DNA from: Oscillospiraceae bacterium
GTDB taxonomy: Bacteria; Bacillota; Clostridia; Oscillospirales; Oscillospiraceae
NCBI GenBank assembly: GCA_017535865.1
Contig: JAFXTM010000110.1
Span: forward strand, 1 to 37,581
Reading direction: 5' to 3'
DNA length: 37,581 bases
In this document: positions 1 through 37,581 of the stretch, one piece after another
Position numbering within the stretch: the stretch's first letter is position 1
Layout of the letters: each line of letters opens with the position of its first letter
The notes under the pieces: generated by a model
Told to the model about the DNA's origin: nothing
Seen by the model: only the letters and a program-made list of their open reading frames with translations
Databases searched by the model: none
Made by a program: the position numbers and the translations under genes

Positions 1-3
1 GAG

Positions 4-9
4 TATAAT
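4..9 (+). promoter_or_regulatory. -10 box of pfkA promoter
   Basis: A perfect TATAAT stands at the very edge of the window, 55 bases before the pfkA start. Its -35 box would lie outside the window. A strong ribosome binding site (AGGAGG, 52-57) follows, 7 bases before the ATG. Confidence 0.5.
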
Positions 10-64
10 GATTTAAAAGCGAAAAACAGCACCCGGAAATCATATACAGACAGGAGGACAACCC

Positions 65-1063
65 ATGGGTAAAATCAAACGGATCGGCGTGCTGACCAGC
101 GGCGGCGACGCTCCCGGCATGAACGCGGCCGTCCGCGCAGTCGTCCGCACCGCGCTCGACTGCGGGATCGAATGCATCGGCATCCGCCGCGGCTGGCAGG
201 GACTTATCACCGGCGACTTCGTCCGGCTCGACGGCAACAGCGTCGGCCACATCCTCTCCCGAGGCGGTACCATTCTTTACACCGCCCGCAGCGAAGAATT
301 CATGACCGAAAAGGGGCAGCAAAAGGCTGTTTCCACCTGCAAAATGCTTGGGCTGGACGGCATCGTCGCCATCGGCGGCGACGGCACCTTCCGCGGCGCG
401 CTCGCGCTCTCCCGCCTCGGCATCCCGGTTGTCGGCGTGCCGGCCACGATCGACAACGACGTGGGCTGCACCAACTACACCATCGGCTTCGACACCGCCT
501 GCAACACCGCCATCGAGTGCATCGACCGGCTGCGCGACACCATGCAGTCGCATGAGCGCTGCTCGGTGGTCGAGGTCATGGGCCGCAACGCCGGTTTCCT
601 CGCGCTGTACGTCGGCATCGCCGTCGGTGCGACGGCCGTTCTCGTGCCGGAAAAGCCGCTGGACTTCCAGAAAGACGTGGTGGAGCGCATCCAGGACTCC
701 CGCCTGGCGGGCAACACCCACTTTATGATCGTGGTGGCCGAGGGCGTCGGCAGCGCTGTGGATATCGGCAAACAGATCAAGGAATCCGTCGGCATCGATC
801 CGCGCGTGACGGTGCTCGGCCATATCCAGCGCGGCGGCTCGCCCAACGCCCGTGACCGCGAGACCGCGACCCGTATGGGCTACGCCGCGGTGAGGGCCTT
901 TGCCGAGGGACGCGGCAACGTCATCATCTGCACCCAGGAGGGCTGGGTCGTCGAGACACCGATCGAAGAGGCGCTCGAAAAGAAAAAGCATCTGCAGATG
1001 GACCGCTACAAGATCATGGAGGCCATGCAGCTCGGCGGTTCGATCTCAAGCTTTGACGATTGA
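65..1063 (+). CDS. pfkA: 6-phosphofructokinase
   Basis: This enzyme phosphorylates fructose-6-phosphate to fructose-1,6-bisphosphate in cytoplasmic glycolysis. The 332-residue length is near the usual 320 for bacterial ATP-dependent PfkA. Visible motifs are the N-terminal LTSGGDAPGMN nucleotide loop, GGDGT (residues 104-108), the catalytic TIDND (128-132), MGRNAG and the substrate loop GHIQRGGSP. Gly at residue 107 argues for ATP rather than pyrophosphate as donor, because PPi enzymes carry Asp there. The residue before TIDND is Ala127, where typical ATP enzymes have Gly and PPi enzymes Lys. The gene appears monocistronic: it has its own -10 box and a terminator directly after the stop. Confidence 0.96.
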   Translation: MGKIKRIGVLTSGGDAPGMNAAVRAVVRTALDCGIECIGIRRGWQGLITGDFVRLDGNSVGHILSRGGTILYTARSEEFMTEKGQQKAVSTCKMLGLDGIVAIGGDGTFRGALALSRLGIPVVGVPATIDNDVGCTNYTIGFDTACNTAIECIDRLRDTMQSHERCSVVEVMGRNAGFLALYVGIAVGATAVLVPEKPLDFQKDVVERIQDSRLAGNTHFMIVVAEGVGSAVDIGKQIKESVGIDPRVTVLGHIQRGGSPNARDRETATRMGYAAVRAFAEGRGNVIICTQEGWVVETPIEEALEKKKHLQMDRYKIMEAMQLGGSISSFDD

Positions 1064-1071
1064 TCTATGGG

Positions 1072-1111
1072 AATACCGGGGATGCGGCAGCTTGTATCCC
1101 CGGTATTTTTC
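1072..1111 (+). terminator. Rho-independent terminator of pfkA
   Basis: An 11-bp perfect stem (1072-1082 with 1097-1107) is followed by a T run, starting 9 bases after the pfkA stop. Confidence 0.85.
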
Positions 1112-1148
1112 TATGCGCTCGCAGCGAAAAAAGTTAAGATTTGGCGAA

Positions 1149-1177
1149 TTGTGCAAATCGTGCTTTTCTGCTATAAT
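1149..1177 (+). promoter_or_regulatory. Promoter of the D-Ala-D-Ala carboxypeptidase gene
   Basis: TTGTGC (1149-1154), 17-bp spacer, TATAAT (1172-1177). A TG one base upstream of the -10 makes it an extended -10 promoter. Confidence 0.6.
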
Positions 1178-1207
1178 GAAACCATGATCCTGCAAGGAGG
1201 CGAAAGC

Positions 1208-2551
1208 ATGAAATCATCGCGCCGACTTCTGGCTTTTCTGCTGGTTCTGCTCCTGCTCGCGGCTCCCGCCGCCGCTTTTGCCGATGAGCCCCCCTATTCC
1301 GTGACGCTCCATATCGGGACCGGCAGCATTCTCGTGCGAGCCCGGACAGACAGCTTTGAAAACAACATATATCTCTGTCTCTCCGATCTCTCGGCCGCGC
1401 TGAGCAGTACGGACAAGCAGTTCCGTATCGACTATGCCTCCAATCCGACGGACGGCGAGTACTTCGTCATCACGAGCGGGCAGCCCGCCGCCCTGCCGAG
1501 CGGCGCACAGGAGGGCGCCGGCCCCTTTGTGGACACGCTCTGGCCCTCGCGCAACCGGCTCTTCATGGACGGGAGGGAACTCAAGTACTACACGCACCGC
1601 TCGGGCAACGTGCTCTACATGAGCCTCATCGATATCCAGCTGCTCTTCGATCTCACGATCGAGCGCAATATTGACGGAAGCCTGCGCGTCTATCCTGACC
1701 GCCCCTTTGCGCCGAGTATCGACGCGCTGGAAAGCGAGGGCTTCTTTGACGCTTTCAACGCTGTGGTCCTCGGCGACGCCCACACCGGCGAGATCCTCTA
1801 TTCCTGGCAGCCAGACCGCAGTTGCCCGATCGCGAGCCTCTCCAAGCTCATGGGGTATCTGCTGATCGCCGAGGCGGTGAACGCCGGGCAGATCCGCCTG
1901 AACGACCCCGTGCCCATCAGCGAGAAGGCCGAGGCGCTCTCCCTGTCCCCGGACGGGCAGGTGAAGCTGCACGCCGGGACGACCGTGCCGCTGACGGAAC
2001 TTCTGGACGCGATGCTCCTCGCCTCGAGCAATGAGTCTGCGCTTGCGCTTGCAGAATACCTGTCCGGCTCGGAGGATGCTTTTGTGGCGGACATGAACGC
2101 CAGGGCGTTTTCGCTTGGGCTGTACAGCGCGGTTTTCCGCTCGCCGCACGGGCTTCCTGTCTATACGCAGAGCAGCGTCCCGGCCAAGCGCCAGAATACG
2201 ATGTCCGCGCTGGAGTATTTCCGCCTCTGCGCCTATCTGCTCGCAAACTACCCCGCGCTGACCACGCGCACGAGTCAGCAGTTCGTCAAGCTCCCTACGC
2301 TTGAGTACACCACGGCAAACTCGAATCCCATGGTGTTCAACATGTCCGGCGTCAACGGGCTCAAGACCGGCAACACGACGCGGGCCGGCTACTGCCTCGC
2401 AGCGTCGCTTCCGCTCAGCGTGGGCGGGCAGACGCACACGATACTGCTGGTCGTGCTCGGGGCGGAGACCGCACAGATGCGCAACCAGGCCTCCCATATC
2501 CTGCTTCGCAGCGCCCAGCGCTACTATACTGATCACGGCTTTGCGGGATAA
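1208..2551 (+). CDS. Secreted D-alanyl-D-alanine carboxypeptidase (peptidase S11, PBP5-like)
   Basis: It trims the terminal D-Ala from peptidoglycan pentapeptides outside the membrane. The start at 1208 is chosen because AAGGAGG sits just upstream and the product then opens with a Sec signal peptide (residues 1-24, basic, then leucine-rich, ending AFA). The serine-protease-like penicillin-binding motifs are all present: SLSK (nucleophile Ser210, Lys213), SSN (273-275) and KTG (386-388). Between the signal peptide and the catalytic domain lie about 170 residues, longer than in standard PBP5. They vaguely resemble the copper-amine-oxidase-N-like beta modules found on Clostridia surface proteins; that part is inference. 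The gene is monocistronic between its own promoter and terminator. Confidence 0.92.
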   Translation: MKSSRRLLAFLLVLLLLAAPAAAFADEPPYSVTLHIGTGSILVRARTDSFENNIYLCLSDLSAALSSTDKQFRIDYASNPTDGEYFVITSGQPAALPSGAQEGAGPFVDTLWPSRNRLFMDGRELKYYTHRSGNVLYMSLIDIQLLFDLTIERNIDGSLRVYPDRPFAPSIDALESEGFFDAFNAVVLGDAHTGEILYSWQPDRSCPIASLSKLMGYLLIAEAVNAGQIRLNDPVPISEKAEALSLSPDGQVKLHAGTTVPLTELLDAMLLASSNESALALAEYLSGSEDAFVADMNARAFSLGLYSAVFRSPHGLPVYTQSSVPAKRQNTMSALEYFRLCAYLLANYPALTTRTSQQFVKLPTLEYTTANSNPMVFNMSGVNGLKTGNTTRAGYCLAASLPLSVGGQTHTILLVVLGAETAQMRNQASHILLRSAQRYYTDHGFAG

Positions 2552-2553
2552 AA

Positions 2554-2593
2554 GAAAACAGGCGCCGGCTTCACATTCCCGGCGCCTGTTTTC
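2554..2593. terminator. Bidirectional terminator between convergent genes
   Basis: A 15-bp perfect stem (2554-2568 with 2579-2593) has A runs on one side and T runs on the other. It lies between the carboxypeptidase stop and the thioesterase stop, so it can serve both strands. Confidence 0.85.
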
Positions 2594-3017
2594 AATCTTC
2601 CTCTTTAATCAGCTTGTCCAGATAGAAAAACTCCAGCAGGCCCTCTGCGCAGAGCCTGTCCTCCTCGTCAAAGACCTCCGCCCGGATCAGGCAGGTCTGT
2701 TTTCCCACCTTGATCGCCTGCGCCCTGCCGCGCATCACCGTGCCCAAAATGGGGCGAAGATAGTGCGCTTCCACACTGCGCGTCACCACATAGCGCGGCG
2801 GGTCGGCTGCTCCGCTCGCCGTCATGCCGCCGAGCGTGTCCATGACCGTGTCGATCGCGCCGCCATGAACGAAACCGTAAGGATTGAGCAGCTCGGGCCT
2901 GAGCACACAATGGCCGGTCGTCTCCCCGATCTCCACGGTATCGAGCTCCAGCCCGCAGGTGACCGCGAAGCCGATCAGGCGTTTTTTCGCCATTCTCATC
3001 CTGCTTTCTTTGTCCAT
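2592..3017 (-). CDS. PaaI-type hotdog-fold thioesterase
   Basis: A predicted cytoplasmic acyl-CoA thioesterase of 141 residues, the normal size for one hotdog domain. The NPYGFVHGGAIDTVMDT segment is the PaaI/4HBT signature, with Asn and the HGG turn before the long central helix. The C-terminal strands (VGKQTCLIRAEVFDEEDRLCAEG) fit the family. The substrate cannot be told from sequence. GGAG precedes the chosen ATG. The gene stands alone, tail to tail with the carboxypeptidase gene. Confidence 0.85.
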   Translation of the reverse strand: MDKESRMRMAKKRLIGFAVTCGLELDTVEIGETTGHCVLRPELLNPYGFVHGGAIDTVMDTLGGMTASGAADPPRYVVTRSVEAHYLRPILGTVMRGRAQAIKVGKQTCLIRAEVFDEEDRLCAEGLLEFFYLDKLIKEED

Positions 3018-3101
3018 GCCGCCACTCCGTTCTTTCTCTTTTTCTGCAGTATAGCAAAAATGCAGGTCGGCGTAAAGTCTTCCCGCAAAAGAAAAAAATC
3101 C

Positions 3102-3129
3102 TTGACAAAGTCAGAATAAAAGGTATAAT
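3102..3129 (+). promoter_or_regulatory. Promoter of tRNA-Gln
   Basis: A consensus TTGACA (3102-3107) and TATAAT (3124-3129) are separated by 16 bp, 14 bases before the mature tRNA 5' end. Confidence 0.85.
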
Positions 3130-3142
3130 AGCTCTTGCGTTT

Positions 3143-3216
3143 AGCGGGATTGTGTAAAGGTAGCACAGCGGACTCTGACTCCGTATGTGAGGGTTCGAAT
3201 CCTTCTCCCGCTGCCA
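3143..3216 (+). tRNA. tRNA-Gln (anticodon CTG)
   Basis: The cloverleaf is complete. The acceptor stem AGCGGGA pairs with TCCCGCT, and the anticodon loop CTCTGAC gives anticodon CTG, reading CAG. The T arm contains GGTTCGAATCC and the CCA end is encoded. Its 3' half is the integration target of the element to the right: bases 3193-3217 recur exactly at 6670-6694, so integration left the tRNA intact. Confidence 0.95.
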
Positions 3217-3217
3217 G
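3193..3217 (+). repeat. attL core (tRNA-Gln 3' end), copy 1
   Basis: A 25-base direct repeat beginning GTTCGAATCC and ending GCTGCCAG, covering the T arm to CCA plus one base. The identical copy lies at 6670-6694. The copies flank an AT-richer segment with a tyrosine integrase, the usual pattern of site-specific integration into a tRNA 3' end. Confidence 0.88.
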
Positions 3218-3220
3218 CGG

Positions 3221-3253
3221 AACAGCTTGATTTCGTTATGATTTCAAGCTGTT
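3221..3253 (+). terminator. Element-borne terminator after tRNA-Gln
   Basis: The stem AACAGCTTGA (3221-3230) pairs with TCAAGCTGTT (3244-3253) and is followed by TTTTCTTCTTT. It lies directly after the left att core and replaces the original tRNA terminator, which was displaced to 6697-6739. Confidence 0.7.
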
Positions 3254-3744
3254 TTCTTCTTTATGAGCAGATTTCTGTGCGTAATAGTTCAAAATGAATA
3301 ACGTAAAAATCGCTTTCGCCCCCATTTTCGCCCCAACCAGCTTTTTTGCGCTGCTGTTGAGGCCTCTTTGCTCTTGTATATTCTGGCTCAAAATGGTATT
3401 ATTAATTTGCCTCTTCCCATGTCCCAAACTATAGAAGTGAGCTGGAAGCTTATAACAGCAACCAGCTCATTTTGTGCTTTTTCTTGACTAATCTGTCCAC
3501 CAAATTATATAGAAAATGTCTAAATAAATCCTATGAGCAAGTACAAAGGATGGGGCTTCCATTGACGGTGAATGGAAGCCTGTTTTTTTGTGGTCAATCG
3601 TTTTTCAGAAAAATATGTACAGTTATATTCAGTATAGATGGTACCTGCCTATGTGGTGATAATATCGCCGTGCTTTTCATCATGCATTTTTGTATACAAG
3701 ATACAAAGAATCGCAAATGAAAAGCTTGTTTTTTTGATATAGTA
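3254..3744. other. Non-coding left end of the integrative element
   Basis: About 490 bases with no convincing gene. It contains the left arm-type repeat (3314-3337). It also contains a hairpin-like segment near 3556-3590, where GGCTTCCATTGAC is followed by TGAATGGAAGCC and a T run, which could be a terminator. The short open frames here lack ribosome binding sites. Confidence 0.5.
3314..3337 (+). repeat. Putative integrase arm-type site, left
   Basis: Two tandem TTTCGCCCC-type units ending in AAC. The same arrangement in the same orientation recurs at 6534-6556, one C shorter. Each lies roughly 100-135 bases inside an att core, where tyrosine integrases of Tn916 and lambda type bind arm sites through their N-terminal domain. 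Function is inferred. Confidence 0.55.
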
Positions 3745-3773
3745 TTGGTATATTAGTTAGTATATAGTATAGT
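3745..3773 (+). promoter_or_regulatory. Likely promoter of the YbjN-like pair
   Basis: TTGGTA (3745-3750), 17-bp spacer, TATAGT (3768-3773), in a very AT-rich stretch 37 bases before the first gene. Confidence 0.45.
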
Positions 3774-3809
3774 GTAAGATAACAAAAAAACAACTATGGA
3801 GGTATGACA

Positions 3810-4322
3810 ATGAAAAAAGGGCTTATGTGTTTTGTATCAATGGTATGCGTAATCGCGATGCTTGTCTCTATGGGAAGTGTATCCTTTGCACAAGAGACTG
3901 AATACAAATCAACACAGCATTTCCTTGACTATATGGATGAGCTGGGGATTCCATATAACTATTACGGAATAGACGATGATAATTGGGAAGCAGTTAGTGT
4001 CATTTTTGGCCCATCCATCTCTTCAAGCTTTGAATGCTTCATTTATTTCGAACAAAACAATCATGAAGTCGAATTTCGGATTTGGGATTTAGTTAAGCCT
4101 TCTGCAGGCGAGAATTTTACTCTATCTACCATAAATGAGTTGAACGCAAATTGGAAATATGCAAAATTCGTTTTAAATGAGCGCGATTCAACGGTTCAGG
4201 CGGAAATGGATATGTATATCGACGGAGACCATTGCGCTCGTTCAGTATATGATGCCATGGATTCCCTTTTAGACATTATAGAAGACGAGTATACCTCACA
4301 AGCATTACGAAAACTCGAATAA
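3810..4322 (+). CDS. Secreted YbjN-like protein, copy A
   Basis: A small exported protein of 170 residues. An in-frame ATG lies at 3804, but it sits only one base after GGAGG. The ATG at 3810 has normal spacing and is preferred. Residues 1-27 form a Sec signal peptide ending SVSFAQ. The mature part resembles the YbjN fold: a helix ending DELGIPY, a strand pair around ECFIYFEQ and RIWDLVK, a LSTINELN helix, then two strands and a C-terminal helix. YbjN domains resemble type III secretion chaperones and bind protein partners, but no catalytic residues are known. The family call is by pattern and moderate. It is followed by a diverged tandem copy with a near-identical signal peptide and leader. 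Confidence 0.72.
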   Translation: MKKGLMCFVSMVCVIAMLVSMGSVSFAQETEYKSTQHFLDYMDELGIPYNYYGIDDDNWEAVSVIFGPSISSSFECFIYFEQNNHEVEFRIWDLVKPSAGENFTLSTINELNANWKYAKFVLNERDSTVQAEMDMYIDGDHCARSVYDAMDSLLDIIEDEYTSQALRKLE

Positions 4323-4394
4323 ACCTTTGAATTGTTTTTCATTTGTGCATGGTAGAGTAATACTACTACCAAAAACAACTATGGAGGTATGACA

Positions 4395-4916
4395 ATGAAA
4401 AAAGGGCTTATGTGTTTTGTATCAATGGTATGCGTAATCGCGATGCTTGTCTCTATGGGAAGTGTATCCTTTGCACAAGAGACTAAATACAAATCAACGC
4501 ACCGTTTCCTTAACTATATGGATGAGCTGGGGATTCCATATAAGTATTATGGAATAGACGATAAAAATTGGGAAGCAGTTGTAATCAATTTTGACACATT
4601 TGGCCTATCGACCTTTTCTGGGGTTGAATGCTTCATTTATTTTGAACAAGACGATGAGGAAGTCTGTTTGCGGATTTGGGATTTAGTTAAGCCTTCTGCA
4701 GGCAAGAATTATACTCTATCTACCATTAATGACTTGAACGATTATTGCCCGCATGTCGATTTTGTTTTTGATGAAAACCATTCTACTATTTTTGCGCAAA
4801 TTGACATGTTTATTCATATAAACCATTGCTCTAGTTTAGTTTTTAAAGCGATGGAGGTCCTTTATAACACTTTAGAGGACGAAGAAATTTCACAAGCATT
4901 AAAAGGTCTCGAATAG
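4395..4916 (+). CDS. Secreted YbjN-like protein, copy B
   Basis: This is the second member of a tandem duplication, 173 residues. Its upstream ribosome binding site and signal peptide repeat copy A nearly base for base from about 3790 to 3920. The mature chain has drifted. DELGIPY, IDD-NWEAV, CFIYFEQ, IWDLVKPSAG, LSTIN and SQAL remain. The middle (after NWEAV) gains three residues, and the segment after LND is largely different. Both copies keep a Cys in the CFIYFE strand and one after the NHC/DHC turn, which could pair once exported. The function is unknown. Copies A and B are probably co-transcribed. Confidence 0.72.
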   Translation: MKKGLMCFVSMVCVIAMLVSMGSVSFAQETKYKSTHRFLNYMDELGIPYKYYGIDDKNWEAVVINFDTFGLSTFSGVECFIYFEQDDEEVCLRIWDLVKPSAGKNYTLSTINDLNDYCPHVDFVFDENHSTIFAQIDMFIHINHCSSLVFKAMEVLYNTLEDEEISQALKGLE

Positions 4917-5006
4917 GCTGGTGGATTGATTACCATCCTGGTGTTCGGGATGTTGAATTAGTGAACGTCATGGGAACATTCTATCTCGAGTTGGAGATAT
5001 AAACAC

Positions 5007-5031
5007 AAGGGCTGGGGTAATCCCGGCCCTT
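5007..5031. terminator. Bidirectional terminator inside the element
   Basis: The stem AAGGGCTGGG (5007-5016) pairs with CCCGGCCCTT (5022-5031) around a 5-base loop. It lies between the convergent YbjN pair and the minus-strand small genes. Confidence 0.6.
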
Positions 5032-5048
5032 CTCGTGTTCTTCGGGAG

Positions 5049-5348
5049 TTAATCGGGGGTTTTGGTGTGTTTCACCATTCGTGCCCATGTACTAACAGCA
5101 ATGACAGCAAGGCCGGAAATGTCGATTTTTTGCAGCGTCTGCTCGATAGGTCCCAGCGTTTCCCCCTGCACCTCTTTAATTGTCAAGCACGGCCGAAGCT
5201 CGGAAAGAATCTTGTCCAACTGCCAGACCATCAAGCTATCCGCCTTTTTTATGTTGGCGATTACACGCTCAGACGGCGGCTCACATTGCCGAAAAATCTC
5301 CTCGTGGATGTCTCCGACCGGAATCACGGCATATTCCATTTTCGCCAT
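5049..5348 (-). CDS. Small hypothetical protein of the element (99 aa)
   Basis: I do not recognise this protein. It begins MAKMEYAVIPVG, has a charged, helical-looking middle (VIANIKKADSLMVWQLDKILSEL) and ends in a mildly hydrophobic segment (ISGLAVIAVSTWARMVK). Its ATG overlaps the upstream gene's stop by one base (TAATG), so the two are probably translationally coupled. It is part of the AT-rich tRNA-Gln element and has no detectable catalytic motif. A regulatory or accessory role is possible but not supported by any motif. Confidence 0.6.
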   Translation of the reverse strand: MAKMEYAVIPVGDIHEEIFRQCEPPSERVIANIKKADSLMVWQLDKILSELRPCLTIKEVQGETLGPIEQTLQKIDISGLAVIAVSTWARMVKHTKTPD

Positions 5349-5539
5349 TACTCGCCCTCCGTCATTTTATCCCAAATCTCGGATGATGCTTCGCACCAAT
5401 CCGCGATTCGCTCAAGGGCAGCGGCTACGCGGTCACCATTGGTGGCGGAAGGGGCCTCCGGCTCTTTCATCAGAGCGGCGGCAATTCGGATAATTGCATC
5501 CCTCTGACGGCTGTTTGGAAAATCACAGCAACAGTTCAA
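5348..5539 (-). CDS. Small hypothetical protein, TTG start (63 aa)
   Basis: The product starts MNCCCDFPNSRQRDAIIRI and ends WDKMTEGE. I do not recognise it. The start is placed at a TTG at 5537-5539 because AGGAGA lies just upstream (minus strand). The longer frame, opening at 5629, would run antisense through the integrase remnant and is unlikely. The stop overlaps the next gene's ATG by one base. The region upstream of its ribosome binding site is the broken 5' end of the integrase, so this gene may have lost its original promoter. Confidence 0.5.
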   Translation of the reverse strand: MNCCCDFPNSRQRDAIIRIAAALMKEPEAPSATNGDRVAAALERIADWCEASSEIWDKMTEGE

Positions 5540-5557
5540 TTTCGTTTTTCTCCTATC

Positions 5558-6495
5558 TGTATCAGTACCCACATCAAACCCGCTCTTGGCCGAGTTAAGC
5601 TTTGCACCCTTAATCCGCCACAAATCCAAAAGTTTGTAAACCAGCTCAGCAAGAGCGGGAGAAAGATTGTCAAAAAAGACAAAAAAACGGAAAAGAAGAA
5701 GTTTCCTTTGCTGGCCTCTCGCCCAAATCTGTCAAGAATGTGCACGGCGTTCTCTCTAAGGCCCTTAGCGTTGCCGTTGATGTTGGATTCATAAAAAGCA
5801 ACCCCTCCGAGCGGGTCACACTTCCGCGCGCTGTAAAGCCCGAAATGCACCCGCTTGACAAAACGCAACTTCCCCAATTCTTGACGGCTGCCGCCGATGA
5901 TGATTATAAATATCTTTTGCAAATCCTCCCGCTCACTGGCCTCCGACTCGCAGAATCAACAGGTCTCACTTGGGATTGTGTAAACTTCAAGGCCGGGACA
6001 CTTACCATAAACATGCAGCTTACAAAGCGCAAGCTCTCGGACGGAGGATTTACACTTGATACGCCGAAAAACGGAAGGAGCCGTATTGTAAAACCAGCCC
6101 CCTTTGTTATGGAACTCCTGCGAAAAAGAGAGGTCGAGCAAATGCAGGAGCGCTTTACGGCTGGGGAACTGTGGCAAGGCTGGCAAAGCGATAAAGAGCG
6201 TAAAACCGGCCTTGTATTTACAACTCCGCTCGGGACTAACCTAAGCCCTCAGACAGTATATAACCATTGTAAAAAGGTTATGGCCTCAATCGGGATTGAG
6301 GCCAGTTGTGTCCACGACTTACGGCACACTTACGCTGTGTTATCCATTCAGGCGGGAGACGATATTAAAACGATAAGCACAAACCTTGGACATGCAACGG
6401 TTGCCTTTACATTGGACAGATACGGCCACGTAACCGACTCAATGCGGGACGAGTCCTCCCGGAAAATGCAGCAGCTTCTTGACGCCATATTGTAA
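5558..6495 (+). pseudogene. Tyrosine recombinase/integrase, 5'-truncated and frameshifted
   Basis: The catalytic domain is intact. The RLAEST motif carries the first Arg and Glu, HDLRHTYA gives His-x-x-Arg, LGHA gives the next His, and Tyr in LDRYGHV is the nucleophile. The upstream part continues in another frame (5558 to about 5690) with a typical core-binding segment: THIKPALGRV, then an Asn-Pro-Pro turn and IQKFVNQLSKSGR. The frame changes within the A-rich run at 5671-5700. Roughly the first 60-70 residues expected for the family (arm-binding domain) are absent; the sequence there joins the opposite-strand small genes. A restart at GTG 5740 would give only the catalytic domain. It lies next to the right att core, as expected for the element's integrase. 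Confidence 0.8.
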
Positions 6496-6497
6496 CA

Positions 6498-6536
6498 AAA
6501 AAAGCTTGTCGGTGAAGAAGCCGACAAGCTTTTTTT
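6498..6536 (+). terminator. Terminator of the integrase
   Basis: A 15-bp stem (6498-6512 with 6521-6535) with an 8-base loop and a long T run, three bases after the integrase stop. Confidence 0.88.
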
Positions 6537-6556
6537 CGCCCCATTTTCGCCCCAAC
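6534..6556 (+). repeat. Putative integrase arm-type site, right
   Basis: Two TTTCGCCCC-type units ending in AAC, matching 3314-3337 in order and orientation. They lie 114 bases inside the right att core. Confidence 0.55.
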
Positions 6557-6669
6557 TCGGATTTTTCTCCCTTTTCTCTATTTGACTATAAAGTTCTATA
6601 AACGCAATAAATAAATGAATAATTGACTTGTATGTGCTTTGATTTGTTTCGTTTTTCATATTGACCATA

Positions 6670-6694
6670 GTTCGAATCCTTCTCCCGCTGCCAG
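6670..6694 (+). repeat. attR core (tRNA-Gln 3' end), copy 2
   Basis: An exact 25-base copy of 3193-3217. Upstream of it the sequence is not tRNA-like, so this is only the displaced 3' end of the original gene and not a second tRNA. Confidence 0.88.
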
Positions 6695-6696
6695 AT

Positions 6697-6739
6697 ATCG
6701 GCTTGAATCGTTACGATTCAAGCCGATCTTCTTTTTTTT
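6697..6739 (+). terminator. Original tRNA-Gln terminator, displaced
   Basis: A 14-bp stem (6697-6710 with 6714-6727) followed by CTTC and a long T run. It directly follows the right att core, so before integration it ended the tRNA-Gln transcript. Confidence 0.8.
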
Positions 6740-7074
6740 CGGTCAGATTTGGCGTTTTAAGGTACGGGACCTGATTCTTGACCCTTGCCATGGCCCTGAA
6801 ATCCGGGCAAAAAGCCGCAAGTCGATCAGATATCGGGGATCTGGCGCACATACTCCTCCATCCGGCTGGCGCTGGCCGCCTTCATGGCGTCGGACACATG
6901 ACCGTACACATCAAGGGTAACCGAACCATAAAGATATACCCTTTTTTGTACGCTTTCCCGCAAGGCGACCGTGCAGAAGGTTTATGATTCCGGAAAGCCC
7001 GCACGCTCAACACTCCTGCCAAAAAAGCGCGGTGGACAAGCCTCTTTTCCCGCCTGGGCGAAAGAGGTTTTCTG
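6740..7074. other. Mostly non-coding region right of the element
   Basis: It holds the integrase tail described separately (6826-6930). It also has a hairpin at 7041-7067 (CCTCTTT pairing with AAAGAGG, then TTTTCT) that may be a terminator. No intact gene is seen. Confidence 0.5.
6826..6930 (-). pseudogene. C-terminal fragment of a second tyrosine integrase
   Basis: About 34 codons on the minus strand read TLDVYGHVSDAMKAAS, then RMEEYVRQIPDI and stop. This is the characteristic C-terminal end of a tyrosine recombinase, including the nucleophile Tyr. Upstream codons no longer match the family, so only the tail survives. It is in the opposite orientation to the element's integrase and lies outside the right att core, which suggests an earlier insertion at the same tRNA. 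Confidence 0.65.
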
Positions 7075-7103
7075 TTGCGTGTTTTGCGCGCATATAGTAT
7101 AAT
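7075..7103 (+). promoter_or_regulatory. Promoter of the nucleotidyltransferase gene
   Basis: TTGCGT (7075-7080), 17-bp spacer, TATAAT (7098-7103). Confidence 0.6.
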
Positions 7104-7195
7104 CACGTTGAAAAAACGCTTCTTCTTAATCGGAAAAATCGAGAAGCCGCAAGGCTTTGACGGGTCTCCGCCTGGAGCGGAAGGAGACGGGTCGT

Positions 7196-7948
7196 ATGAG
7201 GGAAGTCATCCAGAATCAATTGAATCGGATCGAGGCGCTTGAAAACGTAAAGATCCTGCTTGCGGTCGAGTCCGGCAGCCGGGCCTGGGGCTTTGCCTCC
7301 CCGGACAGCGACTATGACGTGCGTTTTATCTACGTACGGCCACAAAAAGACTATCTGCGCCTGGAACGAAACCGGGATGTGATCGAGCTGCCGATCGAGG
7401 ACGACCTGGATATCAACGGCTGGGATCTTGACAAAGCGCTGCGGCTGCTCCGCAATTCGAATCCCACGCTGTTCGAGTGGTTCTCCTCGCCGATCGTGTA
7501 CCGCGAATCCGCGTTTGCTGCCGAGCTGCGAGGCGTCATGCCGAAGTATTTTTCCACCCGGCGCGGACTCAGCCACTATCTCAGCATGGCGATCCGCAAC
7601 TACCGGGATCACCTGCAAAGCGAAACCGTCAAGGCGAAGAAATACTTTTACGCGCTCCGCCCGGTCCTGGCCTGCCGATGGATCCTGGACAACGGCACTC
7701 CGCCTCCCATGCTGTTTTCGGAGCTGATGGAAGCGGAGCTCGACCCCGCACTGCTGCCGGAGGTCAACCGGCTCCTGGATCTGAAGCAAAACGCGCCCGA
7801 GGTGAAAACGATCCCCACGGTCGAGAGCATCAATCGATACCTTGAGCATAGCATCGAGGAAGTACAGACGCGTATCACGCAGCTGCCAAAAGAACCGTAT
7901 CGCGGCTGGGAGGAACTGGATCAATTGTTTCTTTCCCAGCTTGAATAA
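7196..7948 (+). CDS. Nucleotidyltransferase of the YcgL/RlaP type (PF10127-like)
   Basis: A predicted cytoplasmic polymerase-beta-fold nucleotidyltransferase of 250 residues. The start at 7196 has AAGGAG upstream; an in-frame start at 7157 lacks one. The core motif is SGSRAWGFASPDSDYDVRFIY: the Gly-Ser of the nucleotide loop and the two Asp of the metal pair. A third acidic strand follows at about residues 63-75 (EDDLDINGWDLDK). The family is linked to RNA repair or end modification in some bacteria, but the substrate here is unknown. The gene is monocistronic with its own promoter and a strong terminator, so it is not visibly paired with an RNA ligase. Confidence 0.85.
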   Translation: MREVIQNQLNRIEALENVKILLAVESGSRAWGFASPDSDYDVRFIYVRPQKDYLRLERNRDVIELPIEDDLDINGWDLDKALRLLRNSNPTLFEWFSSPIVYRESAFAAELRGVMPKYFSTRRGLSHYLSMAIRNYRDHLQSETVKAKKYFYALRPVLACRWILDNGTPPPMLFSELMEAELDPALLPEVNRLLDLKQNAPEVKTIPTVESINRYLEHSIEEVQTRITQLPKEPYRGWEELDQLFLSQLE

Positions 7949-7962
7949 GGCCATCCCACACA

Positions 7963-8009
7963 GACAGGCGCCCGAAAGCCAGTGAAAGCACTGGTTTTCG
8001 GGCGCCTGT
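7963..8009. terminator. Strong hairpin terminator between convergent genes
   Basis: A long stem, where CAGGCGCCCGAAA pairs with TTTCGGGCGCCTG and the apex is extended by CCAGT/ACTGG. It lies between the nucleotidyltransferase stop and the end of the minus-strand zinc-ribbon gene. Confidence 0.8.
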
Positions 8010-8059
8010 TCATCAGAAGGAGCGTATACGTGTTCCCCCTGTCCGGGTATATCTCGTTT

Positions 8060-8989
8060 TTACTGTCTGCCGCCGGGTGTCTGAGACATCTGAATACCCG
8101 TGATGTAGGCGTGTGACAACATCTCGCAGTAATGGGACCCGTGCGAAAAGCCAAAGCGGACCTCGACGCTCTGTCCATTGCGCTTGAACACTTCCCCCGC
8201 CTTTTTCCCGTTGACCGTGACCGTGTACCGGCCGCCCTCCGTGAGAGACAGGGTCATGCTGAACCGGGAACCGACCTGGGCCACAGCCTGCCCGCCCAGG
8301 AAAAAGGAGCCGCCGTTTTGATCGATCCGGGCCGTGATGGCGCCCATTTCGATCGAGAGGCATCCGCCCGGATGCGGCTTTATCGTAGAGGTGTCGACGT
8401 CGCAGGAGATCTCGAAATCATCGTTTCCGCCGATCGTGTAGAAGACGCCTTCGTTCATTTCGCTTACGTTGTAGCCGTGGAATTCAATCTTCTCCTCATC
8501 GGCAACGATGTGGACCTTGGGCTCGTATTTGGCAAACGACTCCGCATGCGGATGATGGAGGATCCGGTCGTATTTTTCCCACTTGACGTTGCTGAAGGTG
8601 ATCTTGACCTTCTTGCCCTGCACCAGCGTGATCTCCCCGGGACCCTGACCCGCATAAGACACGGACGGCTTTCCTCTGGAATAGTCCACTTCAAGATTGT
8701 GGCAGTAGACGCAGTTGAAATGATAGCCCATTCTGGGAGAGCAGGCATTCTCTTTCTCGGGGCACCGGCAGCCTCCGACGACCCGGCTGCCGCAGCGGTA
8801 GCAAGCCAGCAGATTGCCGTTGGTCTCAAAACGGGGCTGCTTGACCTCGGATGTCAGAAGGCTCCCCTGTTCGGCCGTCAGCGGGATCACATCCACGACC
8901 TTCCAGACATCCTGGATCTTTTTGACCGTGAGCCCATAATACAGTTTTGTCTTTTTGCATCTCGCCTTCACGATCTTGGTCTCGTCCAT
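8060..8989 (-). CDS. Zinc-ribbon protein of unknown function
   Basis: A 309-residue cytoplasmic-looking protein that I cannot assign. The start at 8989 is preferred because GGGAGGA precedes it. A longer frame opens with a GTG at 9070 but has no site. The N-terminal 50 residues are basic and strand-rich. A cysteine cluster follows: C63-x2-C66, C74-x-C76, C83 and C93-x2-C96, with His nearby, consistent with one or two zinc sites. The rest looks like a beta-sandwich (repeating GG-turn strands such as TIGGNDDFEISCDVD and GGRYTVTVNGKK). Something like the metal-binding tail of TerY is possible but unproven. No operon partner. Confidence 0.65.
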   Translation of the reverse strand: MDETKIVKARCKKTKLYYGLTVKKIQDVWKVVDVIPLTAEQGSLLTSEVKQPRFETNGNLLACYRCGSRVVGGCRCPEKENACSPRMGYHFNCVYCHNLEVDYSRGKPSVSYAGQGPGEITLVQGKKVKITFSNVKWEKYDRILHHPHAESFAKYEPKVHIVADEEKIEFHGYNVSEMNEGVFYTIGGNDDFEISCDVDTSTIKPHPGGCLSIEMGAITARIDQNGGSFFLGGQAVAQVGSRFSMTLSLTEGGRYTVTVNGKKAGEVFKRNGQSVEVRFGFSHGSHYCEMLSHAYITGIQMSQTPGGRQ

Positions 8990-9261
8990 ACAAACCGTCC
9001 TCCCTGCAAGCAGCATACGATAAGCGAAAAAAGGATCCTCTGCGTGGTTTACCAATTTTAAATCTAGCACAGGTCCGCCATGCTGTCAAGGAAACGGCCG
9101 GTCGGGCAGCCGCGGGCCGGCGTTGTATCAGTTGCCAGGTTAATTAACATAATTCTGTTTACATATTATCGCAGTACTTGAACAAACGGCCGATTTCGTT
9201 TACAGTAAAAGCGTTAAGTGAGGTCTTGTGCGGCCAGCTATACAGAAAGGACGTGTGATCC

Positions 9262-9927
9262 ATGCTTTTTCTGATCGCGTTATGCCTCAGTTTTGCCGTT
9301 GCCTTTCTCTGGCAGGAGAGTCGGGAGAAATACACCGCGGCCGTGGTACTGAAGGGACTGGCCTCTTTGTGCTTCGTTGCGCTCGGCCTCCTCTGCAGCG
9401 ACGGGACGCAGCTTGCCAGGCTTGTCGTGTTCGGTCTGGTTCTGGGCTGTATCGCGGACGTGCTTCTGAATCTGCGCTGGGTGTTCCCGAAGACAGGACA
9501 GCTCATCTTTCTGGTCGGGATCCTGGTGTTCCTGAGCGGCCACATCCTCTATCTCGCCGCTATTCTGCCCCTGTCTGCCCATTGGGCCGCATGTTTTGCG
9601 ATCGGGGCGATCCTGACGGCGCTGCTGATGGTCTGGATCTTCAAGCGTATTACGGCGAAGAGGGCCTTCAAGATCTTTGGTGTTTTCTATATTGGCGCCA
9701 TCATGCTGCTCAACTGCACCGCCGTCGGCAACCTGCTAGCCGCTCCATCCGCCTTCACCGGTCTGTTCGCCACGGGCGCGCTGCTGTTTCTGGTGAGCGA
9801 CATCGTTCTCATTCTGAACACCTTCGGCGCGGAGTCACGCCAGAGCCTGCGCATCACCAACATCGGGCTCTACTATGTCGGTCAGCTGCTGATCGCGCTG
9901 AGCCTGCGCTTTCTCGCATCTGGCTGA
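9262..9927 (+). CDS. YhhN-family membrane protein (lysoplasmalogenase-like)
   Basis: An integral membrane protein of 221 residues with about seven to eight hydrophobic helices. The family (YhhN/TMEM86) hydrolyses the vinyl ether bond of lysoplasmalogens. Family marks seen are a conserved Lys in the second helix (VVLKGLASL), an Asp in ADVLLNL, the GHILYLAAIL segment and Ser-Asp in LVSDIVLILN near the C-terminus. Plasmalogens occur in anaerobic Clostridia, so a role in ether-lipid turnover is plausible. AAAGGA lies before the ATG. Monocistronic. Confidence 0.85.
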   Translation: MLFLIALCLSFAVAFLWQESREKYTAAVVLKGLASLCFVALGLLCSDGTQLARLVVFGLVLGCIADVLLNLRWVFPKTGQLIFLVGILVFLSGHILYLAAILPLSAHWAACFAIGAILTALLMVWIFKRITAKRAFKIFGVFYIGAIMLLNCTAVGNLLAAPSAFTGLFATGALLFLVSDIVLILNTFGAESRQSLRITNIGLYYVGQLLIALSLRFLASG

Positions 9928-9937
9928 AAAGGAAAGC

Positions 9938-9972
9938 AACAGCCTGCCGGAAATCCGGCAGGCTGTTTTTTA
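9938..9972. terminator. Terminator between YhhN gene and flavoprotein gene
   Basis: A 13-bp perfect stem (9938-9950 with 9955-9967), AAAT loop and T run on the plus strand. It also lies just past the stop of the minus-strand reductase. Confidence 0.88.
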
Positions 9973-10014
9973 TGTGCTTCTTGGAGCCGTTCCGGCCGCC
10001 GATGCGGCAGAGGA

Positions 10015-12216
10015 TCAGCCCGCGAGGATCTGGGCGGCGGCAAAGGTGCCGGCGTCACGTCCGGAGACGAAGCAGTAGCCCTGGGCGCAGCCGCCGTAGT
10101 TGGTATAGGCCTTGTTCTCGTTAAAGAGCACGCCCATGCTGTCGGTGCCGCAGGCAAAGAGGCCGGGGATGACCTCGCCCGCGGTGTCGAGGACCTGGAA
10201 GTTCTCGTTCACATCGAGGCCGCCGCAGGTGCTGTAGATGTAGGGGCAGCCCGTGAAGGCCACATAGTACGCGGAATCCGGGGAGATCGTGCCGAGGCGC
10301 TCGAACTTGGAGGGGTCCTTGCCGAAGGCGTCGCCCTCGGGCGTGTAGCCCGCGACGGAAGCCTTCAGATTCTCGGCGGGCATACCGAGCTGTTCGGCCA
10401 GTTCATCGAGCGTGGCGGCTTTGTAGACAAAGCCTTCCTCCACACAGTGGTCGATAACCGCGTCGATATTCGCCAGCGGCGTGTCGGCCACGATGCCTCC
10501 CTGGGAGAGATAACGGCCGCTCGCATTGGCGCTCAGGCCCTGCTCGCGCAGCACGTCGATCTGCTCGGCGGAGTAGACATAGAAGAATTCGCTGCCCTGA
10601 TAGAAAGCCTCCATGGAGATGGAGGACTCGTTGATGAAGCGGTTGCCCTCGCGGTTGACCGCCATGCCCTCAGACGTGCAGATCAGGCCGTAGGGGATGT
10701 CGTTGTCCGCGAAGGAGAAGCAGGTGGTGATCTGCGCGGGCGCGACGAAGTGGGACATCGGATAGATGCCGATGCTGTAGGTCGCGGCGCCGTTGTCCAC
10801 CGCGGAGGCGATCATCTTGCCGTCGTTGGTGTACATGCCGTACAGCTTGTAGGCCTCGCCCTGGAAGCGCTTCTGGAGCTCCTGGCTGCCGCCGTAGCCG
10901 CCTGAGCAGCAGAGCACAGCCTTGGCGCGGATCGTCACCTCGGTGCCGTCGGCCTTGACCGCCTTGACGCCGACGCAGCGTCCGTCCTCAAAGAGAAGGT
11001 CTGTCGCCTCGGTCTCGAGCATGTACCGGCCGCCCATCTCCACATACTTCGCGTAGGCAGCGGCAAAGTAGCTTTCGGTAAGCTGCTTGTTGCCGACATA
11101 GGAGGAGAAGATCGCCCACTTGCCGCCGACAAAGCCAACGGGAGGACCGAAGGCGAAGCCGTAGCTCTCAAGCCAGTCGCAGGTCTCGCCGGACTCGTTG
11201 ATCACCTTGGCGATCAGCTCGGGCTTCGCGCCCTGCACGCCGTCGACCGTGGTATATTCGCACCAGGTCTCGTACAGCGCATCGGCATCGACGAACAACT
11301 CGCCGGGCGCCTTGTCATGCTTGCCCTGGACCGGGTCGTTCCACTCCAGGACCTCCCCGGCGACCTTGCTGGGCGGGTTGACGTTCGCGGGGCCGGAAGT
11401 CGTGGCGCCGGTGCCGCCCCACTTGGCGGCCTTGTCGATCGCGAGGACGGAGACCCCGGACTCGGCAGCCGCGAGCGCGGCGGTTGTGCCGGAGGAGCCC
11501 ATGCCGACGACAAGGATGTCGGTCTCATAGGTCTCGCTGGCAGTGCTCTTCTCAATGGGCGTGTAGAGCCCGGAGAGATCCATGCCTGCGTCGGTCAGCG
11601 CGTTCTCGACGCCCTGACGCACGCCGTTGCAGGTCGCGGTCGCGCCGGTGAGCGCATCGACCGCCAGGCTCTGGTTCTCGATGACACGCGGGATGTAGGT
11701 GTTGACGACCGTGTCGATAAAGCCGTTGGTCTCGCCGTTCTCGCCAACCTCGATGGCCGCGAGCATGCCGTCCTTCACCTCAACGGTGACGGGCACGCGG
11801 ACCGTGAGATTGAAGCCGAAGCCCTCGGCGGAATAGCTGCCGTCGACCAGCGGAGCGGCCTCGGCGGTTTCCTCGCCCTGTGCCTGGGCAAAGCAGGCGG
11901 CGACGGCGGTCTTCACGGCCGTCGAGGTAAAGGTCGCGCCGGAAACGCCGTCCACCTCATCGGGGGACGCGATGCCGACCAGTCTGGTCCGGAACTGCTC
12001 AATGGCAGCGCCGCCGACGGTCGGGGTCTCGCCGGCCCCTTCGATGGAGACCGCCGTGACCTTGTCCGCGTCAAAGCTGAGTTTGACGGTGACCGGGCCG
12101 CCGAAGCCCTGGGCCGTGGCCTCGTACTCGCCGGGCGTGAAGCCCTCCGCGAGCACGACGCAGCTCAGCGAGAGCAGCAGGCAGGCGCAGAGGATAAGGG
12201 ATAATACTTTGCGCAC
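10015..12216 (-). CDS. Secreted flavinylated FAD-dependent reductase (two FMN-binding domains + fumarate-reductase-like domain)
   Basis: An extracytoplasmic oxidoreductase of 733 residues. Start is GTG with AAGGAGG upstream. Residues 1-23 form a signal peptide. Two FMN_bind domains follow with covalent flavinylation motifs DGVSGAT (Thr95) and DALTGAT (Thr193). The FAD domain starts near residue 232 with the dinucleotide motif GMGSSG (238-243) and an acidic end at IDK. The C-terminal half has the family's GEVIPGLFACGTDS segment. The fumarate signatures are replaced: TCGGLDVN stands where HTMGG is expected, and AYTNYGGCAQGYCFVSGR where GNRVGGNA is expected. Known relatives use FMN groups to pass electrons to an organic acceptor. 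The acceptor here is probably not fumarate. It is divergent from the NusG-II/Gx genes, suggesting a joint redox function. Confidence 0.9.
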   Translation of the reverse strand: MRKVLSLILCACLLLSLSCVVLAEGFTPGEYEATAQGFGGPVTVKLSFDADKVTAVSIEGAGETPTVGGAAIEQFRTRLVGIASPDEVDGVSGATFTSTAVKTAVAACFAQAQGEETAEAAPLVDGSYSAEGFGFNLTVRVPVTVEVKDGMLAAIEVGENGETNGFIDTVVNTYIPRVIENQSLAVDALTGATATCNGVRQGVENALTDAGMDLSGLYTPIEKSTASETYETDILVVGMGSSGTTAALAAAESGVSVLAIDKAAKWGGTGATTSGPANVNPPSKVAGEVLEWNDPVQGKHDKAPGELFVDADALYETWCEYTTVDGVQGAKPELIAKVINESGETCDWLESYGFAFGPPVGFVGGKWAIFSSYVGNKQLTESYFAAAYAKYVEMGGRYMLETEATDLLFEDGRCVGVKAVKADGTEVTIRAKAVLCCSGGYGGSQELQKRFQGEAYKLYGMYTNDGKMIASAVDNGAATYSIGIYPMSHFVAPAQITTCFSFADNDIPYGLICTSEGMAVNREGNRFINESSISMEAFYQGSEFFYVYSAEQIDVLREQGLSANASGRYLSQGGIVADTPLANIDAVIDHCVEEGFVYKAATLDELAEQLGMPAENLKASVAGYTPEGDAFGKDPSKFERLGTISPDSAYYVAFTGCPYIYSTCGGLDVNENFQVLDTAGEVIPGLFACGTDSMGVLFNENKAYTNYGGCAQGYCFVSGRDAGTFAAAQILAG

Positions 12217-12264
12217 GGGAAATCGAACCTCCTTTTATAGTCTTTCGGGAATCTTGCTTTTTTG

Positions 12265-12293
12265 ATTTTATCACCACATATGGGCAAACGCAA
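12265..12293 (-). promoter_or_regulatory. Promoter of the flavinylated reductase
   Basis: On the minus strand TTGCGT (12293-12288), 17-bp spacer, TAAAAT (12270-12265), about 50 bases before the GTG start. Confidence 0.6.
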
Positions 12294-12418
12294 GGGCTTT
12301 GAAAAAACAGTGGTCATTTCCGGGCAAATATGATAAGATACCTTTGCTTGAAATAGGGTTCGGTCCCATTCGGATCGGATCGTTCCCACCACACTGCGGG
12401 AGGGAGGTCCTTGCCCTT

Positions 12419-12967
12419 ATGAAAAAACGGGATATTCTGCTGATTCTTGGGATCGCCGCGCTTGCTCTCGTGCTGCTGCTGTTCGGTCTGTCGCAGCGCT
12501 CCGCCCTCCCCTCCCCGACCGTGGCCGTTACCGAGGCGCCAGCCGCCGTGACCGAAACGCCCGGCGCGGAAAGCGGAGGGGCGGCAGAGGAGAAGTCGCC
12601 CGTCGAGGCTTTCTTCGAAGAATACCCGGCGGAGTCCTATCTCCTGCTGACGACCGCGAGCGGGACCCGTATGCCGATCCCGCTCAACGAGGACAACGCC
12701 TTCCGGATCACGCAGGCGGACGGCAGCGAGAATGTGGTCCACATCGGCAAAGACTCGTTCTTTATGGAGTCCTCGAACTGCGAGAATCAAAACTGCGTGC
12801 GGCAGGGCGAGGTCACGCTCGAAAACCGGGAGACGCGCATCCTGTTCAATATGGTGATCTGTCTTCCGCACAACATCCGCCTGGAGCTGGTGACGCGCGA
12901 GGAGGCGCAGCGCTTCCTTGATGAGATCTACACGCCGGAGGAGAGCTCCGACGCCGCCGGAGGGTAA
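12419..12967 (+). CDS. NusG domain II protein, EetA-like, membrane anchored
   Basis: A 182-residue protein with an N-terminal membrane helix (residues 5-23) and an Ala/Thr/Pro/Glu-rich linker. From about residue 70 it has a NusG-II beta barrel: HIGKDSFFMESSNCENQNC, VRQGEV and MVICLPHNIRLEL. The Cys-x4-Cys and CLPH are the family's conserved cysteines and Pro-His turn. Such proteins, with a Gx-family protein next door, correspond to EetA/EetB of Listeria and Enterococcus extracellular electron transfer loci; that knowledge is from those species. The start at 12419 has GGGAGG upstream. The stop is 6 bases before the next gene's ATG, so it is an operon. Confidence 0.82.
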   Translation: MKKRDILLILGIAALALVLLLFGLSQRSALPSPTVAVTEAPAAVTETPGAESGGAAEEKSPVEAFFEEYPAESYLLLTTASGTRMPIPLNEDNAFRITQADGSENVVHIGKDSFFMESSNCENQNCVRQGEVTLENRETRILFNMVICLPHNIRLELVTREEAQRFLDEIYTPEESSDAAGG

Positions 12968-12973
12968 ACCGCC

Positions 12974-13492
12974 ATGATGCGATTTCGTACGCGCCGTCTC
13001 GCCGTCTCCGCGCTGCTCGTCACAGTGATGCTGATGCTGGGCTATGTGGAGAGCCTGGTGCCGACCGGGATACCGGGCGTCAAGCTCGGCCTGAGCAACA
13101 GCGTGCTGATCCTGGCGATCGTCTGGCTCGGCATCCCGACAGCCTTTGCCCTGATGGCCGCGAAGGTCCTGCTCTCCGGCTTTCTTTTCGCCGGCGTGAA
13201 CGCCATGATGTACGCCTTTGCGGGCGGATTGCTGAGCATGGTCGTCATGGCCGCGCTGTACAAGACGCGCGCCTTCAGCCTCACACCGATCGCCATGGCC
13301 GGCGCCGTCTCGCACAACATGGGGCAGGTCGGGCTGGCCATGCTGATCCTGCAGACAGAGAAGCTGGTCTACTATATGGCGATCCTGATGCTGGCGGGTC
13401 TGGTGACGGGCTTTGTCACCGGGACCGTCGCCGCCATCCTTGTCAAGCGCCTCCCGCGGAGCCTGTTGCCGGAAGATCCGCGAAAAAAGTGA
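12974..13492 (+). CDS. Gx transporter family membrane protein, EetB-like
   Basis: A polytopic membrane protein of 172 residues with about five to six helices. The segment PTGIPGVKLGLSNSVLILAI, with its Gly-rich turn after helix one, is typical of the family, which is often annotated heptaprenyl diphosphate synthase component I. Family members resemble ECF S-components and occur beside NusG-II proteins. In Listeria/Enterococcus the pair supports electron transfer to secreted flavoproteins. Its ribosome binding site (GGAGGG) lies inside the end of the NusG-II gene, indicating coupling. Whether it moves electrons, quinone or flavin cannot be told from sequence. Confidence 0.82.
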   Translation: MMRFRTRRLAVSALLVTVMLMLGYVESLVPTGIPGVKLGLSNSVLILAIVWLGIPTAFALMAAKVLLSGFLFAGVNAMMYAFAGGLLSMVVMAALYKTRAFSLTPIAMAGAVSHNMGQVGLAMLILQTEKLVYYMAILMLAGLVTGFVTGTVAAILVKRLPRSLLPEDPRKK

Positions 13493-13499
13493 GGCCGTG

Positions 13500-14423
13500 A
13501 TGAAGAACAAAAAAGTCCTCGGGAATATCCTGCTGACCCTGACCGCCGTCATCTGGGGCTGCGCCTTCGCCGCACAGCGCGCGGGCATGGAGAGCATCGA
13601 GCCCTTCACCTTCACCGCTGCCCGGATGGTGCTCGCGGCCGCCGCCGTCGGGCCGGTCGCGCTACTGGCCGGAAGGCGCGAGCGGCGGGGCTCGCCCGCC
13701 CGCCAGCCGGAGGAAGAGCGCGCCCGCCGGCGCAGCACCGTGATCGGCGGCCTTTGCTGCGGCTGCTTTCTCGCCGCAGCCAGTCTCTTCCAGCAGATGG
13801 GCGTTGTCTACACGACGGCCGGCAAAGCGGGCTTCATCACGGCGATGTATATGCTGCTCGTCCCTATCCTCCACTTTCTGCTGTTCAAAAAGAAGAATCC
13901 CTGGCATGTCTGGCTTGCGGTCCTGATCGGCGTCGCGGGGATGTATCTGCTCTGCGTCAGCGAGAGCTTTCGCCTCAGCCGCGGCGACGCGCTGGTATGC
14001 GTCTGTGCGCTGCTGTTCAGCGGGCACATCCTCAGCTGCGACCACTTCGCCAAAACGGGCGATCCCCTGCGCGTCTCCGCGATCCAGTTTGTGACCGCCG
14101 CAGTCATTTCCGCCGTCCTGGCCTTTCTCGCGGAGGAGCCCAGCCGGGAAAAACTGGCTGCGGCCGCTATCCCGATCCTGTACTGCGGGCTGCTCTCCGG
14201 CGGGCTCGGCTATACGCTGCAGATCGTCGCGCAGCGCTTCACCGACCCGACGATCGCCTCCCTGCTCATGAGCCTCGAATCGGTCTTCGCCGTGCTGGCA
14301 GGAGCGCTTCTGCTGCAGGAGCGCATGAGCGTGCGGGAGCTCGTCGGCTGTCTGGTGATGTTCGCCGCGATCGTCTTGGTGCAGCTGCCCATGCCGGGTA
14401 CCACGCCAGAAAGAAAAGTCTGA
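13500..14423 (+). CDS. EamA/DMT-family transporter
   Basis: A drug/metabolite-superfamily permease of 307 residues with ten predicted helices in two EamA repeats. The first repeat opens at residue 7 (GNILLTLTAVIWGCAFAAQR). The second ends with the usual FTDPTIASLLMSLESVFAVLAGALLLQERM segment, both halves visible by eye. A basic, Arg-rich loop (residues about 62-80) separates helices two and three. The substrate is unknown. It follows the Gx gene by 7 bases and is probably its operon partner, so it may export a metabolite or cofactor precursor linked to the redox module; that is speculation. Confidence 0.88.
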   Translation: MKNKKVLGNILLTLTAVIWGCAFAAQRAGMESIEPFTFTAARMVLAAAAVGPVALLAGRRERRGSPARQPEEERARRRSTVIGGLCCGCFLAAASLFQQMGVVYTTAGKAGFITAMYMLLVPILHFLLFKKKNPWHVWLAVLIGVAGMYLLCVSESFRLSRGDALVCVCALLFSGHILSCDHFAKTGDPLRVSAIQFVTAAVISAVLAFLAEEPSREKLAAAAIPILYCGLLSGGLGYTLQIVAQRFTDPTIASLLMSLESVFAVLAGALLLQERMSVRELVGCLVMFAAIVLVQLPMPGTTPERKV

Positions 14424-14429
14424 TAATCC

Positions 14430-14474
14430 ATTCAACAGGAAACGCCGCCCGTCAGCCGGGGGCTCATAAGACAG
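14430..14474 (+). repeat. 45-bp imperfect inverted repeat, left copy
   Basis: It starts ATTCAACAGG and ends TAAGACAG. The first 22 bases are identical to the reverse complement of 17089-17068, and 38 of all 45 match. Each copy starts 6-8 bases after the stop codon of a flanking gene and contains a G+C-rich hairpin core (CCGCCCG...GGGGG). Either a terminal repeat of the AT-rich cassette or a REP-like extragenic repeat. Confidence 0.7.
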
Positions 14475-14480
14475 TTTTTC

Positions 14481-14524
14481 AAGCAGGACTGCAGTAGTGG
14501 AAACTACCTCAGTCCTGCTTTCTG
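14481..14524 (+). terminator. Terminator of the NusG-II/Gx/EamA operon
   Basis: AAGCAGGACTG pairs with CAGTCCTGCTT, with an inner GTAGT/ACTAC stem and a GGAA loop, followed by TCTGTC. Confidence 0.65.
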
Positions 14525-14777
14525 TCAAGTGCGCAAAAGGGTAGCCGCATAGCGGCGCAGCGGAAGAGCAGCGTCCCCTGTGTTGGAGAAAACGGCTTTT
14601 CTCCATCGAGCCCTCTGCAAGAGCCCTCGGAGAGCGCAAGGACACCACACCGGGGTCCCCGCAAAGTCATTTCGAGTTTGTGGGGAGAGGAGCCGCAACG
14701 GAATGAACGCGCTTTCCCGTCGCCACAGGGAAGCGAGCGATATGGAGTTTGCGGCGACGAGGTGTATAATTGCGCCC
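14525..14777. other. Non-coding GC-rich stretch with hairpins
   Basis: I see no gene. Several self-complementary patches are present, for example CGTCGCC (about 14717) with GGCGACG (about 14752), and GAGCCCTC near GAGGGCTC-like sequence around 14609-14634. It may be an insertion remnant or a structured RNA. Nothing recognised. Confidence 0.4.
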
Positions 14778-15068
14778 TTACTCTTTCGCTTCTTCCAGCA
14801 TTTTCTGCAAAAGCGCTGATACCTTCGGCTGACGAAAAGCCACGGCCAGCAGCTCCATCACCTGATTATCCGTCAGCTTTTCCGGCTCTCGGATGAATGC
14901 TTCCATCATGCAGCCGCGCGTACACAAACGGTGCGTTCTCTCGTTCCGGGTCAGCCGCTTGATCTCGCTCTGCAGCATTTTGTCCTGCTGCTTATAGTAG
15001 CGGATGCGATTCGATGCGATCAGTATAGCCTTGCTCATCTTTTCCAACTGCTCTGCTCTTGATTTCAT
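14778..15068 (-). CDS. DUF3847-like protein
   Basis: A 96-residue, highly charged, helical protein. The central RNERTHRLCTRGCMMEAFIREPEKLTDNQVMELL block matches my memory of DUF3847 proteins, which sit near relaxase genes on Clostridia conjugative elements and have no known biochemical role. The first 40 residues look like a coiled coil (KQQDKMLQSEIKRLTR). A strong GGGAGGAGG site precedes the ATG. A terminator hairpin lies between it and the upstream gene, so it depends on read-through or its own promoter. No relaxase is nearby. Confidence 0.7.
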   Translation of the reverse strand: MKSRAEQLEKMSKAILIASNRIRYYKQQDKMLQSEIKRLTRNERTHRLCTRGCMMEAFIREPEKLTDNQVMELLAVAFRQPKVSALLQKMLEEAKE

Positions 15069-15097
15069 AAAACACCTCCTCCCTGAAAATGGGCATA

Positions 15098-15136
15098 AAA
15101 AGGGCTGTAGCTATGCGTGGTTATGCTACAGCCCTT
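15098..15136 (-). terminator. Terminator of the cassette operon
   Basis: AAAGGGCTGTAGC pairs with GCTACAGCCCTTT. On the minus strand it is followed by TTTTT, and it lies downstream of the 174-residue gene. Confidence 0.75.
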
Positions 15137-15170
15137 TAGTTTGTTTTCTTTTGATTTTATTATTGCAATT

Positions 15171-15695
15171 TTAGAATAATCCAAGAGTAGGGTATTTGTT
15201 CTCGAAAGAACCATTGTCCATCTCAAAATAATCTCTGAACACGCTGATAAACTTGTAACTATAGAACAATGCTACGAATGCAGCCGCGCCGCCTATCTCA
15301 CTTCCATTGAAAAGGCCGTAAGAAAAAGGCGACGTATGTAAACTAATGCTTCCCGCCCGGGAATAATTAGCTAAGCATTTCCCGTCAAGGATGATTCTGT
15401 TTGCATCACTGCCTTTGTAAAAATATATCAATTCACCTCCAACGAGACCAATTAACCTATTAGAAGGATAAGCAAACACTTTGGCACCGTATGGACTGCT
15501 CGGAGTAGTCTCATATGTACCAATAACTTCTTTGCCATCGCTATAGTCTATGAATATTTCCCCGTTTTCATAGTCTACATAGAACGGTTTTTCGTCTGGA
15601 TCATTTTTAAACTTAATCTCATGAAGATGTTTCCCATCCTCCTCTTGTTTGAGCATAACAGTCATATAACCTTTATCTGCGGAATTGCCGATCAT
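15171..15695 (-). CDS. Hypothetical protein of the AT-rich cassette (174 aa)
   Basis: I do not recognise this protein. The N-terminal two thirds read as beta strands with alternating turns (YVDYENGEIFIDYSDGKEVIGTY, VFAYPSNRLIGLVGGELIYFYKG), like a small beta-propeller blade or WG-repeat-type fold. A hydrophobic Gly/Ala patch (SEIGGAAAFVALFYSYKF) follows near residue 135. There is no signal peptide. TAGGAGG precedes the ATG with 8-base spacing. It follows the two-helix membrane gene on the same strand after about 100 bases and is probably in the same XRE-controlled operon. Confidence 0.65.
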   Translation of the reverse strand: MIGNSADKGYMTVMLKQEEDGKHLHEIKFKNDPDEKPFYVDYENGEIFIDYSDGKEVIGTYETTPSSPYGAKVFAYPSNRLIGLVGGELIYFYKGSDANRIILDGKCLANYSRAGSISLHTSPFSYGLFNGSEIGGAAAFVALFYSYKFISVFRDYFEMDNGSFENKYPTLGLF

Positions 15696-15794
15696 AGACT
15701 AACCTCCTAATGTTTTTTCCAATTTTGGACTAACAATCTTATATTTCAATCACCATATACTATTTTGAGGCTCTACCACTACGTTTACCCTGTT

Positions 15795-16187
15795 TTATTG
15801 GTTCCTTGTCAGGTCTTCTATCGCACCGGCTAGATGCTCATAACTATCATAAAAAGCATTGTCCACAGCTATTCTTTTGTCAACAATCTTATTGTTGAGG
15901 AATCCGCTAATGACAAGTCCAATCACGCCAAAGACGATTGCGACAATCCACTCACCTGTCGATATCCCTAGAATAACAGCAATCACAATAAAAATCCCTG
16001 CTATTATGGCTACTGCCTTTTGCCACTTATCCGTTCCTCGCCGATGCTTTTGGTAACTATCAACAACATATTGTGCTTCCCGAAGAGCGCCTTGAACATC
16101 GCCTTTGTCTAATGCCTTTGATGCACGCGTTACACCAGAATTCCATGTATCAAGATTTATCTCACCTGAAAACCCATATTCACTCAT
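15795..16187 (-). CDS. Two-helix membrane protein of the cassette (130 aa)
   Basis: A soluble helical N-terminus (residues 1-55, rich in Ala/Lys: NSGVTRASKALDKGDVQGALREAQYVVDSYQ) is followed by two adjacent membrane helices (about residues 59-76 and 80-97). A short charged tail ends it (DSYEHLAGAIEDLTRNQ). The N-terminal part resembles a single TPR-like helical hairpin. I do not recognise a family. GGAGG precedes the ATG. The gene lies 17 bases after the cysteine-rich gene, so they are co-transcribed. Confidence 0.65.
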   Translation of the reverse strand: MSEYGFSGEINLDTWNSGVTRASKALDKGDVQGALREAQYVVDSYQKHRRGTDKWQKAVAIIAGIFIVIAVILGISTGEWIVAIVFGVIGLVISGFLNNKIVDKRIAVDNAFYDSYEHLAGAIEDLTRNQ

Positions 16188-16204
16188 TTTTTCAGTTCCT
16201 CCAA

Positions 16205-16666
16205 TTACTGTAGATACTTATGTTGCAGCCTTTTTACAGTTGTTCTGTAAAGATTATGTGCGCCAGCATTGTCCCCCGCCTCAATCATTTCAACGCAGGG
16301 TAATACGAGTTTTTCATAGATGGAGTCGAAAGCTGACAAAGCATCTTCTCTCTTTTTGATCGCTGCGACGATCTGCGGCGCGACAAAGTAGTATTCCGCT
16401 ATTTCTGATCTTCCCTCCGGTAGAGAACGAAGGTAGCCCTCTCTGAATCGACGAAGTACCGTCAATTCATGACAGTCATCCGCCAAGCCTTTTGCTTCCA
16501 CACATGCGGAAGTCAGAAAGCACCCAGATGAATCCTCCTCCTTGTAAATTGGACAGTCATCATAATCGTAGTTCCGGCAATACTTGTAATAGATATCCTC
16601 GTTTACATCTTTGCCGGACTTTCTGCACGCATAGTGATTATCGTACCAGTAATACGGGCAACTCAT
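16205..16666 (-). CDS. Cysteine-rich protein with a CFI-box-like segment (153 aa)
   Basis: This is the first gene of the minus-strand operon. The N-terminal 45 residues are rich in Cys and Tyr (C3, C14, C30, C38) and could hold a metal. A segment SSGCFLTSACVEAKG, then TVLRRFREGYL and AEYYFVAP, resembles the CFI-box-CTERM arrangement: Cys-Phe motif, Leu-Arg-x-Phe-Arg-x-x-Tyr-Leu, then Tyr-Tyr. I know that pattern from uncharacterised bacterial proteins, and its role is unknown. Its start region overlaps the operator-bearing intergenic space shared with the divergent XRE gene. Confidence 0.65.
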   Translation of the reverse strand: MSCPYYWYDNHYACRKSGKDVNEDIYYKYCRNYDYDDCPIYKEEDSSGCFLTSACVEAKGLADDCHELTVLRRFREGYLRSLPEGRSEIAEYYFVAPQIVAAIKKREDALSAFDSIYEKLVLPCVEMIEAGDNAGAHNLYRTTVKRLQHKYLQ

Positions 16667-16691
16667 ATCTGTATCCTCCCCAAGATGATGT

Positions 16692-16718
16692 TATAAGTTT
16701 ACTGCAATTTGCAGTAAA
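16692..16718 (-). promoter_or_regulatory. Minus-operon promoter overlapped by palindromic operator
   Basis: A perfect inverted repeat lies at 16698-16718: TTTACTGCAA, one T, TTGCAGTAAA. On the minus strand TTTACT, 17-bp spacer, TATAAC (16697-16692) forms a plausible promoter lying across it. An extra half site TGCAGTA stands at 16735-16741, nearer the XRE gene. The arrangement is typical of an autoregulated XRE repressor. Confidence 0.65.
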
Positions 16719-16774
16719 AGTCAACACAACAAAATGCAGTATGTTATCATTTCTCCGAATTGAGAGGTGATGAT

Positions 16775-16987
16775 ATGTACTCCCGCTTACGGGATTTGAG
16801 AGAAGACCGGGATATGAAGCAGCGGGAGCTGGCCAGCCTATTGAATTGTTCCCAGCAGGTTTACAGCAACTATGAACTCGGTCAAAGAGATATCCCTACT
16901 GATGTTCTAATAAAGCTGTCTAAACTATATAATGTGTCTGTTGACTATATTCTTGGAATTACCAACAATCCAAAACAAAATAAATAG
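16775..16987 (+). CDS. XRE-family helix-turn-helix repressor (70 aa)
   Basis: A one-domain DNA-binding protein. The helix-turn-helix spans residues 14-38 (MKQRELASLLNCSQQVYSNYELGQR), followed by the usual LIKLSKLYNVSVDYILG ending. The start at 16775 is set by GAGAGGTGAT upstream; an in-frame start at 16760 has no site. It is divergent from the cassette's minus-strand operon, with a perfect palindrome between them, so it very likely represses that operon and perhaps itself. Small repressors of this type are common on mobile elements. Confidence 0.9.
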   Translation: MYSRLRDLREDRDMKQRELASLLNCSQQVYSNYELGQRDIPTDVLIKLSKLYNVSVDYILGITNNPKQNK

Positions 16988-17033
16988 GAAACCAAGGGCT
17001 CCTGAGAATCGGAACACCTTGGTTTCTTATTGC
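16988..17033 (+). terminator. Terminator of the XRE gene
   Basis: GAAACCAAGG (16988-16997) pairs with CCTTGGTTTC (17017-17026), followed by TTATTGCTTTCTT. Confidence 0.7.
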
Positions 17034-17044
17034 TTTCTTATGGG

Positions 17045-17089
17045 CTGTCTTACGACCCCCGCGTTTTCGGGCGGCGTTTCCTGTTGAAT
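17045..17089 (-). repeat. 45-bp imperfect inverted repeat, right copy
   Basis: The minus-strand copy of 14430-14474. It starts 8 bases past the stop of the L-cysteine desulfidase gene. The outermost 22 bases are identical between copies; the differences are all in the inner half. Confidence 0.7.
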
Positions 17090-17097
17090 ATCGGTGT

Positions 17098-18372
17098 TCA
17101 GCCGTTTTCCATCATCAGACGGATGACCTCCTTGTCGGTGCTGCGCATGCCCTCGCGGGCGATGGTGCTCACGGCGCGGATCGTGTTCTCGACGCCTGTG
17201 ACCACGATGCCGTCGCCGCCGTAGAACTGGCTGTCGTGCATGTTCATGCGCATGCCGAGCATACCCGCCTCGACCGCCGAGGCGATCTTCGCCGCACAGC
17301 TGGCCTTGGCTCCGTCGCAGATCATGCCGGAGTTGATGGCAAGTGCGTTGATGATGGTATGCGAGATCTCCTCATAGCCGCCGCCGTAAAGGTAGCAGAT
17401 GCCCGCGCCCGCCCCGGCTCCGGCGCTGGTGGCGCCGCAGTAGGCCGAGAGGGAGCCGATGCCGGTCTTGAGATGGATGGTCACAAGGTTCGAGACCACC
17501 AGCGCGCGGTAGAGCATCTCCTCCGACACCCCGCACTCGCGGGCATAAACGATGACCGGCACCGAGGCGGTCAGACCCTGGTTGCCGCTGCCGGAGTTGA
17601 TGACCACGGGCAGCTCGCAGCCGTCCATCCGCGCGTCAGAGCCCGCCGCCGCCCAGGCCTTGGCCCGGTTCTGCACGCTGTTGCCGTACGAGAGCAGCAG
17701 GATCTTGCCGATGGCCGCGCCGTACTTGCCGGTGAGCCCGGCGTAGACGATGGCGATATTGTCGTCGATCTGCCGCTTCAGCAGGTCTTTCACATCCTCG
17801 ATCTTCACCTCGTCGGAAAAACGCACGATGTCCTCCACATTCAGGAGCCTGCGGTTCTCCGGCACCTGCACCGCGTCGTCAGTAAAGGGTTTGTCCACCA
17901 GCAGTTCGTCGTTGCGGCGGAGCGTGACAACGTTCGTGTGGTGAGAGATGATGTGCACATAGGCGCTGTCCTCTCCCGCTCCGGCCAGTACATGCAGGTC
18001 AAAAGGGCAGTTGGCGTTCGACTCCCGGATCGTGAACTGTACCTTGTTCAGCCAGGCGTCCATTCCGGCAAGCTGTTCGTCGTCGGCGTCCGAGAGGACC
18101 TGCAGCTCCTTCTCCGCATCGCCGAAGCAGACGCCCGCCGCCACTGCGGTACGCAGGCCCTTGCGTCCGCCGGTATGCGGCACGATGACGCTTTTCACAT
18201 TCTTGATGATGTTGCCGCTGACCGTGAGCTCGACGCGCTCCGGCATACGTCCGAGCGTCTGCCGCGCCAGCGCCGCGGCATAGGCCACCGCGATCGGCTC
18301 CGTGCAGCCCATGGCCTCGACCAGTTCTTCCCGCAGGATATCCAGATAGGCAGCGTATTTTTCTTTATCCAT
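17098..18372 (-). CDS. L-cysteine desulfidase / serine dehydratase-like enzyme (UPF0597, CyuA/YhaM type)
   Basis: A 424-residue cytoplasmic Fe-S enzyme. Family members convert L-cysteine to pyruvate, ammonia and sulfide with an oxygen-labile [4Fe-4S] cluster. Visible marks are the N-terminal MGCTEPIAVAYAAA (Cys23), SGNIIKNVKSVIVPHTGG, NSGSGNQGLTASVPV and the C-terminal CGATSAGAGAGAG and CDGAKASCAAK segments with likely cluster cysteines. Full length matches the family (about 420-440). GGAAGG precedes the ATG. In anaerobic gut bacteria it would serve cysteine catabolism and H2S release. It stands alone, tail to tail with the AT-rich cassette. Confidence 0.88.
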   Translation of the reverse strand: MDKEKYAAYLDILREELVEAMGCTEPIAVAYAAALARQTLGRMPERVELTVSGNIIKNVKSVIVPHTGGRKGLRTAVAAGVCFGDAEKELQVLSDADDEQLAGMDAWLNKVQFTIRESNANCPFDLHVLAGAGEDSAYVHIISHHTNVVTLRRNDELLVDKPFTDDAVQVPENRRLLNVEDIVRFSDEVKIEDVKDLLKRQIDDNIAIVYAGLTGKYGAAIGKILLLSYGNSVQNRAKAWAAAGSDARMDGCELPVVINSGSGNQGLTASVPVIVYARECGVSEEMLYRALVVSNLVTIHLKTGIGSLSAYCGATSAGAGAGAGICYLYGGGYEEISHTIINALAINSGMICDGAKASCAAKIASAVEAGMLGMRMNMHDSQFYGGDGIVVTGVENTIRAVSTIAREGMRSTDKEVIRLMMENG

Positions 18373-18515
18373 GTTCGTGCCTTCCTTCTGTTTTTATACT
18401 GCTATTTTACTGAATCTCCGAGAAAAAATCAATGCTTTTTGAGCAAAATGCCGAGGGTTTTCTTTGCGGTCTGCCTATGGTATACTGGATTCGACAACAA
18501 AGGGGAGGTGTTCCG

Positions 18516-19286
18516 ATGGAGGACAAGAAGATCCGGATCGAGGTCTGCTGCGGGAGCGCGGGCGATGTGATCGAGGCCTGGCGCGCAGGGGCGGACCGGG
18601 TCGAGCTCAACAGCGATCTCTTTCACGGCGGACTCACGCCGACGCTCGGCTCCCTGCTGGTCGCGAAACGTGAGACCGGGATGCCGATCATGGCCATGGT
18701 GCGCCCGCGCGAGGGAGGCTTCTGCTACACAGCCGCGGAGTTCGCCGTGTGCCGGGAGGATGCCCGGCTGCTGCTCGCGCATGGGGCGGACGGGCTCGTC
18801 TTCGGCTTTCTGCATGAAAACGGCACGATCGACCGGGAGCGCACGCGCATCCTCGCCGAGACCGCGCGAGAGGCCGGGAAAGAGGCCGTCTTTCACCGGG
18901 CGATCGACGTGGTCCCCGACTGGCGCGAGGCCGTCGATCTGCTCGCGGAACTGGGCGTCACGCGCATCCTGACAAGCGGCCAGGAGCCGGACGTCTCCTG
19001 GGGTACGGAGACCGTGCGGGAGATGATCGCCTATGCCGCGGGACGCATCCAGATCCTGCCCGGCGCGGGGATCACGCCGCGCAACATGGCCCGGATCCTC
19101 GCCGAAACCGGAGCCGATCAGCTCCATGTGGCGATACATCGCTCATTCGGCGATCCCTCCGCAAACAACAACCGCGCCATCTTCTACGGCGGCTGCCTTT
19201 ATCCTCCCGAGGACCGCTTCCAGCTGATCGACCGCGAGGCTGTCGGCGGCATGGTGGCCGCAGTGCGGATGGGAGAGGCGCGATGA
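18516..19286 (+). CDS. cutC: Copper homeostasis protein CutC
   Basis: A cytoplasmic TIM-barrel protein of 256 residues. The opening IRIEVCCGSAGDVIEAWRAGADRVELNSDLFHGGLTPT is diagnostic of CutC, as are MVRPREGGFCYT, FHRAIDVV and ILTSGQ. The conserved cysteines of the IEVCCG strand are present. The historical copper role is disputed: some bacterial CutC proteins bind Cu(I), while others have been linked to other functions. GGGGAGG lies 8 bases before the ATG. A TATACT box at 18481-18486 is the likely -10. Monocistronic, with a strong terminator after it. Confidence 0.93.
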   Translation: MEDKKIRIEVCCGSAGDVIEAWRAGADRVELNSDLFHGGLTPTLGSLLVAKRETGMPIMAMVRPREGGFCYTAAEFAVCREDARLLLAHGADGLVFGFLHENGTIDRERTRILAETAREAGKEAVFHRAIDVVPDWREAVDLLAELGVTRILTSGQEPDVSWGTETVREMIAYAAGRIQILPGAGITPRNMARILAETGADQLHVAIHRSFGDPSANNNRAIFYGGCLYPPEDRFQLIDREAVGGMVAAVRMGEAR

Positions 19287-19347
19287 AACGCCGCCTGCCC
19301 TCTTGCCGGCGCTGTGATCACCGTATCCCTCTCCCTTTCAAAAAGAT

Positions 19348-19384
19348 CCGCGCGCTTTGTCGACGGCAAAGCGCGCGGTTTTTT
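19348..19384 (+). terminator. Terminator of cutC
   Basis: A 12-bp stem CCGCGCGCTTTG (19348-19359) pairs with CAAAGCGCGCGG (19367-19378), then a T run. It ends at the stop of the opposite-strand gene, so it may act for both. Confidence 0.85.
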
Positions 19385-20937
19385 CATTCACTTGTCTGTT
19401 CCGGATCCTTTCGCCGTGCGTCGAGGCCGCGGACGGCCAGCGCGATGTACAGGGGCGCATAGATGTACAGGTAGCGCGACCGCGCTTCAAACAGCAGTTC
19501 AAAAGCACTGAGCGCGAGGATCGCAAGCATCAGGCAATCTATCCGCGCGTCACCCGCTCTCCAGGCGCAGACGAGACCAAGGAACAGGATCGCCAGCCAA
19601 AGGAGCTGCGCGAAGTTGGCCCAAAGGGGGAAAAAACGCCCCTCCCATTGGCGGGAGTAGTACAGGTCTCGGAAAAAAGCTCCAAAGCGGGAGTTCCCTC
19701 TTTCCACCGCGCCGACATAGAACTCACCCTCTCCGTCCCAGCAGAAGGTCCCGTCGCCGTAATTGGTCAGGGTCTTCTGCACGCCGAGGCGCGCCAGCCC
19801 TTTTGCCCCCAGCGTTCGAACGCGCTCGAGCGCGACGCGCAGATCTGCCTCGTTTCGCTCCTTCTGTGTGGAGAAGGATTTGGAGAATTCCACATCCTCG
19901 CGGGAGTAGACCCCCATCGTTTCGCTGTTGAGGCCCATCATGAGAAAATGGGCGGGCCCGAAAGCGGCCTCTTCATCCAATGTGAGCGGCAGGCTGTTCA
20001 CCACCGCCGAGCAGGCGAGCGAAGCCGCAAGCAGCCCGGCCGCGAGGCCCGCGAGCGCCGGGAGCGCCCTTTTGCGCACAGCGCTGTCCCGCAGGGAGAA
20101 CAGGCCGCGCAGCAGCACGGCGAGCAGCAGGAAGATCGCCTGAGGCTTGATACGGTAGCCGATCCAGGAGCACAGTCCGATCAGCGCCCAGCGCAGGATG
20201 CCGGCTCCCGTCTTCCCCTTCCCTTTACGCAGCGCGAGCCAGGCGGCAAGGCAGGGAAAGGGCAGACACATCGAATCGGAGTATGGGATGGAGACCCAGG
20301 GAGAGAGTCCGATCAGGAAGACATACAGGCCGTAGCCGAGGATGAGCCGGGAGCGGCTCGCGCCGAGCTCCCGTAGCAGAAGGACCAGCAGCGCGCCGGT
20401 CAGCGCATTAAAGGCGCACTGGAGCACGAGCAGCAGCCCGTATTCAAAGCGCTCCAGTCCCAGCCCGGCCGCCAGACCGCGCACCTGCGCGAAGATCCAG
20501 CCCAGGACCAGATTATTGGGATAACGGGAAAAATACTGCACAAGGCCCTCGGATTCGCCGCCGTGGACCAGCTGGTACGACAAATCGAGCAGCGCTTCCA
20601 CATCCCAGTCGGTAAAAAAGTAGTACTGGACGACCGCCGCGACCTGAAAGGCAAAGAGGCACACCGTGGCGATCAGCAGCGCGAGGCGTCCGTGCCGGAT
20701 AAGCGGCGCAATGCGCTCCGACAGCCAGAACAGGCAGAGGATGAAGACGAGGCCAAGGACGAGCAGCAGCCACGGGGACAGAAAGACCCGGCTGAACTCC
20801 GCGCGCGCATAGGGGACGCGCCCCCATGCAAGCAGGCAGATCAGCAGCGTCGCCGCCATAAACAGGCCGTAGAGCCAGCCGGCAAGGCTCGCGCGGGCGC
20901 TCCCGCCGGGCGGGACGGAACGTGTGAAAAGCTTCAT
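19384..20937 (-). CDS. Polytopic membrane glycosyltransferase-like protein (GT39/PMT type)
   Basis: 517 residues with about eleven to twelve hydrophobic helices. The start at 20937 has GGAGG; an in-frame upstream start has none. After the first helices an extracytoplasmic loop carries DWDVEALLDLSYQLVHGGESEGLVQYFSRYPNN, the acidic loop typical of lipid-linked-sugar transferases (PMT/ArnT-like fold). Later loops contain DSMCLPFP and the large outer loop FGPAHFLMMGLNSETMGVYSREDVEF. It likely transfers a sugar from a polyprenyl carrier to a surface polymer or protein. The substrate is unknown. It lies 20 bases after the lipoprotein gene on the same strand, so they are co-transcribed. Confidence 0.78.
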   Translation of the reverse strand: MKLFTRSVPPGGSARASLAGWLYGLFMAATLLICLLAWGRVPYARAEFSRVFLSPWLLLVLGLVFILCLFWLSERIAPLIRHGRLALLIATVCLFAFQVAAVVQYYFFTDWDVEALLDLSYQLVHGGESEGLVQYFSRYPNNLVLGWIFAQVRGLAAGLGLERFEYGLLLVLQCAFNALTGALLVLLLRELGASRSRLILGYGLYVFLIGLSPWVSIPYSDSMCLPFPCLAAWLALRKGKGKTGAGILRWALIGLCSWIGYRIKPQAIFLLLAVLLRGLFSLRDSAVRKRALPALAGLAAGLLAASLACSAVVNSLPLTLDEEAAFGPAHFLMMGLNSETMGVYSREDVEFSKSFSTQKERNEADLRVALERVRTLGAKGLARLGVQKTLTNYGDGTFCWDGEGEFYVGAVERGNSRFGAFFRDLYYSRQWEGRFFPLWANFAQLLWLAILFLGLVCAWRAGDARIDCLMLAILALSAFELLFEARSRYLYIYAPLYIALAVRGLDARRKDPEQTSE

Positions 20938-20957
20938 CGCGTTTTCCTCCTGCGGTC

Positions 20958-22298
20958 TCACCAATTATACCCGATCTGGTCGTGCAGCAGCTTATAGCGG
21001 GGCACCATGCCGCCGCCGGGATAGTAACGCCAGGAGCCGAAGATCGGTCCGCCCGGGTCGAACTCGAAACGGATCTCGCAGTCCGGCAGGAGCTCCTTCA
21101 GATGCTCCACCTGCTCGGGCGGAACATTTTCGTCGCATTTGCCGTAGACGCGCTCCAGCTTCGTCAGGCCATAGAGCGGCGAGATATCGGTCAGCTCATG
21201 GAGACGCCCGATGTTCAGATGGACCAGATTGACGCAGTTGGCAAGCGGTGAGATATCGGTCACATGCGTCTCGCCGACCTCGAGGTATTCCAGGTTCGTG
21301 CAGCTGCCGATCGCAGTGATGTCCGAGACGTGATCGTTCTCGACGATCAGCACCTCCAGGTCCGGCATGTAATAGAGAAAGTCCAGATTTTCGATCCCGT
21401 TGTGGCCGATGTCGAGATACTTCACCTTGGTGCAGTATTTCAGCGGCGCAAGGCGCTCGTCATCATAGCCGCCGATGATCCAGAGCGAGATCGCGTCGGT
21501 CCACTGTCCGCCGCCCGGCAGCGACTCGACGCGCCAGACGATGTCCCGCTCCGGATGACGAGAACGGAACTGGTCCATCGTCTCGTCATCAAGCCCGCAG
21601 TACTCAAAGCGGAGCTCTTTCAGATTCTCGAGATAGGGCAGCATGGCCTCGATCTCCGCCAGCCCCTCTTCCCCGATCGCGGCTTTCCGGAAATGGACGC
21701 TCTCCGTATGCGTGTCCAGCTTCTGCTTGTAGAGCGTAAAGGCGTAGTCGAAATCCGCCTGAGGCGCGATATCCTTCAACGTTTTGTAATCCTCAAAGGT
21801 AAAGCTCTCCGGAAGCTGCACCGTGCGCAGCCGCGGAAGCAGGGGCAGGATTGCCGCAGCTTCCGGGAGTTCCTCCGGGTCAAGGGCGCTCAGATCGAGC
21901 TGCTCGGTGAGCCACGGCACCAGCTCGTCCTTCAGCGTCAGGTTGTAGTACAGCTGAAGCGCGGGATATCTCTCACGCAGCTCGGTGACACGCTCCACCG
22001 TGCCCAGCCCGCAATTCAGTCGAATGCTCTCCAGCTCAGGGAACAGCGGTGCTTTTTCCAGAATATCCCGATACTCCTCCTCGCTGAAAATCAGCAGGTC
22101 GCGGGTATCCGGATCGCACGTCCGCTCCCCAAGCACGACGTCCGGAGCAGGCGTCGGCGTTGGTTCCGGCGTTGGTTCCGGTTCCTCCGTCGCAGGGGGG
22201 AGCGTCGGCTCTGTCGTCCGGGCGGCACAGCCGCCCAGCATCAGCACAAAGAGCAGGCAGATGCAGAGCAAATACAGGTTTTTCGGTTTATGCTTCAT
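20958..22298 (-). CDS. Leucine-rich-repeat lipoprotein
   Basis: A predicted surface lipoprotein of 446 residues. The signal peptide ends in the lipobox LGGC (Cys about residue 24), followed by a Pro/Thr/Glu stalk (TEEPEPTPEPTPTPAP). The middle has irregular helical/strand repeats. From about residue 285 to 400 there are leucine-rich repeats of SDS22/internalin spacing (KYLDIGHNGIENLDFLYYM, LEVLIVENDHVSDITAI, LEYLEVGETHVTDISPL, VHLNIGRLHELTDISPL). Such domains bind proteins or glycans. The start at 22298 is the ATG before the MKHKPKN signal peptide; its ribosome binding site is weak (GGGGGG). Probable operon with the downstream glycosyltransferase. Confidence 0.85.
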   Translation of the reverse strand: MKHKPKNLYLLCICLLFVLMLGGCAARTTEPTLPPATEEPEPTPEPTPTPAPDVVLGERTCDPDTRDLLIFSEEEYRDILEKAPLFPELESIRLNCGLGTVERVTELRERYPALQLYYNLTLKDELVPWLTEQLDLSALDPEELPEAAAILPLLPRLRTVQLPESFTFEDYKTLKDIAPQADFDYAFTLYKQKLDTHTESVHFRKAAIGEEGLAEIEAMLPYLENLKELRFEYCGLDDETMDQFRSRHPERDIVWRVESLPGGGQWTDAISLWIIGGYDDERLAPLKYCTKVKYLDIGHNGIENLDFLYYMPDLEVLIVENDHVSDITAIGSCTNLEYLEVGETHVTDISPLANCVNLVHLNIGRLHELTDISPLYGLTKLERVYGKCDENVPPEQVEHLKELLPDCEIRFEFDPGGPIFGSWRYYPGGGMVPRYKLLHDQIGYNW

Positions 22299-22467
22299 AA
22301 CAGCAGCCCCCCGAGGAGACATGTTCCGATCTCCCGCATCCGCAAGGCGCGGCACGGGCACATCGTATTCTTTATACTACAAAATACTACAAGCACCGTT
22401 TTTTTGCAAGTTGATGCCGGAGGGCACGACATTTTTCACGCGGCCGGGACACCCGCCCGTCTGGGCT

Positions 22468-23679
22468 TCAGGCTTCTGCGATGATGCGGCGGATCACCTT
22501 TTCGCAGCGCTGCCGGTCATAGACCACAGGCACCGGATAGACCGGGTTTGCCTCCGCCAGCGCCCACGTGACCATCTGCGGGATGTCCTCTTCCTTGATG
22601 AAATCAAAGCCGGTGGGGATCTCCATACGGCGGTTCATAGCGCGGATCTCGGCGATAAAGGCCTTCGCCTTTTCCTCGTCCGTGCCGGCTGTCCGCACGC
22701 CGGTCAGCTCCGCCAGATGCGCAAGCTTTTCGTAGACCGCAGCGCCGTAGTCCTCCAGCACGATGGGCAGGATGACCGCGTTGGCAAGACCATGCGGGGT
22801 ATTGTACAGGCCGCCCAGCGTGTGCGCGATGGCGTGGACATTTCCCACGCCGGCGCGGGTAAAGGCAAAGCCCGCCTTATAGGCGGCGATCAGCATCTCG
22901 GTGCGCGCCTCCATGTCGCCGCCGTCGCGGTACGCCCGCTCCAGAAACCGGAAGATCCCACAGACCGCTTCCTCCGCGAGCCGGATACTCTCTTTGGTAT
23001 TGTACGTCCAGCAGACGTATGCCTCGACCGCATGGGTCAGGGCGTCCATGCCGGTGGTCGACGTGATTTTCGGCGGCAGCCCGCGGGTCATTTCCGGGTC
23101 GAGCACCGCGTACTTCGGCACGAGATGCAGGTCCATCAGCGCATACTTGTGGTGCGTCTCGCCGTCGGTGATAACGGCGGCAATGGTCGTCTCCGATCCG
23201 GTCCCCGCCGTCGTGGGGACGGCGATGAAGGGCGGCAGCTTCTTGTTGACCTTCAGCAGACCGGCCATACGGCCGACCTCGACCCCGGGCCGTACCACGC
23301 AGGCGGCCGCCGCCTTTGCCGCGTCCATGGGCGATCCTCCGCCGATGGCAATAAAGCCCTCGCAGGCCTGCTCCCGATACAGATCCCGGACGCAGTTGAC
23401 CGTGTTGACCGAGGGGTTGGCCTCGACCTCGGCAAACAGCGTGTAGGCGATCCCTGCGCCGTCCAGCTCCGCCAAAATCTGAGGAGCCAGCTTTTTGCCC
23501 ACGGTCGGTCCGGTGACGACCATGACTTTCTTGACCTTCTCCCGCCGGAGCAGCTCCGGTATCTTTTTCACGCTGCCCGCGCCGGAGACCGGGATCGGTT
23601 TCCTCCAGTACAGAAAACGCGCCCCGATGTTGAAGACAGCCTGGAAGCTGCGACAGTACGCTTTGTTGATGGCCGCCAT
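22468..23679 (-). CDS. Iron-containing alcohol dehydrogenase
   Basis: A group III NAD(P)-dependent alcohol dehydrogenase, 403 residues, cytoplasmic. It shows the GGGSPMDAAK nucleotide-binding motif (residues about 112-121), PTTAGTGSE, and the metal ligands in TGMDALTHAVEAYV (Asp, His) and GNVHAIAHTLGGLYNTPHGLANAV (His, His). These motifs fit the PF00465 family of fermentative alcohol, butanol and propanediol dehydrogenases; the substrate is unclear. AGGAGG precedes the ATG. It has a clear promoter and a leader of about 80 bases. It is separated from the lipoprotein gene by about 170 bases with no feature seen. Confidence 0.92.
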   Translation of the reverse strand: MAAINKAYCRSFQAVFNIGARFLYWRKPIPVSGAGSVKKIPELLRREKVKKVMVVTGPTVGKKLAPQILAELDGAGIAYTLFAEVEANPSVNTVNCVRDLYREQACEGFIAIGGGSPMDAAKAAAACVVRPGVEVGRMAGLLKVNKKLPPFIAVPTTAGTGSETTIAAVITDGETHHKYALMDLHLVPKYAVLDPEMTRGLPPKITSTTGMDALTHAVEAYVCWTYNTKESIRLAEEAVCGIFRFLERAYRDGGDMEARTEMLIAAYKAGFAFTRAGVGNVHAIAHTLGGLYNTPHGLANAVILPIVLEDYGAAVYEKLAHLAELTGVRTAGTDEEKAKAFIAEIRAMNRRMEIPTGFDFIKEEDIPQMVTWALAEANPVYPVPVVYDRQRCEKVIRRIIAEA

Positions 23680-23764
23680 GGTTTTCTCCTCCTGTTTCGG
23701 TCATTGGATTCAGGGGGCTGCGCCGCCGTCTTCATGCGCTTCCCCGCTCATTTATAACAAAGAT

Positions 23765-23793
23765 ATTATAGCTTTTTTCACAGCGGCTTACAA
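23765..23793 (-). promoter_or_regulatory. Promoter of the alcohol dehydrogenase
   Basis: On the minus strand TTGTAA (23793-23788), 17-bp spacer, TATAAT (23770-23765). Confidence 0.65.
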
Positions 23794-23896
23794 GGGAGAG
23801 AGAACAGAAAAAACGCTCTCCAAGTCCCGCACGAGCTGCCGCCCCCTGCTTTTTGCCCCTTCAAAATGCCGTATTTCCCGGCTTCCCGGGGAAAAC

Positions 23897-23925
23897 TTGC
23901 ATTTTGTCGAGAAAAAGAGTAGAAT
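23897..23925 (+). promoter_or_regulatory. Promoter of the lysozyme-like gene
   Basis: TTGCAT (23897-23902), 17-bp spacer, TAGAAT (23920-23925), 23 bases before the ATG. Confidence 0.6.
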
Positions 23926-23948
23926 AGCATCATCAAGAGGAGGCGTAA

Positions 23949-24581
23949 ATGAAAAAAGCAAAGCAAATTCTGGCGCTTGCCCTCGTGTTTATTCTTCTTG
24001 CAGGCACCGCCGCTTTCGCCGACGAGCCCGTTTTCACCGAGCGGAAAGGCAAGGGCGTGGAGGCGTGGCTGTGGGAGGAACTTTCACAGTACAGTCCGTC
24101 CGACGTGGTGACAGCCGGAGTGCTGAGTTACTTCTGGCGGGAATCGCAGTATCGCTCGGACGCGGTCGCAGGCTGGGGTTCTTCCCTCGCCGGATACGGG
24201 ATCGACCTCTGCGAGACCGTGACTGAGGAGACCGACAAGGGGCTTGAGGACGGATCGAGCCGCTCGTATTTTATCCGCAAGGCGCGGCGCTACGGCGGCT
24301 ATGGCTTGGGGCAATGGCGCAATTCGGACTATCTCGGCGACCTGTATGACTTCGCGCAGGATTACGGGACGTCGGTCGGCGACGCGAAGATGCAGTGCGC
24401 TTATATTTTTGAATCGCTCCGGGACAACAGGAAGCTTTGGAAAAAACTGAGACGCTGCCTTGACCCGGAGCGCGCCGGCAGGCTGATCGCCATTTACTAT
24501 GACGGCTCCCAAAGCGGCGCGCCGTATATGGGCTACAAGGCTGGTCGCCTGTACGAGAAGTACCATGAAGCGGACGCCTGA
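23949..24581 (+). CDS. Secreted lysozyme-like protein (phage tail lysozyme fold)
   Basis: 210 residues. A signal peptide (1-24, ending AFA) is followed by a domain resembling phage tail-tip lysozyme: VVTAGVLSYFWRESQYRSDAV (helix with the likely catalytic Glu of WRES), YGGYGLGQWRNSDYLGDLYDFAQDYG, then MQCAYIFESLRDNRKLWKKLRR. The Gly-Leu-Gly-Gln-Trp turn is the family's typical mark. It would cleave peptidoglycan outside the cell. There is no anchor or binding repeat, so it is probably released or very short-acting. GAGGAGG precedes the ATG. Standing alone with its own promoter, it is more likely a cellular gene than prophage debris. Confidence 0.72.
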   Translation: MKKAKQILALALVFILLAGTAAFADEPVFTERKGKGVEAWLWEELSQYSPSDVVTAGVLSYFWRESQYRSDAVAGWGSSLAGYGIDLCETVTEETDKGLEDGSSRSYFIRKARRYGGYGLGQWRNSDYLGDLYDFAQDYGTSVGDAKMQCAYIFESLRDNRKLWKKLRRCLDPERAGRLIAIYYDGSQSGAPYMGYKAGRLYEKYHEADA

Positions 24582-24642
24582 CAGGGGGAAGGGACGCTTG
24601 TGTCCCGCCGCACGATCGCGCGATATTGTCAGCCGATTTACA

Positions 24643-24676
24643 GAATCACCCGATCCCTCAGGGGATCGGGTGATTC
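24643..24676. terminator. Terminator between convergent genes
   Basis: A 15-bp perfect stem (24643-24657 with 24662-24676) with a 4-base loop, 10 bases from the stop of the minus-strand hydrolase gene. Confidence 0.75.
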
Positions 24677-24685
24677 GTATTTATC

Positions 24686-25837
24686 TCACTCGTTCGTTTG
24701 CTTCCTCCGACACTGTTTCCGCTTTTCCTCGTCGTAATCGACCCGGATGTATTTGCTTACCCAGGCGGGATCCCCTTCTTCGCTGCCCGCTTCCGTCCCG
24801 CAGCCGGTACAGAGATCCTCTGCAATTTCTTCGATCACATCCCGCAGCTCCAAGTCCTGCAGATAGAAGTCCGGAATGGCGTCAAGACCGAGCGCCGCGC
24901 CGAGGATATTGCCGGTCACGGCCCCGGTGGAATCGCTGTCGCCGCTGTGATTGACCGAGGCGACGATGGCTTTCTCAAAGTCATGGGGATACTTCAGCGC
25001 ACAGTACACCGCGATAGCCAGCGTCTCCTCCGCGACCCAGCCCCCGCCGAGGCTGCGGAAAGCGTCCGGCGGCTCCGTACCCTCCTGAGAAAGCTCGATC
25101 GCCCGCTGCATCAGCGTCTGAAAATGCTCCATGTGCTCCGCGTCGGGAAACAGCGTCTGCACGGCTGCCATGGCCTCCCGCACAGCCGACAGGATCTCGC
25201 CGTGTTCCCCTGACGCGAGGCTGCGGACGATGTGCACCAGCGCCGCGGCGGGGATATAGCCCAACTCATGGCCATGGGTAATAGCCGCCGCTTCCGCGCC
25301 GAGCATATCGATCTCCGGCTTTGTCCAACCCGCTTTGTCGCAGAAAAACAGCCCGATCGGTGCGACGCGCATCACACCGCCGCAGCCCTTGCTGTTGTTG
25401 ATCGGCTTTTCGATCGTTCCCTTGCCGCCGCTTTCCAGCGCGGACAAACAGGTTATGCCGGGCGCCCGGCGGTGATAGAAGGCCGGTAGATTGGCAAGCC
25501 AGGATATACGTGTTCTCTCTGACTGGCAGGGCAGTATTCTTGTCTGGGTGTCGAGCCAGTCCAGATAGGCAAGGCGGATATACTCGCTTTCGGGAGCACC
25601 GATCCCACGCCGCCCGCCGCGCGTCCGGCCATAGAGCAGACCGACGGCTGTGAACAGCGTCATCTGCGTGTCGTCGGAGATCTGTGCTTTCCCTGCACGC
25701 GGCTCATAGCGTGTGATCCCCTGCGGGCCATAGGCGCAGACGATCTCCGACTTACTCATAAACTCCACGGCATACCCCAGCGCATCTCCGACCGCGCCGC
25801 CGAGCAGACAGCCTTTGAATCTGCTGCAATCACGCAT
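24686..25837 (-). CDS. ADP-ribosylglycohydrolase family protein (DraG-like)
   Basis: A cytoplasmic hydrolase of 383 residues. It opens with FKGCLLGGAVGDALGYAVEF, carries the metal site SDDTQMT near residue 55 and the C-terminal VNHSGDSDSTGAVTGNILGAALG, whose Asp residues bind the two Mg/Mn ions. Family members remove ADP-ribose from proteins or small molecules. No ADP-ribosyltransferase gene is next to it, so the target is unknown. The C-terminal tail beyond about residue 335 (CTGCGTEAGSEEGD) is charged and contains Cys residues. AAGGAG lies 12 bases before the ATG. Confidence 0.9.
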   Translation of the reverse strand: MRDCSRFKGCLLGGAVGDALGYAVEFMSKSEIVCAYGPQGITRYEPRAGKAQISDDTQMTLFTAVGLLYGRTRGGRRGIGAPESEYIRLAYLDWLDTQTRILPCQSERTRISWLANLPAFYHRRAPGITCLSALESGGKGTIEKPINNSKGCGGVMRVAPIGLFFCDKAGWTKPEIDMLGAEAAAITHGHELGYIPAAALVHIVRSLASGEHGEILSAVREAMAAVQTLFPDAEHMEHFQTLMQRAIELSQEGTEPPDAFRSLGGGWVAEETLAIAVYCALKYPHDFEKAIVASVNHSGDSDSTGAVTGNILGAALGLDAIPDFYLQDLELRDVIEEIAEDLCTGCGTEAGSEEGDPAWVSKYIRVDYDEEKRKQCRRKQTNE

Positions 25838-25855
25838 GGAATGTGATTTCTCCTT

Positions 25856-26017
25856 TCACTGCCTGTATGGGCACTCCGTCCGGCATATACGGCCGGCATC
25901 GCAAAAGCCAGCGCCGCCGGACAGGGGCACGATCATGCCGGTCATGTCTGTCATGCTGCGCCTGGATCTATTTCGGATCAGCGTCGGCGCTTCTGCCGGC
26001 GTTTTGACCTCCGGCAT
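25856..26017 (-). CDS. Possible small ORF upstream of the DraG-like gene (53 aa)
   Basis: It begins MPEVKTPAEAPTL, contains TDMTGMIVPLSGGAG and ends with a Cys/Arg-rich tail. GGAGG lies 8 bases before its ATG, and its stop is 19 bases upstream of the next ATG. The Gly-rich block vaguely recalls the C-terminus of short-chain dehydrogenases, so this could be a degraded gene end. A real small protein or leader peptide is also possible. Weak evidence. Confidence 0.3.
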   Translation of the reverse strand: MPEVKTPAEAPTLIRNRSRRSMTDMTGMIVPLSGGAGFCDAGRICRTECPYRQ

Positions 26018-26303
26018 CTCTTAGACCTCCGCAGAGCAAAAAGGATCGGATCCTCGATCCCTTTCGCCATCCGATGATCCTTTCGATGTGGAGGGAGATC
26101 CCGGAAACGCCCGGCCTCTCAAGGCCCGCACTTAATACGTGCCTATAACAGTGCGGTTTCTGCAACGGTCAGGGCTTTCTCCCCCGGTTATCCCGCCGCA
26201 TTGTTGTTGAATTCCGGATTGTAAACGCAGTTTTCCGAATCCGAATGGTCTGCGCGGAGGCGCTGGTAAACACATGCGGGATGATTCCGCACCTTCGCTG
26301 TTG
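26018..26303. other. Intergenic region without recognised gene
   Basis: Contains the hairpin at 26040-26083 listed separately. The rest has patches of dyad symmetry (for example around 26214-26245, TTCCGGATT against TCCGAATCCG) but no coding frame with a ribosome binding site. Confidence 0.4.
26035..26083 (-). terminator. Probable terminator of the HAD phosphatase transcript
   Basis: On the minus strand AAAGGAT[CAT]CGGAT (26083-26069) pairs with ATCCGATCCTTT (26051-26040) with a 3-base bulge, followed by TTT. Confidence 0.45.
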
Positions 26304-27137
26304 TCAAACGGTCGGTATCACTCTTCTTATCAGATCCGCGATCGCGCTGTCGTTATGAGAACGCAGGGTATATCTGCAAGCCGCCTTTATCTCGTCTATG
26401 GCATTCTCAGGCGCACAGGGCACATCGACAGTATTGAGCATCTCCCAATCGTTCCAATAGTCGCCGACAGCAAACAACGTGCGGGACCTGTATGCCTGGA
26501 TCTGCCGCAGGAACGCAACAGCCGTGCCCTTGTTCACGCCCGGAGGCAAAAGCTCCTGGTATTTGCCGATCTTTACGACATCGGTCGTGCCTTCTATCAG
26601 GCTGAGCCGTTTTTCATACCCTTTTTCTCTCAGGAACGCTCTCATGGGCGCGAGCGCATCCACTTCGCGCTCCAGCATCACGATTTTGATCCAGTCCTTT
26701 TCCATCAGCTGTTCCATCGGCAGGAAGGACGTCGGCTGGTGGATCCGCAAATAACCGGGATCTGCTTCTTCAAGAGGGCTGGCATAGAAGATCCCCTCTG
26801 TCGTGTAGATCCGGATATCCAGAGGCAGGCCAGTGTCCCGGCAATGGACCGCCACATCCGCTCCCGCTTCCTTATCCATGAGAACGGTCTTCAGGTATTG
26901 ATGATTCACAAAATCGTACACAGCCGCACCGTTAAGAACGATAGACGGTCCGTTGATGGGCAGGTCCGGAAGATGGCGTCTCGCGTTATGCGGTTCGCGT
27001 CCGGATGCGATAGCAAAGAGGCCGCCGGCGGCAATGTAGTCTTCGATCGCTTTGCGGTCCGATTCGGAAACAAGGCCATTGGAATTAAACAGGGTCCCGT
27101 CCAGATCGGTCAGAATGGCTGTATGGTTGTATAGCAT
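26304..27137 (-). CDS. Cof-type HAD-IIB phosphatase
   Basis: A 277-residue cytoplasmic hydrolase. Motif I is DLDGTL (nucleophile Asp about residue 11, acid/base Asp13). ASGRE supplies motif II. The Lys of motif III lies near VKIGKYQELLPPGVNKG, and GDYWNDWEML is motif IV. The alpha/beta cap between motifs II and III assigns it to the Cof/IIB group, which dephosphorylates sugar phosphates, flavin intermediates or PLP. The substrate is not predictable. GAAGGAG precedes the ATG. There is no operon partner. Confidence 0.9.
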   Translation of the reverse strand: MLYNHTAILTDLDGTLFNSNGLVSESDRKAIEDYIAAGGLFAIASGREPHNARRHLPDLPINGPSIVLNGAAVYDFVNHQYLKTVLMDKEAGADVAVHCRDTGLPLDIRIYTTEGIFYASPLEEADPGYLRIHQPTSFLPMEQLMEKDWIKIVMLEREVDALAPMRAFLREKGYEKRLSLIEGTTDVVKIGKYQELLPPGVNKGTAVAFLRQIQAYRSRTLFAVGDYWNDWEMLNTVDVPCAPENAIDEIKAACRYTLRSHNDSAIADLIRRVIPTV

Positions 27138-27470
27138 ATCGGCACTCCTTCGGGCTGATTCTGTCTTGATTTGCGTGCTGTTATCCCGTGCGAAGCGGCA
27201 TCGGTTTTTTCTGTGCGCTCAGAATTTTCTGTGCGCTCAGAAAGGGTATGTAAGAGACTGCGTTTTTTCTGTGTATCGCTCATGCTGCAGCAGAACAACG
27301 AATGCGGCAAAGCGTGCACCTATCCGGTCTTCGAACAAATCATCCCAGTCAAACTCTCGAGTTGGGAGCAGTTTCTTTATGCTTTCACCTGTGCCGAAGC
27401 CCGGCCCCCTGGTCGATTCGCGCAAAACAGGCGCGGCAGCCGCGAGGGCCTCCTCTGGTCACTCAACAGA
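27138..27470. other. Intergenic region with tandem repeat
   Basis: Between the HAD gene and the tRNA-Pro terminator. It holds the two perfect 18-bp repeats at 27207-27242. No gene recognised. Confidence 0.4.
27207..27242 (+). repeat. Perfect tandem duplication of an 18-bp unit
   Basis: The unit TTTTCTGTGCGCTCAGAA occurs twice in a row (27207-27224, 27225-27242). CTGTGCGCTCAG is partly self-complementary. It lies upstream of the minus-strand HAD gene. Confidence 0.8.
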
Positions 27471-27503
27471 AAAACAGGCTCCCCCATAAGGGAGAGCCCG
27501 TTC
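27471..27503 (-). terminator. Terminator of tRNA-Pro
   Basis: On the minus strand GGGCTCTCCC and GGGGGAGCC form a stem around TTAT, followed by TGTTTTTCTG. It starts right after the tRNA CCA end. Confidence 0.75.
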
Positions 27504-27504
27504 C

Positions 27505-27580
27505 TGGTCCGAGTGGGGCGATTTGAACGCCCGGCCTCTTGAACCCCATTCAAGCGCGCTACCATCTGCGCTACACCCGG
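27505..27580 (-). tRNA. tRNA-Pro (anticodon GGG)
   Basis: The acceptor stem CCGGGTG pairs with CACTCGG (one G-U pair). The D arm is GCGCAGATGGTAGCGC. The anticodon stem CTTGA/TCAAG frames loop ATGGGGT with anticodon GGG, reading CCC/CCU. The T arm is GGGCG/CGCCC and the CCA is encoded. A leader of about 60 bases and a TATAAT box at 27649-27644 (minus) precede it. Confidence 0.94.
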
Positions 27581-27708
27581 ATAGCTCAAGACCGGCACAC
27601 CGGTTCTTGTATATAAAAGCGAGGCTCCTGGCCTTGCCGCCCGATTATATTAGCACAAGCGTGCGGCAAGGTCAAGTCTTTTTTTCAGTTTTTTGCTTTT
27701 TTCCGCAC

Positions 27709-28539
27709 TTACTCGGTAAAGTGGATATGGTTGTTGATGTGATCCTGGCAGAAGCAGTGATATCCGGCGCAGCGGGAACAATAGCGGAATTCAAGCTCCG
27801 GATAGTCCGTGTCCGTACGGCCGCAGACCGCACACTTATGCGTGTACAGCTGCTCCCGCTGTTCCCGGCGAATCTTTGCGGAGGCGCGGCGGAAGTTCAC
27901 GGTGCCCGCCGTCGGGCGGCGCGGGATCGCGCGCAGCAGCTCACCGCCGCAGAACACGAAGAAGTTCAGCACCGCCACGATGGGCAGAAGGTTCTCGGGG
28001 AAGGAGGCCGTGAGGATGCTCATCAGGAAGAAGGCGGCGTCCACCAGCGCGAGCCACTTCATTTTTATGGGAATCAGGAAGAAGAGCAGCACCTGCATGT
28101 CCGGAAACATGGCCGCAAAGGAAAAGAACATGGACAGATACACATATTCCGCATTGAGCTGGATGGATCTTTTTGTGATGAAATGGATCGCGAAGCCGTA
28201 AAGCAGCGTCAGAAGGATCCCGGAAAAGAAATAAATATTGAATTTCGGCGTGCCCCAATACTGCTCCAGCGTACTGCCGATCCAGTAATAGAAATAAAAC
28301 GCAATAAAAGCCAGCAGCCCCGTGCTGGGCGGATACAGGGCGAAGGTGACGATCCGCCACACCTGCCCTCTCAGGACCAGCTCGGGATCAAAGCTCAGGT
28401 AGCTCAACAGCACATTGTTCACCGCGCCGAGCAGCCAGAAAGCCACGTTCGCGATACACACGTATTTCATCAGATTCGGGATGCCGAAGTTCGGATGCTT
28501 CCGACAGAATCGGTCGATATAGGTCATGGGATCTTTCAT
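27709..28539 (-). CDS. Rhomboid-like membrane protein with C-terminal zinc ribbon, probably proteolytically inactive
   Basis: 276 residues. The start at 28539 has AAGGAG; a longer frame to 28650 has none. Six hydrophobic helices follow the rhomboid layout: helix 1 (YVCIANVAFWLLGAV), the L1-like segment GQVWRIVTFALYP, then YYWIGSTLEQYWGTPKFNIYFFSGILLTLL. At the place of the catalytic GxSG helix the sequence is NAEYVYLSMFFSFAAMFPD, without the Gly-x-Ser-Gly, and the later helix lacks the paired His. It therefore looks like a pseudoprotease or a Der1-like binder. The tail carries CAVCG...CSRCAGYHCFCQDH, a likely zinc ribbon. Confidence 0.78.
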   Translation of the reverse strand: MKDPMTYIDRFCRKHPNFGIPNLMKYVCIANVAFWLLGAVNNVLLSYLSFDPELVLRGQVWRIVTFALYPPSTGLLAFIAFYFYYWIGSTLEQYWGTPKFNIYFFSGILLTLLYGFAIHFITKRSIQLNAEYVYLSMFFSFAAMFPDMQVLLFFLIPIKMKWLALVDAAFFLMSILTASFPENLLPIVAVLNFFVFCGGELLRAIPRRPTAGTVNFRRASAKIRREQREQLYTHKCAVCGRTDTDYPELEFRYCSRCAGYHCFCQDHINNHIHFTE

Positions 28540-28602
28540 GTGTTCCACTCCTTTGCGGGTGCTACCATCATAAGCTTTTTGCCGGACAAAGTCTATAAGA
28601 AA

Positions 28603-28631
28603 TTGTAAAATCTGCGCCGCTGTGATAAAAT
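28603..28631 (+). promoter_or_regulatory. Promoter of the PatB/MalY gene
   Basis: TTGTAA (28603-28608), 17-bp spacer, TAAAAT (28626-28631). Confidence 0.55.
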
Positions 28632-28664
28632 GATCGATAACAATGCGCAAAGGAGCGATATGCC

Positions 28665-29858
28665 GTGTCTTACGATTTTTCCACGATACTGGAACGTGAG
28701 GGAAAGGATTCCATCGCCGCAGATCGCATCCCCATCCCCGGCGCCGCGGTTCGGAACGGCTTCTCCCGCATCCCCATGTGGATCGCGGACATGAGCTTTC
28801 CGACCGCCCCGGAGATCCTCGCCGCCATGCACGAGCGGCTCGACTTTCCCTCCTTCGGCTACTATGCCCTGCCGGACGCCTATTACGGGAGCATCATCGC
28901 ATGGCACCGACGCCGCCACGGGACGGAGGGTCTGCTGCCCGAACACATCGGCTACGAAAACGGCGTGCTCGGCGGCGTCAGCACCGCGATCCAGATGCTG
29001 AGCTGCCCGGGAGAAAAGCTGCTGCTCCACTCTCCCACCTACGTCGGCTTCACACACGTGCTGCACGATATCGGCAGAGTTCCGGTGCACAGCGAGCTCA
29101 AGCGGGACCCCGAGGGGATCTGGCGTATGGATTATGCGGACATGGAACAAAAGCTCCGCGAGGAAAAGATCCATCTCGCCATCCTCTGCTCTCCGCACAA
29201 TCCCTGCGGGCGCGTCTGGGAACGCTGGGAGCTCGAGCAGGCCATGGAGCTGTTCCGGCGGTATGACGTCACCGTTATCTCCGACGAGATCTGGTCGGAC
29301 ATCATCATGCCCGGCCACACCCATATCCCGACGCAGAATCTCTCCGAGGACGCGCGGAACCGCACGCTGAGCTTCTACGCGCCCAGCAAGACCTTCTCCC
29401 TGGCGGGCCTGGTGGGCTCCTACCACATCGTCTACGATCCCGCCCTGCGGGACCGGCTCCGCCGCCGCAGTGCGATGAGCCATTACAACGCCGGAAACGT
29501 GCTGTCCATGCACGCGCTGATCGCCGCCTATGACCGGGCCGAGGGTTGGGCCGATGAGATGATCCGCGTGGTGGACGAAAATCTCCGCTTCACCTGTGCG
29601 TTCATCAATGCGCATTTCCCCGGCGTTCGCGTTATGCGCGCCGAGGGCACCTATATGCTCTTTCTGGATTGTGCGGACTGGCTGCGGGAACACGGTGACA
29701 CGCTGGATGCGCTGCTGCGCCGCGGGGCCGAGGTGGGCGTCCTCTGGCAAAACGGCGAGGATTTTTTGTTCCCCGATTCGATCCGCCTCAATCTCGCCCT
29801 GCCGCGTTCGCTGCTCGAGGAAGCGCTGCGGAGACTGCAGGCCTACGTTTTCCTCTAA
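28665..29858 (+). CDS. PLP-dependent C-S lyase / aminotransferase (PatB/MalY family)
   Basis: A cytoplasmic fold-type I PLP enzyme of 397 residues, starting with GTG after AAAGGAG. Typical marks are MWIADMSFPTAPEI near the N-terminus, the PLP-stacking Tyr in SPTYVGF, SPHNPCGRVW, the SDEIWSDI Asp that holds the pyridine nitrogen, and SPSKTFSLAGL with the Schiff-base Lys. The family splits cystathionine or cysteine to release homocysteine or H2S, and in some species acts as a repressor partner (MalY). With the desulfidase at 17098-18372 it would be a second cysteine-degrading activity. Confidence 0.92.
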   Translation: MSYDFSTILEREGKDSIAADRIPIPGAAVRNGFSRIPMWIADMSFPTAPEILAAMHERLDFPSFGYYALPDAYYGSIIAWHRRRHGTEGLLPEHIGYENGVLGGVSTAIQMLSCPGEKLLLHSPTYVGFTHVLHDIGRVPVHSELKRDPEGIWRMDYADMEQKLREEKIHLAILCSPHNPCGRVWERWELEQAMELFRRYDVTVISDEIWSDIIMPGHTHIPTQNLSEDARNRTLSFYAPSKTFSLAGLVGSYHIVYDPALRDRLRRRSAMSHYNAGNVLSMHALIAAYDRAEGWADEMIRVVDENLRFTCAFINAHFPGVRVMRAEGTYMLFLDCADWLREHGDTLDALLRRGAEVGVLWQNGEDFLFPDSIRLNLALPRSLLEEALRRLQAYVFL

Positions 29859-29895
29859 AATCCGTAATTTTTTCCAAAACTTGAGCGTTTCGGCA

Positions 29896-29924
29896 TTGCG
29901 TTGACATAACTTCCGTGTTATACT
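29896..29924 (+). promoter_or_regulatory. Promoter upstream of the small membrane protein
   Basis: TTGCGT (29896-29901), 17-bp spacer, TATACT (29919-29924). A TTGACA also overlaps at 29901-29906 but would give only a 12-bp spacer. Confidence 0.5.
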
Positions 29925-29954
29925 GGTGTCAAATATCATGGAGGAGGCGTTCCC

Positions 29955-30182
29955 ATGCGTGTTTTTCTGTTGATCGTCGTCGGCCTTGCGATCCTTGCGC
30001 TCGACTTTTTTGTAGCCAAGGAATTTTATCTGGCGGCTGCGACGAAAGGCTGGGCCTCGAAAAAGTACTTTTTCTTCGCCTTCTTTTTAACCGTGATCGG
30101 TTATCTGATGATCATCGCTCTCCCGGATCGCGGAAGCGTTTCCGCCGGCAGTTTTGAGAGCCGTGATCTTCCGCAGCTGTGA
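29955..30182 (+). CDS. Small two-helix membrane protein (75 aa)
   Basis: Helix one spans residues 3-20 (VFLLIVVGLAILALDFFVA). A basic loop KGWASKKY follows. Helix two spans about 39-57 (FFFAFFLTVIGYLMIIAL), and there is a short polar tail. I do not recognise a family. GGAGGAGG precedes the ATG with good spacing and a promoter lies upstream, so it is expressed. Its stop codon overlaps the leader of the next gene, whose ATG is 12 bases further on, indicating co-transcription with the large zinc-ribbon membrane protein. Confidence 0.7.
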   Translation: MRVFLLIVVGLAILALDFFVAKEFYLAAATKGWASKKYFFFAFFLTVIGYLMIIALPDRGSVSAGSFESRDLPQL

Positions 30183-30193
30183 GAGGTGCCGGT

Positions 30194-31975
30194 ATGTCAG
30201 AACGATTCACAAAGATCTATGAGCTTCCGGGCGGCGTTTTCGCCGAAAGCTCGCCGGTGCTGATCCGCGCCGGGGTCCTGCTGCGGGATGCCGTCTCCAA
30301 AAACGTGATCGCCCAGTTGAAGCTCTATAATCTGGATACCCGCACGATCAAGAGCGTCAAGATCGCGCTCATGCTCTGGGACGCGGAGGGCAACTGTCTC
30401 GGCGAGGAGCTCGAACGTTCCTATACGAATCTGAAGGCCGTGCGGGACGATGAATTCGGTCATCGCACCGCGCTGGTCATCCCCTATCGCGAGGTCTGTC
30501 GTTTTTCTGTCCGTGTCACCCGCGTCGTCTTTGCCGATGGCACAAAATGGGCGGATCACGGCGAGGAATGGGAACCCGTCGAGAAGCAGATCACCCTGAA
30601 AGAGGCTTACGACAGCGAGGAGATGGCCGCACAGTTCCGCATCCGCTACGGGACCGACTGCCGCTACGCGCCGTTGGACGGAAGCCTGCTGTGGCAGTGC
30701 ACCTGCGGGGCCGTCAACCGCAAGGATGAGAAGAGCTGTCACCGTTGCCACCGGGTCCGCCGGGCGCAGCTGAACGTGAACGAGGATTCGCTGCGCAACG
30801 AGTGCGAACAGCGGCTGAAGGAGGAAGCGCTCCAGAGAAAGCAGGAGGAAGCTGCCGAACCGGATGAGCAGACGCTGCGCAAACGACGGCTGCTTAAGCA
30901 CGCTGCCGTTATCATCCCGCTGCTGCTGGCGCTGGTTGCCGTCATCCATTTCGGGCCGCGTCTGCTGAACCGCGTCGTGCCGCTGCCTGTGTCCGCACCT
31001 GCACCTTCCATGGACCTTGTGCTCCCCTCCCTGCCGCCGACGCCCGCTCCCAGCCCCACGCCCGTCCCCACGCCCACGCTCTCCCCGGAGGAACAGCGGC
31101 AGGCGGATTACGATGCGGCCGTTACGCTGCTGGAGAACGGCAGTTACAGCGCCGCACGCGCCGCTTTTCTGAAGCTGGACAGCTATGAGTCCAGCGAAGA
31201 GTTCGCGCAGGAGGCCGTGTACCGCAAAGCGGTCGCGCTCTATTCGTTCATCGAGCAGCACGATGTGGAGGATATCTACGCCGTGCTGAGCATGGACCCG
31301 AACGGGACGAACCGTTTCTCCCTGTCGACCGCCAAGGCGCTCGAACTGGGGAGCAAGGTCGTGGATACGCTCGGAGAGGCCTGCGGTCAGGACAAGGTGG
31401 ACTTCTCGCTCACCGATACGCCGTCGCAGGGACTCAAGCCGCTGGCCGCATGCGTCAAGGATCTCTTCGCCTTGCTCGGCGACTACAAGGACAGCCCCGT
31501 CTATCTCAGCGCGCTGATCGACCTCACGGATTACACCCGGGATTTCTACATGCTCTGCAAGGCCGGCGACATATTCGGCGCCTATGAATGGCTGCAGAAC
31601 TACACCGGCGAGTTCTCCGGGCGTGATCACTGGCTGCAGCTGCTGGATCTCTACAAGCCCTTCTGCAGCGACTGGCGTCTCTATGCCGGTGACATCACGC
31701 TGCTGCCGCTTACCGTCGGACACGAGTTCCCCTGCACCTATTACAATTCCCGCATCATAATCGACGGCGATTACGCGACGCTGCGCCTGCTCATCTGGGA
31801 GGGTGAATCGGAGTACAACGTCGACCTCGTCGCCGACACGGGCTCCACCAGCTTCGCCTGCACCGTCGGGAACGCTGTCTACGCCGCCGCGATCAACAAC
31901 GTCGGCCACATGGCCTACATGAAATTCGCAAACGGCAAGATGCTGAGCAGCTGCGAGTATCAGCGCGCCGATTGA
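30194..31975 (+). CDS. Zinc-ribbon single-pass membrane protein with repeat-containing outer domain
   Basis: 593 residues, unrecognised as a whole. Cytoplasmic part: a beta-rich N-terminal domain (1-160) with an immunoglobulin-like strand pattern, then a double CxxC-type ribbon (CTCGAVNRKDEKSCHRCHR, about 168-188) and a charged helix (residues 195-235). One membrane helix follows (about 236-255), then a Pro/Thr linker (PTPAPSPTPVPTPT). The outer part begins with a TPR-like hairpin (ADYDAAVTLLENGSYSAARAAFLKL) and continues with helical repeats to a beta-rich end. The layout suggests a sensor or surface scaffold. GAGAGGTGCC lies before the ATG at 30194; the in-frame GTG at 30179 has no site. 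Confidence 0.72.
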   Translation: MSERFTKIYELPGGVFAESSPVLIRAGVLLRDAVSKNVIAQLKLYNLDTRTIKSVKIALMLWDAEGNCLGEELERSYTNLKAVRDDEFGHRTALVIPYREVCRFSVRVTRVVFADGTKWADHGEEWEPVEKQITLKEAYDSEEMAAQFRIRYGTDCRYAPLDGSLLWQCTCGAVNRKDEKSCHRCHRVRRAQLNVNEDSLRNECEQRLKEEALQRKQEEAAEPDEQTLRKRRLLKHAAVIIPLLLALVAVIHFGPRLLNRVVPLPVSAPAPSMDLVLPSLPPTPAPSPTPVPTPTLSPEEQRQADYDAAVTLLENGSYSAARAAFLKLDSYESSEEFAQEAVYRKAVALYSFIEQHDVEDIYAVLSMDPNGTNRFSLSTAKALELGSKVVDTLGEACGQDKVDFSLTDTPSQGLKPLAACVKDLFALLGDYKDSPVYLSALIDLTDYTRDFYMLCKAGDIFGAYEWLQNYTGEFSGRDHWLQLLDLYKPFCSDWRLYAGDITLLPLTVGHEFPCTYYNSRIIIDGDYATLRLLIWEGESEYNVDLVADTGSTSFACTVGNAVYAAAINNVGHMAYMKFANGKMLSSCEYQRAD

Positions 31976-31981
31976 GCCGCC

Positions 31982-32011
31982 TTGAAAAAACCGGGCAGTT
32001 TGTGTTATACT
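31982..32011 (+). promoter_or_regulatory. Promoter of rpiB
   Basis: TTGAAA (31982-31987), 18-bp spacer, TATACT (32006-32011). Confidence 0.6.
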
Positions 32012-32058
32012 GGATTTTGACCATACAGAAGCTTTTGTGATTCGGGGAGGAACATTTC

Positions 32059-32502
32059 ATGCTGGCTATCGGAAGCGATCACGGCGGGTTTGCGCTCAAG
32101 CAGGCGATCATGAAGCATCTGGAGGAACGCGGGCTGGCTTACCGGGACTACGGCACCTACAGCGAGGCGAGCTGCGATTACCCGGATTTCGGCCGGGCGG
32201 TCGCGCAGGCTGTCGCCGCGGGCGAAGCGGAGTACGGGATCATCATCTGCGGCACCGGCATCGGCATCTCCATCACAGCGAACAAGGTGCCCGGCATCCG
32301 CGCCGCGCTCTGCGGGGACTGCTTTTCCGCGGAAGCCACGCGCTCGCACAACGACGCCAATATTCTGGCGCTCGGCGCGCGGGTCGTGGGCGAGGGACTT
32401 GCGATCAAGATCGTGGACACCTTCCTGGACACCCCTTTCTCCAACGATGAACGGCATATCCGCCGGATCCGGAAAATCGAAGGCTTATACCGAAACGACT
32501 GA
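32059..32502 (+). CDS. rpiB: Ribose-5-phosphate isomerase B
   Basis: It interconverts ribose-5-phosphate and ribulose-5-phosphate in the cytoplasm (pentose phosphate pathway). 147 residues, the normal family size. The opening AIGSDHGGFALKQ, the central YPDFGRAVA and ICGTGIGISITANKVPGIRAALC, and SHNDANILALGARV are all signature blocks. The catalytic base is the Cys of ICGTG, and the RH-type phosphate residues lie in the C-terminal HIRRIRKIE. The gene is followed after 3 bases by the DUF4015-like gene, whose ribosome binding site lies within the rpiB end, so they form an operon. Confidence 0.95.
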   Translation: MLAIGSDHGGFALKQAIMKHLEERGLAYRDYGTYSEASCDYPDFGRAVAQAVAAGEAEYGIIICGTGIGISITANKVPGIRAALCGDCFSAEATRSHNDANILALGARVVGEGLAIKIVDTFLDTPFSNDERHIRRIRKIEGLYRND

Positions 32503-32505
32503 TAT

Positions 32506-33666
32506 ATGGCAAAAAAACGTGAATTCTACAAGGGACGAAGGAAACGGCGCAACTACGCGCTGATTCCCTTTGCGATCTTTCTGGCGCTGATCGCGCTGGT
32601 CGTCGTGCTTTTCTACAGTATGCAGAAATACGCGGTCATCAGCAAGGAGGGCGTCACCATGGTCATGCCGGGCGACGAACCGGCCGAGAACACCGTGGTC
32701 GACAGCAGCGGCAACGAGATCCGGGTCTTTGACAAGGTGGATACCGAGCTCGTCTTTGATCCTCCCGACTACTCCCGCGTGGAGGCGGTAGCCGGACGGG
32801 ACGCCAAGCCCATGCGCGCTATCTACATTCCCGCCGAGGAGGTCAACACCGATCATCTGATGGAGATGGCGGCGCGTCTATCGAGCGGCAACGCCCTGCT
32901 GCTGGAAATGAAACCGCGGGCCGGGGCGCTTGTCTGGAACTCCCAGGCCGTTCTCGCGCAGCGCTACGGGCTGTACTATCAGTCGGCGCTGGAGACGGAC
33001 ATGGCCAAGATACTTCAGGATCTGCGCGATTACGCGAAGGAACACGACAAAACGATCTATCTCGTCGCGCAGATAAGCTGCTGTGTAGACGATCTGCTGC
33101 CTGTACGCACCACGAACTACACGCTGCGGACAGAGGCCGGCTTTGACTACCGCGACGACAACGGGACCTATCTCGACCCGTACAGCGTCGATGTGCGCAC
33201 CTATATCGTGGAGCTCTGCAGGGAGCTCTATGCGCTCGGGTTTGACGAGGTCGTGCTGGCCGACGTCATGTTCCCCGTCCCGACAGGCAACGACGGGAAC
33301 AGCCGTTTCCTGTACTCTGCGGAGATGTCCACCACGCCCTCCCCCGAAAATGCCGTCTGCGGCTTTGCCCTGTATGTGGCCTCCCAGCTGGAGGATGAGA
33401 ATGGGCTCCTGTCCATCTATCTGGACTCGGCCCGCGCGCTGGTCAAGCTGGATGAGAGCACGGGGCAGAACGGCGTGCTCTTCTCCAAAGTCTATGACCG
33501 TCTGTACTACCGGACGGACAAGTGGACCTACACCTATAACCTGCAGGATATGGAGGGGACCATCACCATCGGCACGCTGACCGACCGACTGGTCCCGGTC
33601 GTCATCAACTACCTGCCAGACAACAGCTCCTGGGTCTACATCGAAAAACTGGCGGAAACAGATTAA
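32506..33666 (+). CDS. Membrane-anchored DUF4015-like putative glycoside hydrolase
   Basis: 386 residues. Very basic cytoplasmic start (KKREFYKGRRKRRN), one membrane helix (residues 18-38), then an extracytoplasmic domain. Its blocks match the DUF4015 TIM-barrel pattern: RAIYIPAEEVNTDHLMEM, NALLLEMKPRAGALVW, IYLVAQISCCVDDLL, YLDPYSVDVRTYIVEL, LGFDEVVLADVMFP. In typical members the strand-end acids (here Glu in LLEMKP and Asp in VVLADVMFP) form the putative active site. The substrate is unknown, perhaps a cell-wall glycan. A strong terminator follows. Confidence 0.8.
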   Translation: MAKKREFYKGRRKRRNYALIPFAIFLALIALVVVLFYSMQKYAVISKEGVTMVMPGDEPAENTVVDSSGNEIRVFDKVDTELVFDPPDYSRVEAVAGRDAKPMRAIYIPAEEVNTDHLMEMAARLSSGNALLLEMKPRAGALVWNSQAVLAQRYGLYYQSALETDMAKILQDLRDYAKEHDKTIYLVAQISCCVDDLLPVRTTNYTLRTEAGFDYRDDNGTYLDPYSVDVRTYIVELCRELYALGFDEVVLADVMFPVPTGNDGNSRFLYSAEMSTTPSPENAVCGFALYVASQLEDENGLLSIYLDSARALVKLDESTGQNGVLFSKVYDRLYYRTDKWTYTYNLQDMEGTITIGTLTDRLVPVVINYLPDNSSWVYIEKLAETD

Positions 33667-33711
33667 GAAAAAACAAGGCCTCGGGCTGTGCCCGAGGCCT
33701 TGTTTTTTGAT
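33667..33711. terminator. Bidirectional terminator between DUF4015 gene and mnmA
   Basis: AAAACAAGGCCTCGGGC pairs with GCCCGAGGCCTTGTTTT around TGT, with A and T runs on either side. Confidence 0.9.
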
Positions 33712-33719
33712 GCTTGTGT

Positions 33720-34805
33720 CTATTCGCGGATCGCTTCCAGGATCGTCCCGCCGCCGAGGACCAGGTCCCCGTCGTAGAGGACCACAGCCTGGCCGGCGGT
33801 GACGGCCCGCTTCGGCTCGTCGAACACGAGTCTCATCCGTCCGCCCGGCAGGGGCGTCGCGGTAGCGGGCGTCTCGGTCTGGCGGTAGCGGGTACGGGCG
33901 CTTACCCGGATGGGGCCGGACGGCTCCGGGATCGAGAGCCAGTTCATACGGCCGGCCAGCAGCGCGGGGCTGTAAAGCGCGCTCTCCGGACCTACCGTCA
34001 CGGTATTGTGCTCCATATCCTTGGCGCAGACGTAGACCCGCTCCCCCATCGGCAGATCCAGTCCCCGGCGCTGGCCGACGGTATAGCGCAGTGCGCCGCG
34101 GTGGCGGCCCAGCACCTTCCCCTGAATGTCCAGAATATCCCCCTCGGGCCAGATCTTGCCGCTCCAGCGTTCAAGGAAGGCCGCATAGTCCCCGTCGGGC
34201 ACGAAGCAGATGTCCTGGCTTTCGCGCTTTCGGGCGTTGATAAAGCACTGCTCCTCCGCGACCGCGCGGATCTCCGTCTTGTGCCGCTCGCCCAGCGGCA
34301 GCAGCAGATGCGCCAGCTGCTCCTGCGTCAGCATATAGAGCACGTAGCTCTGATCTTTGCTCTCGTCAAGCGCCTTTTTGAGCTGCCAGCGGCCGCTGCT
34401 CTCTTCACAAACGACGCGGGCATAGTGACCGGTGGCGATGGCATCGAAGCCATGCTGCAGCGCATAGTCGAGCATGGCCTCAAATTTCAGATAACGGTTG
34501 CAGTCGATGCAGGGGTTGGGCGTGAGGCCCTGCTCGTAGGCCAGCAAGAAGCTGCGGATGACCCTCTCCCGAAAAAGCGGCGTATAGTCCAGCACTTCAA
34601 AAGGGATGCCGAGGCGAAAGGCCACGTCGCCAGCGTCCTCGATGTCCGTCTCGGTGCAGCAGGTCTTATGACAGGCCTCGCCCAGATCCGTACTGCGATA
34701 GAGCCGCATCGTGGCCCCGGCACAGTCATAGCCCGCCTGCTGCAGCAGCCACGCCGTGACGGAGCTGTCCACCCCTCCGCTCATGGCGACCAGTACACGC
34801 CTCAT
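33720..34805 (-). CDS. mnmA: tRNA-specific 2-thiouridylase MnmA
   Basis: This enzyme makes the 2-thio group on U34 of tRNA-Lys, -Glu and -Gln in the cytoplasm. 361 residues. It has the PP-loop SGGVDSS at residues 9-15, the nucleophile Cys in CIDCNRYLKF (about residue 98), the second catalytic Cys in SQDICFVPDGDY (about residue 198), and GHYARV. The C-terminal beta-barrel (GQRRGLDLPMGERVYV...GQAVVLYDGDLVLGGGTI) is complete. An N-terminal CCTETDIEDA segment lies as expected. The ribosome binding site is weak (GGCGGGCG). It has its own promoter and shares a terminator with the convergent gene. Confidence 0.95.
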   Translation of the reverse strand: MRRVLVAMSGGVDSSVTAWLLQQAGYDCAGATMRLYRSTDLGEACHKTCCTETDIEDAGDVAFRLGIPFEVLDYTPLFRERVIRSFLLAYEQGLTPNPCIDCNRYLKFEAMLDYALQHGFDAIATGHYARVVCEESSGRWQLKKALDESKDQSYVLYMLTQEQLAHLLLPLGERHKTEIRAVAEEQCFINARKRESQDICFVPDGDYAAFLERWSGKIWPEGDILDIQGKVLGRHRGALRYTVGQRRGLDLPMGERVYVCAKDMEHNTVTVGPESALYSPALLAGRMNWLSIPEPSGPIRVSARTRYRQTETPATATPLPGGRMRLVFDEPKRAVTAGQAVVLYDGDLVLGGGTILEAIRE

Positions 34806-34836
34806 AGTCTCGCCCGCCTTTCTTTCCGTTGTCCGG

Positions 34837-34865
34837 ATTATAGCACAGTTTTCTCCGCGCGTAAA
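34837..34865 (-). promoter_or_regulatory. Promoter of mnmA
   Basis: On the minus strand TTTACG (34865-34860), 17-bp spacer, TATAAT (34842-34837). Confidence 0.55.
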
Positions 34866-34986
34866 GAAATCGCAGCGGCAAATACAACGCGAACGAGCGC
34901 ACCTCCTCCGCCGAGAACGGCGTCAAGTTCAGCTGCGAACACGTCGACGTCCACATCGTGGAAAAGCAAAGAAAAGCCTTATCGAA

Positions 34987-35026
34987 ACAAAACCTCCGCG
35001 GAGCATGGCTCCGCGGAGGTTTTTCC
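34987..35026 (-). terminator. Terminator of the multi-FMN flavoprotein
   Basis: AACCTCCGCGGAGC (34991-35004) pairs with GCTCCGCGGAGGTT (35008-35021); on the minus strand it is followed by TTGTTTCG. It lies 40 bases past the flavoprotein stop. Confidence 0.75.
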
Positions 35027-35066
35027 TTTATCCGCAAGTCTGTGATTGACGCTTTTATGCGGGAGG

Positions 35067-37103
35067 TCAGCCGCCGAAGCCGATCTGTTCCAGGGCCTCG
35101 GCCACCGCCGCCTTGATCGCGTTCGAGGTCATCGTCGCGCCGGAGACCCCGTCGACCTCCGCGCTCTGTGCCTCTACGATCTTCCCGGGCAGCTGCTCCA
35201 CCGCGATGGAGCCGATGCCCTGCGTTTCGTTGTTCTTCACGACCGTCACGGAGTAGATCGTGCCCGCGTCGGCTACGACCTCGACCACCACGTCTTCCCC
35301 GAAGACGCCCGGCTTCGTCACCGTCACGGTCTGCGCCTCGCCGGCAGCAGCTTCCTCAGCGGGAGCCTCCTCAGCGGGAGCCTCCTCAGCGGGAGCCTCC
35401 TCGGCGGGAGCTTCCTCAGCAGGAGCCTCCGCCGGAGCCGCGCCGAAGCCGATCTGTTCCAGGGCCTCGGCCACCGCCGCCTTGATCGCGTTCGAGGTCA
35501 TCGTCGCGCCGGAGACCCCGTCGACCTCCGCGCTCTGTGCCTCCACGATCTTCCCGGGCAGCTGGTCCACCGCGATGGACCCGATGCCCTGCGTCTCGTT
35601 GTTCTTCACGACCGTCACGGAGTAGATCGTACCCGCGTCGGCCACGACCTCGACCTCCACCGGATCGCCGATCACGCCCGGCTTCGACACCGTCACGGTC
35701 TGCGCCTCGCCGGCAGCAGCTTCCTCAGCGGGAGCTTCCTCGGCAGCTTCTTCTGCTACAAGCTCCGCTCCGCCGGCATAGGCCGCGGCGTTGCCGCCCG
35801 CGATGCGCCCGAAGATCGTGAAGTCCGCCACGGCGTTGCCGCCCACGCGGTTCCCGCCGTGGATGCCGCCCGTCGTCTCACCGCAGGCGAACAGGCCCGG
35901 AATGACCTCGCCCTCGGTGCTGATCACCTGCGCCAGCGTATTGATCTTGATGCCGCCCATCGTGTGGTGGATGCCCGGCGCGATCTTGATCGCGTAGTAC
36001 GGCGCCACCGACAGATCCTGATCCACGCCCTTGCGTCCGAAGTCTTTGTCCTCGCCTTCCGCGACGGACGCGTTCCAGGTCTCCATCTGCTGCACGAAGT
36101 TCTGAACGGCCTCGCCCTCCAGGCCCATCGCCTGGCCGAGTTCCTCATAGGTTTCGCCCGTGATCGTATAACCGCCCGCGATAAACTTGTGCGTCAGCGC
36201 AACCTCATCCACCAGCTTCTGGTCGAAGATGATGTACGCATAGGCGCCGGGCTGCTTGAGCTCCGCCTGCGACACCACGTCGCGGCCGTCCATGTCGTTC
36301 ACAAAGCGCTTGCCTTCCGCATTCACCAGGATCGCGCCATGGCTGCGCAGGGACTCGGACACCAGCAGGCCGTTCGACTGGATGACCGTCGGATGGAGCT
36401 GGATCTGCTCCATGTCCACCGTCGCCGCGCCAACCGCTTCCGCCAGCGCAATGCCGTCGCCCGTCGCGCCCGCGTGGTTCGTCGTCACTGCGTTCGCCAG
36501 GCTCGGATCGTAGCTCGCCATCAGCTCGAAGTTCGCGCCGAAGCCGCCCGTCGCCAAGACGACAGCCTTTGCTCTCACCGTGTAGATGTGCTCCGCATCC
36601 TCCGCGATCACACCCACTGCCTGGCCGTTCTCCATCAGGATCTCGGTCGCGCGGGTCTTCAGCATGACCTCGATGCCCAGAGTCTCCACCTGCTGTTTCA
36701 GCTTGTCCACAAGGTACTCGCCCACGGGCAGTCCGCCTTCCGGCTTGTGCAGGTACTTGCGGCCCTGCGCGCCGCCGGTCGCCTCGACTTCCGGCAGCGG
36801 AGCGCCGATGGAGTCGAGCCATTCAACAGCTTCCGCCCCGTTCTCCGCCAGCGTACGTACCAGCTCGGGGTCCGCCAGATAGTGGCCCAGCCGCAGCGTA
36901 TCCTCGATGTAGTTCTCGACCGTGCTGTCGGTGAGGCCGAGCTCCGCCTCATAATGCGTATTCGCGGCGTTCATGCCGCCCTCCGCACGCAGGCTGTTGC
37001 CGCCCACCATGCCCATCTTCTCCAGCACGAGGACCTTCGCGCCTTCCTGGGTGGCACGCACAGCCGAGGTCAGGCCTGCGCCGCCCGCGCCCACGACCAC
37101 CAC
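35067..37103 (-). CDS. Fumarate-reductase-like FAD domain plus two C-terminal FMN-binding domains (downstream part of a frameshifted gene)
   Basis: As read, 678 residues. It starts inside the dinucleotide fold (GAGGAG at 5-10, LEK at the second strand). The fumarate-reductase active site is present: QLHPT (His), MDGRDVVS (Arg), HHTMGG (His) and GGNRVGGNAVADFTIFGR (Arg, FAD-end helix), so fumarate or a close analogue is likely reduced. From about residue 460 come two FMN_bind domains with DGVSGATMTS flavinylation motifs. They are joined by a (APAEE)n linker and are almost identical to each other. An upstream reading frame carries two more FMN domains and would join this one if one base were restored near 37100-37110. 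GGAG before the GTG could allow restart, but the product would then lack its export signal. Confidence 0.85.
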   Translation of the reverse strand: MVVVGAGGAGLTSAVRATQEGAKVLVLEKMGMVGGNSLRAEGGMNAANTHYEAELGLTDSTVENYIEDTLRLGHYLADPELVRTLAENGAEAVEWLDSIGAPLPEVEATGGAQGRKYLHKPEGGLPVGEYLVDKLKQQVETLGIEVMLKTRATEILMENGQAVGVIAEDAEHIYTVRAKAVVLATGGFGANFELMASYDPSLANAVTTNHAGATGDGIALAEAVGAATVDMEQIQLHPTVIQSNGLLVSESLRSHGAILVNAEGKRFVNDMDGRDVVSQAELKQPGAYAYIIFDQKLVDEVALTHKFIAGGYTITGETYEELGQAMGLEGEAVQNFVQQMETWNASVAEGEDKDFGRKGVDQDLSVAPYYAIKIAPGIHHTMGGIKINTLAQVISTEGEVIPGLFACGETTGGIHGGNRVGGNAVADFTIFGRIAGGNAAAYAGGAELVAEEAAEEAPAEEAAAGEAQTVTVSKPGVIGDPVEVEVVADAGTIYSVTVVKNNETQGIGSIAVDQLPGKIVEAQSAEVDGVSGATMTSNAIKAAVAEALEQIGFGAAPAEAPAEEAPAEEAPAEEAPAEEAPAEEAAAGEAQTVTVTKPGVFGEDVVVEVVADAGTIYSVTVVKNNETQGIGSIAVEQLPGKIVEAQSAEVDGVSGATMTSNAIKAAVAEALEQIGFGG

Positions 37104-37581
37104 GTCGACTCCAGCTCGACAGGCGTCTTCTCCACCTCGACTTCCTCGGCCGGGGCCGCCGCAGCGCCGCCGCCGACAAAGCCGATCTGCTCCAGAGCCT
37201 CGGCCACCGCCGCCTTGATCGCGTTCGAGGTCATCGTCGCGCCGGAGGTACCGTCGACTTCCGCGCTCTGCGCCGCCACGATCTTGCCCGGCAGCTCGTC
37301 CACCGCGATGGACCCGATGCCCTGCGTCTCATTGTTCTTGACCACCGTTACGGAGTAGATCGTGCCCGCGTCAGCCACGACCTCCACCACCACGTCTTCG
37401 CCGAAGACGCCCGGCTTCGTCACCGTTACGGTCTGCGCCTCGCCGGCGGCGGCTTCCTCCGTGCCGCCGACAAAGCCGATCTGCTCCAGAGCCTCGGCCA
37501 CCGCCGCCTTGATCGCGTTCGAGGTCATCGTCGCGCCGGAGGTACCGTCGACTTCCGCGCTCTGCGCCGCCACGATCTTGC
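37070..37581 (-). CDS. N-terminal FMN-binding domains of the same flavoprotein (partial, cut by window)
   Basis: This frame runs off the window edge at 37581, so its true start and any signal peptide are not seen. It contains the end of one FMN_bind domain and a complete second one, both with DGTSGATMTS flavinylation motifs, separated by a short GGTEEAAAGE linker. The frame then reads AAAAPAEEVEVEKTPVELE and runs into a nonsense tail (STWWSWARAAQA) before a stop. Immediately before the tail it meets the FAD frame, where VDVVVVGAGGAG is encoded one base out of phase. The best reading is one gene with a single-base deletion after the VELE codons. Confidence 0.8.
   Translation of the reverse strand, partial: KIVAAQSAEVDGTSGATMTSNAIKAAVAEALEQIGFVGGTEEAAAGEAQTVTVTKPGVFGEDVVVEVVADAGTIYSVTVVKNNETQGIGSIAVDELPGKIVAAQSAEVDGTSGATMTSNAIKAAVAEALEQIGFVGGGAAAAPAEEVEVEKTPVELESTWWSWARAAQA

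Follow-up and report, generated by a model that had tools for sequence, protein, structure and literature searches.

Gene content of the locus

The window, a stretch of 37,581 nucleotides from an Oscillospiraceae bacterium, carries a putative secreted reductase of 733 amino acids (hereafter RED) that begins at a GTG codon and lies on the reverse strand (10015..12216). The host is a gut bacterium with close relatives from ruminants. The N-terminus of RED is a hydrophobic signal sequence without a twin-Arg motif (judged by eye), followed by two FMN_bind stretches (PF04205, 91 bits) and a FAD_binding_2 domain (PF00890, 113 bits; both Pfam). The first FMN_bind domain (11893..12108, reverse strand) holds the flavinylation motif DGVSGAT at residues 89–95, ending on Thr95, and the second (11596..11817, reverse strand) holds DALTGAT at residues 187–193, ending on Thr193; both were located by profile and motif search and both fit D-x-x-[ST]-G-A-[ST]. 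When RED was aligned with eight orthologues the first motif read SGAT in eight of the nine rows and SGAS in one, while the second read TGAT in all nine. The initial annotation of a signal-peptide protein with two flavinylation motifs and an FAD domain is therefore borne out.

The catalytic FAD_binding_2 domain (residues 233–694; 10135..11520, reverse strand) aligns with urocanate and fumarate reductases, and urocanate reductase is the top match of RED among solved structures; none of the 25 NCBIfam matches listed for RED was above cut-off. In the profile HMM alignment two residues stand out: the second His of HHTMGG is Ser in RED (YSTCGG), and Asn replaces an Arg shortly before GG. We take this His and this Arg to be active-site residues of fumarate and urocanate reductases, and with Ser and Asn in their places RED does not qualify as either enzyme proper. 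The two replacements make another substrate likely: the acceptor is probably a small organic compound other than fumarate or urocanate.

Divergent from RED, across an intergenic region of 202 bp between the two starts (12217..12418), are two membrane protein genes on the forward strand. The first, EetA_w (12419..12967), matches NusG_II (PF07009, 36.4 bits against a cut-off of 29.6, covering profile positions 35–105 of 107). It consists of an N-terminal membrane anchor, a Pro/Ala/Glu-rich linker of ∼40 residues (by eye) and the NusG_II domain, which holds Cys121, Cys126 and Cys148; its Cys motif, C-x4-C...CLP, is conserved in 38 of 38 EetA-like open reading frames. The best solved-structure matches are one hypothetical protein, one uncharacterised protein and the Lin0431 protein, all of which we take to be NusG_II folds. 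The second gene, EetB_w (12974..13492), matches PF07456 (105 bits, Pfam). A profile search of these small proteins thus upholds the NusG-II and Gx-family assignments made at the outset; NCBIfam returned no family for either. EetB_w orthologues (69–78% identity) occur in six other genomes, five of them RED carriers and the sixth G138. In a tree of 48 rows from the window's bacterial family the EetB_w type forms its own clade, whose place relative to the ApbE-operon and core clades the tree does not fix. By analogy with characterised members, EetB_w is likely an ECF-S type FAD exporter subunit.

The DMT exporter said to follow the pair is indeed present as an EamA gene (13500..14423, forward strand; 141 bits, Pfam), but it starts beyond the end given for the locus (13492) and was not found next to the pair in related loci. 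Because it is not conserved with EetA_w and EetB_w it was rejected as a component and probably lies outside the system. Two further candidates were dropped: a conserved divergent promoter, given a poor alignment of the intergenic region between four loci and no sigma-70-like site found in the region between RED and EetA_w, and an RNA element, given that a search of the window returned two tRNAs only.

Distribution and linkage of RED and EetA_w

RED and EetA_w are linked. Among 101 genomes of the genus, nine contain both, one contains only RED, one only EetA_w and 90 neither (Fisher p = 5e-11, with kinship ignored and presence scored in draft assemblies). These counts depend on what is accepted as an orthologue. 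RED gave matches at E ≤ 1e-30 in 20 of the 101 genomes (up to ten candidates scored per genome), from which we counted its own genome and nine others (75–87% identity; the copy in G214 is partial, 436 residues), leaving out ten with only paralogues or fragments (e.g., G145, 62% over just 118 residues). EetA_w gave matches at E ≤ 0.01 in 43 of the 101; its own genome and nine others (54–62% over most of the protein) were counted, leaving out 32 weak matches (E of 5e-6 or worse) and G199, where a protein of another type (35%) sits in an EetA-EetB-ApbE operon.

The two genes adjoin one another in five genomic contexts, the flanks of which share no gene above 45% identity, and their trees are compatible. 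Related cassettes can, it should be said, move together without a functional tie. The arrangement expected to be co-conserved does recur in related genomes, but with variants in which EetB_w is lacking or the pair is detached. Three genomes (G180, G133 and G214) have EetA_w next to RED and no gene of the EetB_w type; between the G133 and G214 copies of EetA_w, dN is 0.135 and dS 0.72. G211 (83% complete) has RED and neither EetA_w nor EetB_w, and at one locus (L208) the 2.7 kb of upstream sequence before RED contain no EetA_w. Two genomes, G204 and G138, carry the EetA-EetB pair away from RED; of these, G138 (72% complete) has no RED orthologue.

Kinship was taken into account with a PrfA tree of 50 genomes; MnmA was dropped as a marker because many genomes contain two paralogues. 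Carriers require seven changes on this tree and are somewhat clustered (equally few changes in 15 of 500 shuffles). In seven independent contrasts, drawn from this one-gene tree with presence scored in draft assemblies, RED and EetA_w change together in six, against one another in none and show no difference in one (p = 0.031). The corresponding figures for RED and EetB_w are four, none and three (p = 0.125), although the gap between six and four of seven is itself not significant.

Genomic setting and competing readings

The assembly is 80.5% complete. A profile search found no ApbE in the window; three are encoded in the genome, all on other contigs. The initial annotation had noted ApbE, Ndh2 and DmkA as missing from the locus and suggested that apbE be sought elsewhere. 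A UbiA/DmkA-type quinone prenyltransferase gave no match at E ≤ 1 anywhere in the assembly (14 of 14 control genomes were positive). The genome also contains a complete Rnf and a second, core EetA-EetB pair, relative to which EetA_w and EetB_w are diverged. One other RED-like protein was detected at E ≤ 1e-30 (38% identity; 10 of 35 candidates scored), and it adjoins an ApbE (L031).

We give a probability of roughly 60% to the reading that the locus is a mobile cassette serving one flavinylated secreted reductase, with EetA_w as its dedicated membrane partner. Its most serious competitor, which we consider unlikely, is that EetA_w and EetB_w are merely a second FAD-export pair for all flavinylated proteins, RED being adjacent by chance or shared mobility. 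In its favour, the genome has 20 FMN_bind matches at E ≤ 0.01 (19 above cut-off), EetB-type genes are near-universal (105 of 120 family genomes) and the pair can lie away from RED, as in G204 and G138. Against this, EetA_w follows RED no worse than EetB_w does in the contrasts, and its adjacency to RED in five contexts extends to the three genomes lacking EetB_w.

Still less probable is the model originally proposed, in which EetA and EetB jointly form a membrane conduit that reduces RED. The conserved Cys motif speaks for it, as does work on Lactiplantibacillus: in PMC9888254, deletion of eetA and eetB lowers flavin-dependent reduction of iron and of an anode, and on the basis of this double deletion the authors place EetA in the electron route, which they draw as running from Ndh2 through EetA and on to either flavin or PplA. 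PMC9973259, however, describes Listeria EetB as an ECF-S type exporter that binds FAD, is required for its export and supplies ApbE, and reports no EET phenotype for an eetA deletion. Nor does the conduit sit well with the three genomes that hold EetA_w and RED without EetB_w, or with the failure to find a UbiA-type prenyltransferase in this 80.5% complete assembly. The claim that the pair feeds electrons to the reductase is thus unsupported, and 'compact respiratory module' overstates a locus with no ApbE in the window, no UbiA/DmkA-type gene in the assembly and a RED without the reductase His and Arg; the link between a flavinylated secreted reductase and an EetA/EetB-type locus does stand. 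The Pfam name of PF07456 would make the Gx protein a component of prenyl diphosphate synthase, unconnected to flavin; this is very improbable given FAD binding and export by the PF07456 member EetB (PMC9973259), the window neighbours of EetB_w (RED, EetA_w and EamA) and the frequent proximity of apbE to family EetB-type loci (of a hand-picked subset of 40, 24 have apbE somewhere in the fetched stretch and 13 have it no more than 200 bp away).

A proposed dedicated partner for one reductase, and known systems

Cofactor supply, plus an EetA_w in some role of its own, describes the pair better than electron feeding does. In the cassette reading RED would, going by its signal, be exported via Sec, and an ApbE encoded elsewhere would attach FMN at Thr95 and Thr193, the residues marked by the motifs. 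Together with ECF-T and ATPase subunits from other loci, EetB_w would move FAD outward for ApbE, as its Listeria counterpart does. The membrane-anchored EetA_w, its three-Cys NusG_II domain carried on a long linker, may act on RED, either by membrane docking and as an electron entry point or as a flavinylation helper; electrons would then pass from the two FMN domains to FAD and on to the small organic acceptor. As to their membrane source we can only guess: Rnf seems likeliest, given that the search for a UbiA-type quinone gene came up empty. More tentatively, we propose that EetA, although the conserved partner of EetB, has the flavinylated reductase as its target rather than the FAD exporter. 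It would be a three-Cys protein tethered to the membrane that serves a single secreted reductase in docking or electron entry, and purifying selection would maintain it in genomes that have lost the matching EetB.

The two papers are at odds over EetA: the Listeria deletion had no EET phenotype (PMC9973259), while the Lactiplantibacillus study proposes a role in the electron route from a double eetA/B deletion (PMC9888254). Here EetA is naturally split from EetB and tied to one reductase, and its role is therefore directly testable; the recurrent pairing with RED in unrelated contexts provides a handle on the function of EetA_w. It also suggests that in gut Clostridia, rich in secreted flavin reductases, membrane partners may be assigned to single enzymes.

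The EET (FLEET) locus of Listeria and Lactiplantibacillus comprises Ndh2, EetA, EetB, FmnA, FmnB/ApbE, DmkA and PplA. The locus described here resembles it in its NusG_II (36 bits, partial profile) and PF07456 (105 bits) pair and in its link to a flavinylated reductase, as for Listeria FrdA. It differs in that no apbE/fmnB is adjacent (none in the window), the genome gave no match to a UbiA- or DmkA-type gene, and the pair is a second, diverged one, divergent from the reductase, whose EetB can be missing.

Light et al. 2019 reportedly described flavinylated extracellular reductases. RED resembles FrdA and UrdA (PF00890) in combining FMN_bind with FAD_binding_2, a signal (by eye) and flavinylation motifs; unlike them it has two FMN_bind domains, and Ser and Asn for His and Arg. 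According to PMC8238504, FrdA, a flavinylated secreted reductase of Listeria, is tied to the EET electron transport chain, and fusions of FMN_bind with PF00890 are common (3070 proteins).

EetB_w, for its part, is like the ECF-S exporter EetB in belonging to PF07456, in lying beside an EetA and in occurring in a genome with ApbE. It is unlike it in being a second copy besides the core pair, linked to one reductase, and in being missing from three carriers that keep EetA_w, and from G211, which lacks EetA_w too. A literature search, with most subscription papers outside its scope, returned no description of this locus.

Gene content and arrangement of the locus

The genes named in the initial annotation are all present by their Pfam domains: RED, the secreted reductase, with two FMN_bind domains and one FAD_binding_2 domain (10015-12216, minus strand), and, on the plus strand, the NusG_II protein EetA_w (12419-12967), the PF07456 (Gx-family) protein EetB_w (12974-13492) and an EamA exporter (13500-14423). 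RED carries the flavinylation motifs DGVSGAT (89-95) and DALTGAT (187-193), and the Thr/Ser to be modified is kept in all nine aligned rows, the window included. To judge from sequence, the locus is best explained as a cassette, probably moved by horizontal transfer, in which a flavinylated secreted reductase is paired with a dedicated EetA; six of the ten RED carriers also have a dedicated EetB_w.

Among 101 genomes of the genus, RED orthologues (75-87% identity) occur in ten and EetA_w orthologues (54-62%) also in ten, the window's own genome included in each count. Nine hold both, G211 only RED, G138 only EetA_w, and 90 neither. The divergent arrangement, whose co-conservation the initial annotation suggested checking, is partly conserved: the two genes are close and divergent in eight of the nine genomes holding both, but in G204 the EetA-EetB pair and RED lie on different contigs (that of RED beginning inside an old yellow enzyme (OYE) gene), and in G211 a LysR gene faces OYE-RED without an EetA-EetB pair. 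Four genomes (the window's, G180, G133 and G214) have RED and EetA_w directly back to back; in G186, G179, G217 and G167, EetB-EetA-LysR faces a Tat-type OYE-like protein with Oxidored_FMN and Pyr_redox_2 domains, and RED comes after that protein. Counted by locus, EetA_w adjoins RED in seven of the ten loci with close RED orthologues, the exceptions being L202 (G204), L208 and L209 (G211). These ten come from MAGs labelled as Ruminococcaceae, Oscillospiraceae or uncultured Clostridiales; where a sample is given, it is goat duodenum, water buffalo abomasum, sheep rumen or roe deer abomasum, and RUG in MAG names denotes rumen genomes.

The window is the whole of contig C38, from a draft genome of 2.48 Mb (118 contigs, 80.5% complete, 3.6% contaminated). 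At the contig end (35067-37579, minus strand) is a second flavinylated reductase whose frames were read apart: 35067-37103 holds FAD_binding_2 and then two FMN_bind domains, and 37070-37579, which overlaps it in a different frame, adds another two FMN_bind matches, one of them truncated where the contig stops; DGxSGAT motifs number four in total. After a tRNA-Gln (3143-3216) comes an ORF that by eye resembles a tyrosine recombinase (5740-6495), and 3143-6495 is perhaps an integrated element or remnant.

Probable horizontal transfer, and EetA_w without EetB_w

RED of the window and RED of G133 share 80% identity against just 64% for PrfA, a discrepancy indicative of horizontal transfer. By their flanking genes, the eight loci with RED and EetA_w close and divergent form five groups (window; G180; G133 and G214; G186 and G179; G217 and G167), between which no flanking ORF is shared at above 45% identity (6 to 11 compared in each). 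The genomes closest to that of the window, G164 (91% PrfA identity), G126 and G152 (both 88%), show no RED or EetA_w orthologue at 73%, 68% and 94% completeness, respectively. In a 50-genome PrfA tree the carriers require seven changes, every one forced by well-supported branches. With shuffled labels the mean is 9.2 changes, and in 15 of 500 shuffles no more than seven are needed; the carriers are therefore somewhat clustered. The RED and EetA_w trees are compatible, both grouping the window with G180, G133 with G214 and G186 with G179; some EetA_w branches are weakly supported (window and G180: 83/87). Independent contrasts for RED gave six same, none opposite and one without difference with EetA_w (p 0.031), and four, none and three with EetB_w (p 0.125); these counts are low, and six does not itself differ significantly from four.

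No EetB_w orthologue is found in G180, G133 or G214, though EetA_w adjoins RED there; their sole EetB_w match is 36-39% identical (the second copy in the window genome, on contig C101, is 40%). In G133 the gene after EetA_w is glutamine synthetase III, and an 89% identical counterpart occupies this position in G214. Since these three genomes fall in two separate places on the RED tree, EetB_w was likely lost twice. Between G133 and G214, dN of 0.135 and dS of 0.72 (Nei-Gojobori) indicate that EetA_w is under purifying selection without EetB_w. In both genomes another EetB lies ∼14 kb from RED-EetA_w on the same contig (L172, L173), with ATP-synthase-like ORFs (by eye) between, and in G133 a weak NusG_II match beside it.

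By eye, aligned EetA_w proteins have a single N-terminal hydrophobic helix, a Pro/Ala/Glu-rich linker of ∼40 residues that is absent from the C101 EetA, and a NusG_II domain in which three Cys are invariant. The motif C-x4-C...CLP occurs in all 38 EetA-like ORFs; EetA_w has a longer interval ahead of its third Cys, as do the EetAs of L083 and L184, both from EetA-EetB-ApbE operons. In an EetB tree of 48 rows, EetB_w and its orthologues form their own clade (100/99) beside ApbE-adjacent and core clades, its position relative to these not being supported. A single 351-aa ORF at L080:7208-8263 combines the EetA motif with an EetB match, a natural fusion.

Substrate and OYE-type neighbours

Urocanate reductase (6t85) ranks first in a profile search of solved structures with RED. 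In the profile alignment RED has YSTCGG in place of HHTMGG and, shortly before GG, Asn in place of Arg; the His and Arg so replaced are catalytic in fumarate and urocanate reductases. The best NCBIfam names, VprA (vinyl phenol reductase; 144 bits against a 600-bit cut-off) and TcuA (tricarballylate dehydrogenase; 131 against 369), fall far short. An OYE-type neighbour of RED in six carriers (G186, G179, G217, G167, G211 and G204, there cut by the contig start) hints at unsaturated carbonyl compounds as substrate.

Tat-type Oxidored_FMN/Pyr_redox_2 proteins (L176:8478-10778 and relatives) are numerous in the genus; the window genome has several such matches, with identity to the RED neighbour reaching 64%. 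OYE-type proteins with a flavinylation motif of their own also occur. That at L299:4680-7157 (minus strand) has DGISGAS, a Tat-like signal, a weak FMN_bind match (22.6 bits), and Oxidored_FMN and Pyr_redox_2 domains; in L300 (G000, C9) a single open frame contains FMN_bind (25.7 bits) together with an OYE match. Among the papers listed by one literature search, none describes fusions of this type.

Flavinylation and proposed electron transfer

ApbE, absent from the window and left by the initial annotation to be sought elsewhere in the genome, is encoded there three times. FMN_bind matches number 20 at E up to 0.01, 19 of them over the cut-off. Contig C51 holds a complete Rnf operon (FeS/ferredoxin RnfB, two Rnf-Nqr subunits, FMN_bind RnfG, RnfD and RnfC), its RnfG carrying DALAGAT. 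The genome's other NusG_II-PF07456 pair, on C101, seems to be of the common type: 105 of 120 genomes of the family have an EetB_w-like match, and EetB of C101 clusters with other EetBs present in single copy. In the 80.5%-complete assembly, no UbiA-family quinone prenyltransferase (DmkA type) was detected at E up to 1, whereas 14 of 14 control genomes were positive.

The pair had been proposed to feed electrons to the reductase. Two papers leave this unestablished for EetB and contested for EetA: in Listeria, EetB is a FAD-binding subunit of ECF-S type required to export FAD for ApbE flavinylation, and eetA deletion is without extracellular electron-transfer phenotype (PMC9973259), whereas a study of Lactiplantibacillus depicts EetA as carrying electrons on the strength of a double eetA/B deletion, which single complementation failed to restore (PMC9888254). 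In the Listeria paper, eetB is accompanied by eetA in 3,328 genomes, by apbE in 2,169 and, among Clostridia, by Rnf in 572 (PMC9973259).

Forty family loci were chosen among EetB_w-like matches for high score, membership of the same genus, a genome with two copies or a long contig. ApbE lies within the fetched stretch in at least 24 and within 200 bp in at least 13, and an FMN_bind protein within the stretch in at least eight and within 500 bp in at least two, all lower bounds because many stretches end at contig ends. Elsewhere in the window genome (L031), a reductase 38% identical to RED, with motifs DGVAGAT and DSIAGAT, directly adjoins ApbE. This kind of locus is already known; what is new is an EetA split from EetB and attached to one reductase.
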